A DNA stretch of 64,000 nt from Actinocorallia herbida (GTDB lineage: Bacteria > Actinomycetota > Actinomycetes > Streptosporangiales > Streptosporangiaceae). The stretch is from the NCBI RefSeq assembly GCF_003751225.1, contig NZ_RJKE01000001.1, positions 744,001 through 808,000 on the forward strand. Reading direction: 5' to 3'. Both the position numbers and the translations under genes were made by a program. The stretch's first letter is position 1, and each line of letters opens with the position of its first letter. Shown here in pieces: positions 1-64,000 of this stretch. Below the pieces are notes generated by a model. It saw only the letters and a list, made by a program, of their open reading frames with translations. It did not search any database and was not told where the DNA came from.

Positions 1-654
1 GGGCCGCTGCCCTTCGCGCCCCCGATGACGCCGCCCGGCGCCTTCCACCCGGGCGTGGTGCCGCCGCCCTCGATCACCGTCGACGGGACGCCCCTGCTCC
101 GCCCGTCCGCCGCGACGTTCCCGCCCACCCCGATCGGGATCGCGACGCCGCAGCCGTTCCCCCCGCACCCCGCCTCCCGCACCGGCGAGGGCTCGGGCTC
201 TCGCTGGGTCGGCAGGACCGTGGCGGGGGTGCTGGGCGCCGGGCTCCTGGCCGCCGGGGGCTACTTCGCCTACAACGCCCTCAGCGCCCCGGAGGGCACG
301 GGGGCGGGCGGCGACCCCGGCGGCGCGGTGGTGCCCGCCGCGCTCGCGGGCAACTGGGAGGGCGGCCTGACGGTCAAGGGGTCCGTGGGGGAGACGTACT
401 ACCGGGTCAAGATCACCCTTTTCCAGGGCCAGGACTCGGGCCAGTCGGAGCTGGAGAACGGCGCCCTGTGCTCGGGCACGGTCACCGTGCGGGACGCCGC
501 GGCCGAGCGCGTCGACCTGGCGCTGAGTCACGCCGCGGGGACCTGCCCGGCCGGTACCCTGGCGATGACGGTGACCGCCGACGGCACCGCGCAGCTCGCC
601 TACACCGGCGAGGACGGCGCGGGCGGCGACGGCTCGGTGCGGCGCGGTTCCTGA
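1..654 (+). CDS. C-terminal part of a Pro-rich, single-TM protein with an extracytoplasmic beta domain (5' truncated)
   Basis: The reading frame is open from base 1, so the true start lies upstream of the window; an in-frame ATG at 25 is not convincing as a start. The visible part has a Pro-rich linker (about 55 residues), one membrane helix (around VLGAGLLAAGGYFAYNAL) and a roughly 115-residue outer domain beginning LAGNWEGGL with two cysteines (ALCSGTVTV and GTCPAGT). This layout is typical of the C-terminus of actinobacterial membrane Ser/Thr kinases, but the kinase domain is not visible, so that identity is inference. The outer domain closely resembles the C-terminal domain of the DnaJ protein at 25630-26652 (CSGTVTVRDAAA against CTGTLSVRDVAA). 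A sensor or ligand-binding role is a guess. Confidence 0.7.
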   Translation, partial: GPLPFAPPMTPPGAFHPGVVPPPSITVDGTPLLRPSAATFPPTPIGIATPQPFPPHPASRTGEGSGSRWVGRTVAGVLGAGLLAAGGYFAYNALSAPEGTGAGGDPGGAVVPAALAGNWEGGLTVKGSVGETYYRVKITLFQGQDSGQSELENGALCSGTVTVRDAAAERVDLALSHAAGTCPAGTLAMTVTADGTAQLAYTGEDGAGGDGSVRRGS

Positions 655-714
655 CCGGGCGCCCGGCCGCACCCCGTCTGCGCAGTCAGGTAAGTGGAAA
701 GTTACGCTTCACCT

Positions 715-1203
715 GTGCCCAACGAATTCGAACTGTGGAAGACCCTGTCGGGCGCCGAGGTGCTGCGCGCCTTGGCCGACGGGCGGATCGGCCGGGGCCT
801 CGGCGGAGTCTCGGAGTACGTCGGCGACCGTGTCCTGGAGGCGGACCCCGGCCGGGTGGTGCTCGGCTGGACGCCCGAGGAGAAGCTGTGCAACCCGGGC
901 GGCACCGCCCACGGCGGCTTCATCGCCCTCGTCCTCGACAACGCGGTGGGCCTGGCCGCCGCCAGCCTCGGCGAGCGCTTCGTCCCCCAGCTCACCCTGA
1001 ACCTCAACGTCGACTACCTGCGGACCGTCGAGAAGGGCGTGCCCTACCGGGTCATCGGAACCGTCACCCACCACGGCCGCCGCAGGACGGTCTGCGCGGC
1101 CCGGCTCGTCGACCCCGACGGCGCCCTCGCGGCCTCCGCGACGGCCAGCACCACCCCCAACAAGGCGTTCGAGCGCGGTCTGGAGGGTGCCGCCGGCGCG
1201 TAG
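715..1203 (+). CDS. PaaI-family hotdog-fold thioesterase
   Basis: A 162-residue protein with one hotdog domain. The segment NPGGTAHGGFIALVLDNAV contains the HGG motif and the acidic residue of the helix that bears the active site in PaaI/YigI-type acyl-CoA thioesterases, which hydrolyse acyl- or aryl-CoA in the cytoplasm. The substrate cannot be read from the sequence. I chose the GTG at 715 because the product then begins MPNEFELWK and a TAnnnT box (703-708) sits 6 nt upstream, which would allow a leaderless transcript. A GTG at 694 in the same frame is the alternative. The gene ends 10 bases before sppA, so the two may be co-transcribed. Confidence 0.8.
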   Translation: MPNEFELWKTLSGAEVLRALADGRIGRGLGGVSEYVGDRVLEADPGRVVLGWTPEEKLCNPGGTAHGGFIALVLDNAVGLAAASLGERFVPQLTLNLNVDYLRTVEKGVPYRVIGTVTHHGRRRTVCAARLVDPDGALAASATASTTPNKAFERGLEGAAGA

Positions 1204-1213
1204 GGTTTGAGCC

Positions 1214-2923
1214 ATGGCGTTCAAAGGACTCGACACGCTCACGGCACTCGGCCCGGTCAAGGAACTGCGCGACCGGCGCACCGGTCCGCTGATCCTCGAA
1301 CTCGATCTGTCCGAGGGCCTGGTCGAGGGATCGCCGCCCGATCCCGTCAGCGCGCTGATGTCGATCCGGCGGACCCACCTGCGCGACGTCCTCGACGGCC
1401 TGCGCAAGGCGCGCACCGACCCGCGCGTCAAGGCGCTCGTCGCCCGGATCAACGGGCCCGTCGGGGTCGCGCTGGCCCAGGAGTTGCGCGACGCCGTCGC
1501 GGGGCTGCGCGCCGCCGGCAAGCTCACCGTCGCCTGGACCGAGACCTTCGGCGAGTCCGGCGAAGGCACCCCCGCGTATTACCTCGCCTCGGCGTTCGAG
1601 CGGGTATGCCTCCAGCCGTCCGGCGACGTCGGCATCACCGGGTTCGCGCTGTCCGAGCCGTTCGTCAAGGACGCCCTGGACAAGGCGGGCATCGCCTTCC
1701 GGTTCGGGCGCCGCGCGGAGTACAAGACCGCGCCGAACATGTTCCTGGAGAACAGCTACACGAGCGAGCACGCCGAGGCGTCGGAGCGGCTCGTCGCCTC
1801 GGTCGGCGAGCAGTTCACCGGCGGCGTCGCCGCCTCGCGCGGGCTGGCGGAGTCCGAGGTCCGCGCCCTGGTGGACCGGGCGCCCCTGCTGGCGTCCGAG
1901 GCGCTGGAGGCCGGCCTCGTCGACGAGCTGTGCTACCGCGACGAGGTCTACGCCCGTGTCCGCGAGGCCGCAGGGCCCGACGCCCGGCTGCTGTACGTCG
2001 CCCGCTACGCCCGCGCCGGCCTGGCCGACCGGGTGCCGCGCAAGCCGGTCGACGGGATCGCGCTGATCCAGGCCCAGGGCATGATCCGGCTCGGCCGCTC
2101 CGGCCGCGGCCCCGTGCCGGGCCAGGGGAGCGCGGTGGGGTCCGACACCCTCGCCGCCGCACTGCGCGCCGCGGTGCGCGACCCGAAGACCAAGGCGATC
2201 GTGCTGCGGGTCAACAGCCCCGGCGGTTCCTACGTGGCCTCGGACGTGATCTGGCGCGAGGTGATCCTCGCCCGCCGCGCGGGCAAGCCCGTCCTGGTCT
2301 CCATGGGCAACGTCGCGGCCTCCGGCGGCTACTTCATCGCGATGGCCGCCGACACCATCGTGGCCCAGCCCGGCACGTTCACCGGCTCGATCGGCGTCTA
2401 CACCGGCAAGCCCGTCGTCACCGGCCTGCTCGATCGGCTCGGCGTCGGGTTCGGCGCCGCGGCGTTCGGCGACCACGCCGGGATGCACAGCGCGGTCCGG
2501 GACTTCTCCGAGGGGGAGTGGGCGCGGATCAACACCTCGCTCGACCGCATCTACGCCGACTTCACGGCGAAGGCGGCCCAAGGCCGCGGCATGGAGCTCG
2601 AGAAGATCGAGGACCTGGCCCGCGGCCGCGTCTGGACCGGCGCCGACGCGGCGGAACGCGGCCTGGTCGACGAGCTCGGCGGCCTCGACCACACCCTCGA
2701 CCTGGCCCGGCGCAAGGCGAAGCTGCCCGCTGACGCCCCGGTCCGGTCGTTCCCGCACGTCTCCCCGCTCGACAGGTTCCGCCCGCCGGAGTCCAGCGAC
2801 GACAGGACCGCCGCGTCCACCCGGTTCGAGGCGTGGGGCTCCCTCGCGGGCGCCGCCGCCAGGCTCGGCTTCCCGACCGCGGGCCCCCTGGTCATGCCGG
2901 GGTACGGAGACCTGCGCTGGTGA
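1214..2923 (+). CDS. sppA: Signal peptide peptidase SppA, S49 family (long form)
   Basis: A 569-residue protein with tandem S49 (ClpP/crotonase-fold) domains, the long SppA architecture. The C-terminal domain carries the nucleophile Ser near residue 370 in SMGNVAASGGYFIAMAA, followed by GTFTGSIGVYTG. The general-base Lys is near residue 171 in RAEYKTAPNMF of the N-terminal domain, matching the Lys/Ser dyad split of Escherichia coli SppA. Long-form SppA degrades signal peptides left in the membrane after secretion. No clear N-terminal membrane anchor is visible (MAFKGLDTLTALGPVKEL), so it may be peripheral. The stop codon overlaps the GTG of the flavin reductase by 4 bases, implying translational coupling. 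Confidence 0.9.
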   Translation: MAFKGLDTLTALGPVKELRDRRTGPLILELDLSEGLVEGSPPDPVSALMSIRRTHLRDVLDGLRKARTDPRVKALVARINGPVGVALAQELRDAVAGLRAAGKLTVAWTETFGESGEGTPAYYLASAFERVCLQPSGDVGITGFALSEPFVKDALDKAGIAFRFGRRAEYKTAPNMFLENSYTSEHAEASERLVASVGEQFTGGVAASRGLAESEVRALVDRAPLLASEALEAGLVDELCYRDEVYARVREAAGPDARLLYVARYARAGLADRVPRKPVDGIALIQAQGMIRLGRSGRGPVPGQGSAVGSDTLAAALRAAVRDPKTKAIVLRVNSPGGSYVASDVIWREVILARRAGKPVLVSMGNVAASGGYFIAMAADTIVAQPGTFTGSIGVYTGKPVVTGLLDRLGVGFGAAAFGDHAGMHSAVRDFSEGEWARINTSLDRIYADFTAKAAQGRGMELEKIEDLARGRVWTGADAAERGLVDELGGLDHTLDLARRKAKLPADAPVRSFPHVSPLDRFRPPESSDDRTAASTRFEAWGSLAGAAARLGFPTAGPLVMPGYGDLRW

Positions 2924-3396
2924 TCGCGCCCCAGGACTTCACCTCGGCACTGGCCTCCTTCGCCACCGGCGTCACCGTGGTCACCGTCAGCGAGGGCCGC
3001 GACGACATCGGCGCGACGGTCAGCTCGTTCGCCTCGGTCTCGCTCGACCCGCCGATGCTGCTGATCGGCGTGTCCGCGGAGTCCTACCTGTGCGAGGTCC
3101 TGCACCGCAGGCCCGGATGGGCCGTGACCGTGCTGAGCACCGCCCAGCGGGCCCTCGCGGGCAGGTTCGCCGCCGAGGGCAGACCCTCGGCGCGGCTGCT
3201 GCTCGGCGGCCAGCCCCACCACCGCGGCCGCCGCTCCGAGGCCCTGATCATCGAAGAGGGCGTCGCCGCCCTCGAATGCGAGACCCGCCTCCGCATCCCG
3301 GCGGGCGATCACGTCCTCTTCGTCGCCGAAGTCACCAATGTTGACTACATCACCCGTGAAGATCCGCTCATCCGCGTCAACCGCCGCTACCGGTAG
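2920..3396 (+). CDS. Flavin reductase family protein (FMN-binding split barrel)
   Basis: A 158-residue flavin reductase-like domain protein. It opens FTSALASFATGVTVVT and continues with GATVSSFASVSLDPPMLL, the characteristic N-terminal signature of HpaC/ActVB-like NAD(P)H:flavin reductases that feed reduced FMN or FAD to a monooxygenase. The start is the GTG at 2920, overlapping the sppA stop (GTGA). Longer in-frame extensions upstream run inside sppA and are unlikely. The C-terminus ends with a family-typical DPLIRVNRRYR. No monooxygenase partner is adjacent, so the electron acceptor is unknown. It converges on hutI with only two bases between the stop codons. Confidence 0.85.
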   Translation: MIAPQDFTSALASFATGVTVVTVSEGRDDIGATVSSFASVSLDPPMLLIGVSAESYLCEVLHRRPGWAVTVLSTAQRALAGRFAAEGRPSARLLLGGQPHHRGRRSEALIIEEGVAALECETRLRIPAGDHVLFVAEVTNVDYITREDPLIRVNRRYR

Positions 3397-3398
3397 CA

Positions 3399-4553
3399 CT
3401 AGCGCATGCGCAGTCCCGCGCTCCAGACGGCGACGGTGAGGGGGACGCCGGGGCGGTAGGCGAGGTGGAGGTGGGAGGGCGCGTCGAGGATCTGGAGGTC
3501 GGCGCGGGCGCCGGGGACGAGGCGGCCGATGTCGTCGCGGCGCAGGGCGCGGGCGCCGCCCAGGGTGGCGGCCTGGACGGCTTCGAGTGGGGTCAGGCCC
3601 ATCTCACGGACGGCGAGGGCGACGCAGAACGGCATCGAGGAGCTGTAGCAGGAGCCCGGGTTGCAGTCCGTGGCCAGGGCGATCGCGACGCCCGCGTCCA
3701 GCAGGCCCCGCGCGTCCGGGTAGGGCTGGCGGGTGGAGAACTCCACCGCCGGGAGCAGGGTCGCGACGGTCCGGGACGCGGCGAGCGCGTCGACGTCGCC
3801 GGGGGTGAGGAACGTGCAGTGGTCGGCCGAGCCCGCGTCGAACTCGACGGCTATCTGCACGCCCGGACCCGGGCCGAGCTGGCCCGCGTGCAGCCGGGGC
3901 TGGAGGCCCGCCGCGACGCCCGCGCGCAGGATCTCCCGGGTCTGGTCCCCGTCGAACGCGCCGCGCTCGCAGAACACGTCGATCCAGTCCGCGTAAGGCG
4001 CGCAGGCCTCCAGCATCTCGCCGCAGACCAGGGAGACATAGGAGTCGGTGTCCATGCCCTCGGGCACGACGTGCGCGCCGAGGAAGGTCACCTCGTCGGC
4101 CATCTCCCCGGCGATCCGCAGCGACCGCACCTCGTCCCGGACCGTCAGCCCGTACCCCGACTTGCACTCGACGGTCGTCGTGCCCTGCCTGGCCATCTCC
4201 GCGACGAGCCGGGCCACGTTCGCCCGCAGCACGTCGTCCTCGGCCTCCCGGGTCGCCTCGACGGTCGTGCGGATGCCCCCCGCGCCGTAGGAGGTGCCGG
4301 CCATCCGCGCCGCGAACTCCGCCCCGCGTTCCCCGGCGAACACCAGGTGCGCGTGGGAGTCGACGAACCCGGGCAGCGCGGCCCTGCCCCCGGCGTCGAA
4401 GCGCTCGTCGGCGTCGGGGGCCCGGCGCGCGTCGCCGACCCAGGCGATCCGGCCGCCGTCGATGACGACCGCCGCGTCCGTCAGGATCTCCGGCTCCCCC
4501 TGCCGCCCCGCGTTGGTCAGGAGTTCCCCGATGCCGGTGATGACCGTGCTCAC
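3399..4553 (-). CDS. hutI: Imidazolonepropionase
   Basis: A 384-residue amidohydrolase that opens the imidazolone ring of 4-imidazolone-5-propanoate to N-formimino-glutamate in histidine degradation. Metal ligands are visible: HAH at about residues 67-69 ([10 protein letters not shown]), the His of [10 protein letters not shown], the HC of AGSADHCTF, and the Asp of [10 protein letters not shown], which is diagnostic of Hut[11 protein letters not shown] is also family-typical. I chose the GTG at 4553 (product begins MSTVITGIG); the frame stays open upstream but that extension has non-coding character. No other hut gene is in the window on this side, so it is either an orphan or the pathway is dispersed. 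Confidence 0.9.
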
Positions 4554-4597
4554 AGGGTCAAGGGTCCCACCTCGGGACCACGGGGCGGCGGACGGGG

Positions 4598-5044
4598 TCA
4601 CACCGCCAGCAGCGCGTCCAGCTTGGTGAAGGAGCTCTCCCAGCCGGCTTCGGCGTCGGCGAGGATCTCCGGGTTGTGCGGGCCCTGGGTGATGACGAGC
4701 CGGGTCTTGCCGTCGCCCTCGTCGTGGAACTCCATCCGCGACTCGAACCTGACGGTGCCCTCGAATCCGGGCATGCCGGTGACGTCCTCGTAGCCGACGA
4801 TCAACTCGTTCTCGATGACCTCGCTGAAGGTCGCGCTGACCGGCGAGGTGAACGACGGGTCCTCGTCGTGGACCATGGTGAACTTCTCGCTGCCGCCGAC
4901 CCGCACGTCGAGCTCGACGGTCTCGCGCGGCACGTGGAAGCCGACGGGGCCGAACCACTGGGCGAGCTGGTCGGGGTCGGTGAACGCGCGGTAGACGAGC
5001 TCGCGGGGAGCGTCGAACACGCGGCTGACGATGAGCTGAGTCAT
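4598..5044 (-). CDS. SRPBCC / AHSA1-domain protein
   Basis: A 148-residue protein of the START-like AHSA1 family: [19 protein letters not shown], then LAQWFGP, and a C-terminal amphipathic helix ([15 protein letters not shown]). The fold forms a deep hydrophobic pocket; ligand and activity are unknown for most bacterial members. It has a good ribosome site (GAGGA) 6 bases before the ATG, and that ATG overlaps the ArsR stop codon (ATGA). An ArsR-family repressor followed by an AHSA1 protein is a very common actinobacterial two-gene unit, so the two almost certainly respond to the same signal. Confidence 0.88.
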
Positions 5045-5445
5045 GGTCGATTCCTCTTCTCGTTCGGTGTCGGTGCGTCCTGCGGGTCGTGCGGTTCCCG
5101 CCGCTCCGCCTGCTCGGCCTGTGCGCGCTGGACGCGGCGCAGGTGGGCGTCGAGCCTGTCGAGGTTGACGTCCCAGAAGCGGCGGTAGTGCTCCATCCAC
5201 CCCTGCACCTCGCGCAGGGGTTCGGCGTTCAGGCTGCTCGACCGCCACTGCGCGGTGCTGGAGCGGGTGATCAGGCCGGCCCGCTCCAGCACCTTCAGGT
5301 GCCGGGAGATCGCCGGAAGGCTGATCGGATGCGGCTCGGCGAGCTCGGAGACGGTGGCGTCCCCTTCGGCGAGCCGCGCGAGGATCGCGCGGCGGGTGGG
5401 GTCGGCGAGCGCGGAGAAGATCAAGCTCAGCCTGTCCTCGGCCAT
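5041..5445 (-). CDS. ArsR-family winged-helix repressor
   Basis: A 134-residue protein with an N-terminal winged helix: [20 protein letters not shown], then the recognition-helix segment [16 protein letters not shown]. There is no CxC metal site in the recognition helix, so metal sensing is unlikely; this is the non-metal ArsR type paired with AHSA1 proteins. The C-terminus is charged ([18 protein letters not shown]). It is the first gene of a two-gene operon and probably represses itself through the two TTAACC-type palindromes at 5470-5501, 25-56 bases upstream of its ATG. Confidence 0.88.
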
Positions 5446-5469
5446 GCCGTCCCCTCCTCCCGCTTGTAT

Positions 5470-5501
5470 TTAGCCATTCGGTTAATTAACCGATATGTTA
5501 A
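5470..5501. promoter_or_regulatory. Tandem ArsR operator: two abutting 16-bp palindromes
   Basis: Two imperfect palindromes lie end to end with no gap: TTAGCC-N4-GGTTAA (5470-5485) and TTAACC-N4-TGTTAA (5486-5501). Their junction creates a perfect 16-bp palindrome, TCGGTTAATTAACCGA (5478-5493). The region is A+T rich inside a G+C-rich neighbourhood and sits directly upstream of the arsR start. It is presumably the autoregulatory operator of the ArsR/AHSA1 operon. Confidence 0.7.
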
Positions 5502-5543
5502 ACATAGGCCGCGGCACGCTCCGCGTCAAGGGGTACGGAAACG

Positions 5544-5577
5544 CCGAAGGCGCCCTCGGCGATGAGGGCGCCTTCGG
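5544..5577 (-). terminator. Hairpin terminator after the exported Lys-rich protein gene
   Basis: A perfect 14-bp stem, CCGAAGGCGCCCTC (5544-5557) with its complement at 5564-5577 and a 6-base loop. There is no U tract, which is usual in actinobacteria. It follows the minus-strand gene ending at 5627. Confidence 0.75.
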
Positions 5578-5626
5578 TCGGCGGGGACGGCCCGGGTACG
5601 GGCGGGCCGGTGACAGCGGGCCGGAG

Positions 5627-6295
5627 CTAGGCCTTCTTCTTCTTCGGCTTGAAGTTCATGGTCAGCGTCTCGGTGAAGGTGTCCCACTTGCGGACGTCCT
5701 TGATCACGAGCTTCTTGCCGGGGGTGCAGGTGAAGGTCGCCTTCTTCACCACGGGGGTGTCGAAATGGCCGATCTTGGCGTGGTCGGCGACCTTCCAGGT
5801 GCCCCAGGACGCGATCTCGGGCTTGGTGTTCTGGCCGGTGCCCGTCGCGGGGCCCTTCGCCTTCTTGTTCTTGCTGGTGATGACGCCCTTCTTGTCACCG
5901 GTGATCTTCGCCGGGAGGTACAGGACACCGGTGAGCTTCTCCCAGCCCTCGGTGCGCTCGCCCTCGACGTTGGTGCCCGCGAAGGTCTCGCGCTTGGAGC
6001 CCGTGAAGTTGTAGACCAGGCCGTCGACAGGGTGCAGCTTCAGCTTGATGCCGGCCATGCCCTGGTACTTGACGTTCTGCATCTTCCCGGTCTCGTTGGA
6101 CCTGCCGCTGATCTTCGCGGTCAGGCCCGTGCTCACCCACTGGCCCGCGTAGCACTTCTTCGGCGCGGCGGCCGCGGGCAGCGCGGACACGGCGAGGACG
6201 CCTCCGGCCGCGACCGCGACCGCGAGGCCCGCGCGCAGGGCCTTGCCGGCCGGTCTTCTCCGCTGGAACTCCGATACCACAGCAAACTCTGACAA
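5627..6295 (-). CDS. Exported Lys-rich protein of unknown function
   Basis: A 222-residue protein with a clear Sec signal: positively charged N-region (QRRRPAGKALRAG), hydrophobic core (LAVAVAAGGVLAVSALPA) and AAAAP cleavage zone. The mature part is about 175 residues, beta-rich in appearance, with two cysteines (KKCYAGQW near the mature N-terminus and FTCTPGK), many Lys residues and a basic tail KPKKKKA. I do not recognise the family. The start is TTG at 6295, supported by GGGAG five to six bases upstream; a GTG 18 bases downstream is the alternative. It is transcribed alone, downstream of the polysaccharide operon, with its own terminator at 5544-5577. Confidence 0.75.
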   Translation of the reverse strand: MSEFAVVSEFQRRRPAGKALRAGLAVAVAAGGVLAVSALPAAAAPKKCYAGQWVSTGLTAKISGRSNETGKMQNVKYQGMAGIKLKLHPVDGLVYNFTGSKRETFAGTNVEGERTEGWEKLTGVLYLPAKITGDKKGVITSKNKKAKGPATGTGQNTKPEIASWGTWKVADHAKIGHFDTPVVKKATFTCTPGKKLVIKDVRKWDTFTETLTMNFKPKKKKA

Positions 6296-6369
6296 AGCTG
6301 CTCCCGTCGATGGTGGCGGGTCTCTCCCACCCCAGCTTTTGGAGTATTACAGCCCTGGTCGGGTTCGTG

Positions 6370-6675
6370 TCATTCGTCGAAAATCCAGTCTTCATCATCT
6401 TGTCGTGCGGCGGGCACCGCGGCCTCCGCGCCGGCCGACGGACGCCGCAGCCAGGCCGCCGTCGCGACGAGCGCGCAGATCCCCGCGACGACCGCGAGGC
6501 CGCCCACGGGCGACCAGGCCCGGACGATGATCATGGTCTGCGGGACCAGGATCAGCAGGCACAGCGACGCCGCGACCCCGGCCGTCGCCCGGCCGAGCGG
6601 GTCCAGGCCGCGCAGCAGCCAGGCGAAGCAGGCCGCCGGAACGGCGATCATCACAAGAATCAGCAGTGCCGTCAC
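6370..6675 (-). CDS. Small membrane protein, last gene of the polysaccharide operon
   Basis: A 101-residue protein with three predicted membrane helices (around ALLILVMIAVPAACFAWLL, ATAGVAASLCLLILVPQTM and GGLAVVAGICALVATAAWL) and an acidic cytoplasmic tail ending QDDEDWIFDE. Its GTG start overlaps the stop of the upstream glycosyltransferase (GTGA), so it is translationally coupled to the cluster. No family is recognised. A role as an accessory subunit of the polysaccharide machinery is inferred only from position. Confidence 0.7.
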   Translation of the reverse strand: MTALLILVMIAVPAACFAWLLRGLDPLGRATAGVAASLCLLILVPQTMIIVRAWSPVGGLAVVAGICALVATAAWLRRPSAGAEAAVPAARQDDEDWIFDE

Positions 6676-7598
6676 ACGCCCCGTCCGATCCGATCGAGGT
6701 TCTTCATGATGAAGGCGGCAGGGACGCCCGCGGTGACCGCGAGCGCCAGCAGCGCCCGCGGGTCGAGCGGGCGGGCCGCCATGGTCCGGCCGATCCATTT
6801 CAGCGCCGACGACCTGCGCTCGCTGACCGCCTCGGCGAAGGCCACCTTGCCCGCCCAGTGCGCGTAGCCGCCGCAGGGGAACTCGTGCTTGTCGAGCATC
6901 CACTGCGCGGCCTCGGAGATGAGCGGCGCATTGTTCAGCACGGAGAAGTACGAGCCCTCGTGCCAGCGCAGCCCGAGCCCGACGAACGGGATCTGCCGGA
7001 TCGGCGCGCGCCCGGCCGCGCGCAGGACGAACTCGTAGTCCTCGCCGTAACTGCCCGGGATGTCCTCGTCGAACAGCAGCCCCGCCGACCCGCGCACCAG
7101 CAGCGCGGACGGGTGCAGGTTGGGGTTGTGGCCGCCGAGCAGGTCCTGCCGGGTGACCCGGGGCCGCGGGATGCCCCGCTCGGTGTCCTCGATGGTCCGC
7201 CCGAACAGGCGCAGCCCGCAGCACACCACCTCGGTCTCCGGCTCCGCGGCCAGCACCGCGACCTGCGCGGCGATCTTGCCCGGCAGGAACAGGTCGGTGT
7301 CGTCGCAGAACCCCACGAAGTCGGTCTCCGCCACGAGCACGCCGGTGTTGCGCGCCCCCGCGGCCCCCGGCGTCCGGGAGTTGGCGAGCACCCGCACCGG
7401 CCGCAGCGGATCGTCGGAAGCCAGCGACGTGTCCGGCTCGCTCCGGTCGTACACGACGACCGCCTTGACCACCCCGGGGTAGTCCTGCCCGAGCACCGAG
7501 TCCAGGGTCTCCCGGAGCAGCAGCGGCCGATCGAGGGTCGGAATGACGATCCCCACCGAGGGGGAGGCCGTCGCGGTCTGGGGAGGGGGAGCCGTCAC
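6672..7598 (-). CDS. GT2-family glycosyltransferase
   Basis: A 308-residue protein with an N-terminal GT-A domain: VGIVIPTLDRPLLLRETLDS, the nucleotide-sugar region SRTPGAAGARNTGV, and FCDDTDLFLPGK, where the acidic DDTD stands in for the usual DxD metal-binding motif. GSYGEDYEFVLRA gives the acceptor-side acidic residues (ED). A short C-terminal hydrophobic stretch (ALLALAVTAGVPAAFIM) could anchor it to the membrane. The start is GTG at 7598, overlapping the stop of the large membrane protein. It is the penultimate gene of the polysaccharide operon; donor and acceptor sugars are not predictable. Confidence 0.85.
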   Translation of the reverse strand: MTAPPPQTATASPSVGIVIPTLDRPLLLRETLDSVLGQDYPGVVKAVVVYDRSEPDTSLASDDPLRPVRVLANSRTPGAAGARNTGVLVAETDFVGFCDDTDLFLPGKIAAQVAVLAAEPETEVVCCGLRLFGRTIEDTERGIPRPRVTRQDLLGGHNPNLHPSALLVRGSAGLLFDEDIPGSYGEDYEFVLRAAGRAPIRQIPFVGLGLRWHEGSYFSVLNNAPLISEAAQWMLDKHEFPCGGYAHWAGKVAFAEAVSERRSSALKWIGRTMAARPLDPRALLALAVTAGVPAAFIMKNLDRIGRGV

Positions 7599-9811
7599 TG
7601 CGTTCCTTTGAGGGTGAGGAAGCGCTCGACGACGATGGCGACGAACCCGACGAACAGCGGGAACGCCACCACCGTGTACGGGCGCAGCCGTGTCCACTGG
7701 TCGGGGGAGAGGCGGATCCGGCGCAGCTCACGGGCGGTGAGCACGCCGATGAGGACGGGGAGGTAGATCAGGCCCGCCGGGGTCCAGTTGCTGATGCCCA
7801 CGATGAGCCCGGTCGGCGTCGGCCGCTCGGCCGGCTCGCCGACCTGCTCGACGAGCTTGTAGACCGAAGCGTCAGGGCCGGCGTAGACCTCCTTGAACTT
7901 GCCGGACGCCTTCACCTCCCCGACCAGCCGCTGGTTCCAGTCGGGGGCGAGCCCGAAGTTGAGCACCTGGTAGGTGTCGTTCATCCGGGAGGAGTACAGG
8001 TAGCTGCCCGGCTCCTCCTGCATGGCCGAGATGATCTCGGCGACGTTCGGGCGGCGGTCGCGCGCCTCCTGCTTGGTCGGCGCGACCGGTGGCGTCTGGA
8101 GCAGTCCCGTCCGGTACGGCTCCTGGGCGAAGTGCGTCGCGGTGTAGCTGAAACTCTCGAAGTTCCGGTAGCCCCATGGCCCCTGCGGGGTCGCGCTGGC
8201 CGCCGCGGGCTCGGTGACGACCTCGCCCGACACCCACACCAGCGTGATCGGCTTGCCCTTGGCGTCGTCGAGCATCGCGTCGAGCGCGCGCAGCTCGCCG
8301 GGGCGCACCTGCTCGAACGCCTCGTTGCCGTACCGCACGACGAGGAACCCGCCCATGAGCAGCACCGCGAACGTGCTCGCCATGAGCGTCGGGCCCCACC
8401 GGCGCAGCCGCTGGCGGCGCGGCGCCGAGCGCACCACCGGCACCGGCTTGGGGTCGGGGTAGAACGCGTACGCCGCGAGGAACACCGCGCCGGGCAGCAT
8501 GAACAGGTAGGTGCGCAGCGCGATCTCGCCGCCGTAGGACTGGAGGCCGAACGAGCTGATCGGGACGATGAGCAGGATCAGCGCGACCCTGTCGTCGATG
8601 CCGCGGAACCTGCGGCGCAGCAGCCCGATGACGGTCAGCGCCATGACGACGAGCACGATGACGATCCGCAGCCGCTGGATCTTGCCGAGGTCGGGATCGC
8701 CGAACCCGATCCGTCCCGAGGTGCTCTCCAGGAGCGTCTGGAGAGGGTTGCCGCCGCCCGCGAACAGGGTGCCGCCCGGGTCGTAGCGCCAGTAGCCGTA
8801 GGCCATGAAGGAGATCCACGCCAGGTAGATCACCCCGCCGATGATCGGCAGCCCGCGCAGCTCGTTGCGGCCGACCAGCGCCAGCGCCGCAGAGGAGGCG
8901 ATGAGCAGGTACGGGGTGAGCTGGTGCGCGGCGGTGCCGACGAGCAGCAGCACCACGAGCAGGACGACGAGGAACCGCCGCTCCCACAGGCCGACCTCGC
9001 GGACGGGTTCCTCGCCGGTCGTCTTCGGCCCGAAGAAGAACGAGTACAGCTTGCCGGGCTCGTCGCCCTTGCCGCGCCTGCCGCCGATCCTGGTGCGCAG
9101 CACCGCGGGCCGGAACCAGGTGAGCAGGATCGCCAGGAAGAACAGGTAGACGAGGTACCCGAACGCCTGCGGGGCCAGGTAGTCCTGGCCGACCCAGTTG
9201 GCGACGGGGAACAGCCAGACCGCGAACCACTTGGCCCGCCAGTTGGCCTTCATCACCCGGACGATCATCGCCAGCGGCAGCAGGTACAGCAGCTGGATGA
9301 TGACCGGCGACCACTTGAACACCGGGTCGAGGTCGGTGACGCCGACGGCCTTGGCCACGAACCCGACGAACGCGAAGAACGCGGGCCAGGAGAAGCGGGC
9401 GTCGAGGTTGGTGCCGATGCTGCCGGTGCGGGTGATGAACTCGATGAACCCCGCGTGCTGCCAGACCGTCGGGAACCGGGCCATCGGCTCCATGATCTGG
9501 GCGAGCGTGTGCAGCGCGACGACCACCAGGACGACCTGCGCGCCGAGCAGCAGCCGCGACGACCTGCGCTGGGCGAGCGTCGCGACGAAGGTGAGCGTGA
9601 GCACCGCCGCGCCGATCAGCGTCGGCAGCGGGAGCACGCTGATGAGGCCGAGGCCCGTCGCGTCGCGCGGGGTGACCCCGCGCAGCGGCACCCAGTACAG
9701 GACCGCGCCGAGCCCCACGCACAGGCTCAGCAGGACGACGGGCAGCTTCTCCAGCGGATCGGACGGCAGGACTTCTGGCTCGGCGGCCGAGCGGGTCGTC
9801 GTCACGCTCAC
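7595..9811 (-). CDS. Large polytopic membrane protein, candidate polysaccharide polymerase or GT-C glycosyltransferase
   Basis: A 738-residue integral membrane protein with about 12 or more helices in the first 480 residues and one or two near the C-terminus, separated by a hydrophilic region of roughly 200 residues. An early loop contains NLDARFSWPAFFAF, with an acidic residue placed as in lipid-linked-sugar GT-C enzymes, and VGQDYLAPQAFGYLVYL follows. It lies between a Wzx-like flippase and a GT2 enzyme, with 4-base overlaps on both sides. Polymerase (Wzy-like) or GT-C function is inferred from topology and context; no sequence family is certain. Confidence 0.75.
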   Translation of the reverse strand: MSVTTTRSAAEPEVLPSDPLEKLPVVLLSLCVGLGAVLYWVPLRGVTPRDATGLGLISVLPLPTLIGAAVLTLTFVATLAQRRSSRLLLGAQVVLVVVALHTLAQIMEPMARFPTVWQHAGFIEFITRTGSIGTNLDARFSWPAFFAFVGFVAKAVGVTDLDPVFKWSPVIIQLLYLLPLAMIVRVMKANWRAKWFAVWLFPVANWVGQDYLAPQAFGYLVYLFFLAILLTWFRPAVLRTRIGGRRGKGDEPGKLYSFFFGPKTTGEEPVREVGLWERRFLVVLLVVLLLVGTAAHQLTPYLLIASSAALALVGRNELRGLPIIGGVIYLAWISFMAYGYWRYDPGGTLFAGGGNPLQTLLESTSGRIGFGDPDLGKIQRLRIVIVLVVMALTVIGLLRRRFRGIDDRVALILLIVPISSFGLQSYGGEIALRTYLFMLPGAVFLAAYAFYPDPKPVPVVRSAPRRQRLRRWGPTLMASTFAVLLMGGFLVVRYGNEAFEQVRPGELRALDAMLDDAKGKPITLVWVSGEVVTEPAAASATPQGPWGYRNFESFSYTATHFAQEPYRTGLLQTPPVAPTKQEARDRRPNVAEIISAMQEEPGSYLYSSRMNDTYQVLNFGLAPDWNQRLVGEVKASGKFKEVYAGPDASVYKLVEQVGEPAERPTPTGLIVGISNWTPAGLIYLPVLIGVLTARELRRIRLSPDQWTRLRPYTVVAFPLFVGFVAIVVERFLTLKGTQ

Positions 9812-11313
9812 TTTCCACCTTCCGTGGCTGACCGCGGCGCCGCGGCCTGCGGCGCGTCGGGGCCCTGCGGCCCTACCGGATCCGGGGACTGCGCCTGCGC
9901 CGGCGGCGCGGGCGGCCTGCCCGGCGCGCCCGCCCTGGCCGCCCGGCGCAGCGGCGGGAGCACCGCGAGCGCCACCGCGGTCTGCACCAGCAGCACCGAC
10001 CAGCCGACGGCCGCGAGGTGGTCGTCGTGCACGAAGACGCCGACGCCGATGACGACGCCGACGAACCTGAACACCTGGATCAGCGCGACGAGCCGGGTCC
10101 GCGACCGTACCCGCAGCACGCCGACATAGAGCTCGATGAGCGCCTTCGGCAGCGTCGACAGCGCCAGCAGGACGAGCACGAGCCCCGCCTCGTCGCCGAA
10201 GTGCGGGCCGAACAGGAACGGCAGGTTCAGCAGGTACGGCCCGGCCAATGCGACCAGCAGCGAGACCGGTACCAGCAGCATGAGCGTGCGGCGCAGCGCG
10301 TCGCGGGTGGTCCCGGCGAGGTCATCGGCGGCGTGCGAGCCCTCGACGGTCAGCGACATCGCCATGTTGAGCGCGAGCAGGTCGAGCATCAGGCCGAAGA
10401 TCCAGGCCATCGCGAAGTAGCCGTTGGCCGCCTCGCTGACCTTCGCCGCGACGAGCAGCGGGATGAAGTTGATGGCCGAGTGCGAGGCGACGGTGCCGAT
10501 GAAGTCGCCCTGGAGGTAGCGGCCGATCTCACCGGGCGTCGGCGTGTGGTGGCGGTCCTTGGTCAGCTCCGCGTGCTCGGGCAGGAGCCGCCGGAAGACG
10601 AGCCAGTCCATCGGCAGCACCAGGAAGATCACCGGGATCATCGTGGCGAGCAGGATGCCGTCGGACGGCGCGAACGTCCACGCGAGCCCGGCGAGGACGA
10701 GGAACTTCACCAGCCCGTACGCGGTGTTCTTCACCGGCACCCACCCGGCGTGCCGCAGCCCCGTCAGGGCCGCGTCCTGCTGGGTGAAGACGTTCCACGC
10801 GGCGATGAAGACGATGAACGGGATCGCGTGCGCCGGATCGGCGAGCTGGTCGTAGTTGGGGCTGTCCCACCAGGCGAGCGACAGCACGAAGCCGACGCCG
10901 AGCAGCACCGCGAGCACCGCGCCGAACAGGTACGTGGCGAGGATGAGCCGCCCGGACGAGCGGCCCGCCTGCGGGATGAACCGCATCAGCACGTAGTTCA
11001 GCGTGGTCATGCCGCCGATGCACATGACCGCCTGGATGACCGCGGCGTTGCGGCCGAAGTCCGCGGGCCCGTAGAAGTGCCCGGCCGCGATCCAGAAGCC
11101 GAGGCCGAGCACGCCGGTGAGCCCGCCGTTCAGCATGAGCGCGTAGGCGTTGCGGAACAGCGGGTTGCCCAGCTCCCCGCGCAGCCACGCCAGCCGCGGC
11201 CCGCGCGGGGCGGGGCCGAGGTGCTCGGGCCCGAGGAGCCCGGTGACGTCCTCGCCCGTCTCCGGCGCGGGAGATCCTGCCGCGGCCGCGTCGACGGCCT
11301 TCGGGTCAGCCAT
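9808..11313 (-). CDS. Wzx-like polysaccharide flippase (MOP/MVF superfamily)
   Basis: A 501-residue membrane protein with 12-14 predicted helices after a roughly 60-residue cytoplasmic N-terminus. The first helices (NAYALMLNGGLTGVLGLGFW, then AGHFYGPADFGRNAAV) match the start of MOP-superfamily O-antigen or teichuronic acid translocases, which flip undecaprenyl-linked glycans to the outer leaflet. It ends in a Pro/Ala-rich tail. Its ATG overlaps the deacetylase stop by 8 bases and its end overlaps the next gene by 4, so it is mid-operon. Together with the adjacent polymerase-like protein it suggests a Wzx/Wzy-type export route. Confidence 0.85.
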   Translation of the reverse strand: MADPKAVDAAAAGSPAPETGEDVTGLLGPEHLGPAPRGPRLAWLRGELGNPLFRNAYALMLNGGLTGVLGLGFWIAAGHFYGPADFGRNAAVIQAVMCIGGMTTLNYVLMRFIPQAGRSSGRLILATYLFGAVLAVLLGVGFVLSLAWWDSPNYDQLADPAHAIPFIVFIAAWNVFTQQDAALTGLRHAGWVPVKNTAYGLVKFLVLAGLAWTFAPSDGILLATMIPVIFLVLPMDWLVFRRLLPEHAELTKDRHHTPTPGEIGRYLQGDFIGTVASHSAINFIPLLVAAKVSEAANGYFAMAWIFGLMLDLLALNMAMSLTVEGSHAADDLAGTTRDALRRTLMLLVPVSLLVALAGPYLLNLPFLFGPHFGDEAGLVLVLLALSTLPKALIELYVGVLRVRSRTRLVALIQVFRFVGVVIGVGVFVHDDHLAAVGWSVLLVQTAVALAVLPPLRRAARAGAPGRPPAPPAQAQSPDPVGPQGPDAPQAAAPRSATEGGK

Positions 11314-12103
11314 GGTGCATCGTCTTCCGGTAGAGGTACCTGGACCGGCGTACGAGCGCGTACCCCTTCGTCAGTGCCTTCTCCCGGAAGAACCCATGCC
11401 CCCCTTCGGCGATCTTCCCGAAAAGATCAAGGGAGGTGGACCGCTGCACCGTCAGCCTGGGGATCGCGTAGCCGGAGCGCACTTGCGCGATGTCGTTGGC
11501 GACCACATACGCCGAGGCGTATCCGGCGCGCGCCACGGCCCGCCTCACGCGGGCGCTGGAGTAACCGTAGGGATAGGCCATCGTGGCCACCTGCTGCTGG
11601 AGCCTGTCCTCCAGCAGGAGCCTGCTGCGCGTCAGCTCGTCGTGCAGCGCGCCGTCGGGCAGCTGGTCGAGCTGCGGATGGCTGTGGCTGTGCGCGCCGA
11701 CCTCGATCCCGTGCGCGACGATCTCCTTCACGTGCGCCCAGGAGAGCATCGCGTCGAGCGGACGGCCCGCCGCGTCCGGCCCGGCGTCGTCGAGCCACCC
11801 GGTGGTGACGAACACCGTCGCGGGGAACCCGAAGGACTCCAGGACGGGCAGGGCCTCGGCGTGGAAGTCGGCGTAACCGTCGTCGAAGGTGATGCAGATC
11901 GGCTTGGGCGCGTCGGCGTACGGGCCGCTGCCGGGCGCCGCGTGCAGGCCGGCCAGTCCCGACAGCGGGACCGGGGTGAACCCCCGGTCCCGCAGCACGG
12001 CGAGCTGTTCGGCGAACATGCCGGGGTCCACGGACAGTCCGGCGGTCTCCGGCGGCGGGTCGGCGCGCACCGAGTGGTACATGAGGATCGGGACGCCGGG
12101 CAT
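11306..12103 (-). CDS. Polysaccharide deacetylase (CE4/NodB domain)
   Basis: A 265-residue protein. It has the CE4 motifs: PILMYHSVRAD at the N-terminus, TFDDGYADFH (motif 1, catalytic and metal Asp pair), EVGAHSHSHPQLDQL (motif 2, HxxxH metal ligands) and AYPYGYSSARVRRAV (motif 3). Such enzymes remove N-acetyl groups from GlcNAc-containing glycans. No signal peptide is visible, so it may act on lipid-linked intermediates or leave by another route. The start ATG at 12103 is one base after the stop of the upstream GT2, with a GGGG-rich ribosome site. The last residues are basic (YRKTMHHG). Confidence 0.88.
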   Translation of the reverse strand: MPGVPILMYHSVRADPPPETAGLSVDPGMFAEQLAVLRDRGFTPVPLSGLAGLHAAPGSGPYADAPKPICITFDDGYADFHAEALPVLESFGFPATVFVTTGWLDDAGPDAAGRPLDAMLSWAHVKEIVAHGIEVGAHSHSHPQLDQLPDGALHDELTRSRLLLEDRLQQQVATMAYPYGYSSARVRRAVARAGYASAYVVANDIAQVRSGYAIPRLTVQRSTSLDLFGKIAEGGHGFFREKALTKGYALVRRSRYLYRKTMHHG

Positions 12104-12104
12104 C

Positions 12105-13169
12105 TCAGCCCCCCTTGCGGACGGCGCGCCTGCCCACCAGGTACCCGGTGGCGGTGAACCCGAGGCCCGCGGTGATGGCCGCGGCCCTGCCGAGCCCGGC
12201 GACGTCGCCGCGCACCGCCTCGCCGACGCCGCGCAGCGCCCCCTTGGGGAGGGTCTTGAACGCGTGCGCCCGCTCGTTCGACAGGCCGTCCTGGCTGCCG
12301 ACCATCGAGGCCACCAGCGCCTTGGACAGGCCCTCGGCGTAGCAGCGCGACCGGTAGTAGGCGAAGCGGGTGCGCTCGACCGGGACCCGGTGCCAGATGA
12401 CGGCCTCGGGTTCGAAGAGCTGGACCGCGTCCGGCCTGCGCTGGCCGAGCCGGATGCAGAACTCCGTCTCCTCGCAGCCGAGCGGCCGGTCGATGGCGTG
12501 GGTGCGGCCGATGTCGCTGGAGAAGCCGCCCGCGACCTCGAACGCCTCCTTGCGGAACGAGGCGTTGCCACCGAGGACGTTGCGTACGGGTCCGGGCAGC
12601 ATGCCCCGGTAGGTTCCGCCGACGGTCCATTCGAACTCGTCCGGGAACCATCGCGGCCTTTTCCCCGTTTGCACGGTGAAGGCCTCTGCGGAGTCGGGGT
12701 GAAGATGGGGGTCTCCGGTCTGGATCCGCAGAGGCCTCCCCTTCTCCAGGTGCGTCCGCAGTTCCGCGGAGCCGGGCGAGCCCGGCCACAGCGAGAGCGT
12801 CCGGCCGCCGACGCCCAGCACCTTCGGGTCCGCGGCGTAGGCCGCGGCGAACGCCGCGAGCCAGCCGGGCGCCGCGACGGCGTCGTCGTCGAGGAAGGCC
12901 ACCACGTCGCCCTCGGCCAGGGAGACCCCGGTGTTCTTGCCACCGGAAAGGCCGCGCGCCTCGGCGTTCTCCACCACCCGCACGTCGGGCAGCGCCTCGC
13001 TCAGCCGCCGGTACAGCTCGGTGTTGTGGTCGACCGACAGGATGATCTCGTGGGCCGGATGCCGCTGCCTGCGGACCGACTCCACGGCCGCGAGGACGTC
13101 GTCCCAGCGTTTGTCGGTGAAGGCGCAGATCACGACCGAGATGCCGGTCCCGGCGCCGGGTGTCGTCAT
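12105..13169 (-). CDS. GT2-family glycosyltransferase
   Basis: A 354-residue protein with a GT-A domain: ISVVICAFTDKRWDDVLAAV, EARGLSGGKNTGV, the metal-binding VAFLDDDAVAAPGW, and a later GGNASFRKEAFEVAGGF and GCEETEFCIRLG that supply the acceptor-site acidic residues. The C-terminal 60 residues are amphipathic or hydrophobic (GRAAAITAGLGFTATGYLV) and could bind the membrane. The ATG overlaps the stop of the CelD-like GNAT gene (ATGA), and the stop is one base from the deacetylase start. It probably adds one sugar to the growing repeat unit. Confidence 0.88.
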   Translation of the reverse strand: MTTPGAGTGISVVICAFTDKRWDDVLAAVESVRRQRHPAHEIILSVDHNTELYRRLSEALPDVRVVENAEARGLSGGKNTGVSLAEGDVVAFLDDDAVAAPGWLAAFAAAYAADPKVLGVGGRTLSLWPGSPGSAELRTHLEKGRPLRIQTGDPHLHPDSAEAFTVQTGKRPRWFPDEFEWTVGGTYRGMLPGPVRNVLGGNASFRKEAFEVAGGFSSDIGRTHAIDRPLGCEETEFCIRLGQRRPDAVQLFEPEAVIWHRVPVERTRFAYYRSRCYAEGLSKALVASMVGSQDGLSNERAHAFKTLPKGALRGVGEAVRGDVAGLGRAAAITAGLGFTATGYLVGRRAVRKGG

Positions 13170-14236
13170 GCCGACCGCCCCCGCAATTTGGCGTAGCCCT
13201 TCAGTACCCGGTCGGCCTGCCGGTAGAACTTCGGATTGTCCAGCGCCTTGTCGCGCAGCCGGTTGAGCGGCACGTGCCGGACCCAGTGCAGGGCCGCCCC
13301 GGCCGACGGACGGGCCACCCGGCCCTCGGCGATGGGGATCTCACGGCTCTTCAGCCACTCCTTGAACTCCTTGCCGCCGCGGCCCATCCAGATCTCGTCG
13401 AGGCCGGATCCGGACGCGCCCTCGGCCAGCCGCAGATGGCCGATCATCCCCGGCGAGTAGCGCGCGAACTCGGTGTCGTAGGCGGGGAACCAGCCCGCCA
13501 TCGACGCCCCGTCCCGCAGTCCGAAGTGCATCGAGACCGGACGGCCCCCGGCGCGCAGCACGCTCAGCACGCCGAAGCCCGTCTCGTGGAAGTGCCGCAT
13601 GAGGCCGACGATCCAGGGCCGGGTGAACCTGTCGGTGCGCCCCGTCCGCTGGTACTGGGCGGACTTCCAGCGCATGAGCAGGCGCAGGTCGTCCGGCTCG
13701 GCGGAGGCGAAGTCGTAACTCAGCTCGCCGACCTCCCGGCCGAGCTTGCGCTCCTTGTAGCGGATCGTCTTGTGCGTCTTGGGGGCCATCGCCCTGGCCT
13801 CGGCCTCCCACGCGGGGAAGCCGGCGGCCAGATCGATGATGGGCTCGACCCGCACCACCTGGTGGTACGGGGCGAACACGCGCTGCGCCGCGATGAGGTG
13901 GTCGAAGTCCCACACGCCGAGCCCGCAGGCGCGCAGCAGCTCGCTCGCGGGCAGGTCGAAGGCGGGATCGGCGATGATGCCCTGGAGGTCGGTCAGCCCG
14001 AACCCCACCGGGTGGCCGACGCCGCCCCGGTGGCGTTCGAACGGGAAGAAGGCGGCGACCCCCGCGCCGTCTTCGACGACCCCCACCCGCACGTCGTCAC
14101 GGAACCGCGCGACGCCCTGGGTGAACTCCGGGGCGAGGAACGGGTTGCTCAGGGACGGGTCCGCTCCGCGCAGTTCCCGCCACCTTCGCAGCTCCGGCTC
14201 GCCCAGCTCGGAGGGCCGGACGACGTGGGTCCTCAT
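13166..14236 (-). CDS. GNAT-fold acyltransferase of the CelD/BioF2 type
   Basis: A 356-residue protein resembling the CelD-like GNAT family that recurs in exopolysaccharide loci. Visible landmarks are LSNPFLAPEFTQGVARF near the N-terminus, a basic HKTIRYKERKLGREVG stretch, and the C-terminal GNAT half: VLRAGGRPVSMHFGLRDG, then WFPAYDTEFARYSPGM and DEIWMGRGGKEFKEWL. The family is thought to acylate sugars or to transfer amino acids in a FemAB-like way; which applies here is not known. Start ATG 14236 overlaps the upstream GT2 stop (ATGA). Confidence 0.8.
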   Translation of the reverse strand: MRTHVVRPSELGEPELRRWRELRGADPSLSNPFLAPEFTQGVARFRDDVRVGVVEDGAGVAAFFPFERHRGGVGHPVGFGLTDLQGIIADPAFDLPASELLRACGLGVWDFDHLIAAQRVFAPYHQVVRVEPIIDLAAGFPAWEAEARAMAPKTHKTIRYKERKLGREVGELSYDFASAEPDDLRLLMRWKSAQYQRTGRTDRFTRPWIVGLMRHFHETGFGVLSVLRAGGRPVSMHFGLRDGASMAGWFPAYDTEFARYSPGMIGHLRLAEGASGSGLDEIWMGRGGKEFKEWLKSREIPIAEGRVARPSAGAALHWVRHVPLNRLRDKALDNPKFYRQADRVLKGYAKLRGRSA

Positions 14237-15063
14237 TTGGCCCTCGCCGCCGCCAGACTGCCGACGGAGACCGGCTCGAAAGATGTGTTCAGGTGGGAAT
14301 TGTCGAGTTTGCCGGCGAACCGGAGCTTGAACATCGTCTTCAGCACCCGCCAACCATCCCGGAAGGTGTTGAGGTTCGACTCGCCGAATCGCCGATGGGA
14401 CTCATGACTCGCCACTTCGGCGACCTTGAGCCCGGCCCGGACCGCGTTGACGCAGATCTCGGTCTCGATCTCGAAGCCCGTCGACTGGAGCTGGAGCTTC
14501 TCGACCACGTTGCGGCGCATCGCGACGTACCCGTAGCACAGGTCGGTCCACTTCTGGCCGTAGAGGATGTTGGCGGTGCGGGTGAGCCAGAGGTTGCCCT
14601 TGTCGCGCAGCCACGTGAGGTCGTCGGAGCCGCCGCCGCAGTTGTAGCGGGAGCCCTTCACGAACTCGAAGCCCCGGCAGAGCAGGGACAGGAAGCTGTC
14701 GAACTCGGCCGGGTCCATCGACCCGTCCGCGTCGAGCATGATGATGACCTCGCTGGTGGCCGCGGCCATTCCGGTGCGCATCGCGGTGCCCTTCCCCGTC
14801 GGGGGCTCCACGATGATGACCGCGTCGGGCCGCAGCAGCCGGGTGATCTCCACGGTGCCGTCCGTCGATTCCCCGTCGACGATGACGACCTCGTCCACCG
14901 CGGTCAGCCGTGGCAGCAGCCATCGGAGATTGTCGGCTTCATTGAGAGTAGGGATCACGGCGGTGACCGTGGGCCATTGGGTCCGCCGCCTGGACAGATC
15001 CAGCCGGTTGCGCCGGGCGGTCTGCGACAGCATCGCCGGCCCGAGGGAGTGCTGGGTGTTCAT
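14233..15063 (-). CDS. GT2 glycosyltransferase of the polyprenyl-phosphate (DPM1-like) type, first gene of the operon
   Basis: A 276-residue protein with a compact GT-A fold: VTAVIPTLNEADNLRWLL, VVIVDGESTDGTVE, PPTGKGTAMRTGM and IIMLDADGSMDP (DxD). This set is that of dolichol/polyprenyl-phosphate sugar synthases, so it may load the lipid carrier for the polysaccharide. No C-terminal membrane helices are present. The start is uncertain: I chose ATG 15063 (GGGGG six bases upstream), but in-frame ATGs at 15117 and 15144 would add 18 or 27 residues. It is the promoter-proximal gene of the eight-gene minus-strand operon. Confidence 0.82.
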   Translation of the reverse strand: MNTQHSLGPAMLSQTARRNRLDLSRRRTQWPTVTAVIPTLNEADNLRWLLPRLTAVDEVVIVDGESTDGTVEITRLLRPDAVIIVEPPTGKGTAMRTGMAAATSEVIIMLDADGSMDPAEFDSFLSLLCRGFEFVKGSRYNCGGGSDDLTWLRDKGNLWLTRTANILYGQKWTDLCYGYVAMRRNVVEKLQLQSTGFEIETEICVNAVRAGLKVAEVASHESHRRFGESNLNTFRDGWRVLKTMFKLRFAGKLDNSHLNTSFEPVSVGSLAAARAK

Positions 15064-15552
15064 GAGGGCCCCCGTGCGGAGTGGGTATCTGCTCTGTTTG
15101 ATGTAGGCCACCCTCATGATGTTCAGATGTACGCGGAAGGCCATCCCTTAGGTGACGTTGGCCATCCTACGACCAGCGGATCCATGCGGACAGTCAGGGG
15201 TCGACTACAACGGGTTGGTAGCCCCCGGTGTTATGGAAATGGGCGGTTGATGGTGGTATGCCGTGCACATTTCGGGCGTGCAGGGGCCCCTGACTCGTCA
15301 CTTGAATGCGTGGTGGCCTAGCGCAAGGGGGGATCGGCACTGTGCATTCCCGCAGGAATCGGTATATGACGCCGGGGACAGATCTTCGTACGGATCTTGA
15401 AGACGTCCGGCGAACCCGGAGTGAGCAGGTAAATCGCGCCGGAAAAAGTGGATCACGTCCGGATCTGGTCGTGATGTGTGGCTATTCGTATTTGCTGTGA
15501 TTTGGTGGATCTTGTTGGGATTCACTGCCGTCACTCGGGTGCGCCCGGGACG
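15064..15552. other. Intergenic region upstream of the polysaccharide operon
   Basis: About 490 bases that are visibly richer in A+T than the flanking genes, between the SWIM-protein stop and the first glycosyltransferase start. It should hold the operon promoter (minus strand). Short open frames occur on both strands, but none has a convincing ribosome site or coding bias. No strong hairpin or recognisable riboswitch was found by eye. Confidence 0.5.
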
Positions 15553-16317
15553 TCACTCGCCCAACGCGCGGTACAGCGGCCCGAGTACCTCGGTGAGCTT
15601 GCGCCGTCGCACCCGCACCTCTGGCGGGTCCAGGAGGGTCAGCAGGAGGTCCGGCGGGGCGGGCGGCGCCGCCTGGCCCTCGCGCAGCGCGGCGAGGCCC
15701 GCGGGCGGGGCCCAGAAGCCCTCCGCGGTCAGCGGCGGGCCCGCCGGCTCGGTCGCCGCGGCGGACTCCGCCGGACGGCGGCGCAGCGCGGTGCGCAGTT
15801 CCTCGGCGGTCCTGCCGTTCCAGGCCGGGATGAGGAACGGGTCGTCGTCGAACGCCTCGGCCAGCATCGCCAGCGCGGCGAGCGCGTGGTCGCAGGTGCC
15901 GCCCCAGTCCGGGCAGTCGCACATGACGTGCAGGTCCTCGGCGGACTCGGGGAAGAGCGGCACCCCGCAGTCGGCGAACACCCGCTCCACCTCGCGCGGC
16001 AGCTCACCGCCGAGGATCCGCGCCCGGACGACCGAGCGCCGCGCCAGCTCGCCCTCGATCTCGTCCCAGCCCTCGATCTCCGGAAGCCCCAGCGTCACCT
16101 GGTAGGGCTCCTCGCGGGAACCCTGCACCAGGCCCGTCACCTCGTACGCGCGGACGTCCAGGCGCAGCACGCGGTCGCGGGCGGCCACGCCGCGGGCGAG
16201 CGGCCCGGTGCCGGTGAAGCCCGCCAGCGCCGTCAGGAACCGCCGGGACCACCAGGTGTCCTCCGGGGAGGCGGCGGCGCGCGGGGTCACCTTGCGGACC
16301 CGGATCGGCCTGGCCAT
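15553..16317 (-). CDS. SWIM zinc-finger protein, partner of the SNF2 ATPase
   Basis: A 254-residue protein with a SWIM zinc finger, CDCPDWGGTCDH, near residues 131-142 (CxCx(n)CxH). SWIM fingers bind DNA or protein partners. The region upstream (YEVTGLVQGSREEPYQVTL) resembles the barrel-like segment that normally precedes SWIM in this family; the C-terminal third is Ala/Pro-rich and variable. The ATG at 16317 shares one base with the SNF2 stop (TGATG), so translation is coupled. SWIM protein plus SNF2 helicase is a recurrent actinobacterial gene pair; its cellular task is not established. Confidence 0.88.
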   Translation of the reverse strand: MARPIRVRKVTPRAAASPEDTWWSRRFLTALAGFTGTGPLARGVAARDRVLRLDVRAYEVTGLVQGSREEPYQVTLGLPEIEGWDEIEGELARRSVVRARILGGELPREVERVFADCGVPLFPESAEDLHVMCDCPDWGGTCDHALAALAMLAEAFDDDPFLIPAWNGRTAEELRTALRRRPAESAAATEPAGPPLTAEGFWAPPAGLAALREGQAAPPAPPDLLLTLLDPPEVRVRRRKLTEVLGPLYRALGE

Positions 16318-19300
16318 CAGCCGCCCACCGCGTCCGGCGAGAGCGTCAGCACCTCGCGCAGCTCGGCGACCGACAGCTCGCCCAGCCAGTCCTCGCCCGC
16401 CCCGACGACGGCCTCGGCCAGCGCCTTCTTGCGTTCGATCATCTCGTCGACGCGCTCCTCCATCGTCCCCGCGCACACGAACTTGCGCACCTGGACGTCA
16501 CGGGTCTGGCCGATCCGGAACGCCCGGTCCGTCGCCTGGTCCTCCACCGCGGGGTTCCACCACCGGTCGAAGTGCACGACGTGGTTGGCGGCGGTCAGGG
16601 TCAGCCCGGTGCCCGCGGCCTTCAGCGACAGCAGGAACACCGACGGCCCCTCCTCGCCCTGGAACCGCTGGACCATCGCGTCGCGCTGGTCGCGCGTGGT
16701 GCCGCCGTGCAGCCACAGCACCGGACGGTCCAGCCGCGCCTCCAGGTACGGCTGGAGCATCGTGCCGAACTCCGCGTACTGGGTGAAGACCAGGACCTTC
16801 TCGCCCGCCTCGAGGATCTGCCCGCACAGCTCCTCCAGCCGCTCCAGCTTCCCCGACCTGCCCTGGAGGCGGGAGCCGTCCTTCAGCAGCAGCGCCGGAT
16901 GGTCGCAGACCTGCTTGAGCCGCGCCATCGTGGCCAGCACCAGGCCGCGCTTCTTGCGCGGATCGGCCTCGGCGATCCGCTCCAGCATGTCCTCCACGGT
17001 CGCCTGGTAGAGGGAGGCCTGCTCGACCGTCAGGGTGCAGTAGACCTTCATCTCCTGCTTCTCCGGCAGATCGGTGATGATCGACTTGTCGGTCTTGAGA
17101 CGGCGCAGGATGAACGGCCTCGTAGCGCGCTGGAGCGCGGCGGCAGCCACCTCGTCGCCTTCGGCCTCGATCGGCGCCGCGAACCGCTCACGGAACGCCT
17201 GCTTGGGGCCGAGCAGCCCGGGATTGGCGAAGTCCATCACCGACCACAGCTCGCCGAGGTGGTTCTCCACCGGAGTGCCGGTGAGCGCGATCCGGCTCGG
17301 CGCGGGGATCGACCTGAGCGCCTTGGCCTGCCGCGTCGCGCTGTTCTTGAGCGCCTGCGCCTCGTCGCACACGAGCCGCGCCCACTTGACGGACCCGAGG
17401 GCGTCGGCGTCGCGCGCGGCGGTGCCGTAGGTGGTGAGGACGAGATCGGCGGACGCCGCCGCGGCGGCGAGCGCCTCGGCGTCCTTGTGCCGGCCCGCGC
17501 CGTGGTGCACGTGGACGCGCAGCTTCGGCGCGAACCTGGCGGCCTCGCGCCGCCAGGTGCCCACCAGCGACATCGGCACGACCGCGAGGGTCGGCGCCTG
17601 CTGCCCGGACTCCACGGCCCGCACCAGATGGGACAGGACGGTCAGGGTCTTGCCGAGGCCCATGTCGTCGGCCAGCAGCGCGCCGAGGCCGAGGCCCTCC
17701 ATGAAGGCCAGCCACGCGAGCCCGCGCTCCTGGTAGGGGCGCAGCGTCGCGGCGATGCCCTCGGGCGTCGGGACGGGGGCGACGCGCCGGTCGGCCTCGC
17801 CCGACAGCAGGTCGCCGAGCGCGCCTCCGGCCTCGACCGCCACCAGCGGCAGCGACTGCTCGCCCGCGTGGATGACCGCGCGCACGACCTGGCCCGCGGT
17901 CATCGCGCCGGAGCCGCCGTGCCGCAGGAACTCCAGGGCCGTGTCGAGCTGCTCGGAGTCCAGCTCCACCCAGCGGCCGCGCAGCCTGACGAGCGGCGTC
18001 TTCAACCGGGCCAGCTCGGCGAGGTCGTCCTCGGCGAGGGTCTCCTCCCCGACGGCCACCTCCCACCGGAACTCCACGAGGTCGCCGAGCCCGAAACCGG
18101 ACTTGGCGGACGCGCCGTCGGGATTGTCGGCGCCCGGGTCCTCGGTGCGCAGCTTCAGGCCGAGCCGCTCCTTGCCCGCCCACGTCGGCAGCAGCACGCC
18201 GAACCCGGCGGCCGCCAGCAGCGGCGCCGCGCCCTTGAGGAACCGGAACGCGCCCGCGACGTCCAGCGGCAGCTCGGCCGGGACGGGGGAGTCCAGCGCC
18301 GCCGCGAGATCGGGGAAGACGCGCAGCGCGCGGCCGAGCCCCGCCATCAGCGTCTCCTCGGCCCCTTCGAGGAACGTGTCGCCGTCCCAGATCCGCGCCG
18401 CGGGCACCAGCAGGCTCGGATCCTCGGTGCCCTGCACCAGGAACTCCACCCGCCACGGCGTCCACGCCGCGCCGTCCCCCGGATCCTCCTCGACGGGCCG
18501 CCCGGACGGCGGCTCGGACTCGGCGAGCGTCGTCGGCGCGGCCTCGAAGAGCCCGGATCGCCGCTCGGGTCCGGGCGGGGCGGACGCGGGCGCGGACCCC
18601 AGGGGGTCGGGCGCGGGCTCGACCAGCCGGAAAGTGAGGCGCAGCAGTCCTTCGGCGGGCCGGGCGGCGCGGAACCAGGAGTCGAGTTCGGCGCGCAGGT
18701 CGGCCGGGTCGTCGCCGGGCTCGCGCGCGACGAGCCCGGACGGCCCGGTCAGCGCCTCGACCCAGCGTTCGGCGAGCGGGATGTGCTCGGGCGCCTTCCC
18801 GGTGCGGGCGGGCAGCAGCGGATGCGGGGCGGCGGCCCGCACCGCGGTGTCGACCAGCCCGTCCAGCGCCTCGGCGAGCACCCGGGCGGCCGGACCGCCG
18901 GGCACCGCGGCCCGGCAGGCGGCGGGCATCGCCGCGGCGAGCCGCGCCAGCCGTCCCGGATCGGCGACCGCGCGCCAGTGCGCCACGAACTCGCGGTCCT
19001 CCTCGCGCAGCGCGGGCAGCACCCTGCCGCGCCGCGCCAGCGCCAGCGCGTCCTCGGCGACGACCGCGAGGAACCGCAGATCGGTCCCGGCCACCAGCCT
19101 CGGTCCCGCGCCGTCTTCCCCGGTCTCTCCGCCCTCGTCCTCGTCGCCGTCTTCCGCGGAGGCCGCGCGCCAGAACGGCGCGTTCAGCACGCCCATCGCC
19201 GCGAAGGGATCGAGGACCAGCGCGGGCACCTTCCACACCGCGAGCGCCGGAGAGTCCGCCGCGGCGGAGACCCCCAGCTCGCCCGAAGGCAGTGGCACCC

Positions 19301-19487
19301 CTTCCGCACTGGGCAGCAGCATCTCCAGGGTGACGCGCGCGGCCCCCCGCACCCGCCCCTCCAGCGCCGTCCCGCCGAACTCCCGCGTCGCGAACGGATG
19401 CACGCCGACGGCGGCGGCCCGCTCCCCGTCGTGCTCGGCCCACAGGCACAGCGCCCCGCCATGCCACACCCCGTGCGCCACAAGCAT
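16317..19487 (-). CDS. SNF2-family DNA-dependent ATPase / helicase-like protein
   Basis: A 1056-residue protein. The C-terminal half is a complete SNF2 ATPase: Walker A DDMGLGKTLTVL (about 606), DEAQ box VCDEAQALKN (about 705), ALTGTPVENHLGELWSVMDF (about 732), and helicase-C motifs VLVFTQYAEF and ATDRAFRIGQTRDVQVRKF (near 985). The N-terminal ~550 residues match the bacterial SNF2-associated region, ending with LRPYQERGLAWL. Such enzymes translocate on duplex DNA and remodel protein-DNA complexes. It ends one base into the SWIM protein gene. Roles in repair, transcription or defence are all possible; the sequence does not decide. Confidence 0.92.
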   Translation of the reverse strand: MLVAHGVWHGGALCLWAEHDGERAAAVGVHPFATREFGGTALEGRVRGAARVTLEMLLPSAEGVPLPSGELGVSAAADSPALAVWKVPALVLDPFAAMGVLNAPFWRAASAEDGDEDEGGETGEDGAGPRLVAGTDLRFLAVVAEDALALARRGRVLPALREEDREFVAHWRAVADPGRLARLAAAMPAACRAAVPGGPAARVLAEALDGLVDTAVRAAAPHPLLPARTGKAPEHIPLAERWVEALTGPSGLVAREPGDDPADLRAELDSWFRAARPAEGLLRLTFRLVEPAPDPLGSAPASAPPGPERRSGLFEAAPTTLAESEPPSGRPVEEDPGDGAAWTPWRVEFLVQGTEDPSLLVPAARIWDGDTFLEGAEETLMAGLGRALRVFPDLAAALDSPVPAELPLDVAGAFRFLKGAAPLLAAAGFGVLLPTWAGKERLGLKLRTEDPGADNPDGASAKSGFGLGDLVEFRWEVAVGEETLAEDDLAELARLKTPLVRLRGRWVELDSEQLDTALEFLRHGGSGAMTAGQVVRAVIHAGEQSLPLVAVEAGGALGDLLSGEADRRVAPVPTPEGIAATLRPYQERGLAWLAFMEGLGLGALLADDMGLGKTLTVLSHLVRAVESGQQAPTLAVVPMSLVGTWRREAARFAPKLRVHVHHGAGRHKDAEALAAAAASADLVLTTYGTAARDADALGSVKWARLVCDEAQALKNSATRQAKALRSIPAPSRIALTGTPVENHLGELWSVMDFANPGLLGPKQAFRERFAAPIEAEGDEVAAAALQRATRPFILRRLKTDKSIITDLPEKQEMKVYCTLTVEQASLYQATVEDMLERIAEADPRKKRGLVLATMARLKQVCDHPALLLKDGSRLQGRSGKLERLEELCGQILEAGEKVLVFTQYAEFGTMLQPYLEARLDRPVLWLHGGTTRDQRDAMVQRFQGEEGPSVFLLSLKAAGTGLTLTAANHVVHFDRWWNPAVEDQATDRAFRIGQTRDVQVRKFVCAGTMEERVDEMIERKKALAEAVVGAGEDWLGELSVAELREVLTLSPDAVGG

Positions 19488-19625
19488 GCCCGCGAAGCTA
19501 CCAGCGCCCTCCGACAGAACCGGCAGGGCGGCGCGGCCCCTGCCGGTTCCGCCCGAGCCCGCGGGGTCGCGTCGGGACGTTCGGGGTCTTCTGCCGGAGG
19601 TCCGCGGGGACTAGGGTGCGGGCGC

Positions 19626-20390
19626 ATGTGGCGGACGGCGATGGTGACCGGGGCGTCGAGCGGGATCGGGGAGTCCTTCGCGCGGCTGCTCGCGGCGCGC
19701 GGCGCGGACCTGGTGCTCGTGGCGCGGCGCGGTGAGGTGCTCGAGGCGCTGGCGGCGGAGCTGCGCGGACGAGGCGTGCGGGCGGAGGTCCTGGCGGCCG
19801 ACCTGACGCTGCCGGATGATCTCGCCCGGGTGCGCGCGCGGGCGGCGGAAGTGGATCTGCTGGTGAACAACGCCGGGTTCGGGGCCTTCGGCGGATTCGC
19901 CGAGCTGCCCGCCGACGACCACCGCAGGCAGGTGACGCTCAATGTGACCGCCCTCATGGAGCTGAGTCACGCGGCGCTCGGCGCGATGGCGGCCCGGGGA
20001 CGCGGCGGCATCCTGAACGTCGCGTCCGTCGCCGCCTACGCCCCCTCGCCCGGCAGCGCCGTGTACGGGGCGTCCAAGGCGTTCGTCGTGTCGTTCACCG
20101 AGAGCCTGCACGTGGAGGCGAAGGCCGCGGGGGTCCACGTGACCGCCCTGTGCCCCGGCTTCACCCGGACCGAGGACGGCGCCCCGACCGGCCTCGTCTG
20201 GCTCGGCCGGGAGAAGGTGGCCGCCGCGGGGTTGGCCGCCGTCGAGCGGGGCAAAGACAGGTGCGTGCCCGGCGCGCAGTACCGTGCGCTGGTGCCGGTG
20301 CTCGCCCTGGTGCCGGCGGGCCTGCGCCGCACGGTTTCTGGTGTTCTGTGGCGGCGGCTTCTCGAGGCCGAGCGGCGGCGAGACTTGTGA
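19626..20390 (+). CDS. Short-chain dehydrogenase/reductase (classical SDR)
   Basis: A 254-residue classical SDR. It has the NAD(P) motif VTGASSGIGESFARLL, DLLVNNAGFGAFGGF, the catalytic Ser in NVASVAAYAPSPGSAVYGAS with the YxxxK (YGASK), and PGFTR after it. The Arg-rich loop after the second strand (VLVARRGEVLEAL) suggests NADP preference. Family resemblance is to the DltE/YqjQ-like SDR group, but the substrate is unknown. It is divergent from the SNF2 gene with a 138-base gap. A long overlapping frame upstream is antisense to SNF2 and is not part of the gene. Confidence 0.88.
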   Translation: MWRTAMVTGASSGIGESFARLLAARGADLVLVARRGEVLEALAAELRGRGVRAEVLAADLTLPDDLARVRARAAEVDLLVNNAGFGAFGGFAELPADDHRRQVTLNVTALMELSHAALGAMAARGRGGILNVASVAAYAPSPGSAVYGASKAFVVSFTESLHVEAKAAGVHVTALCPGFTRTEDGAPTGLVWLGREKVAAAGLAAVERGKDRCVPGAQYRALVPVLALVPAGLRRTVSGVLWRRLLEAERRRDL

Positions 20391-20569
20391 GCTACCCCCA
20401 AACCCTGCCCGGAGGACTTGTAGCCGCCGCTCATATCGGTGCGCCGCCCGCCGCCCTAGCATGTTGACCGTCGTCACATCCGACGCTGTCGTCGGGGCGC
20501 CTTGGCGCGAGGGCGCCCGGGCCCGGGGTCCCCGCCCTGGCCGATCAACGAGATCCGAAAGGTCCAGGT

Positions 20570-21502
20570 ATGCCGGAAGCTATTGACATTCAGGTGCTGA
20601 ACGAGCTCGAACCGGTCGTGGAGAAAGAGCTGAACCGGCACTTGTCGATGGCCAAGGAGTGGTTCCCGCACGAGTACGTGCCGTGGGGCAAGGGCCGTGA
20701 CTATGCCTTCCTCGGCGGCGAGGACTGGGTGCCCGAGGACTCCAAGGTCAGCGACGCGGCGCGCGAGGCGCTCCTGGTCAACCTGCTGACCGAGGACAAC
20801 CTGCCCGGCTACCACTCGGCGATCTCCCGCATCATGGGCCGTGAAGGCGCCTGGGGCACGTGGGTCAACCGCTGGACCGCCGAGGAGAACCGCCACGGCA
20901 TCGTCATCCGCGACTTCCTCACCGTGACCCGGGCCGTCGACCCGGTGGTGCTGGAGAAGGCCCGGATGCAGCACATGGAGATCGGCTACGAGCCCGACCA
21001 CGGCGAGAAGGTCCTGCACGGCGTCGCCTACGTCTCCTTCCAGGAGCTGGCCACCCGCGTCTCGCACCGCAACACCGGCAGGGCGTCCGAGGACCCGCTG
21101 TGCGAGCAGATGATGCAGCGCGTCGCGGCCGACGAGAACCTGCACATGATCTTCTACCGCAACGTGCTCGGCGCCTCCTTCGAGGTCGCGCCGAACGCGG
21201 CCATGCGGGCCGTCGCCGACGTCGTCAAGGGCTTCCAGATGCCCGGCTACACGATCGACGGATTCCTCCGCAAGTCCGTCGCGATCGCCAACGCCGGCAT
21301 CTACGACCTCCGGCTGCACCACGACGAGGTGCTCATGCCGGTCCTGCGCAAGTGGGGCGTCTTCGAGATCGAGGGCCTGGACGGCGAGGGCGAGAAGGCC
21401 CGTGAGGAGCTCTCCGAGTTCATGACCGCCCTCGACGAGGCGGCGACCAAGTTCGAGGAGCGCCGCGAGGCCCGGCGGGCCCGCATCGCCGCCCGCGGCT
21501 GA
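20570..21502 (+). CDS. Acyl-ACP desaturase (soluble di-iron, DesA-like)
   Basis: A 310-residue soluble fatty acyl desaturase of the ferritin-like di-iron class. Iron ligands are visible in LLTEDNLPGYH (Glu about 75), AEENRHGI (EExxH, about 105) and AADENLHMIF (DExxH, about 188). It introduces a cis double bond into acyl chains bound to acyl carrier protein or CoA, using O2 and reduced ferredoxin, and so adjusts membrane fluidity or mycolate-like precursors. The C-terminus is a charged helix (RREARRARIAARG). It is monocistronic, with a strong terminator at 21543-21585. Confidence 0.9.
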   Translation: MPEAIDIQVLNELEPVVEKELNRHLSMAKEWFPHEYVPWGKGRDYAFLGGEDWVPEDSKVSDAAREALLVNLLTEDNLPGYHSAISRIMGREGAWGTWVNRWTAEENRHGIVIRDFLTVTRAVDPVVLEKARMQHMEIGYEPDHGEKVLHGVAYVSFQELATRVSHRNTGRASEDPLCEQMMQRVAADENLHMIFYRNVLGASFEVAPNAAMRAVADVVKGFQMPGYTIDGFLRKSVAIANAGIYDLRLHHDEVLMPVLRKWGVFEIEGLDGEGEKAREELSEFMTALDEAATKFEERREARRARIAARG

Positions 21503-21542
21503 CCTCCCGGTTCCCGCGGGATCGGGACGCGACGAAACCAAA

Positions 21543-21585
21543 GGCCCCGGCGCTTCGTCTCACTGAGGAGACGGGTGCCGGGGCC
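21543..21585 (+). terminator. Two-tier hairpin terminator after the desaturase gene
   Basis: Outer stem GGCCCCGGC (21543-21551) pairs with 21577-21585; inner stem GTCTC (21557-21561) pairs with GAGAC (21568-21572). It lies 40 bases after the desaturase stop. Confidence 0.75.
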
Positions 21586-21634
21586 TCGTCCGTGCCACCC
21601 CGGCCGTGATGTTCCGGGGGTAGGGTTGGCCGCG

Positions 21635-23575
21635 ATGAGTCGGCAAGGCCGAAGTGAGCAAGGCCGAAGCGATCGGAGTAGTGCCACGTCCGGGGACACC
21701 ATCGGCCCGTACCGGCTCGCCGAGGTGCTCGGCGAGGGCGGCATGGGAGTCGTGCGCCGGGGAACCGACCCGGCGGGCCGGTCGGTAGCGGTCAAGCTGC
21801 TGCGCGGCGGCTCCGACGAGACCGCGCTGCGCCGCCTCGCCCGCGAGGTCGACACGATGCGGCGCGTGCGCAGCCCGTTCGTCGCGCAGATCATCGACGC
21901 GGACGTGACCCACGAGCCGCCCTACATCGTCACCCAGTACGTCCAGGGCAAGACCCTGGAGCAGACGATCGACGACTCGGGACCGCTGGCGGGCTTCGCG
22001 CTCAAGCGGCTGGCCTGGGGCCTGGCGGAGGCGCTCGCGGCGATCCACGCCTCGGGCATCGTGCATCGCGACCTCAAGCCCGGCAACGTCATGTTCGCCG
22101 GGAACGGCGACCCGATCCTCATCGACTTCGGCATCGCCCAGCCCGTCGACGCGACCCGGCTGACCTCGGCGGGGATGGTGATCGGCACGCCCGGCTACCT
22201 CGCGCCCGAGCTGCTGAGCGGCGACGACTTCCGGGCGCCCGCCGACGTCCACGCCTGGGCCGGCACGGTCATCTACGCGGCCACCGGGCGTCCGCCGTTC
22301 GGCAACGGCACGTTCGAGCAGATCTTCGCCAAGATCATCCAGGGCACGCCCGACCTCGACGGCGTCCCGGCGCCGCTGCTCCCGCTGCTGCGCAGCGCGA
22401 TGGCGCAGCACCCCGCGGAGCGCCCCACCGCCAAGCACGTCGCGGGCCTGGTCGAGCGGATCGACCTCGAGATGACCATGTTCGACCAGACGCTACTGGA
22501 CGACCGGCCCGCCCGCAGCCCGCAGCCTCCGCCGCCGGTGTCGCCGCCGCGCGACGTGCGGGAGATCCCGCGCCAGCCGGCGGGCGACGCGCGCCTGCCG
22601 CAGCCGAGCGACTTCATCGGGCAGATCCCTCCGGTGGCCCCGCCGCCGCCCGAGCCCTACCCGGGGCAGCAGGATCCGCACGGGACCCGGCGGTTCACCG
22701 GGACCAACCCCTTTGATCCCTATGCCACGACCGACGACCGCCCGTACGCGCCGCCGCCTCCGTCGTCCGCCCTGTACGGGCCGCCGTCGACGCAGGCGGA
22801 CCCGCCGTGGGGCGGGCCGCAGGGCGGTCACCAGAACCCGTACGGGAGCGGCCAGCCCTACCCGTCGCAGTATCCGCCGCAGCCCCAGCAGCCTCAGCAG
22901 CCCCAGCCGTGGGCCGACCAGGCGCGCGGGCCGGAGACCAGACCCGACCCCGACCGGGCCGAGCGGCCTCCGGAGCCCAAGCCCTTCGGCCTCTACCAGG
23001 CGCTCGGGTTCCTGCTGCTGGCGGGCATCCTGGCGCTGGCGTGGGCGGTGCCGTCGACGGCGTTCGTCATCGCGTTCGTCGCGGCGACCCTGCTGCGCGC
23101 GGGCGACAAGGCCGCGCAGGGCACCGAGTCGCGCCGGGTCCGGCGCGGCGAGCGGGACTCCGATCTCGCCGGGACCCTGCTGCGCACCCCGCTGCACCTG
23201 CCGGGCACCCTGATCGGCACCGCCGTGATCACGCTGGCGAACCTGCTGCTCGGCATGCTGGTCGCCACGGGCCTCGTGGTGGCCGGGCAGCGGGGCAACA
23301 CCGCGGTGACGATCGGCGTGGTCCTCGCCGTCTTCCTCCAGTTCTGGGGGATGGGCGGCACCGGCTCGCGGCGGCAGCTCGCCCGGATCTGGGGCGGCGT
23401 CCTGCCGCGCCGCGAGCCCGCGCTGATCGCGGTGCTGTGCGTCGGCGCCGCGGTCGCCGTGCTCGCCCTCATGGTCTATGACAGCGCCCCCGACCCCGGC
23501 GCGTTCGGGCCGTTCGCGGACTGGCTGGAGGACGCCTGGCGCACGGTCAAGGGCTGGGTGGAGGACTTCGGCTAG
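21635..23575 (+). CDS. Ser/Thr protein kinase with C-terminal multi-TM region
   Basis: A 646-residue protein. The Hanks-type kinase domain (about 24-285) is intact: GEGGMGVV glycine loop, Lys 54 (VAVKLL), HRDLKPGN (Asp 146, Asn 151), DFG at 164-166 and TPGYLAPE. A roughly 160-residue Pro/Gln/Tyr-rich linker follows, then about four membrane helices (for example QALGFLLLAGILALAWAVP and LANLLLGMLVATGLVVAG). Unlike PknB there are no PASTA repeats or other ectodomain, so sensing would be intramembrane or cytoplasmic. ATG 21635 starts at MSRQGRSEQ; an upstream GTG would overlap the preceding terminator. Not obviously co-transcribed with etfBA, whose start is 257 bases downstream. Confidence 0.9.
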   Translation: MSRQGRSEQGRSDRSSATSGDTIGPYRLAEVLGEGGMGVVRRGTDPAGRSVAVKLLRGGSDETALRRLAREVDTMRRVRSPFVAQIIDADVTHEPPYIVTQYVQGKTLEQTIDDSGPLAGFALKRLAWGLAEALAAIHASGIVHRDLKPGNVMFAGNGDPILIDFGIAQPVDATRLTSAGMVIGTPGYLAPELLSGDDFRAPADVHAWAGTVIYAATGRPPFGNGTFEQIFAKIIQGTPDLDGVPAPLLPLLRSAMAQHPAERPTAKHVAGLVERIDLEMTMFDQTLLDDRPARSPQPPPPVSPPRDVREIPRQPAGDARLPQPSDFIGQIPPVAPPPPEPYPGQQDPHGTRRFTGTNPFDPYATTDDRPYAPPPPSSALYGPPSTQADPPWGGPQGGHQNPYGSGQPYPSQYPPQPQQPQQPQPWADQARGPETRPDPDRAERPPEPKPFGLYQALGFLLLAGILALAWAVPSTAFVIAFVAATLLRAGDKAAQGTESRRVRRGERDSDLAGTLLRTPLHLPGTLIGTAVITLANLLLGMLVATGLVVAGQRGNTAVTIGVVLAVFLQFWGMGGTGSRRQLARIWGGVLPRREPALIAVLCVGAAVAVLALMVYDSAPDPGAFGPFADWLEDAWRTVKGWVEDFG

Positions 23576-23831
23576 GCCCGGGGATCCCACGGGACGGGCA
23601 AGATCCGCGGGTACTCGCGCGCACACGTTAGTGTGATCCCCGCCACCTGTAGGCGCGAGATCCCCTGTACGGGGGCCCCTGGGTGCCGGGCGCGTGCTAC
23701 CGGTGAGTAACATCGGGGTACGGTCTGACTGACCCCCGGATCCGAAGGACGTTCGGGCGTTTGGCAGGCTGTAGCCAACAAGGATCCAGTCAGCCCCACA
23801 GATGAAGTTGCAGGGAGGTCGGCCAGCGGCC

Positions 23832-24611
23832 ATGAACATCGTCGTATGCGTGAAGCAGGTTCCCGACACGGAGAGCCCGCGCAAGTTGAAGTCCGATGAC
23901 AACACTCTCGACCGCGCTGCTGCGGACGGCGTCATCAACGAGCTCTGCGAGTACGCCATCGAGGAGGCGCTGCTCATCAAGGAGGCGCACGGCGGCGAGG
24001 TGACGGTCCTGACCATGGGTCCGGACAAGGCCACCGAGTCGATCCGCAAGGCGCTCGCCATGGGCGCCGACAAGGCCGTCCACCTGGTGGACGACGCCCT
24101 CGTCGGCTCCGACGCGCTCCAGACCTCCTACGCGCTCCAGCAGCTCGTGGGCCGCGCCGGCGCCGACCTGGTGATCATGGGCTCCGAGTCCACCGACGCC
24201 CGCACCGGCGTCCTCGCCGCGATGCTCTCCGAGCGTCTCGGCTGGCCGCAGCTCACCCTCGCCAACAAGGTCGAGATCGCCGGCACCGCGGTGACGATCC
24301 AGCGGCAGACGGACACCGGCTTCGACAAGGTCGAGGCTTCGCTGCCCGCGGTCATCTCCGTCGTGGAGAAGATCAACGAGCCGCGCTACCCGTCCTTCAA
24401 GGGCATCATGGCGGCCAAGAAGAAGCCGGTCGAGTCCCTGTCCGTCGCGGACGCGGGCATCGACGCGGGCCAGGTCGGCGTCGCCAACGCCTACTCCGCC
24501 GTGGTCGACCACGCCGACGCGCCGGCGCGCGCCAAGGGCCAGGTCGTCGGCGACGAGGGTGACGGCGGCGTGAAGATCGCCGACTTCCTCGCCAGCAAGA
24601 AGTTCGTGTAA
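23832..24611 (+). CDS. etfB: Electron transfer flavoprotein beta subunit
   Basis: A 259-residue EtfB. It begins MNIVVCVKQVPDTESPRKL and contains the AMP-binding segment VIMGSESTDARTGVLAAMLS and the EtfA-contact region VEASLPAVISVVEKINEPRYP, which is the family signature. With EtfA it accepts electrons from acyl-CoA dehydrogenases and passes them to ETF:quinone oxidoreductase. The ATG at 23832 follows a GGGAGG about 18 bases upstream; an earlier start 30 bases upstream is possible but less like the family. It is separated from etfA by 13 bases. The block marks the start of the conserved etf-iscS-mnmA-lig-gat-ilv region. Confidence 0.95.
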   Translation: MNIVVCVKQVPDTESPRKLKSDDNTLDRAAADGVINELCEYAIEEALLIKEAHGGEVTVLTMGPDKATESIRKALAMGADKAVHLVDDALVGSDALQTSYALQQLVGRAGADLVIMGSESTDARTGVLAAMLSERLGWPQLTLANKVEIAGTAVTIQRQTDTGFDKVEASLPAVISVVEKINEPRYPSFKGIMAAKKKPVESLSVADAGIDAGQVGVANAYSAVVDHADAPARAKGQVVGDEGDGGVKIADFLASKKFV

Positions 24612-24624
24612 GGGGAGTAGGCAC

Positions 24625-25569
24625 ATGGCAGAGATTCTGGTCCTCGTCGACCACGCCAACGGCGAGGTCAAGAAGGTCACCTTCGAGCTCCTGACCCTCG
24701 CCCGCTCCCTGGGTGAGGCGTCCGCGGTCTGGATCGGTCCTGGCTACGAGGCGGCGGCCGACAAGATCGCCGAGTACGGCCCGGCCAAGGTCTACGTGGC
24801 CGCCGACGCCGAGCTCAACGACTACGTCGCGGCCCCCAAGGTCGAGGTGCTCCAGCAGCTCGCCGCGGGTGCCGGCGCCATCCTCGTCCCGGCCACGGCC
24901 GAGGGCAAGGAGATCGCGGGCCGGCTGGCCGTGCGGCTCGACTCCGGTGTCCTCACCGACGTGGTGGGCGTGACCGGCGACCTGGTCGCCGAGCACTCCA
25001 TCTTCGGTGGCGGGGTCATCGCGCACGCCAAGGTCACCAAGGGCACCCCGATCATCGCGGTCCGCCCGAACGCGATCGCGCTGGCGGCCCAGGCCGGCAG
25101 CCCGGCCGTCGAGCAGGTCTCGGTGGCCCTGTCGGACGCGGCCAAGGCCGCGAAGATCACCGACCGGGTCGTCCAGGAGAAGGGCGAGCGCCCCGACCTG
25201 ACCGAGGCCTCGATCGTCGTCTCCGGCGGTCGCGGTGTCGGCGGCGCCGAGAACTTCAAGATCATTGAAGGGCTCGCCGACAGCCTCGGCGCGGCCGTCG
25301 GCGCCTCTCGCGCCGCGACCGACGCCGGCTGGTACCCGCACCAGTTCCAGGTCGGCCAGACCGGTAAGACGGTCTCGCCGCAGCTGTACATCGCCGCCGG
25401 CATCTCCGGCGCGATCCAGCACCGCGCGGGCATGCAGACGTCCAAGACGATCATCGCGATCAACAAGGACCCTGAGGCCCCGATTTTCGAGCTGGTCGAC
25501 TACGGCGTGGTCGGCGACCTGTTCCAGGTCGTCCCGCAGCTCACCGAGGAGATCGGCAAGCGCAAGTAG
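24625..25569 (+). CDS. etfA: Electron transfer flavoprotein alpha subunit
   Basis: A 314-residue EtfA. The C-terminal FAD domain shows GGRGVGGAENFKIIEGLA, then GASRAATDAGWYPH, QVGQTGKTVSPQLYIAAGIS and GAIQHRAGMQTSKTIIAIN, all diagnostic. It binds the redox-active FAD of the heterodimer. The ATG has GGGGAG about 7 bases upstream and follows etfB by 13 bases. The operon ends at the hairpin at 25588-25619. Confidence 0.96.
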   Translation: MAEILVLVDHANGEVKKVTFELLTLARSLGEASAVWIGPGYEAAADKIAEYGPAKVYVAADAELNDYVAAPKVEVLQQLAAGAGAILVPATAEGKEIAGRLAVRLDSGVLTDVVGVTGDLVAEHSIFGGGVIAHAKVTKGTPIIAVRPNAIALAAQAGSPAVEQVSVALSDAAKAAKITDRVVQEKGERPDLTEASIVVSGGRGVGGAENFKIIEGLADSLGAAVGASRAATDAGWYPHQFQVGQTGKTVSPQLYIAAGISGAIQHRAGMQTSKTIIAINKDPEAPIFELVDYGVVGDLFQVVPQLTEEIGKRK

Positions 25570-25587
25570 TCTGCGCCGGTCCCCGAA

Positions 25588-25619
25588 GGCCCCCGCCTCC
25601 CTCTGGAGGGGCGGGGGCC
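25588..25619 (+). terminator. Hairpin terminator between etfA and the convergent DnaJ gene
   Basis: A stem of GGCCCCCGCC (25588-25597) with GGCGGGGGCC (25610-25619), extended inside by TCC/GGA pairing. It lies between the etfA stop (25569) and the minus-strand DnaJ stop (25630), so it may serve both. Confidence 0.8.
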
Positions 25620-25629
25620 TCTTCGCGTC

Positions 25630-26652
25630 TTACGAGGCGGGTTTCAGTACGCCGGTCCAGGTGAGGGCGGAGCATCGGGTGTCCGTGCAGAAGTCCACGC
25701 GGAGATCGCCCGCGGCGTTGGCGCCGAAGCGGATCACCGAGTCGGTGCAGGTGCCGCTGGGCGTGCGCTCGTCCATCAGGGCCTTCCGCGCGGCGACGTC
25801 CCTGACGGACAGGGTCCCGGTGCACTTGTGCCCGGGATAGGAGGTCGAGCCCCCGTCCCGGGTGAGGGTCACCCGCATCTTCCAGGGGTCGCGCTCTTTG
25901 TCGGAGATATCGCGGATCGTCCCGGTCCAGGTGCCCTGGAGTTCGGCGGGCACTTCGGGGGCGGGGTCGGGGGACCCGGAGCCGTCCAGGAGGCTCACGA
26001 CCACGGGGCCGCCGAGGAACAGGGCGGCCAACGCGATCGCGGTCTTCTGCCACAGGCGCAGCCGGTGCTTCGCGGCGGGAGGGCGGTGCGGAGGAACCCG
26101 GTGGTAGGGCGGAGCCGGGCGGACATACGGCGGGGCGTAAGGAGGGGGAGGATACGAGGGGGGCACGTACGACGGCGGGACGAACGGGGCCGAGTAGGGC
26201 GAGGAGACCGCGTCGTCCCACGGGTCGTCCGGCGGGTCGTCATCGGGATCGTCGTAGAGGTCGTCGTCCCAAGGGTCGTGGGCGGCGCGCGCATCGGCCT
26301 GTCCGGGCGGGGCGTCCGAGTCCGCAGCCCCGAAGGACGGGTCGTCCCAGGGATCCTCGTCCCAGGGGTCGTCGTCCGCGGGTCCCGTGTCCGCGGGGCC
26401 CGCGGCGGACCCGTCGTCGGCCGAGGCCCGCCAGCGGTCGTAGGCGGCGCGGTCCTCGGTGAGGATCCGCCGCGCCGTGTTGAGCAGCGCGGTCAGCTCG
26501 CGTGCCGCGGGGGAGTCGCCGTTGCGGTCGGGGTGGTGGCGGAAGACGAGGCCGCGGTGCGCGGCGTGGATCTCCCGCTCGGTGGCGTCCGGGGCGAGGC
26601 CGAGGACGGCATAGGCGTCGTTTCCCGCGAGGTCGGCGAAGCCGCGGGCCAT
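25630..26652 (-). CDS. Membrane-anchored J-domain (DnaJ-like) protein with outer beta domain
   Basis: A 340-residue protein. Residues about 10-72 are a J domain (DAYAVLGLAPDATEREI, then the HPD tripeptide in FRHHPDRNGD at 40-42), which activates an Hsp70. A long acidic, Trp-containing linker (DDDPWDEDPWDD) and a Pro/Tyr-rich stretch follow, then one membrane helix (TAIALAALFLGGPVVVSLL). The outer C-terminal domain of about 105 residues (AELQGTWTGTI, CTGTLSVRDVAA, SGTCTDSVIRF) is homologous by eye to that of the protein at 1-654. No Gly/Phe or zinc-finger region is present, so this is a specialised J-protein that places Hsp70 at the membrane. It overlaps the preceding gene by one base (TGATG). 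Confidence 0.85.
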   Translation of the reverse strand: MARGFADLAGNDAYAVLGLAPDATEREIHAAHRGLVFRHHPDRNGDSPAARELTALLNTARRILTEDRAAYDRWRASADDGSAAGPADTGPADDDPWDEDPWDDPSFGAADSDAPPGQADARAAHDPWDDDLYDDPDDDPPDDPWDDAVSSPYSAPFVPPSYVPPSYPPPPYAPPYVRPAPPYHRVPPHRPPAAKHRLRLWQKTAIALAALFLGGPVVVSLLDGSGSPDPAPEVPAELQGTWTGTIRDISDKERDPWKMRVTLTRDGGSTSYPGHKCTGTLSVRDVAARKALMDERTPSGTCTDSVIRFGANAAGDLRVDFCTDTRCSALTWTGVLKPAS

Positions 26653-27377
26653 CAAGCGCCTACGCGGCCGACCACCGGCGCCCGGTAGCAGCGCAGGGCC
26701 CAGTGCGCGGTGGCGTCGCTGTGCCCCGCCGGGACGATCTTCGACCCCGCCGCGAGCGTCAGGTCCCGCGCCCCGGCGAGCACCAGCACGAAGACCTCGA
26801 GATGGTGGTCGTAGCCCTGGTAGTACCAGTCGTGGAAGGAGACGGGGGAGTCGGAGAACGGGCTCTGGAGAAGGGTCTGCGCCTTCTCCGGGAGGTTCCC
26901 GAGGACTCCGCGGGCCGCGGCGGAGAGGCCGACGGGGCCCGCCGGGGCGCCGCCGTGCCCGGGACCCGCCGCGCCGGCCCGGGGGTGGGCGGGCGGCGGC
27001 CTGTGGTCGACGTCCCGGTGCCGGATCGGCCCGAGGCGGTAGGAGGACAGCGTGTAGACCGGGCGGTGGTCGGCGTTGAGCCGGGGCCGGGCGATGCACA
27101 GCGCCGACTCCCCGAACACCACGGCCATGGGCCGCCCGTCGGCGTCCGAGGGGTCGTCGGAGGCGAACCAGGCCAGGGTGGACCCCGCCCTCTGCTCCAG
27201 GAGCGCGCGGACCTTGGGGCTGAGGGCCTCCCAGCACGCGTCGCGCAGCCGGGTGCCGCCGAGCCCGAGCGGCTCCGCCCGGTGCACGGGCGCGCCCTGC
27301 GCGGACGGCACGGGGGTGTCCCGGCGACGGGCGGTGGGCAGCCGGTCGTCGCCGGGGCCGATCGGACGCAGATTCAA
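26652..27377 (-). CDS. Hypothetical soluble protein coupled to the membrane DnaJ gene
   Basis: A 241-residue protein I do not recognise. The start is TTG at 27377, supported by a strong GGAGG six bases upstream; the frame is open further upstream but lies antisense or out of frame to the MFS gene. Residues about 40-150 look globular (LSPKVRALLEQRAGSTLAWF, PMAVVFGESALCIARPRL). The middle is Pro/His/Gly-rich, and the C-terminal 90 residues look beta-rich (VSFHDWYYQGYDHHLEVFVL, DATAHWALRCYRAPVV). There is no signal peptide or membrane helix. Its stop shares a base with the DnaJ start, so the products are probably made in balance and may interact. Confidence 0.65.
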   Translation of the reverse strand: MNLRPIGPGDDRLPTARRRDTPVPSAQGAPVHRAEPLGLGGTRLRDACWEALSPKVRALLEQRAGSTLAWFASDDPSDADGRPMAVVFGESALCIARPRLNADHRPVYTLSSYRLGPIRHRDVDHRPPPAHPRAGAAGPGHGGAPAGPVGLSAAARGVLGNLPEKAQTLLQSPFSDSPVSFHDWYYQGYDHHLEVFVLVLAGARDLTLAAGSKIVPAGHSDATAHWALRCYRAPVVGRVGA

Positions 27378-27460
27378 AGACGGCCTCCGCAGACGGGTGA
27401 GTTCCGTTCGGAATCCTGCCAAGACGCGCCCCCGGGCGTCCACCCGGTTCAGGCGTCCCG

Positions 27461-28648
27461 TCAAGCCGCCTGGAGTTCGGCGTCCGATCGGGGCGCGGGC
27501 GCGGCGGCGATGTCGGCGGAGGCGCGCATCGGGACGCGCCGGACGGCGAGCACGATGGCGACGGACAGGACCAGGACGATCGCCATGCCCGCGTGCACCG
27601 AGGTGCCCTCGGCGATCCCGCCGATCAGCACCGGGCCGAGCAGCAGGCCACCGTAGCCCATGGCGCCGACCTGGGCCACCGAGGCGGCCGACCGGCCGGG
27701 CGCCGCGGTCCCCGCGAGCGAGATCATCGTCGGGACGATCACGCTGACCATGAGCCCGGTCAGGAAGAACCCGGCGAGCGCCACCGGGACGCCCGGCGCG
27801 AACAGCACCACGAGCATGCCGGCGAACGTGCCGGTCCCGGCCGCGGTGAGCAGGCCGCGGCTGCCCAGCACCACCCGCGCGCGGTCGCCGATGAGCCTGC
27901 CGAGCAGCATCGCCGCCTCGAACGCCGGGTAGGCGAGCGCCGCGACGGCCTGGGTCGCGCCCAGGTCGTCGTGCAGGAGCAGCCCGCTCCAGTCCGCGAC
28001 CGCGCCTTCGGCCATGAACGCCAGGAAGGTGATCGCGCCGATCAGGTAGACCACGCCGGGCAGGCGGCGGCGTCCGGCGCCCGCCGCGGCCTCGGCGGGC
28101 GGGTCGGGCAGGTAGGTGCCGCCGAGCGCCAGCGCCAGCGGCAGCGCCACGATCCCGACGGTCAGCACCGCGGCGCCGAACGACCAGCCGAGTGCCGCGG
28201 TGGCCGCGCCCAGCAGGCCGCCGGACATCGCGCCGACGCACCAACCCGCGTGCATCCGGTTCATCATCGGACGGCGTTCCGCGCGTTCGACGACCGAGCC
28301 CTGGGCGTTCATGGAGACGTCGGTGAGGCCGAACGCCATGCCGAACAGGGCGACCGCGCCGAGCAGCGTGCCGAAGTTCGGCGCGAGGCCCAGCAGCGCG
28401 ACCGCCGCCGCGGTGGCCGGTGTGGACACCCGCAGGACGGCCCGGCTCCCGATCCGCGTGATGAAGGCGCGCAGGCCCTGCATGGCGGCGATCGCGGCGA
28501 GCCCCCACACCAGCAGGACGACGCCGACCGAGCCCGCGCCCAGGTCGAACGTGTCCTTCAGCGCGGGCATCCGGGTGACCCACACCCCCGAGAGCAGTCC
28601 GGCGAGCGCGAAGGTCGAGAACGTGCCCCAACGGGCGCGGAACAGCAT
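27461..28648 (-). CDS. MFS transporter
   Basis: A 395-residue protein with 12 predicted membrane helices. The first loop motif SGVWVTRMPALKDTFDLGAG and the repeat around NRMHAGWCVGAMSGGLLGA match the YbjJ-like branch of the major facilitator superfamily. The substrate is unknown; linkage to a TetR regulator favours export of a small toxic molecule. There is a good ribosome site (AGGAG) 7 bases before the ATG. It lies 126 bases downstream of tetR on the same strand and is probably under the same operator. Confidence 0.88.
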   Translation of the reverse strand: MLFRARWGTFSTFALAGLLSGVWVTRMPALKDTFDLGAGSVGVVLLVWGLAAIAAMQGLRAFITRIGSRAVLRVSTPATAAAVALLGLAPNFGTLLGAVALFGMAFGLTDVSMNAQGSVVERAERRPMMNRMHAGWCVGAMSGGLLGAATAALGWSFGAAVLTVGIVALPLALALGGTYLPDPPAEAAAGAGRRRLPGVVYLIGAITFLAFMAEGAVADWSGLLLHDDLGATQAVAALAYPAFEAAMLLGRLIGDRARVVLGSRGLLTAAGTGTFAGMLVVLFAPGVPVALAGFFLTGLMVSVIVPTMISLAGTAAPGRSAASVAQVGAMGYGGLLLGPVLIGGIAEGTSVHAGMAIVLVLSVAIVLAVRRVPMRASADIAAAPAPRSDAELQAA

Positions 28649-28774
28649 GATGCGACTCCTGGCAAGACGAGACGTGATGATGCGTGGTGCTTCGGGGGGA
28701 GGACGCGGAGAGCCCGCGAAAGCGCGACCGGGATCACCCGGACGCGCTGGAAGAGGGAAGAGGGGGCCGCTGGT

Positions 28775-29293
28775 TTACAGGAGGTCGAGCATCCGTCGTC
28801 GCAGGGCGGCGTACTGCTCGGCGGAGTACCCGCCGGGGTCCTGCGCGGAGACCTCCCACAGGCCCTCGGCCGCCAGCCGGACGACCGAGGCGGTCAGCGG
28901 GTCGGGCTCCTCACCGGGGTCGCGGTGGTGCCAGCGGTGCATGGCCTCGGAGAGCGGCGTGCGCAGTTCGGCCGAACAGGCGGCGGCGGTGATCGCGGCC
29001 CACCGGCGCGCGGTGCGCTCTCCGGACGGGGCGGCGAGGATCTCGAAGCTCGCCTCGACGAAACCGCGGGTGTAGGAACCCCCGCGGGCGGCGTGCTCGG
29101 CGACGAGCGCGTCGAACTCGTCGATCACCCGGCCGACGAGCGCGCCGGTCAGGGCCTCTTTCGTGGGGAAGTGGTAGAGCAGCCCGCCCTTGCTGACCGC
29201 GGCGCGCTCGGCGACCGCGTTCAGCGTCAGCGCCTGGCTGCCGAGCTCGCAGAGCACGGCCTCCGCGGCGTCGAGGAGGGCATCCCGTTTCAT
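28775..29293 (-). CDS. TetR-family repressor
   Basis: A 172-residue protein with an N-terminal TetR helix-turn-helix: MKRDALLDAAEAVLCELG, then LTLNAVAERAAVSKGGLLYHFPTKEAL, where the recognition helix is VSKGGLLYHF. The C-terminal helical ligand domain is not assigned to a subfamily. The ATG is only three bases from the 32-bp palindrome at 29297-29328, so the gene is almost certainly autoregulated. Promoter spacing also suggests a leaderless mRNA. It precedes the MFS gene on the same strand and diverges from the cysteine desulfurase gene. Confidence 0.9.
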   Translation of the reverse strand: MKRDALLDAAEAVLCELGSQALTLNAVAERAAVSKGGLLYHFPTKEALTGALVGRVIDEFDALVAEHAARGGSYTRGFVEASFEILAAPSGERTARRWAAITAAACSAELRTPLSEAMHRWHHRDPGEEPDPLTASVVRLAAEGLWEVSAQDPGGYSAEQYAALRRRMLDLL

Positions 29294-29296
29294 GCC

Positions 29297-29328
29297 GCTT
29301 ACTGTACCGTCCGGACGGTACAGTAAGC
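29297..29328. promoter_or_regulatory. 32-bp perfect palindrome, TetR operator with embedded promoter
   Basis: The half-site GCTTACTGTACCGTCC (29297-29312) is followed directly by its exact reverse complement (29313-29328). On the minus strand a -35-like TTGCTT (29330-29325) and a -10-like TACAGT (29306-29301) are 18 bases apart and both fall in or at the edge of the palindrome. The -10 is 7 bases from the tetR ATG, so bound repressor would block RNA polymerase and the transcript could start at the ATG. The symmetrical TACAGT on the plus strand (29319-29324) may serve the divergent gene. Confidence 0.8.
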
Positions 29329-29387
29329 AAATGCGGGTCCTCCGGGCGGCGGATAGGATGAGGCGAACTGCTAGGAAGGAAGCCCCG

Positions 29388-30551
29388 TTGCCGTACGGAG
29401 ATCACGCGGCGTATCTCGACCACGCGGCGACCGCGCCGATGCTCCCTGAGGCCATCGCCGCGATGACCGAGCAGCTGGGCCGCGTGGGCAACCCCTCCTC
29501 CTTGCACGCCGCGGGCCGCCGCGCCCGCCGGGTCGTCGAGGAGTCCCGCGAGATCATCGCCGAGGCGTTCCAGGCCAGGCCGTCCGAGGTGATCTTCACC
29601 AGCGGCGGCACCGAAGCCGACAACCTCGCCATCAAGGGCCTCTACTGGCAGCGCCGCGACCTCGGCCACCACCGCGTGGTCACCAGCGCGATCGAGCACC
29701 ACGCGGTCCTCGACGCCGTCCACTGGCTCGCCGAGCACGAGGCCGCCGAAGTCGTCCACCTCCCCGTCGACGGCCTGGGCAGGGTCGCCCCCGCCGACCT
29801 CGAGGCCGCCCTCACCGACGACACCGCCCTCGTCACCATCATGTGGGCCAACAACGAGGTCGGCACCGTCCAGCCCATCGCCGCGCTCGCCGCGCACGCG
29901 CGCGGCCGCGGCGTCCCGTTCCACTCCGACGCCGTCCAGGCCGCCCCGTTCCTGCCCGTCTCCCTCGCCGAGGGCGCCGACGCCCTGACTCTCAGCGCGC
30001 ACAAGCTCGGCGGTCCGCTCGGCGTCGGGGCGCTGCTGCTGGCCAAGGGCGTCGACCCGACCCCGGTGCTGCACGGCGGCGGCCAGGAGCGCGACGTGCG
30101 CTCGGGCACCCTCGACACCCCGGCCATCGCCGGATTCGCCGCGGCGGTCCAGACGACCGTCGCCCGGCGTGATGAGACCGTCCGCCGGGTCGGCGCGCTG
30201 CGCGACCTGCTCGTGGACCTGGTGCGAGCCGAGGTCCCCGACGCGGTGCTGAACGGCGATCCCGCCGACAGGCTCGCGGGCAACGCCCACTTCTCCTTCC
30301 CCGGCTGCGAGGGCGACGCCCTGCTCATGCTGCTCGACGCCCGGGGCGTCTCCTGCTCGACGGGTTCGGCCTGCTCGGCCGGGATCGCCCAGCCGAGCCA
30401 TGTGCTGCTGGCCATGGGGATGAGCTCGGAGCAGGCCCGCGGCAGCCTGCGCTTCTCCCTGGGCCACGACTCCACCGAGGACGACGTGCGGGCGCTCACC
30501 GCGGTGATCGGCGCCGTGGTGGAGCGCGCCCGCCGCGCGGGCCTCACCTGA
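29388..30551 (+). CDS. iscS: Cysteine desulfurase (NifS/IscS family)
   Basis: A 387-residue PLP enzyme that takes sulfur from L-cysteine as a persulfide. The PLP-lysine is about residue 206 in LSAHKLGGPLGVG; the cofactor-ring His is in TSAIEHHAVLD; the persulfide Cys is about residue 329 in STGSACSAGI. I chose TTG 29388 because AGGAAGGA precedes it by 7 bases and the product starts MPYGDHAAYLDHAATAP; an in-frame ATG at 29358 is the alternative. The best-supported partner is MnmA, encoded 1.2 kb downstream, which needs sulfur for tRNA 2-thiouridine; the same iscS-mnmA order is conserved in other actinobacteria. Confidence 0.92.
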   Translation: MPYGDHAAYLDHAATAPMLPEAIAAMTEQLGRVGNPSSLHAAGRRARRVVEESREIIAEAFQARPSEVIFTSGGTEADNLAIKGLYWQRRDLGHHRVVTSAIEHHAVLDAVHWLAEHEAAEVVHLPVDGLGRVAPADLEAALTDDTALVTIMWANNEVGTVQPIAALAAHARGRGVPFHSDAVQAAPFLPVSLAEGADALTLSAHKLGGPLGVGALLLAKGVDPTPVLHGGGQERDVRSGTLDTPAIAGFAAAVQTTVARRDETVRRVGALRDLLVDLVRAEVPDAVLNGDPADRLAGNAHFSFPGCEGDALLMLLDARGVSCSTGSACSAGIAQPSHVLLAMGMSSEQARGSLRFSLGHDSTEDDVRALTAVIGAVVERARRAGLT

Positions 30552-30597
30552 TCAGGAGCCGCCGAAGAGGCGAGGACACAGGGGACGCGAAGCCGCG

Positions 30598-30631
30598 GAA
30601 GCCCGCCGGACGCACGCGTCCGGCGGGCTTC
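30598..30631. terminator. Strong bidirectional hairpin between convergent genes
   Basis: A perfect 15-bp stem, GAAGCCCGCCGGACG (30598-30612) with its complement at 30617-30631 and a CACG loop. It lies between the iscS stop and the minus-strand stop at 30652. Confidence 0.85.
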
Positions 30632-30651
30632 GCCGTCGATGAGCCGGACCG

Positions 30652-31677
30652 TCAGATGCGGTAGGGCTGGACCGTCCGCCAGGCCGGGTCGTGTCGGGAC
30701 TCGACCTTGCCCTTGCCCTCCGGCCAGGCGGCCGCGAGCTGGTCGAGCTCGGCCACGACCGCGGAGTCGGGGTCGGCGTACAGGTGGAAGACGCGCAGGC
30801 CGTCGCCGGTCTCGCGCAGGAACAGCACCGCGCCGTCCAGCTTCTCGATCCGCTCCTCGACCGCGCGCAGCGCCTCGGACGACGGCGCCACCGGCAGCCG
30901 GTCCGGCCCGGAGTGGGCGTAGGGGAGCGTGATGCTCACGTGCAGGTCGAACAGCGGGTGGTCCTGCCGGTGCAGCGGGAACCTGACGGTGATCTGGGCG
31001 GGATGTCCTCGCGGGGTGCGGCCTTCGCCCTTGAGCCACGCCCCTTGCCTAAAAGGCTCGGCTATCTGCTCCACCACGGAGGCCAGGAGGTTCGGTGGCA
31101 GCGCGTCCATCGGGGCCTCGATCGCGATGGTCACATCGCCGATCCAGCGCGCCACGTCGTCCTCGCCGAGCGCCCACACCAGGACGGTCCCGGCCACCTG
31201 GAGCCGGGTCTGCTCGTCCACGAACAGGAAGTCCGGGTGGTAGGCCGCGATGTCGATCCGCGCCTTCCCCTGGTCGACCCGCATGCCGAGCTTGACGTAG
31301 GAGAGATCGAACTCGTGGTCGCCGAGGGCGAGCTTGGTGCCGAGCGCCTCGGGGTCGGCCTGCCGGGCGGCGTGGAAGGTCCAGCGGTCGCGCCGCGGCC
31401 TGCCCTTGCGCCAGCGCTCGGCGAGGCCGCGCAGCTCGTCCGCGCCCTGCCCGCTGATGGTGAAGGCGGGTGCTTCGGGGTCGATCTCCCACACGAGGTC
31501 CGGGTGGATCCGGTGGACCAGCAGGGTGATCTCCTCGTGCAGGTCCGTCGGCAGGGACTCGCCCGCCGCCGCGATCCGCTCGCGCAGCTCAGGCCACCGA
31601 TCCCAGAACTCGGCGATGGCCGCGGCCGCCGGGGAGGTGTCACGTGAACGCTTGAAGATGCCCATATCGCCGCCCAT
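30652..31677 (-). CDS. DUF695-like protein of unknown function
   Basis: A 341-residue soluble protein. The segment EITLLVHRIHPDLVWEIDP, then FTISGQGADELRGLAERW and PRRDRWTFHAARQADPEALG, resembles DUF695-type proteins; this is recognition by eye, not a search. The C-terminal half repeats a similar layout (RFPLHRQDHPLFDLHVSITL, then VEERIEKLDGAVLFLRETGD). No catalytic motif or membrane segment is visible. The start ATG at 31677 has GGAGG eight bases upstream; a second ATG at 31665 is possible. It is transcribed convergently to iscS and divergently from mnmA, so it interrupts an otherwise colinear sulfur-transfer pair. Confidence 0.7.
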   Translation of the reverse strand: MGGDMGIFKRSRDTSPAAAAIAEFWDRWPELRERIAAAGESLPTDLHEEITLLVHRIHPDLVWEIDPEAPAFTISGQGADELRGLAERWRKGRPRRDRWTFHAARQADPEALGTKLALGDHEFDLSYVKLGMRVDQGKARIDIAAYHPDFLFVDEQTRLQVAGTVLVWALGEDDVARWIGDVTIAIEAPMDALPPNLLASVVEQIAEPFRQGAWLKGEGRTPRGHPAQITVRFPLHRQDHPLFDLHVSITLPYAHSGPDRLPVAPSSEALRAVEERIEKLDGAVLFLRETGDGLRVFHLYADPDSAVVAELDQLAAAWPEGKGKVESRHDPAWRTVQPYRI

Positions 31678-31753
31678 GCTAAGGCCTCCGCGGGCGCCCT
31701 CGCCCAAGCTCGGCAGGTAATCGGGTGGACGGCGCCGATATCCTTGAGACACC

Positions 31754-32830
31754 ATGACTCTTCGCGTGCTCGCCGCCATGTCCGGCGGCGTCGACTCCGC
31801 CGTGGCGGCGGCCCGGGCCGCCGAGGCCGGCCACGACGTGACCGGCGTCCACATGGCCCTGTCGGCCAATCCCCAGTCCTATCGCACCGGCGCCCGCGGG
31901 TGCTGCACCGTCGAGGACTCCCGTGACGCCCGGCGCGCCGCGGACGTGATCGGCATCCCCTTCTACATCTGGGACATGGCCGAACGGTTCTCCTCCGACG
32001 TGGTCGACGACTTCGTCGCCGAGTACGCCGCGGGCCGCACCCCGAACCCCTGCCTGCGCTGCAATGAGAAGATCAAGTTCGCCGCGCTGCTGGACCGGGC
32101 GCTGGCGCTGGGCTTCGACGCGGTCTGCACCGGCCACTACGCGCAGGTGTCCGACGGGGTGCTGAGCCGGGGCGTCGACGAAGGCAAGGACCAGTCTTAT
32201 GTGCTCGCGGTGTGCAGCCGCGAGCAGTTGCGCCACGCGATGTTCCCGCTCGGCGACACCACCAAGGCCGAGATCCGCGCGGAGGCCGCCCGGCGCGACC
32301 TGCTCGTCGCCGACAAGCCGGACAGCCACGACATCTGCTTCATCGCCGACGGCGACACCCGCGGCTTCCTGGCCGCCAGGCTCGGCGCCGCCAAGGGCCC
32401 GATCGTGGACGAGTCCGGCACGGTCGTGGGTGAGCACGAGGGGGCGTTCGGCTTCACCGTCGGGCAGCGCAAGGGCCTCCGGATCGGCACCCCCGCCCCG
32501 GACGGGAAGCCCCGGTACGTCCTGGACATCTCGCCGGTGACGAACACGGTCCGGGTGGGGCCGCGCGAGGCCCTGGACGTCACCGAGATCGTCGCGGACC
32601 GGATCATCGGGCTCGAAGGGGAGCTGCCCGAGCGCTGCGCTGTCCAGTTGCGCGCGCACGGCGAGGTCTACCCGTGCGAGCCCTTGCGGGAGGACGGGGA
32701 ACTGCGGCTGCGCCTGCTGGCCCCGGCCCAGGGCGTCGCGCCCGGCCAGGCCGCGGTCCTGTACGCGGGCGACCGGGTCCTGGGCTCCGCCACCATCGTC
32801 TCCGCGTCGCGCCCGGCACCCGTCTCCTGA
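31754..32830 (+). CDS. mnmA: tRNA-specific 2-thiouridylase MnmA
   Basis: A 358-residue enzyme that thiolates U34 of tRNA-Lys, -Glu and -Gln. The N-terminal PP-loop ATP site is [13 protein letters not shown]. The two catalytic cysteines are in [14 protein letters not shown] and [19 protein letters not shown] and [13 protein letters not shown] are also diagnostic. The C-terminal beta domain is complete. The pyrophosphatase loop is followed by [18 protein letters not shown], an actinobacterial feature. Sulfur is expected to come from the upstream IscS. A terminator hairpin follows at 32842-32869. Confidence 0.95.
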
Positions 32831-32841
32831 GGGTTCTGGGG

Positions 32842-32869
32842 GCGGACCGGGCGGGGTCGTCCGGTCCGC
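32842..32869 (+). terminator. Hairpin terminator after mnmA
   Basis: A 9-bp perfect stem, GCGGACCGG (32842-32850) with CCGGTCCGC (32861-32869) and a 10-base loop, 11 bases after the mnmA stop. Confidence 0.65.
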
Positions 32870-32900
32870 GCTGCGGCGGGGATGCGGGGAGAAGGCGGGG

Positions 32901-33194
32901 TCAGGGGCCCGCGAGGGTGTCGGCCGAGGGGTCGGCGACGCGGGGCCGGGCGGTCTCGCGGGACTTCATGCCCGCGATGGTCGTGATGAACAGCAGGGTG
33001 ACGCCGTTGGCGGCGATCAGGGCGAGGTCGCCGCTGAGGAGGCCGTAGGCGAGCCACAGCACGATGCCAGTGCCGAGCAGCGCCAGATACGTCCAGGAGA
33101 TGTCATCGGTGGAACGGGTGCGCCATGAGCGCAGCAGCTGGGGGAGCCAGCAACCCGTGGTCAGTGCTCCGGCGAGCAGTCCGAGGCTCGTCAT
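32901..33194 (-). CDS. SemiSWEET / PQ-loop family small transporter
   Basis: A 97-residue protein with three membrane helices and the PQ motif in TTGCWLPQLLRSWRTRSTDD, followed by ISWTYLALLGTGIVLWLAYG. This is one triple-helix bundle, the size and motif of bacterial SemiSWEETs, which dimerise to transport sugars or other small solutes. The tail (RETARPRVADPSADTLAGP) is cytoplasmic. Start ATG 33194 is supported by GGGAG 9 bases upstream; TTG 33203 is the alternative. It is encoded alone; the substrate is unknown. Confidence 0.85.
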   Translation of the reverse strand: MTSLGLLAGALTTGCWLPQLLRSWRTRSTDDISWTYLALLGTGIVLWLAYGLLSGDLALIAANGVTLLFITTIAGMKSRETARPRVADPSADTLAGP

Positions 33195-33308
33195 GACACG
33201 CAACTCCCTTCGTCGGCCTTGTCCAGTATTGGGACCGTTCCAGGAGAGTAACCCGCGTCACATTCACATGTCCGGCATAAGGCAGGATACGGACATGAGA
33301 ACTCATCG

Positions 33309-33905
33309 TTACGGGACTATTACGGGAGCGGACGGGCCCCGGGACGGCGTGGACGCCGCGGTGAAGGCGCGGCCCAGGCCCAGCGCGGCCTCCAGCACGG
33401 GCATGAGCTTCTCGCCCTCGCCGTCGTGGTTCTGCATGCCCGCGGAGCTCTGCACGGCGACCCGGACGATGAACTGCGCCTCGACGGCCGAGGCGATGCC
33501 CGTCTCAGGGTCGTAGACGCCGTCCTCGCCCACCCCGATCAGCGACACCCGCTTCTGCTCCACATAGCCGTAGACCTGCCACAGGTCCAGGCCCGTGTCG
33601 ACGTCGTACCGGCTGAGGTAGGAGACGACGAGCACAACGGCGTTCGCGCCTTTCCCCGCGGTGAACCGGGCGCCGTGCGTGCCGCCCTCAGTGCCCGAAT
33701 CGCAGGCGGAGGGCGCGGCGCCCAAGGTGGCCTTCACCAGGTCGGGGGGGAGCCCGGCGCAGATATCGGGGGTCGGCAGGGGCGCGGCGTCGAGCCGCCC
33801 GGTGGGCGTGTACCCGCCGCACCCCGCCACCAGGACGAGGCAGATCGCCGTGCAGGATCTCCGCAGGGCCGTCCGAAGGGCCGAGCCGGGCCAGGAGGCG
33901 CGCAT
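33309..33905 (-). CDS. Putative lipoprotein of unknown function
   Basis: A 198-residue protein with a lipoprotein signal: basic N-region (ALRTALRRSC), hydrophobic core and lipobox LVAGC at about residue 29, followed by GGYTPTGRLDAAPLPTP. The mature part (ICAGLPPDLVKATLG, then ACDSGTEGGTHGARFT) resembles the DUF3558-like lipoproteins of actinobacteria, with two Cys likely forming a disulfide. It should be attached to the outer face of the membrane. The start ATG is 33905; the frame upstream is open but would bury the signal. It is divergent from the MetE-like gene (80-base gap). Confidence 0.75.
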   Translation of the reverse strand: MRASWPGSALRTALRRSCTAICLVLVAGCGGYTPTGRLDAAPLPTPDICAGLPPDLVKATLGAAPSACDSGTEGGTHGARFTAGKGANAVVLVVSYLSRYDVDTGLDLWQVYGYVEQKRVSLIGVGEDGVYDPETGIASAVEAQFIVRVAVQSSAGMQNHDGEGEKLMPVLEAALGLGRAFTAASTPSRGPSAPVIVP

Positions 33906-33984
33906 GGCGACGCAGGATAGGGCACGGGCCCGGCCTGGTGGAACGCAGGGCGGAGGCGCGCGGAACGACGGGCACAATGGGGCG

Positions 33985-34974
33985 GTGAGTCTTCCCTGGT
34001 CCGAGGCGAGCGCCACCGGCGTCGGCTCCTATCCCGGCACCGACGCCGCCGAGGTCGCCAAGATCGCCCTCGGTGAGCTGTCACTGCCCCATCTGCCCGA
34101 ACTGCCCGAACGCGGGCCTGGCGCCGACATGGTCGGCCGCTCGGCGGGGCTGCTGGTCGAGCTGCCGGTCCACCTCCAGCCTTCCGGCTGGCGGTTCGCC
34201 GACCGTCCCGGCCTCGACCTGCGCCGCGCCCACGACTTCCTCAAATGGGACCTCGACCTGCTGGAGGAGCACGCGGCCGAGGGACCCGTCAAGATCCAGG
34301 TGTGCGGACCGTGGACCCTGGCCGCCTCCATCGAACTGCGGTCCGGCGCGCGGGCGCTGCGCGACGCCGGAGCCGTCCGCGACCTCACGGAGTCCCTCGC
34401 CGAAGGAGTGGCACGGCACGTCGCCGAGGTGCGCCGCCGCCTTCCGCGCGCCGAGGTCCTGCTCCAGGTGGACGAGCCCGCGCTGCCCGCCGTGCTCACC
34501 GGGCGGGTCCCGACCGCGAGCGGCTTCCGCACCCTGCGCTCGATCGCCGGGCCCGTCGCCGCGGAGCGCCTGCGCACCGTCCTCGAGGCGTCCGGGGCCT
34601 TCCCGATCGTGCACTGCTGTGCCAAGGACGTCCCGTTCGGGGTGCTGCTCGAAGCGGGCGCCAAGGCCCTGTCCGTCGAGATCTCGGCGATCCCCGCGCG
34701 CGACGACGACGTGATCGGCGAGGCGATCGAGGCGGGCATCGGGTTCCTGTTCGGGGTCGTGCCCGGGGTGGACGCGAGGCTGCCGGAACCGGCGAGGTCC
34801 GTCGAGCCCGTCCGCGACCTGTGGCGGCGCCTCGGCTTCCCGCCGGGGTCGATCGCGGGCCAGGTCGTGGTGACGCCCGCGTGCGGCATGGCCGGAGCTT
34901 CGCCCAGGTATGTCCGGCAGGCGCTCGCGCACTGCGGCAAAGCCGCCAAGTCACTGGCCGACACCCCTGAGTGA
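33985..34974 (+). CDS. Cobalamin-independent methionine synthase core domain protein (MetE C-terminal type)
   Basis: A 329-residue protein covering only the C-terminal, catalytic-barrel half of MetE. Zinc ligands are visible as HCC in PIVHCCAKDVPF (His and Cys of HxC) and the Cys of VTPACGMAGAS; VDEPALPAVLTG carries the substrate-side acid. Single-domain MetE-core proteins can methylate homocysteine from donors other than polyglutamyl-folate. The product starts MSLPWSEASATGVGSYPGTD from GTG 33985. A gene of this type precedes ligA in several actinobacteria (Mycobacterium, for instance, by memory). The methyl donor and true product here are not known. Confidence 0.82.
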   Translation: MSLPWSEASATGVGSYPGTDAAEVAKIALGELSLPHLPELPERGPGADMVGRSAGLLVELPVHLQPSGWRFADRPGLDLRRAHDFLKWDLDLLEEHAAEGPVKIQVCGPWTLAASIELRSGARALRDAGAVRDLTESLAEGVARHVAEVRRRLPRAEVLLQVDEPALPAVLTGRVPTASGFRTLRSIAGPVAAERLRTVLEASGAFPIVHCCAKDVPFGVLLEAGAKALSVEISAIPARDDDVIGEAIEAGIGFLFGVVPGVDARLPEPARSVEPVRDLWRRLGFPPGSIAGQVVVTPACGMAGASPRYVRQALAHCGKAAKSLADTPE

Positions 34975-35009
34975 CCGGCGGAAACTGTCGGACCCGGGCG
35001 AGAGGATAG

Positions 35010-37220
<2,211 letters not shown>

Positions 37221-37247
37221 CCGGATTACGGTGGGGAAGGGCCCGGG

Positions 37248-37286
37248 GATAGCCGAAAAACCGGCACAAATGCCGATTTCGCTATC
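37248..37286 (+). terminator. Nested inverted repeat after ligA
   Basis: The 5' arm GATAGCCGAAA...CGGCA (37248-37266) pairs with TGCCGATTTCGCTATC (37271-37286). About 16 bp of near-continuous stem has small bulges and a CAAA loop. It lies 28 bases after the ligA stop, so it is probably a terminator, although the A+T content is unusual for this genome. Confidence 0.6.
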
Positions 37287-37399
37287 AATCAGTGAGTAAC
37301 AGAACGTACGCATCCGGTTTCGTAAAGCTGAGTCAAAGCCGTACTCTCCTCATGAGCACCTGTTTGAACCTCAATCCGGTGTGTCCCTGAGGAAGCTGA

Positions 37400-39466
37400 A
37401 TGAAGGACCCGAACAACACGCGGGACACGCGGCCCCGCCTCGGCTCGCCGTTGTGGAGCTACCTGACCGCGGTCACCGCCGCCGGCACCCTGTTGCTGCT
37501 GTTCACCCTGCCCCAGCTCAGCGGCCACGACCTGGAGACGCTGCTCACCGAGCCGCGCTTCTGGCTGCTCGCCGGGTTCGTCGTCTTCGGCGAGCTGAAA
37601 CCGATCATCACGCCCGGGTCCAACGAGAACAACGGCGCGTCCACCTCCACCACCTTCACCTTCGCCACCCTGCTGTACGCGGGCCTGCCGATGTCCCTGC
37701 TGCTCCAGGGCGTCGCACTGGTGATCTGCGGGGTGTTCCGCCGGCACTCCCCGCACCGGACCGCCTTCAACGTCGCCCAGTACTCGCTCGCCCAGGCCGC
37801 CGCGGCGACGGTGCTGTGGGGGTTCGGCCTGGGCGCCGACCCGTCCAACGTGTGGGTGCCGCACGGCTCCGACCTCGCCCCGGTGATGCTCGCCGGGATG
37901 ACCTACTTCCTCTTCAACGACGTCCTCGTCGCCGGGGCCGTCGCGCTGCACGAGCGGGTCGACCTGGTACGGGTGCTCCGCTGCGACCTCGCCTACCAGG
38001 TGCTCGCCCACCTCGCGCTGCTCGGCCTCGCCCCGATCGTCGTGGTCGTCGTGGACCGGTCCCCGGCGTTCATCCCGCTGATCATCCTGCCGTTCACCGC
38101 CGTCTACCTCACCGCGGCCGCGTCCGTCCGGCGCGAGCACCAGGCCCTGCACGACGGGCTCACCGGCCTGCCGAACCGCAAGCTGCTGTTCCTGCGCGCC
38201 GAAGAGGCGCTGACCGCCCGGCAGCTGCGCGAGGCGCGCGGCGACCGGCTCCAGAAGGTCGGGCTGTTCCTCATCGACCTGGACCGGTTCAAAGAGGTCA
38301 ACGACACCCTCGGCCACCCCACCGGCGACCGGCTGCTCCAGATCATCGCGCACCGCCTCACGCACAGCGTCCGGCCCGGCGACCTCGTCTCCCGGCTCGG
38401 CGGCGACGAGTTCGCCGTCCTCCTCCCCTCGGTCCGCGACGTGCACGCCGCCCGCGAGGTGGCCGTCAGGCTCCGCGCCGCGCTCAGCGAACCCGTCAGG
38501 CTCGACGGGATGAGCTTCGACCTGGAGGGCAGCGTCGGCATCGCGCTCAGCCCCGACCACGCCCCCGACTTCGAACTCCTTCTCCAGCGCGCCGACGTCG
38601 CCATGTACGTCGCCAAGGAGTCCCGCTCCGGCGTCGAGATCTACTCCCCGGCCAGCGACCGCAACTCGCCCGCCCGCCTCGGCCTGCTCGGCGACCTGCG
38701 CCGCGGCATCGACCGGCACGAACTCGAACTGCACTACCAGCCCAAGGTCCAGCTCGCGGACGGGGAACTCCTCGGCATGGAGGGCCTGCTGCGGTGGCGC
38801 CACCCCGAGCGCGGGCTCCTCGGCCCCGAGGAGTTCCTGCCGCTCGCCGAGCAGACCTACCTGATGAAGGCGATCACCCACTCCGTCGTGCGCGACGCCC
38901 TCGCCCAGGCGCACGCCTGGTGGTCCGACGGCCTCACCGTCCAGGTCAGCGTCAACGTCTCCGGCCGCGATCTCCTCGACGGCCAGCTCGCCGAGACCAT
39001 CACCGGCGAGCTCATGGCCCGGCGGCTGCCCGCCGCCGCGTTCGGGCTGGAGATCACCGAGCGGATCCTCATGAACGAGTCGGCCTACGCCTCCGAGACC
39101 GTCCGGTCCCTCGCCGACCTCGGCATCCCCCTCAGCCTCGACGACTTCGGCACGGGCTACTCCTCGCTCGTCCGGCTCAAGCGGCTGCCCGTGAAGGAGG
39201 TCAAGATCGACGCCTCCTTCATCCGGCGGCTCACCGACTCGGCCGAGGACGCGGTCATCGTCAGGTCCATCATCGACCTCGTGCGCACCCTCGGGCTCCG
39301 GTCGGTCGCCGAGGGCGTCGAGGATGCCGAGACCGCGGAACGGCTCGCCGAGATGGGCTGCGACAGCGGCCAGGGCTGGCACCTGGGCCGTCCGATGGAA
39401 CCCGCGGAGGCCACCGAGTGGATGCGGGGGCGCCTGCGGCTGTCGGAGGCGGCCGCCCCGCGCTGA
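37400..39466 (+). CDS. Membrane GGDEF-EAL protein, c-di-GMP turnover
   Basis: A 688-residue protein. About six membrane helices fill residues 18-230; a GGDEF domain follows (LTGLPNRKLLF, RLGGDEFAVL near 331) and then an EAL domain (from about 440). The GGDEF keeps the RxxD inhibitory site (RPGD) five residues upstream. In the EAL domain the signature is MEGLLRW (EGL rather than EAL); other catalytic positions (NVSGRD, EITE, DDFGTGYSS, KIDASF, AEGVED, GQGW) are intact. It resembles the Streptomyces RmdB-type enzyme that also sits beside ligA, from memory. GAGGAAG precedes the ATG at 37400. Confidence 0.93.
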   Translation: MKDPNNTRDTRPRLGSPLWSYLTAVTAAGTLLLLFTLPQLSGHDLETLLTEPRFWLLAGFVVFGELKPIITPGSNENNGASTSTTFTFATLLYAGLPMSLLLQGVALVICGVFRRHSPHRTAFNVAQYSLAQAAAATVLWGFGLGADPSNVWVPHGSDLAPVMLAGMTYFLFNDVLVAGAVALHERVDLVRVLRCDLAYQVLAHLALLGLAPIVVVVVDRSPAFIPLIILPFTAVYLTAAASVRREHQALHDGLTGLPNRKLLFLRAEEALTARQLREARGDRLQKVGLFLIDLDRFKEVNDTLGHPTGDRLLQIIAHRLTHSVRPGDLVSRLGGDEFAVLLPSVRDVHAAREVAVRLRAALSEPVRLDGMSFDLEGSVGIALSPDHAPDFELLLQRADVAMYVAKESRSGVEIYSPASDRNSPARLGLLGDLRRGIDRHELELHYQPKVQLADGELLGMEGLLRWRHPERGLLGPEEFLPLAEQTYLMKAITHSVVRDALAQAHAWWSDGLTVQVSVNVSGRDLLDGQLAETITGELMARRLPAAAFGLEITERILMNESAYASETVRSLADLGIPLSLDDFGTGYSSLVRLKRLPVKEVKIDASFIRRLTDSAEDAVIVRSIIDLVRTLGLRSVAEGVEDAETAERLAEMGCDSGQGWHLGRPMEPAEATEWMRGRLRLSEAAAPR

Positions 39467-39550
39467 GGCCCGTTCGCACCGGGCCGCGGGCCGGGTGGCC
39501 ATAGGATGGGAGGGAATCCCAGTCGATCACTCCGGAACGGCACTCAACTC

Positions 39551-39844
39551 ATGTCCATCACCCGTGACGAGGTCGCGCATCTCGCCCGGCTCTCCAGGCT
39601 GGCGCTCGGCGACGACGAACTCGACCACTTCGCCGTCCAGCTTGACGCGATCGTGTCCGCGGTCGCGCGGGTGCAGGAGGTGGCGGCCGAGGACATCCCG
39701 CCGACCACCCACGCGCTGCCGCTGACCAATGTCTTCCGCGCCGACGAGGTGCGCCCGTCGCTCGGGAACGCCGAGGCGCTCTCCGGCGCCCCCGCGGCCG
39801 AGGCCGAGCGGTTCCGGGTGCCGCGCATCCTGGAGGAGGACTAA
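39551..39844 (+). CDS. gatC: Glu/Asp-tRNA amidotransferase subunit C
   Basis: A 97-residue GatC. It begins [19 protein letters not shown] and ends with the conserved [20 protein letters not shown] and [10 protein letters not shown], the belt that wraps around GatA. It stabilises the GatAB heterodimer that amidates Glu-tRNA(Gln) or Asp-tRNA(Asn). The stop overlaps the gatA ATG by one base (TAATG). The frame is open upstream to 39506, but the family start is the ATG at 39551. Confidence 0.96.
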
Positions 39845-41328
39845 TGATCTTCAAGACCGCAGCAGAGCTGGGCGCCCTCATCGCGTCCGGTGAGACGACC
39901 TCCGTCGAGGTCACGCAGGCGCACCTCGAGCGCATCGAGCAGGTCGAAGGCAAGGTCAACGCCTTCCTGCACGTCGCCGCCGAGTCCGCGCTCGCGCAGG
40001 CCGCCGAGGTCGACCGCCGCCGCGCCGCGGGCGAGGAGCTGGGCCCGCTCGCCGGCGTCCCCGTCGCGCACAAGGACGTGTTCACCACCAAGGACATGCC
40101 CACCACCTGCGCGTCGAAGATCCTCGAAGGCTGGGTGCCGCCGTACGACGCGACGGTCACCGAGCGGCTGCGCGCCGCGGGCCTGGTGATCCTCGGCAAG
40201 ACCAACATGGACGAGTTCGCGATGGGCTCCTCCACGGAGAACAGCGCCTACAAGACCACCAGCAACCCCTGGGACCTCACCCGCATCCCGGGCGGTTCCT
40301 CCGGCGGCTCCTCGGCCGCCGTCGCCGCCTACCAGGCGCCGCTGGCCACCGGCACCGACACCGGCGGTTCGATCCGCCAGCCGGCCGCCGTCACGGGCCT
40401 GGTCGGGATGAAGCCGACTTATGGCGGATCGTCCCGGTACGGGCTTGTCGCCTTCGCCTCCTCGCTCGACACGCCGGGGCCGTTCGCCCGGAACGTCCTG
40501 GACGCGGCGCTGCTGCACGAGGCCTTCTCCGGCTACGACCCGCGCGACTCGACCTCCATCAACGAGCCGGTCCCGGCGGTCGTCGCCGCCGCGAAGCAGG
40601 GCGACGTGGCGGGCCTGCGCGTCGGCGTCGTCAAGGAGTTCGGCGGCGAGGGCTACCAGCCCGGCGTCCTCAACCGCTTCAACGAGACCGTCGAGCTGCT
40701 GGAGTCGCTCGGCGCGAAGGTCGTCGAGGTCTCCTGCCCGGCCTTCGACTACGCGCTGTCCTCCTACTACCTCATCGCCCCGTCCGAGGCGTCCTCGAAC
40801 CTCGCCCGCTTCGACGCGATGCGCTACGGCCTGCGCGTGGGCGACGACGGCACCCACTCGGCCGAAGAGGTCATGGCCCTCACCCGCGCGGCCGGCTTCG
40901 GCCCCGAGGTGAAGCGCCGCATCATCCTCGGCACCTATGCCCTCTCCTCGGGCTACTACGACGCCTACTACGGCAAGGCCCAGCAGGTCCGCACCCTCAT
41001 CGCGCGCGACTTCGACGCGGCCTTCGCCCAGGTGGACGTCCTGATCTCGCCCACCACCCCCACGACGGCCTTCCCCATCGGAGAACGCGCCGACGACCCC
41101 ATGGCCATGTACCTGGCCGACCTCTGCACCATCCCGTCCAACATGGCCGGCAACGCCGCCATCTCCGTCCCCTGCGGCCTCGCCGACGAGGACGGTCTCC
41201 CGGTCGGCCTCCAGATCATGGCCCCCACCCTCGCCGACGACCGCTGCTACCGCGTCGCCGCCGCCGTCGAGAAGGCCCTGGAATCCCGCTGGAACGCCCC
41301 CCTCCTGTCGAAGGCCCCGGCCCTCTAG
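39844..41328 (+). CDS. gatA: Glu/Asp-tRNA amidotransferase subunit A
   Basis: A 494-residue amidase-signature enzyme that releases ammonia from glutamine. The Ser-cisSer-Lys triad is visible: Lys in [12 protein letters not shown], cis-Ser and nucleophile Ser in [13 protein letters not shown] and [13 protein letters not shown]. The C-terminal region [20 protein letters not shown] is typical. It is the middle subunit of the Gat complex. In most relatives gatB follows closely, but here the ATPase and TOPRIM-like genes start 27 bases after the gatA stop. Confidence 0.96.
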
Positions 41329-41354
41329 GCGCCGAAGAAGGGGCGGCACGTCAA

Positions 41355-42602
41355 ATGATCACCAACATAAGGATCAACGGCTTCAAGTCCTTCCTGGACT
41401 TCGAACTCGACGTGCCCCCCTTCCTCGCCCTGGTGGGCCCCAACGCCAGCGGCAAATCCAACCTCTTCGACGCACTCGCCCTCGTCGCCGACGTGGTGCA
41501 GCACGGCCCGCAGCGTGCCCTGACGCTTCAGCCGCGCGGCTCCGCCCTGGACATGTTCCACCGCTTCGAGGACGGCAGTTCGCTCGATCAGCTGACGATC
41601 GCGGTCACCGCGCTCGTTGAGCCCGGCTTCGGACGGACAGGCGCTCTGCCCATGGAGTGCACGCTCGTACTCGACAAGTCAGGCGAGTATCCGCAGGTGA
41701 TCGAGGGCCGCCTGCGGGTCATCCCCCGCATCGAGTACGGGTCGCTGGGGGAGGCGGTGGCGAACGGGCATTGGAGTCTGCTTGCGGTGACGGGTGTGGC
41801 CGGTGGTCACATCGACTATGCCGACGACGACGCGGAGCCAGAGGCCGAGTGGGCCGACTTCTCGTTGGTGGCCGATCATTCGTCCAACTCGATCCTGCTG
41901 GAGCTGTTCCGCCTGGAGTGCGCCACGTGGCGGCCGTATGCGCTTGAGCCAAGGGTCATGCGGCTACCGGTCAGCGCGCCTGACCGCGGGCCCCTGAGCC
42001 TGGATGGCCGGAACCTGGCGGCGGTGCTCCACCGCCTCGACCGCGAGAAGGTCCTCTGGCGGCTCGAAGCGGACCTTGCCGCGCTGATCCCAGGTTTGCG
42101 CGAGATCAAGCCATTGCTGGACGAACGGCGGCAGGAGTTCGATTTCGACGCGGTCTTCGCCGGGGTCGGCTCCGTCCTGCCCAGAGTTCTCTCAGACGGC
42201 ACGTTGCGCGCGCTGGCGCTTCTGGCAGCGGCGCATGATCCGGGATTTCGGGGCGTCCTCGCGGTCGAGGAAGTGGAGAACGGCTTCCACCCGGGCCGGG
42301 TCGCCGAACTCGTTCGTCGTCTCACCAGAGATCTTGCGGACCTTGGTGAAGGTGAGGAGGCCCATGGCCTTCGGCAGGTGCTCCTCACCTCGCATTCACC
42401 CGCCCTGGTCGCCGCCCTATGGGCCGAGCACAGTGCGGGCTTGCGGTTCGTGGATGTCGTCACCCGGATCGATGGCCCTGGCCATCGCACTTCGCGGGTC
42501 ACCCGGGTGCTGCCGGTCCGTGAGGATGCCGAACCGGGTGCGGCAGCGACTCCTTGGGATGTGGAGCGGTTCCTGGCGACGGTGCGGGAGGGCGATCTTT
42601 GA
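41355..42602 (+). CDS. OLD-like AAA ATPase (AAA_21/ABC-fold), first gene of an inserted pair
   Basis: A 415-residue ABC-class ATPase of the OLD/RecF-like type. Visible are the N-terminal ITNIRINGFKSFLDFEL, Walker A GPNASGKSN (residues 28-36), the signature VLSDGTLRALALLA, Walker B VLAVEEVENGFHPGRV and the H-loop LLTSHSPALVAAL. A variable region of about 200 residues separates the halves. There is no fused TOPRIM domain, but the next gene supplies a TOPRIM-like protein, coupled through TTGA. This is the layout of two-gene anti-phage ATPase-nuclease modules (PARIS and split OLD types are known examples); function here is inference. Local G+C is lower than in the flanking gat genes. Confidence 0.88.
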   Translation: MITNIRINGFKSFLDFELDVPPFLALVGPNASGKSNLFDALALVADVVQHGPQRALTLQPRGSALDMFHRFEDGSSLDQLTIAVTALVEPGFGRTGALPMECTLVLDKSGEYPQVIEGRLRVIPRIEYGSLGEAVANGHWSLLAVTGVAGGHIDYADDDAEPEAEWADFSLVADHSSNSILLELFRLECATWRPYALEPRVMRLPVSAPDRGPLSLDGRNLAAVLHRLDREKVLWRLEADLAALIPGLREIKPLLDERRQEFDFDAVFAGVGSVLPRVLSDGTLRALALLAAAHDPGFRGVLAVEEVENGFHPGRVAELVRRLTRDLADLGEGEEAHGLRQVLLTSHSPALVAALWAEHSAGLRFVDVVTRIDGPGHRTSRVTRVLPVREDAEPGAAATPWDVERFLATVREGDL

Positions 42603-43186
42603 GTCGTCCTCTGGTGCCCGGACTCGTCGCAGAAGGCGAGTCGGACCATGACTTCCTGCGGCCGGTGATCTTCAGATTCCTGAAAGAGCTGCTGATCGAG
42701 AATCCGGCCGCCGATTTCGACCTGTCGGAGACGCTGTCGTCCACCTGTGTGAAGAAGCACGGGAAAGAGCGGTTCACCGAGGCGGCGACGAAGCTCGGGA
42801 AGCGCTGCCATCTGGTGTTCGTGCACGCCGACCACAACGAGGCGCATGAGGCCGTGGCGCTGAAGACCGTCATCGCTTGCCGGACCGTCGTTCTCGTCCC
42901 CGAGCGGGAGACCGAGTCGTGGATGCTCGCCGATCCCGACGCGTTCGCGAAGGTGCGCGGGGCGGACCTCGGGTCGTTGCCGAAGGATCCGGCGGCGGCC
43001 GAGAGGGTCGCTGAGCCCAAGGCCATGCTGGCCAAGGTGCTGCGTCCGGCGGGGATCACTCGGCCGACCGACTATTTTGGACGTCTCGGCGAGGACATCA
43101 GCTTGCAGGTGCTGGGACGGATACCTGCTTTCGCCCGGTGGGCGGACGAGACCAAAGAAGCCCTGAAAGGATTGGGATATCTGTGA
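42599..43186 (+). CDS. TOPRIM-like DUF4276-family protein, partner of the AAA ATPase
   Basis: A 195-residue protein. Start TTG 42599 overlaps the ATPase stop (TTGA) and follows a strong GGAGGG. The N-terminus is [18 protein letters not shown] (Glu 12 and Gly 13 in a TOPRIM motif-1 position); [11 protein letters not shown] (Asp 78) and [19 protein letters not shown] follow, the pattern of TOPRIM-like DUF4276 or RloB proteins. The assignment is by motif memory. The middle metal motif is weak (HADHN rather than DxD), so catalysis is uncertain. The C-terminus may recognise the partner or the target. Its stop overlaps the gatB GTG (GTGA), so all three genes form one translational chain. Confidence 0.8.
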
Positions 43187-44679
43187 GCACGCTGGTTCCC
43201 TTCAGCGAGGCGCTGGAGAAGTATTCGCCGGTGCTGGGCATTGAGACGCACATCGAGCTGGGGACTGCGTCGAAGATGTTCTGCGGGTGTGCGACGGGGT
43301 TCGGGGCAGAGCCGAACACTCAGGTTTGCCCGGTCTGCCTGGGGTTGCCCGGGTCGTTGCCGGTCGTCAACGAGAAGGCGATCGAGTTCGCGATCCGGAT
43401 CGGGCTGGCGCTCAACTGCGACATCGCTGAGTGGTGTCGGTTCGCCCGGAAGAACTACTTCTATCCGGACATGCCGAAGGACTTTCAGATCTCGCAGTAC
43501 GACGAGCCGATCTGCTTCGAGGGGTACCTCGACGTCGAGGTCGAGGGCGAGACGTACCGGATCGGGATCGAGCGGGCGCACCTGGAGGAGGACACCGGCA
43601 AGTCCACCCATGTGGGCGGGGCGACCGGGCGCATCCACGGCGCGGACCACTCGCTGGTCGACTACAACCGGTCGGGCATCCCGCTGATCGAGATCGTCAC
43701 CAAGCCGATCGAGGCGACCGGGGAGAAGGCCCCGCTCGTCGCTCGGGCCTACGCCACGGAGCTGCGCGAGCTGGTGCGGGCGCTGGGCGCGTCGGACGTG
43801 CGCATGGAGGAGGGCTCCATGCGGTGCGACGTGAACGTGTCGCTCATGCTCAAGGACGCCACCGAGTGGGGCACCCGGACCGAGACCAAGAACGTGAACT
43901 CGCTGCGCAGCGTCGAGCGGTCCGTCAGGTACGAGATCGAGCGGCAGGCCGGCGTCCTGGACGCCGGGGGCAAGATCACCCAGGAGACCCGCCACTTCCA
44001 CGAGACCGACGGGAGCACGAGCCCCGGCCGGTCCAAGGAGGAGGCGCAGGACTACCGGTACTTCCCCGAGCCCGACCTGGTGCCGGTGGCGCCGTCGCGG
44101 GCTTGGGTCGAGGAGATCCGGGCGACCCTGCCGGAGCTGCCCGCCGCCCGACGGGTCCGGGTGAAGGCCGCCTGGTCGCTGAGCGACGAGGAGTTCCGCG
44201 ACGTGGTCAACGCGGGCGCGCTCGACCTCATCGAGGAGACGATCGCCGAGGGCGCCTCGCCCGCCGCCGCGCGCAAGTGGTGGATGAACGAGCTGTCCCG
44301 GACCGCGACGACCCAGGGCGTCGAGCTGTCCGAGCTGCCGATCACCTCCGGGCAGGTCGCCCGCATCCAGGCGCTGGTGGACGCCGGGGAGCTGAACGAC
44401 AAGCTCGCCCGCAAGGTGTTCGAGGGCGTTCTGGCGGGCGAGGGCACGCCGGACGAGGTCGTGGCGGCCCGCGGCCTGAAGGTCGTCAGTGACGAGGGCG
44501 AGCTGCTCGCGCTCGTCGACCAGGTGATCGCCGCCAACGCCGACGCCGCGCAGAAGGTGCGCGACGGCAAGGTCGCCGCGGCCGGCGCGCTCGTCGGCGC
44601 GATCATGAAGGCCAGCCGCGGCCAGGCCGACGCGGGCCGGGCCCGTGAGCTGATCCTGGAGCGTCTCGGCCAGGCCTAG
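43183..44679 (+). CDS. gatB: Glu/Asp-tRNA amidotransferase subunit B
   Basis: A 498-residue GatB. It shows [40 protein letters not shown], the kinase/transamidase region [20 protein letters not shown] and RPLV-like [16 protein letters not shown], with C-terminal helical and YqeY-like domains to the end ([19 protein letters not shown]). It recognises and phosphorylates the misacylated tRNA. GTG 43183 overlaps the TOPRIM-like gene stop. The first 250 bases use fewer G/C third positions than the rest. A terminator follows at 44707. Confidence 0.95.
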
Positions 44680-44706
44680 GCCGAGGCCGTGACCCGCGAC
44701 ACACCG

Positions 44707-44741
44707 TGACGGCCGGTCGCCTCTGCGGCGGCCGGCCGTCA
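44707..44741 (+). terminator. Hairpin terminator of the gatCAB operon
   Basis: A 10-bp stem, TGACGGCCGG (44707-44716) with CCGGCCGTCA (44732-44741), extended by a partial inner pairing. It lies 28 bases after the gatB stop. Confidence 0.75.
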
Positions 44742-45019
44742 CCCCGCGGTGATCACGCTGTGTCCCGATGGCGGCAATCCGCTGTCTTCCAGATCACAAA
44801 ACGGCAAGCCGGGGCACCGCCTGCCCTGCTGCGATTACGCGCCGTGAGATTCTGTCGCCGGATGGGCACTCACCCTCAATCGGTCCGTGACCTACGGAAC
44901 GTAGATTGATGGGCACGGTGCCGACATGGGTCGGTGCCCGTACAGGCAGCGCCGCCTACGTCCCACCTCGAATGCCGTGGCCGTCCGGCGGGCCGCGCGA
45001 ACCAGGAGCACGAACGACG
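44742..45019. other. Intergenic region upstream of the second GGDEF-EAL gene
   Basis: About 280 bases with no convincing gene. Open frames that would extend the GGDEF-EAL protein upstream (TTG 44906, ATG 44909) encode a Pro/Gly-rich stretch with no family match, so it is treated as leader. A promoter is expected here; a TAGATT (44902-44907) is present but no clear -35 partner was found. Confidence 0.4.
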
Positions 45020-47692
45020 ATGACGGGCGAGGAATCGCCGCGCCGCCTACCGGCGCAGGCGCTGCCGCTGACCATCGTCGTCGCGTTCGGCGCGCTGTAC
45101 GCGATCGGGGCGCTGCTGGGGTGGACCAGCGACTGGTTCGCCGCGGGAGCGGGCGCCGCCGCGTGCGGCAGCCTTCTGTACGCCGCCTGGCACAAGCCGG
45201 GGGACACCGGCTCCTGGCGCTGGTTCGGCGCGGCGGCGGGGCTGTGGGGGGTCAGCGGGGTCGTCCGGGCGGTCTCCCGGTTGGTGCTGCCGGGGCAGGT
45301 GATGTCGCTGTCGCTGGCCGACCTGTTCGGGGTCGCCGCGATCGTCGCGTTCGCCGCGGGCTTCATCGTGCCGACCAGGCTGCCGCGTTCGCCCAGGCAG
45401 TGGTTGAGATATGGCGCCGACTCCTATGTGTGTGGAGTCGCGCTGTTCGTCCTGGGCTGGGACGCGATCTTCGGGAACCTCTTCCGGCTGTCGGGCGAGG
45501 CCCCGGTGCAGTTCCTCCTGGAACTCGTCTTCCCGCTGCTGGACATCGTCCTGGTGTGCGCGCTGCTGCCGTTCGTCCTGGGCGCGGCCCGCAGGCAGCG
45601 GCCGACGGCGGTCATCGCCTATCTCGCCCTGCTCGCGCTCACCGCGGGCGACGTGGTCAACACCGCGGTGCGGCTGGAGAGCGGCACCTCGGTCATCGGC
45701 GACGTGTTCCGCTTCGGCGGCCTCCTGCTGCTGGGCGCGGCCCCCTGGATAGGCACGGGATCACGCCGGGGCGGGGTGCGCGGCCGGATGGTCGGTCCCG
45801 GCATCGCGCCCGCGCTGCTCGCGGGGGCCGCCGCGATGTTCGTCGCCGGGCACACGCTGACGGGCAGCCGCCCGGTCGAGCCCGTCGTGCTGATCGTCGC
45901 GGGCACCGCCCTGCTCGTCCTCATCGCCCGCCTCACCGACCTGCTGCGCGAGAACGACAGGCTCAAGTCGGAGATCCGCGCGGGCGAGGAACACTTCCGG
46001 GCGCTCGCCGAGAGCGTCGAGGACCTCGTGCTGATCTGCGACGAGCCGGGCACCGTCCAGTACGTCAACGCGGGGCAGCAGTGGAACACCGGGCACGCCC
46101 TGCCCGACCTCCTCGGCCGCCCGCTCACCGAACTGCTGCACTCCGAGGACGTCGCGGAGGTCGTCGCGGCGCTGAACCGGTGCGACGAGGGCGCGCGCGA
46201 GCCGCTCAGGCTGGCCTGCCGGCTCCGAACCGAGGACGGCACCTGGCTGCCCACGGAGTCCACCTTCTCCAGATACGCCCCGGGCCGGGTGCTGATCACC
46301 GTCCGGGACCTGTCGGAGGAGGCCGCGCTCAAGCGCCAGGTCGACCATCTGACGTTCCACGACGGCCTCACCGGACTGCCCAACCGCGCCTACCTCGAGG
46401 AGCGGACCCGTCAGGTGCTGGCCCGCCGCAGCCCCGTCAGCGCGGTGATCTTCGTGGATCTCGATGGGTTCACCGCCGTCAACGACTCGGCCGGGCACGC
46501 GGCCGGCGACCAGGTGCTGGCCCAGGCCGCACGGCGGCTGCGCGCCGCGGTCCCCGCCGACGACACGGTCGCGCGCTGGGGCGGCGACGAGTTCGCGGTC
46601 CTGGTCGAGACGGCCTCCGACGCCCAGTCCGTCGTGGATCTCGCCGAGCGCCTGCTCCGGGTGCTGTCCGCCGAGCCCTACCGGGTGGGCGAGCGCGGCA
46701 TCGCGCTGACCGCCGGGGTGGGCGTGGCCTTCGCCGACGACGACCTCGCCTCCACCACCGAGGCGCACAGCCTCGACGAGACGGGCTCGGCCTCGCTGAT
46801 CCGCAACGGCGACCTGGCGATGACCAGGGCCAAGGAACTGGGCGGCGGGCGCGTAGAGGTGTTCGCAACCCAGATGCACGCCGCCGTCGTCCGCCGGATG
46901 GAACTGAGCAGCGACCTCCAGCGCGCCCTCGCCGAAGAGGAGTTCGAGGTCGTGTTCCAGCCGGTCTTCGACCTCGCCGACGGCAGGGTGACCGGGGTCG
47001 AGGCGCTCGCCCGCTGGCGCCGCGACGGCGATCTCGTGCCGCCTCAGGACTTCCTGGACGCCGCCGAGGAGTCCGGCCTGATCGTGCCGCTCGGCGCCTG
47101 GATCCTGCGCGAGGCGTGCGGCCGGGCCGCGCGCTGGCGGGCCGAGGGCTGGGAGATCGGCCTGTCGGTGAACTTCACCGCCCGGCAGATCGCCGCCCCG
47201 AAGTTCGCCGCGACCGTCGCCGCCGCGCTGACCGAGACCGGCCTGCCGCCGCACGCCCTCACCCTCGAGGTGAAGGAGGAGGTCCTGGTCGAGCAGATCC
47301 AGGGCGGCGAGCAGAACGACGAGCGCCTCGCGGTGCTCCGGGAGCTCGGCGTGCGCCTGGCGATCGACGACTTCGGCACCGGCTACGCCTCCCTGGCCTT
47401 CCTCGGCCAGCTCCCCGTCGACGTCATCAAGATCGACCCGTCCTTCACCGCGGGCCTCGACGGTGACGAGACCCGCACCCTCCTCACCCGGACGATCATC
47501 AGCCTCGGCTCCGACCTGGGCCTGACCGTCGTCGCCGAGGGGATCGAGAGCGCCGCCCAGCAGGAGGCCCTGCGCGGCATGGGCTGCCACCGGGGCCAGG
47601 GATTCCACCTGGCACGGCCCATGTCGGCCGCGCGCATCGACGCGGAGATCCGTCCCGGGGTCGTCCCGCTGCCCGGTGTCCAGGCCGGTTGA
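45020..47692 (+). CDS. Membrane PAS-GGDEF-EAL protein, c-di-GMP turnover
   Basis: An 890-residue protein. About nine to ten membrane helices (to about residue 310) precede a PAS domain (HFRALAESVEDLVLICDEPG and onward), a GGDEF domain (RWGGDEFAVL near 520) and an EAL domain (GVEALARWRR near 661). In GGDEF the inhibitory RxxD is absent (PADD at that position). The EAL signature and other catalytic positions (NFTARQ, LEVKEE, DDFGTGYASL, IKIDPSF, AEGIES, GQGF) are intact, so it is likely bifunctional or a phosphodiesterase. ATG 45020 has AGGAG 11 bases upstream. It lies just upstream of the ilvB control region, an arrangement I recall from Streptomyces. Confidence 0.92.
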   Translation: MTGEESPRRLPAQALPLTIVVAFGALYAIGALLGWTSDWFAAGAGAAACGSLLYAAWHKPGDTGSWRWFGAAAGLWGVSGVVRAVSRLVLPGQVMSLSLADLFGVAAIVAFAAGFIVPTRLPRSPRQWLRYGADSYVCGVALFVLGWDAIFGNLFRLSGEAPVQFLLELVFPLLDIVLVCALLPFVLGAARRQRPTAVIAYLALLALTAGDVVNTAVRLESGTSVIGDVFRFGGLLLLGAAPWIGTGSRRGGVRGRMVGPGIAPALLAGAAAMFVAGHTLTGSRPVEPVVLIVAGTALLVLIARLTDLLRENDRLKSEIRAGEEHFRALAESVEDLVLICDEPGTVQYVNAGQQWNTGHALPDLLGRPLTELLHSEDVAEVVAALNRCDEGAREPLRLACRLRTEDGTWLPTESTFSRYAPGRVLITVRDLSEEAALKRQVDHLTFHDGLTGLPNRAYLEERTRQVLARRSPVSAVIFVDLDGFTAVNDSAGHAAGDQVLAQAARRLRAAVPADDTVARWGGDEFAVLVETASDAQSVVDLAERLLRVLSAEPYRVGERGIALTAGVGVAFADDDLASTTEAHSLDETGSASLIRNGDLAMTRAKELGGGRVEVFATQMHAAVVRRMELSSDLQRALAEEEFEVVFQPVFDLADGRVTGVEALARWRRDGDLVPPQDFLDAAEESGLIVPLGAWILREACGRAARWRAEGWEIGLSVNFTARQIAAPKFAATVAAALTETGLPPHALTLEVKEEVLVEQIQGGEQNDERLAVLRELGVRLAIDDFGTGYASLAFLGQLPVDVIKIDPSFTAGLDGDETRTLLTRTIISLGSDLGLTVVAEGIESAAQQEALRGMGCHRGQGFHLARPMSAARIDAEIRPGVVPLPGVQAG

Positions 47693-47702
47693 GACCCCCC
47701 TC

Positions 47703-47721
47703 TATCTCACCTCATGAGATA
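47703..47721. promoter_or_regulatory. 19-bp inverted repeat upstream of the ilvB promoter
   Basis: TATCTCA (47703-47709), a 5-base spacer, then TGAGATA (47715-47721), an exact inverted repeat of 7-bp arms. It is 15 bases ahead of the putative -35 box of the ilvB transcript (47736) and 10 bases after the previous stop codon. It could be an operator (branched-chain amino-acid regulators of the IclR family are candidates) or, less likely, a weak terminator. Confidence 0.5.
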
Positions 47722-47735
47722 TCGGCAACATGGAT

Positions 47736-47765
47736 TTGACCTGGAGGTGTCACATCGGCAAAAGT
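47736..47765 (+). promoter_or_regulatory. Putative ilvB promoter
   Basis: A -35 box TTGACC (47736-47741), 18-base spacer, and AAAAGT (47760-47765) in -10 position. The -10 is poor. Transcription would start at or near the GTG of the leader peptide (47773), giving a leaderless or nearly leaderless leader transcript. Confidence 0.45.
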
Positions 47766-47772
47766 AGGGGTG

Positions 47773-47823
47773 TGCAGAACAGCTTCCGCATCCTCGTAGT
47801 ACTTGGCAGGCGCGCGGCCTGAG
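47773..47823 (+). CDS. ilvB leader peptide (attenuation)
   Basis: Sixteen codons from GTG to TGA encode [16 protein letters not shown]. Five consecutive branched-chain codons (ATC CTC GTA GTA CTT; ILVVL) sit just ahead of the terminator hairpin at 47847, the classical layout of a branched-chain amino-acid attenuator. The gene is far too short for routine gene finding. When charged Ile, Leu or Val tRNAs are scarce, the ribosome should stall on this run and prevent the terminator from forming, so that ilvBNC are transcribed. The spacing and codons are seen directly; the mechanism follows known actinobacterial ilv leaders. Confidence 0.8.
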
Positions 47824-47846
47824 CCAAGCTCCCGGCATGCGCGCTC

Positions 47847-47880
47847 CCCTCGACCGCCTAGCGGCGCGAGGGGTTTTTTG
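47847..47880 (+). terminator. Attenuator (intrinsic terminator) of the ilv leader
   Basis: Stem CCCCTCG-a-CCGC (47847-47858) pairs with GCGG-cg-CGAGGGG (47862-47874) around a CTA loop and is followed by six T residues (47875-47880). It is one of the few hairpins in the window with a U tract. The G+C-rich segment between the leader stop and this hairpin (47809-47846) could form a competing antiterminator. Confidence 0.85.
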
Positions 47881-47953
47881 TTGGCCGGGAACTCCTCGCC
47901 CCGGCCGCACCGAGTCCGTCTCACCACCCTCCCTCCTTCTGAAGGAAGTACAG

Positions 47954-49695
47954 ATGACCGAGCAGATGACCGGGGCCCAGGCGCTGGTCCGTGCCTTGGA
48001 GAACGTCGGCGTCGACACCATGTTCGGGATTCCGGGCGGGGCGATCCTTCCGGCGTACGACCCGATCTACGACTCGCAGAAGCTGCGGCACATCCTGGTC
48101 CGGCACGAGCAGGGCGCGGGCCACGCGGCACAGGGCTACGCCCAGGCCACGGGCCGGGTCGGCGTCTGCATGGCGACGTCGGGACCGGGCGCCACCAACC
48201 TGGTGACGCCGATCGCCGACGCCTACATGGACTCCGTCCCGATGGTCGCGATCACCGGCCAGGTCGCCTCCAAGGCGATCGGCACCGACGCCTTCCAGGA
48301 AGCCGATATCTCCGGCATCACCCTGCCGATCACCAAGCACAACTTCCTCGTCACCGACCCCCGCGAGATCGCCAGGACGATCGTCGAGGCGTTCCACATC
48401 GCGGGCACCGGACGCCCCGGCCCCGTCCTCGTCGACATCGCCAAGGACGCGCTCCAGGCCAAGTTCGACTTCGTCTGGGGCGAGGAGATGCGGCTGCCGG
48501 GCTACCGGCCCGTCACCCGGCCGCACTCCAAGCAGGTCCGCGAGGCCGCCAGGCTGATCATGGACGCCAAGCGCCCCGTCCTGTACGTCGGCGGCGGTGT
48601 CATCAAGGCCCGCGCGTCCAATGAGCTGCGCGCGCTCGCCGAGCTGACCGGCGCCCCCGTCGTCACCACCCTGATGGCGCTGGGCTCCTTCCCCGACGGG
48701 CACCCCCAGCACATGGGCATGCCCGGCATGCACGGCACCGTCGGCGCCGTGGGCGCGCTCCAGAAGGCCGACCTGATCGTCGCGCTCGGAGCCCGCTTCG
48801 ACGACCGGGTCACCGGCAACCTCGACTCGTTCGCGCCGCACGCCGCGATCGTGCACGCCGACATCGACCCGGCCGAGATCTCCAAGAACCGGCACGCCGA
48901 CGTCCCGATCGTCGGCGACGCCCGCGAGGTCATCACCGACCTGGTCGCGGCGATCCAGGCCGAGCAGGCCGCGGGCCGCACCGCGGACTACGCCGCCTGG
49001 TGGCAGCAGCTGAACGCGTGGAAGGAGACCTACGCGCTCGGCTACGACACCCCGCCGAACGGCGAACTCGCCCCGCAGTACGTCATCGAGCGGCTCGGCA
49101 AGATCGCCGGACCCGACGCGCTGTACTGCGCGGGCGTCGGCCAGCACCAGATGTGGGCCTCGCAGTTCATCAACTACGAGCAGCCCGGATCGTTCATCAA
49201 CTCCGGCGGCGCGGGCACCATGGGCTACGCCGTCCCGGCCGCGATGGGCGCCAAGGTCGGCGCGCCCGACAAGACCGTCTGGGCGATCGACGGCGACGGC
49301 TGCTTCCAGATGACGAACCAGGAGCTCGTCACCTGCGCCATCGAGGGCATCCCGATCAAGATCGCCCTCATCAACAACGGTAACCTCGGCATGGTCCGGC
49401 AGTGGCAGACCCTCTTCTACGACGGCCGCTACTCCAACACCAAGCTGCACTCCAAGCGCATCCCCGACTTCGTCAAGCTCGCCGACGCCTACGGCTGCGA
49501 GGGCCTGCGGGTCGAGCGCGCAGAAGAGGTCGACGCGGCCATCGAGAAGGCAATGGCGATCAACGACCGGCCCGTCGTCATCGACTTCGTCGTCCACGAC
49601 GACGCGATGGTCTGGCCGATGGTCGCCGCAGGGTCCAGCAACGACGACATCAACTACGCGCGCGACCTCGCGCCGAAGTGGGAGCACGAAGACTG

Positions 49696-49696
<1 letters not shown>
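47954..49696 (+). CDS. ilvB: Acetolactate synthase large subunit
   Basis: A 580-residue thiamine diphosphate enzyme that condenses pyruvate with pyruvate or 2-ketobutyrate, the first common step to Val, Leu and Ile. The catalytic Glu is in [15 protein letters not shown]; ThDP and metal sites are in [19 protein letters not shown] and [15 protein letters not shown]-binding residues are around [19 protein letters not shown] 47954 follows GAAGGAAG. An upstream in-frame region overlaps the attenuator and is not coding. Coupled to ilvN through a one-base overlap (TGATG). Controlled by the leader at 47773-47880. Confidence 0.97.
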
Positions 49697-51242
<1,546 letters not shown>

Positions 51243-51260
51243 CGTCGGCTTCGGCCCGCC

Positions 51261-51295
51261 GACCGCCCGTACACCCCTGGGGTGTGCGGGCGGTC
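51261..51295 (+). terminator. Hairpin terminator after ilvC
   Basis: GACCGCCCGTACACCCC (51261-51277) pairs with GGGGTGTGCGGGCGGTC (51279-51295), one wobble pair. It lies 19 bases after the ilvC stop. Confidence 0.85.
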
Positions 51296-51346
51296 CGCTT
51301 CGGGGTAGGTCTCTCCCGGTACGGGGACCGTTCGGGGGGAGAAGAC

Positions 51347-52291
51347 ATGCGTGCTGTGGCGGTGGCGGACTTCGGGGCTACGCCCGAGATGATGGAGCTT
51401 CCGGCACCGGAGGCGGGCCCGGGGGAGATCCTGGTGCGGCTACGGGTCGCGGGCGTCAACCCGTTCGACTGGAAGGCCGCCGACGGGGCGATGCGCGGCA
51501 ACGTCGACCACCACTTTCCGATGATCATGGGCTCGGACGGCGCCGGGGTCGTCGAGAAGGTGGGGCCGGGCGTCAGCAGGTTCAAGGTCGGCGACGCCGT
51601 CTACGGGCAGTTCATGCGCGTCCAGAAGGGTCTGGGGTCGTACGCGGACTACGCGGTGGCCGAGGAGCACGGGCCCGTCTCGACGTTCCCGGAGGGGCTG
51701 CCCTACACGTGGGCGGCGGCCCTGCCGACGGCGAGCAGCACCGCCTACAACCTCGTCGAGACGACCAAGATCGAACCGGGCACCGTCGTGCTCGTCAACG
51801 GGGCGACGGGCGGGGTGGGCCAGTCGGCGGTCCAGCTCGCCGCGAACAAGGGCGCCCACGTCATCGGGACGACGGAGCCGGAGATGGCCGACTACCTGAT
51901 GGAACTCGGCGCGATGGAGACCGTGGACTTCACCCGGGGCCAGGTCGTCGAGGACGTCATGGCGGCCCATCCGGGCGGGATCGACGTCGTCATCGACCTC
52001 GTCACCACGACCCGCGGGGACACCCCGCTCGCCGCGGTGCTGCGCCGGGGCGGCATCTTCATCAGCACGCTAGGCGCCGCCGACCCGGACGCCCTCGCCG
52101 CGATCGACATCCAGGGCGCGAACCTCTTCAACCGCACCACGGCCGAGCTGCTCGGCCTGCTCGCCGAACTCGCGGACGGCGGCCGCCTCAAGATCCGGAT
52201 CGAACACGAGGTCCGGCTGGAGGAGGCCCCCGAGACCATCGCGGCGCTCCGCTCCGGCAAGGCCAAGGGCAAGACCGTCATCGTGCTCTGA
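51347..52291 (+). CDS. NADP-dependent quinone-oxidoreductase-like protein (zinc-free MDR)
   Basis: A 314-residue medium-chain dehydrogenase/reductase. Landmarks: RLRVAGVNPFDWKAADGAMR, GSDGAGVVEKVGPGVSRFK and the nucleotide-binding VNGATGGVGQSAVQLAANKG. The catalytic Zn ligands of alcohol dehydrogenases are absent, which places it with quinone reductase-like enzymes that reduce enones or quinones. The start ATG has a strong GGGGGGAG 5 bases upstream. It is a single-gene unit with terminators on both sides (51261 and 52297). The physiological substrate is unknown. Confidence 0.9.
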   Translation: MRAVAVADFGATPEMMELPAPEAGPGEILVRLRVAGVNPFDWKAADGAMRGNVDHHFPMIMGSDGAGVVEKVGPGVSRFKVGDAVYGQFMRVQKGLGSYADYAVAEEHGPVSTFPEGLPYTWAAALPTASSTAYNLVETTKIEPGTVVLVNGATGGVGQSAVQLAANKGAHVIGTTEPEMADYLMELGAMETVDFTRGQVVEDVMAAHPGGIDVVIDLVTTTRGDTPLAAVLRRGGIFISTLGAADPDALAAIDIQGANLFNRTTAELLGLLAELADGGRLKIRIEHEVRLEEAPETIAALRSGKAKGKTVIVL

Positions 52292-52296
52292 CTGTG

Positions 52297-52332
52297 CCGA
52301 AGGCCCCGTCCCCCCTGGGACGGGGCCTTCGG
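52297..52332 (+). terminator. Hairpin terminator before the rrn operon
   Basis: A perfect 16-bp stem, CCGAAGGCCCCGTCCC (52297-52312) with its complement at 52317-52332, a CCCT loop and TTT after it. It insulates the rRNA promoter region from upstream transcription. Confidence 0.88.
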
Positions 52333-52573
52333 TTTGACCGATCCGGCCGTTGTACGTAAGCTCGGCAGGCCGATCCGGGAAACCTCTGCGAACCTCGCCG
52401 TTCACGGGTTACCCTGGTCCGGTCGGCCCGTTGAGGGGATGCAGGACGTCGAGAGGCGGCCGGCCCCGGTGGGACTCCGCTCCAGTACGAAATCGCCAAC
52501 TCTTCGTAGTTCGGGGTTACTGCTGTGCGGGGGAAATGGGCTGAAGTGTGAAAACGGCGGAAAACGCGCCGGT

Positions 52574-52601
52574 TTGACACTCCGAAAGGACCTGCTAAAT
52601 T
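52574..52601 (+). promoter_or_regulatory. rRNA operon promoter
   Basis: A consensus -35 TTGACA (52574-52579), 16-base spacer, and -10 TAAATT (52596-52601). The predicted start is near 52608, about 226 bases before the 16S. The 240 bases between the upstream terminator and this promoter may hold further promoters, but I could not identify them confidently. Confidence 0.8.
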
Positions 52602-52607
52602 AGAGAC

Positions 52608-52833
52608 ATCGCCGCAAGGGAAACGCCGAAAGGCGCGGAACGAACTGCGAGTCCGTTTCTTGAGAACTCAACAGCGTGCTAAAAGTCAGTGCCAAATTAG
52701 GCCAGGACTTCGGTTCTGGTCATCCTCGTCTGAGGATTTCTTTGAGGCAATCGACAAGGTCAGCCAAGACCTTGTTCTTGCCAGTTTCAACACCTTTAGG
52801 TTTGGCTCGGAGCTTGCTTCGGGTCGGTAGACC
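52608..52833 (+). other. rRNA leader region
   Basis: The transcribed leader contains a GAACTGCGAG stretch, TTGAGAACTCAACAGCGTGCT (from 52660), also found in variant form in the 16S-23S spacer (TTGAGAACTGCACAG from 54626), and a hairpin CAAGGTC/GACCTTG at 52755-52774. These fit antitermination and RNase III processing elements. No gene is seen. Confidence 0.6.
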
Positions 52834-57868
<5,035 letters not shown>

Positions 57869-57999
57869 AACACATCCATGCTGCAAGACGTAACATGTGT
57901 GCTCGCGTCCCTGTGCGGTTCCCGGAAAACAGCCGGCCGAACCGCAACACCAAAAAAAGAGAATACTTTCGCTGACCGTTTGTGTCCGCGAGCTGAGGC

Positions 58000-58117
58000 T
58001 TGCGGCGGTTATGGCGGAGGGGAAACACCCGGTCCCATCTCGAACCCGGAAGTTAAGCCCTCCAGCGCCGATGGTACTGCACGGGAGACTGTGTGGGAGA
58101 GTAGGACACCGCCGCAA
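58000..58117 (+). rRNA. 5S ribosomal RNA
   Basis: 118 bases. The terminal helix is a perfect 10-bp pairing, TTGCGGCGGT (58000-58009) with ACCGCCGCAA (58108-58117). Internal blocks CCCGGTCCCATCTCGAACCC and GGTACTGCACGGGAGACTGT are typical. It lies 131 bases after the 23S. Confidence 0.93.
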
Positions 58118-58126
58118 TTGTTGTGA

Positions 58127-58161
58127 GGAAAGGCCCCGAACCACAGGTTCGGGGCCTTTCC
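58127..58161 (+). terminator. rrn operon terminator
   Basis: A perfect 16-bp stem, GGAAAGGCCCCGAACC (58127-58142) with its complement at 58146-58161 and an ACA loop, 9 bases after the 5S. Confidence 0.9.
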
Positions 58162-58258
58162 GCATTCCCGGGGGTCCCTGCATTCCCGGGCTTTTCCGCA
58201 TTCCCGGGGGGTCCTGCATTCCCGGACCTCTCCGCATATCCGGAGGGGTCCCGCAGGC
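58162..58258. repeat. Short tandem repeat array, about five 18-19 bp units
   Basis: Units begin with GCATTCCCGG (starts near 58163, 58180, 58198, 58216; a degenerate GCATATCCGG near 58233) and carry variable GGG/TCC stretches. In one frame of the minus strand it would encode PGNAEKPGNAGTPGNAERP, a collagen-like pattern, but no gene with a ribosome site is present. It is wedged between the rrn terminator and the FtsX terminator. Confidence 0.7.
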
Positions 58259-58262
58259 GAAA

Positions 58263-58293
58263 TGTGCCCCCAGGCCAGGGGCCTGGGGGCACA
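58263..58293 (-). terminator. Hairpin terminator of the PadR-ABC-FtsX operon
   Basis: A 14-bp perfect stem, TGTGCCCCCAGGCC (58263-58276) with GGCCTGGGGGCACA (58280-58293) and an AGG loop, 20 bases past the FtsX stop on the minus strand. Confidence 0.85.
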
Positions 58294-58312
58294 CGGGACG
58301 GTCGGCGGACGC

Positions 58313-60274
58313 CTAGAGCAGCCGGCGGGTCGGGCGGACGATCGTGGTGCGGGTGAAGAGGGCGGAGAGAAGGGCCACGATGAGGGGGACCGCCAGGCAC
58401 ACCGTGCCGAGCAGGGACCAGGGGATCTCGGTGATGACGCCGTGCGGGGGAGCGGTCGCGCTGTCGAACTCGGCGGTGAGGGGGCGGGAGACGGCGATGC
58501 CGGGGCCCAGCCCGGCCAGGACGCCGAGGAGGCAGCCGAGCAGCGCGACGAACGCGGCGTGGGCCATCCGGACCAGCCGGACCGTCGACGGCCGGGCGCC
58601 CACGGCGGTGAGGGTCGCGAGGTCGGGCCGGGAGTCCGCGGCGGCCAGGCCGGTGGCGATGAGCGCGCCGGCGAGGACCAGGATCGACGCGGTCACCGCG
58701 AGGACGAGGGCGGGCACCATGGTGTCGTCGCGGTAGCCGCGCTCGGTGCGCACCGACGCGCCGAACTCCCGCACCGCGCGGGACAGCGCCGCGGTCTCGT
58801 CGAGGTCGAGCGGACGCGTCACCACGAGCGCCGCGGTACGCACGGGCAGGGTCGTCTCGGCGACCCGGGACTCGGGGAGCACCGCGATGGGGCCTTTGAG
58901 ATACGCGGTCACCTGGACGGCGGGGAACTCGAGGGTGCGTTCGGGGATCGCCGAAGGCCCCTCGGAGCCGTCGTCGGGGAACTCCGCGAGCCGGACGCGG
59001 AACACGCCGTCGCTGAGTCCGTTCGGCAGGAGCACCACCACGTCGCCGCGGGCGAGGGCGCTCGTCGCGGCGGGGACGTCCCGGCCGAGCACCTGGCGGA
59101 TGATCTCGGGTCCGCCGACGAGGTAGCGGGAGCCGAGGTCGTTGTCGCCCGGTCCGTAGTAGGCGCACTCGGTGCAAATCGGGGACAGGTCGGGTCCGTG
59201 CTCGTCCAGGCTCCGGATCGGTTCCGCGACGGTGCCGGGCAGCGTCGTGGTGACCGCCGCGCGAACCGCGTCGAGGGTGTCCGGCCGGAAGCCGCCCACG
59301 ATCGTGTGGCCCTCGGCGATGGGCCCGGTGTACTCGGCCTCCCGCTGGCCCGCGTCGCTGGCCATGCCGATGCCGAGGGCGGTCAGCGCGGCGGTCGCCG
59401 CCATGATGGCCGCGACGGCCGGGGCGGTGCGTGAGCGGTGCCGGCCGGCGTCGCGGACGGCGAGGCGCAGCGGCAGTGGAAGCGGTCCCGCGGCCTTCGC
59501 GCACAGCGCGACGGCGGCGGGGGTGAGCAGCACGAAGCCGAGGATGATCGGGACCGCGCCGAGCGTCGGCCCCCACTCGCGCAGGTGCCAGAGCGAGACC
59601 TTGACGAAGGCGAGTCCCGCGCCGACGAGCAGCAGGCCGACGACGGGCAGGCCGCGGCTCGCCCGGGGTTCGTCCAGGCGGCCCGCGAGCACCGCCGCGG
59701 GGTCGGTCCGCGCCGCCTGCCGGGCGGGCGCGTAGGCGGCGGCGAGCCCGCTGAGCACCGCGACGGCCATCGTGACGGCGATGATCGGGCCTTCCAGGTG
59801 CCAGGGCTCGAACACCGTGTCCCCGGACCCGGACAGCGCCCGGCGCAGCACGGCGGCGGTGAGGAGTCCGGTGGCCGTGCCGAGGACCGCCGCGGTGGCG
59901 CCGAGCAGCAGCCCCGCGGACAGGACCACCGCCCGCAGGTGCCCGGGGGTGCCGCCCGCCGCCGCGAGCTGGGCGAGCAGCAGCCGCTGGCGGCGCAGGC
60001 CGACCGCGAAGGCAGGACCGGCCAGGAGGACGACCTGGAGCACGGCCATCGCGATGACGAGGGCGTAGACGGCGAGCTCGTCGCCGCTCACCCGGTCCGC
60101 GCTGGGCGCCTCGGGGAGGGCCGCGCGCGGGTCGTCGATCGCGAACAGCACGTGGGCCACGGTGACGATCGCGGCTACCGGCAGCCCGATCATCGCGATG
60201 ACGAGGAGGGTGCGGCCCTTGGCGCGGAGCGCGTCACGGTAGGCGATGAGGAGGGGGACGCGGAGACGGTTCAC
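58313..60274 (-). CDS. FtsX-like ABC transporter permease
   Basis: A 653-residue membrane protein with two FtsX-type permease halves: N-terminal helix (TLLVIAMIGLPVAAIVTVAHVL), helices near 65-200, a central helix (AVPIILGFVLLTPAAVALCA), a large external domain (about 300-500, with CTECAYYGPGDND) and three helices at the end. The layout is that of MacB/LolCE-like exporters that move lipids or peptides rather than small ions. The GTG start overlaps the ATPase stop by 4 bases. The substrate is unknown. Confidence 0.88.
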   Translation of the reverse strand: MNRLRVPLLIAYRDALRAKGRTLLVIAMIGLPVAAIVTVAHVLFAIDDPRAALPEAPSADRVSGDELAVYALVIAMAVLQVVLLAGPAFAVGLRRQRLLLAQLAAAGGTPGHLRAVVLSAGLLLGATAAVLGTATGLLTAAVLRRALSGSGDTVFEPWHLEGPIIAVTMAVAVLSGLAAAYAPARQAARTDPAAVLAGRLDEPRASRGLPVVGLLLVGAGLAFVKVSLWHLREWGPTLGAVPIILGFVLLTPAAVALCAKAAGPLPLPLRLAVRDAGRHRSRTAPAVAAIMAATAALTALGIGMASDAGQREAEYTGPIAEGHTIVGGFRPDTLDAVRAAVTTTLPGTVAEPIRSLDEHGPDLSPICTECAYYGPGDNDLGSRYLVGGPEIIRQVLGRDVPAATSALARGDVVVLLPNGLSDGVFRVRLAEFPDDGSEGPSAIPERTLEFPAVQVTAYLKGPIAVLPESRVAETTLPVRTAALVVTRPLDLDETAALSRAVREFGASVRTERGYRDDTMVPALVLAVTASILVLAGALIATGLAAADSRPDLATLTAVGARPSTVRLVRMAHAAFVALLGCLLGVLAGLGPGIAVSRPLTAEFDSATAPPHGVITEIPWSLLGTVCLAVPLIVALLSALFTRTTIVRPTRRLL

Positions 60275-60951
60275 ACCGTCACCTCGGAGCCGTCCAGCGC
60301 GCCGTCGCGGAGGAAGACCGTGCGGTCGGCCCAGGCGGCGTGACGGGACTCGTGCGTCACCATGAGGCAGGCGGCCCCGGCGTCGCAGCGGGCGCGCAGG
60401 ACCTTCATCAGCTCGTCGCCGGACACCGAGTCCAGGGCGCCCGCGGGCTCGTCGGCGAGGATGAGGCGGCGCTCGCCGATGAGGGCGCGGGCGATGGCGA
60501 CGCGCTGGCGCTGGCCGCCGGACAGCTCGTCGGGGAACCGGTCGGCGGCCTCGGCGAGGCCCACCTCGTCGAGCGCGGCGAGCGCCTCGGCGCGGGCGGC
60601 CTTGGTGCGGACGCCGTCGAGTTCGCGCGGCAGCATGACGTTCTCGGCCGCGGTGAGCGCCGGGATGAGGTTGAGGTCCTGGAAGACATAGCCGACGGTG
60701 CGGCGGCGCAGCGCGGCGAGGACGGCGCGGTCGCCGGTGAGCAGCCGTTCGGCGACGAGCACCTCGCCGCGGGTGGGCCGCTCCAGTCCGCCGGCGATGT
60801 TGAGCAGCGTCGTCTTGCCGGAGCCCGACGGGCCCATCACGGCGACGAACTCGCCGGCTTCCACGGTCAGGGAAAGGCCGCTCAGGGCGTGGACGAGGGA
60901 GGCTCCGCTGCCGAAGTCACGGTGGACGTCGCGGAGGTCGAGCACACTCAT
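60271..60951 (-). CDS. ABC transporter ATP-binding protein (MacB/LolD type)
   Basis: A 226-residue ATPase: Walker A GPSGSGKTTLLN, signature LSGGQRQRVAIARAL, Walker B RLILADEPAGALDS and H-loop MVTHESRHA. It powers the adjacent FtsX-like permease, with which it overlaps. Start ATG 60951; a long in-frame extension upstream is Arg/Pro-rich and not coding. It lies 36 bases downstream of the PadR regulator on the same strand. Confidence 0.92.
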   Translation of the reverse strand: MSVLDLRDVHRDFGSGASLVHALSGLSLTVEAGEFVAVMGPSGSGKTTLLNIAGGLERPTRGEVLVAERLLTGDRAVLAALRRRTVGYVFQDLNLIPALTAAENVMLPRELDGVRTKAARAEALAALDEVGLAEAADRFPDELSGGQRQRVAIARALIGERRLILADEPAGALDSVSGDELMKVLRARCDAGAACLMVTHESRHAAWADRTVFLRDGALDGSEVTV

Positions 60952-60986
60952 GGTCGTCCTCGGGGGTAGGAGGGACGGATCAAGGG

Positions 60987-61490
60987 TCAGCGAGTGCTGA
61001 GGGTGCGTTCGCAGTGGTCGAGCCAGCGGATCTCGGCCTCGGCCTGGAAGATCTGTGCGTCCAGGACGAGTGCCTGGGCGGGGTCGGCGGCGGTCAGCTT
61101 CCGCCGGGTGAGGTCGCGCATCGCCGCGAGGGTCGCGGCGCGCTGGACCTGGACGACGGCGCGGACGTCCACGCCCGATCCGGCGAGTGCCAGGGCCAGC
61201 TTGACGACGAGCTCGTCGCGCGGCCGGTCGGCACGGGTGATCGGGGCCGCGAACCACCGGACGGCTTCGCCCCGGCCCGCCTCGGTGACGGCGTAGCACT
61301 GCCGTCCTTCCGCGTCGGCCTCGCCCTGCTCGATGAGCCCGTCGCGCTCGAGGCGGCCGAGCGTCGTGTACACCTGCCCGACGTTCAGGGGCCAGGCGCC
61401 GCCCGTCGCCGACTCGAACTCGGCGCGCAGCTGGTAGCCGTAGCGGGGCCCCCGGGCGAGGAGGGCCAGCAGGCCGTGACGGATCGACAT
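60987..61490 (-). CDS. PadR-family transcriptional repressor
   Basis: A 167-residue regulator with the N-terminal PadR winged helix: MSIRHGLLALLARGPRYGYQ, then WPLNVGQVYTTLGRLERDGL, and the two-helix C-terminal dimer domain. PadR proteins of this size are commonly autoregulatory and control an adjacent ABC exporter in response to an antibiotic or aromatic ligand. Two 13-bp CATAC-N3-GTATG palindromes lie immediately upstream of the ATG. It is the first gene of the padR-ABC-FtsX unit. Confidence 0.9.
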   Translation of the reverse strand: MSIRHGLLALLARGPRYGYQLRAEFESATGGAWPLNVGQVYTTLGRLERDGLIEQGEADAEGRQCYAVTEAGRGEAVRWFAAPITRADRPRDELVVKLALALAGSGVDVRAVVQVQRAATLAAMRDLTRRKLTAADPAQALVLDAQIFQAEAEIRWLDHCERTLSTR

Positions 61491-61491
61491 A

Positions 61492-61517
61492 CATACTGAG
61501 TATGCATACCGAGTATG
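61492..61517. promoter_or_regulatory. PadR operator: two abutting 13-bp palindromes
   Basis: CATACTGAGTATG (61492-61504) and CATACCGAGTATG (61505-61517) lie end to end, each an inverted repeat CATAC-N3-GTATG, one base from the padR ATG (61490). They must overlap or abut the padR promoter, so occupancy would shut off the operon. The spacing of 13 bp puts the dyads a little over one helical turn apart. Confidence 0.75.
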
Positions 61518-61648
61518 TACCGGACAAGGGGGATGGGCCGCCCGGTTCGTCATGCGCCGTGTCGGAGTCGCGCGAAAAGGCCTTCCGGGCCTACCGTTCA
61601 GGGTTGTCCGCAGTGCCCGCCCGACGCCCCACGGGGAGCCCTTCACCA

Positions 61649-62401
61649 GTGACGACGACACCGACCCTCAGCATCACCCGCGAGATCCTGCGCGTGTACG
61701 ACCAGCGGTTCCTGGAGGTGGAGCAGCCCGTCCGCAGGCAGGTGGTGACCGCCACCAAGGGGATGCTCGGGGGTCTGCTCACCGCCGACGTCCGGCAGGA
61801 ACTGCCCGAGAGCGCGCGGCTGCGCGCGTTCTGCATCGAGAACGAGCTGTTCGAGGAGCTGGAGCGGCTCATCGCCGACGAGCTCGCCGGGCACAAGGAA
61901 GGCGCGGTCGTCGTAGGCGGCCGGGTCTACGCGGTCTACCCCTACCTGCGCGGGGTGCCCCGCCAGGACGCCGACATCACCGCCGAGGTCGGTGTCGAGC
62001 ATGTCCTCACCGGACTGTCCTGGGACCGCGCCGGACGGCTCAAGGTCGCCGGGCGCGCCGCGATCTCGCGGGTCCAGGCCCGCGGCCAGGACGTCCAGCT
62101 GATCCTGCGCGATGGCGACGAGACCATCACGCACCCCGTCTCCACCTCGGGGGAGGAGTTCGAATACCTCCTCGAACTGCCGGAAACGGGTCTGTGGACC
62201 GTCGACGTCGAGGTGACCGTCCTCGGGCTTCGCCGGACCGCCCCGTTCGGGACGGTCCGGGCCGACGGGTTCAAGAACCCCAAGGTCCGGGAGGGGGTCA
62301 CCCTCGACCTCTCCGAGGGTCTGTGGATCGGCATCGACGGGGGCGCACCGCCGGCCAGGCCCCGCCGATTCTGGGAGTTCGGGCGGTCTCGTCGGGCCTG
62401 A
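61649..62401 (+). CDS. Unassigned protein with a C-terminal beta-sandwich-like domain
   Basis: A 250-residue soluble protein with no signal peptide or membrane helix. The N-terminal 110 residues look helical (REILRVYDQRFLEVEQPVRR, LFEELERLIADELAGHKEGA). The C-terminal 130 residues look like an immunoglobulin-like beta domain (LSWDRAGRLKVAGRAAISRV, TGLWTVDVEVTVLGLRRTAP, FGTVRADGFKNPKVREG), which recalls accessory domains of actinobacterial teichoic-acid-type glycosyltransferases, but no GT domain is present. Start GTG 61649 has GGGGAG about 9 bases upstream; longer starts to 61502 overlap the padR operator. It is transcribed towards serA with 89 bases between. Confidence 0.65.
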   Translation: MTTTPTLSITREILRVYDQRFLEVEQPVRRQVVTATKGMLGGLLTADVRQELPESARLRAFCIENELFEELERLIADELAGHKEGAVVVGGRVYAVYPYLRGVPRQDADITAEVGVEHVLTGLSWDRAGRLKVAGRAAISRVQARGQDVQLILRDGDETITHPVSTSGEEFEYLLELPETGLWTVDVEVTVLGLRRTAPFGTVRADGFKNPKVREGVTLDLSEGLWIGIDGGAPPARPRRFWEFGRSRRA

Positions 62402-62490
62402 CACCCCGGCAGGGATAGACTCGGCACCAGGTTGGCACGAGGGCGTGGCGGCCGTTCACCTGCAAAGATCTCACCTCAAGGATTCTCACG

Positions 62491-64000
62491 TTGAGCAAGC
62501 CAGTCGTCCTCGTAGCCGAAGAGCTGTCCCCTGCCGGCATCGCCGTCCTGGAGAACGACTTCGAGGTGCGTTACGTGGACGGTGCCGACCGCGCCGCCCT
62601 GCTGCCCGCCGTCGCCGACGTCGACGCGTTGATCATCCGTTCGGCCACCAAGGCCAACGCCGAGGTCTTCGACCACGCCAAGCGCCTGCGCGTCGTCGCG
62701 CGCGCCGGTGTCGGCCTGGACAACGTCGACGTCGAGGCCGCCACCAAGGCCGGCGTCATGGTCGTGAACGCGCCGACCTCGAACATCGTCACCGCCGCCG
62801 AGCACGCGATCGCGCTGCTGCTGGCGACGGCCCGCAACGTCCCGCAGGGCCACGCGGCCCTCAAGCAGGGTGAGTGGAAGCGCTCCAAGTACACCGGCGT
62901 CGAGCTCCAGGGCAAGACCGTCGGCGTCCTCGGCCTCGGCCGCATCGGCGTCCTGGTCGCCCAGCGCCTCGCCGGGTTCGACATGGAGATCGTCGCCTAC
63001 GACCCCTACATCCAGGCCGCGCGCGCGGCCCAGCTCGGCGTCAAGCTGGTCTCGCTGGACGAGCTGCTGACCCAGGCGGACTTCATCACCGTCCACCTGC
63101 CGAAGACCAAGGAGACCCTCGGTCTCATCGGCGACCGCGAGCTGCGCATGGTGAAGCCCGAGGTGCGCATCGTCAACGCGGCCCGCGGCGGCATCGTCGA
63201 CGAGGCGGCGCTCGACCTCGCGCTGACCGAGGGCCGCGTCGCCGGCGCCGGTCTCGACGTGTTCTCCAGCGAGCCGATGACCGAGAGCCCGCTGTTCAAG
63301 CACGACAACATCGTCATCACCCCGCACCTCGGCGCGTCCACGCACGAGGCGCAGGAGAAGGCGGGCACCCAGGTCGCCAAGTCCGTCAAGCTGGCGCTGT
63401 CGGGCGAGTTCGTGCCGGACGCGGTCAACGTCCAGGGCGGCGCGGTCGCCGAGGACGTCAAGCCGGGCCTGCCGCTGGCGGAGAAGCTCGGCCGGGTCTT
63501 CACCGCGCTGGCCGGGGGCGTCCCCGCCCGGCTCGACGTGATCGTGCGCGGCGAGATCACCGCCCACGACGTCAAGGTGATCGAGCTCGCCGCGCTCAAG
63601 GGCGTGTTCTCCGACGTCGTCGAGGAGTCGGTGACCTTCGTCAACGCGCCGCTGGTCGCCTCCGAGCGCGGCGTCGAGGTCTCGCTGGTCACCAGCGAGG
63701 AGTCCCCGGCGTGGCGGAACGTCATCACCGTCAAGGGCACGATGGCCGACGGTGAGGTCGTCTCGGTGTCGGGCACCCTGTCGGGCCCGCGCAACTGGGA
63801 GCGGATCGTCGAGATCAACGGCTTCGACGTGGAGCTGTCGCCGGCACCGCACATGGCCGTCCTCGGCTACGTCGACCGTCCGGGCGTCATCGGCGTCATC
63901 GGCCGCCTGCTGGGCGACCTCAACATCAACATCGCGGGCATGCAGGTCGGCCGGGACGAGAAGGGCGGCAAGGCCCTCACCGTCCTCACCGTCGACTCCG
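62491..64000 (+). CDS. serA: D-3-phosphoglycerate dehydrogenase, 3' end beyond the window
   Basis: Begins with TTG at 62491 (product MSKPVVLVAEELSPAGIAVL) preceded by CAAGGA; the frame is open to the end of the window, 503 codons seen of an expected 529 or so. It catalyses the first step of serine synthesis from 3-phosphoglycerate. Catalytic Arg, Glu and His are visible in VNAARGGIVDE, LDVFSSEP and ITPHLGASTHEAQ; the NAD site is VGVLGLGRIGVLVAQRL. The allosteric substrate-binding domain (VNVQGGAVAEDVKPGLPLAE and after) and the start of the ACT domain (HMAVLGYVDRPGVIGVIGRL) show this is the long, type I form seen in Mycobacterium. The C-terminal end is cut by the window. Confidence 0.95.
   Translation, partial: MSKPVVLVAEELSPAGIAVLENDFEVRYVDGADRAALLPAVADVDALIIRSATKANAEVFDHAKRLRVVARAGVGLDNVDVEAATKAGVMVVNAPTSNIVTAAEHAIALLLATARNVPQGHAALKQGEWKRSKYTGVELQGKTVGVLGLGRIGVLVAQRLAGFDMEIVAYDPYIQAARAAQLGVKLVSLDELLTQADFITVHLPKTKETLGLIGDRELRMVKPEVRIVNAARGGIVDEAALDLALTEGRVAGAGLDVFSSEPMTESPLFKHDNIVITPHLGASTHEAQEKAGTQVAKSVKLALSGEFVPDAVNVQGGAVAEDVKPGLPLAEKLGRVFTALAGGVPARLDVIVRGEITAHDVKVIELAALKGVFSDVVEESVTFVNAPLVASERGVEVSLVTSEESPAWRNVITVKGTMADGEVVSVSGTLSGPRNWERIVEINGFDVELSPAPHMAVLGYVDRPGVIGVIGRLLGDLNINIAGMQVGRDEKGGKALTVLTVDS

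Follow-up and report, generated by a model that had tools for sequence, protein, structure and literature searches.

Between gatA and gatB of Actinocorallia herbida we found two genes, encoding an OLD/SMC-like ABC ATPase and a small DUF4276-like protein, that probably form an immune module of the HEC-01 type, one whose home is the gatA-gatB junction in one actinomycete lineage and whose ATPase carries a hypervariable, proposed sensor domain. The same insert occupies the same junction in 74 of the 155 junctions viewed in the family and in one further genome (G304), which is not chance. Several features of the pair can be read from the sequences themselves, namely, its place in gat, the overlapping layout, the ATPase motifs, the one or two origins of the gat linkage among the pairs compared, the repeated loss, the differences between alleles in place, and the hypervariability of the ATPase middle; expression with gat, the defense role, the sensor role of the ATPase middle, the nuclease activity, and recombination as the mode of exchange are what we infer from them.

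The insert in the gatCAB operon and its two products

On the forward strand of the window (the whole 64,000-nucleotide stretch analyzed here), the gene order is gatC (39551..39844; Pfam GatC, 65.2 bits; the first operon gene, with a start inferred inside the open reading frame [ORF] 39506-39844), gatA (39844..41328; Pfam Amidase, 546 bits), the HEC-01A-like ABC ATPase gene (41355..42602; 415 aa; ATG start), the gene of the HEC-01B-like small protein, a proposed TOPRIM-type nuclease (42599..43186; 195 aa; TTG start), and gatB (43183..44679; NCBIfam GatB, 879 bits; GTG start). Coordinates and Pfam/NCBIfam matches agree with the original prediction that the ATPase and small-protein genes interrupt gatCAB between gatA and gatB. 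A 4-nt overlap of each gene with the next had also been claimed, and it exists between the ATPase TGA and the DUF4276 TTG (TTGA) and between the DUF4276 TGA and the gatB GTG (GTGA), but not between gatA and the ATPase gene: gatA ends at 41328, and the two are therefore 26 nt apart. An alternative TTG start of the small gene at 42554 was set aside because the start with the 4-nt overlap is allowed in 59 of 74 pairs. The tight 4-nt overlap of the DUF4276 gene with gatB is possible in 34 of the 73 pairs examined and is looser in the rest. The sequence AAAGGA (43166..43171, forward strand), which lies within the DUF4276 gene, is likely to be the ribosome-binding site of gatB. This arrangement suggests that the pair is expressed with gat and, together with gatB, is translated from the operon; a promoter/terminator scan at the locus, which is uninformative at such GC, found none. 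The third-position GC (GC3) of the pair is about 0.81 versus 0.96 in its gatA and gatB, and in 13 of 13 loci checked it is 0.74 to 0.91 in the pair versus 0.94 to 0.99 in gatA and gatB. The small gene is single copy in the genome. Two GGDEF-EAL proteins (37400-39466 and 44906-47692) flank the gat operon in the window. The upstream protein has a match immediately before gatC-gatA in 46 of the 95 related loci searched, many of them too short to show one; two Streptomyces and some Micromonosporaceae loci have it as well.

The first product matches AAA_21 of Pfam (99.5 bits; cutoff, 27) and HEC-01A of PADLOC (PDLC04184; E = 9.4e-79). It is, as had been predicted, an OLD-like ABC ATPase with intact motifs (all forward strand): Walker A, GPNASGKSN (GPNASGKS, residues 28-35; 41436..41459); the ABC signature, SDGTLR (SDGT, residues 280-283; 42192..42203); Walker B, LAVEEVENG (LAVEEVE, residues 302-308; 42258..42278); and the H-loop, SHSP. 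Residues G28, G33, K34, S280, D281, G282, E305, and E308 are kept in all 89 distinct gat-linked pairs, and E306 and H347 of the H-loop are each kept in 85. An AlphaFold2 model built from a 56-row alignment (pLDDT, 91.4) recovered SMC heads, PtuA of Septu, Rad50, and the OLD nuclease from the PDB (best E = 9e-12).

The second product matches HEC-01B of PADLOC (PDLC04210; E = 1.4e-37), as do all 56 aligned relatives, and matches Pfam DUF4276 with 26.2 bits (E = 1e-5), under the cutoff of 30.2; 55 of the 56 relatives match DUF4276 at E ≤ 0.01. The motifs AEGES, HADHN, and PERETESW that had been pointed out in it are all present in the window sequence. They correspond, on the forward strand, to E12-G13 after strand 1 (motif 1; 42632..42637), H76-x-D78 after strand 3 (motif 2; 42824..42832), and RETESW with E104, T105, E106, and W108 (motif 3; 42905..42922). 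In the 56-row alignment, E12 and H76 are invariant and D78 is kept in at least 90% of the rows; the invariance of motif 3 there is partly built in, as the loci were sought with the pattern ETE[ASG]WxLAD. Among the 89 gat-linked pairs, E12 and H76 are each found in 83, D78 in 77, E104 in 74 (D in 13), T105 in 82, E106 in 85, and W108 in 86. Judged by sequence, the ATPase is better conserved than the presumed nuclease center of its partner, because K34, S280, G282, and E305 are invariant in these 89 pairs, while the DUF4276 motif residues vary.

The AlphaFold2 model of the DUF4276 protein (same 56-row alignment; pLDDT, 94.8) has the order strand-helix-strand-helix-strand-helix-strand, which we take to be that of the TOPRIM domain, with E12-G13 placed after the strand of residues 7-10 (E12 following the first strand pair), H76-x-D78 after that of residues 72-76, and RETExW after that of residues 95-99. 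The EG motif of TOPRIM (Glu after strand 1) is present; the DxD after strand 3 is absent, with HxD in its place, His replacing the first Asp. Among the best 50 PDB matches listed by Foldseek for this model, there was none at E ≤ 0.001 and no recognizable TOPRIM protein was named. Against viral models, an RloB-like protein ranked fifth (E = 0.04; prob = 0.91), and an hhalign comparison with nine RloB proteins gave a weak match (P = 0.053) with roughly collinear motifs. The RloB family is held to be TOPRIM-like; two of its members are encoded in the same genome outside the window (G000:C1:8380612 and G000:C1:7949705). From the model, a TOPRIM-type fold is likely for the DUF4276 protein; the missing canonical DxD and the lack of a significant PDB match count against reading it as a TOPRIM nuclease. 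Since E12 is absent in 6 and D78 in 12 of the 89 pairs, some copies may not be nucleases. The pairs without the presumed catalytic E12 are L108, L113, L130, L153, L155, and L157, of which five belong to the branch holding Streptosporangium and the sixth, L130, has its DUF4276 gene split over two frames. Natural single-frame fusions (L126 from G209, 678 aa; L243 from Streptomyces sp. NRRL WC-3626, 600 aa) argue that the ATPase and the DUF4276 protein act together.

Occurrence, decay, and ancestry of the gat linkage

The window's family is represented by 341 genomes. Searches of these detected gatB in 336, a DUF4276 relative (E ≤ 0.001) in 87, and the pair between gatA and gatB in 75 (20 genus codes; 74 viewed junctions plus G304); no pair was found in the other 266. 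The 155 junctions viewed, which span 50 of 68 genus codes, comprise 74 with the pair, 7 with a remnant, 7 with a spacer of 60 to 400 nt, 50 with a spacer of <60 nt, and 17 with other genes, and as genomes with strong matches were fetched on purpose, 74 of 155 is not a frequency. A pair was counted where open frames covered about 300 or more of the 392 ATPase and >130 of the 199 DUF4276 model positions, so the counts rest on open frames and not on individually checked starts; they include two genomes with damaged DUF4276 genes (G068, split over two frames, and G077, with the middle missing), and in G063, gatA is not in view.

All 77 family genomes with a match of E ≤ 1.2e-7 have it at gat (73 pairs, G304, and 3 remnants), and the family matches away from gat have E values of 2e-6 or weaker. 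Likewise, in a profile search of 297 genomes of the order, all matches of E ≤ 4.4e-21 were at gat, and the best elsewhere had an E value of 4e-16. We regard the loci away from gat as other HEC-01-like pairs because 19 of the 20 such loci fetched have the same kind of ATPase. Outside the family, the best match in a sample of 296 genomes of the class had an E value of 7e-14. The third Actinocorallia genome (G001) has no pair, and its gatA and gatB overlap by 4 nt.

Clear remnants or scars are present in 14 family genomes beyond the 75, the junctions showing seven remnants and eight scars. Six remnants, of 229 to 776 nt, keep the 5' end of the ATPase gene, and by profile, five of these six short ones keep some DUF4276 sequence reaching to or near the 3' end of that gene; the seventh (G066, the same as L129) is a 1.7-kb in-frame fusion of near full length in which part of DUF4276 is missing. 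Of the 57 empty or short junctions, 8 retain a copy of the DUF4276 3' end, and the other 49 show no scar. Six scars are of type I (≤4 mismatches in 21 nt) and two are of type II (≤1 in 27 nt), while each of 715 random 60-nt stretches of gatA had at least 8 and 10 mismatches, respectively, as a control for junction stretches that are not all 60 nt long. G079, whose junction was not viewed, has a similar weak match beside gatB. Remnants and scars occur in 12 genus codes, in 5 of which no pair was seen; the pair has been lost repeatedly, often by internal deletion. The survey of this junction in relatives that the original prediction had proposed thus reveals a pair that is not core-like: it was found in 75 of 341 family genomes, evolves much faster than gatA and gatB, and commonly has decayed copies, and we rejected the core-gene explanation on its presence and decay.

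Other occupants of the junction were also observed. The 17 junctions with other genes (among L171-L201; also L131 and L237) belong to other genera and have one or two opposite-strand genes between gatA and gatB. All 17 contain at least one opposite-strand ORF, taken from a GC3-based gene guess, of a single blastp cluster (E = 1e-8, single linkage), and we therefore rejected a general hotspot for any insert. Allonocardiopsis (L237) has the opposite-strand cluster gene as well as the pair, and Sphaerimonospora thailandensis (L101, the same as G211, and L230) has a type I and a type II pair in tandem at one junction.

The named relatives came from a scan of one genome per species with one short pattern, the best 80 of 128 matches giving 79 loci; a contig scan with a single-protein query confirmed none and was repeated with an alignment query. 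Besides Actinocorallia, Actinomadura, Herbidospora, Microbispora, Nonomuraea, Streptosporangium, and others, gatA adjoins the pair in three Streptomyces (L241, L244, and L250) and in ten Micromonosporaceae (L251 to L253, L256, L257, L259 to L261, L263, and L268), where gatB follows 0.1 to 3.6 kb further on (not in view in L259 and L261). The nearest relative of the window's pair among the best 80 of 128 is that of Actinocorallia sp. API 0066 (identity: DUF4276, 71%; ATPase, 64%; gatA, 94%; gatB, 93%). In 13 Streptomyces relatives (L238 to L240, L242, L243, L245 to L249, L262, L265, and L267), neither gatA nor gatB lies in the ≤4 kb fetched on each side, so gat is unnecessary for the pair. Up to 10 of these 13 loci share other neighbors, which by eye we take to be a helix-turn-helix regulator (10 of 13), a methionine aminopeptidase (9 of 13), and a heme oxygenase (8 of 13).

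In a tree of 114 concatenated pairs (89 gat-linked and 25 not), the linkage label needs two changes, versus a mean of 22.9 changes in 500 shuffles, none of which was as low as 2. A second tree, with the gat rows thinned and 24 non-gat pairs added (19 from family genomes and 5 from other genomes of the class; 51 gat-linked versus 49 not), likewise needs two changes versus a shuffled mean of 33.4. The trees leave out L265, L267, and L288 (no full pair) and unnamed loci with duplicate DUF4276 sequences. The pairs fall into three groups: (i) type I, together with the non-gat Streptomyces; (ii) type II, together with the Micromonosporaceae; and (iii) pairs from other phyla. This topology points to one or two origins of the gat linkage among the pairs compared, a reading limited by the selection of the named rows for their similarity to the window. 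With the root in the group from other phyla, the linkage arose once and was left once; if the root lies elsewhere, two gains are possible. Searches of phage and plasmid collections matched 1 of 50,697 phage and 3 of 72,556 plasmid records, at 25 to 30% identity. ARAGORN found no tRNA gene in the window, no direct repeat family (minimum, 14 nt) was reported in 40800-43700, and the trees oppose repeated landing; insertion of a mobile element was rejected on these grounds.

Variation of the ATPase middle and allele differences in place

From 49 named full-operon loci we drew 33 comparisons, mutually dependent through shared ancestry, in which the DUF4276 proteins are ≥80% identical. Median identities are 94% for gatA, 93% for gatB, and 90% for DUF4276, and in the ATPase, they are 82% for the first 60 residues, 51% for the middle (residues 61-240; 41535..42074, forward strand), and 90% for the last 175 residues. 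By this comparison, the middle, our proposed sensor, is hypervariable and its neighbors are far slower. Its median dN (0.42) exceeds the median dS of gatA (0.31) and gatB (0.28); the middle dN is greater than both in 20 of the 33 comparisons and greater also than the dS of the ATPase C-terminal part and DUF4276 in 10. Relaxed constraint alone should be insufficient for a dN above the dS of the neighbors, and diversifying selection and/or exchange of old alleles is needed. The dS of the middle itself, about 1.2, a value that misaligned codons can inflate, favors old alleles. Exceptions are 6 of the 33 comparisons, in Streptosporangium, some Nonomuraea, and Micromonospora, in which the middles are 72 to 99% identical. 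Over whole genes, all 19 comparisons made gave dN/dS values of <0.4 for each of the two genes, so positive selection is not seen at that level.

The middles within Microbispora type I and within Actinomadura are mostly about 40 to 57% identical to one another. For most of the 26 rows listed, the closest middle belongs to the same genus or to tree neighbors of it, and cross-genus exchange of middles is not seen, favoring exchange within genera or selection over far imports. Whole alleles also differ between conserved flanks, as illustrated by examples from 40 listed of 248 comparisons: Actinomadura spongiicola and A. pelletieri (L212 versus L226) have 98% identical gatA and 97% identical gatB with 44% identical DUF4276, and two Microbispora (L217 versus L274) have 97%, 98%, and 34%, respectively. 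Species of Microbispora and Herbidospora have either type I or type II between near-identical flanks. Either recombination through the flanks or differential loss from an ancestral tandem arrangement could yield such differences. The pairs of Microbispora siamensis and Microbispora sp. H11081, on the other hand, are distinguished chiefly by the ATPase middle.

Relation to known systems and proposed function

The closest known counterpart is HEC-01, a computed candidate system in PADLOC, whose HEC-01A and HEC-01B are matched by both proteins and whose genes are likewise adjacent; the window pair differs in its fixed address inside gatCAB. The PMC10855318 table, which expands HEC as "Hma embedded candidates," does not describe the gatCAB place, and the portion of PMC12724379 consulted merely lists HEC-01. 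The literature searched contained no mention of DUF4276 and nothing joining gatA/gatB or GatCAB with antiphage defense.

The original prediction had likened the pair to PARIS (the AriA ATPase plus the AriB TOPRIM protein, DUF4435). The general plan, an OLD-type ATPase with a separate TOPRIM-like protein and a best match to a candidate defense system, stands, but the partner is DUF4276 and not DUF4435, with HxD instead of DxD; DUF4435 was found in 0 of the 26 genomes searched, the window's own included, Pfam giving DUF4276 only, and we rejected membership in PARIS for lack of this partner (for remarks on OLD-TOPRIM, see the excerpt of PMC12839542). The further suggestion in the original prediction, that a defense unit expressed with tRNA amidation could sense translational shut-off, gained no support from the analysis. 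Mad3 and Mad4 of MADS are distant matches, and membership was rejected on the curated NCBIfam cutoffs (ATPase, 90.8 of 420 bits; small protein, 16.4 of 160 bits). The Mad4 model matches in 13 of 56 relatives, and the direct neighbors of the window pair are gatA and gatB. The ABC ATPase fold is common to PtuA of Septu/retrons and the OLD nuclease. The partner of PtuA is an HNH protein, and the OLD nuclease has its TOPRIM domain in the same chain as the ATPase, while the window encodes the ATPase and DUF4276 in two genes; in relatives L126 and L243 they share a single frame. In genomic setting, the pair resembles the core defense hotspots of Pseudomonas aeruginosa, where variable immune genes lie between fixed core genes and, in the sections of PMC10250203 consulted, transfer through the flanks by homologous recombination is suggested to be possible. 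As described in those sections, cDHS1 holds many kinds of systems over 1 to 224 kb, in contrast to the single two-gene kind in the window, which lies inside an operon and overlaps gatB.

We propose that the ABC ATPase would hold the DUF4276 protein in check until its fast-changing middle recognizes a product of an invader. This event, coupled to the binding or hydrolysis of ATP, would release or assemble the DUF4276 protein, which, as a metal-dependent TOPRIM-type nuclease, would attack RNA or DNA of the host or the phage and so stop the infected cell. The module would be translated with gatB, inherited at the gat address, and often lost by internal deletion, its alleles being exchanged in place, probably by homologous recombination via the conserved flanks and not by an integrase. 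The usual view of defense genes has them moving from site to site, and the near-immobility of the pair counts against this immune reading. The fixed address, loss, in-place exchange, and hypervariable domain are a better fit for a sensor-effector pair exposed to parasite pressure than for a role in housekeeping or tRNA quality.

The tie to gat may nonetheless be physiological. A partner of GatCAB that monitors or edits the amidation of tRNA-Gln and tRNA-Asn, or cleaves these tRNAs when amidation fails, would accord with the overlapping genes, with a linkage of one or two origins across three actinomycete groups, and with the related TOPRIM effector AriB of PARIS, for which the consulted part of PMC12409363 gives cleavage of tRNA-Lys, tRNA-Thr, and tRNA-Asn. 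We consider it unlikely, given 266 of 341 family genomes with no pair found (155 junctions and G304 viewed) as opposed to 336 with gatB, the frequent decay, the hypervariable middle, the 13 Streptomyces relatives with no gatA or gatB in the ≤4 kb fetched on either side, and the other HEC-01 pairs that family genomes have away from gat. For the HEC-01-type immune module that we favor, steady expression and recombination via core flanks would suffice to explain the tie.

Still less probable is a housekeeping or regulatory ATPase pair riding in the operon with no immune function, which could draw on the low dN/dS of both genes in all 19 comparisons and on the OLD-family protein Cran1, reported as essential for the cell cycle of one archaeon in the portion of PMC12796447 consulted, but is opposed by the patchy presence, decay in 12 genus codes, in-place differences between alleles of just 44% identity, and the hypervariability. 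We would give equally little weight to a selfish addiction-like module, with the ATPase as antidote, DUF4276 as toxin, and an essential operon as its shelter against deletion (Pfam labels AAA_21 a putative AbiEii toxin/type IV toxin-antitoxin domain, and the likely gatB ribosome-binding site within the DUF4276 gene means that some deletions would presumably harm gatB), because frequent internal deletions removing most of both genes indicate that loss is tolerated and a hypervariable domain is unexpected in a simple addiction module.

A more specific form of the immune reading, which we hold to be a long shot, is that of a receptor with long-lived divergent alleles at gat whose TOPRIM-type effector acts on the tRNAs (Gln and Asn) completed by GatCAB; if true, the operon would produce these substrates and also be able to destroy them. 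More broadly, the HEC-01-type pair would be an immune module long resident at one site, where it overlaps an essential gene, and with its diversity concentrated in one domain, in contrast to the usual picture of defense genes traveling in islands. Nature provides junctions in every state (intact, decayed, scarred, empty, and swapped) as well as species pairs whose main difference is the ATPase middle, and both would be direct material for learning what the middle recognizes.
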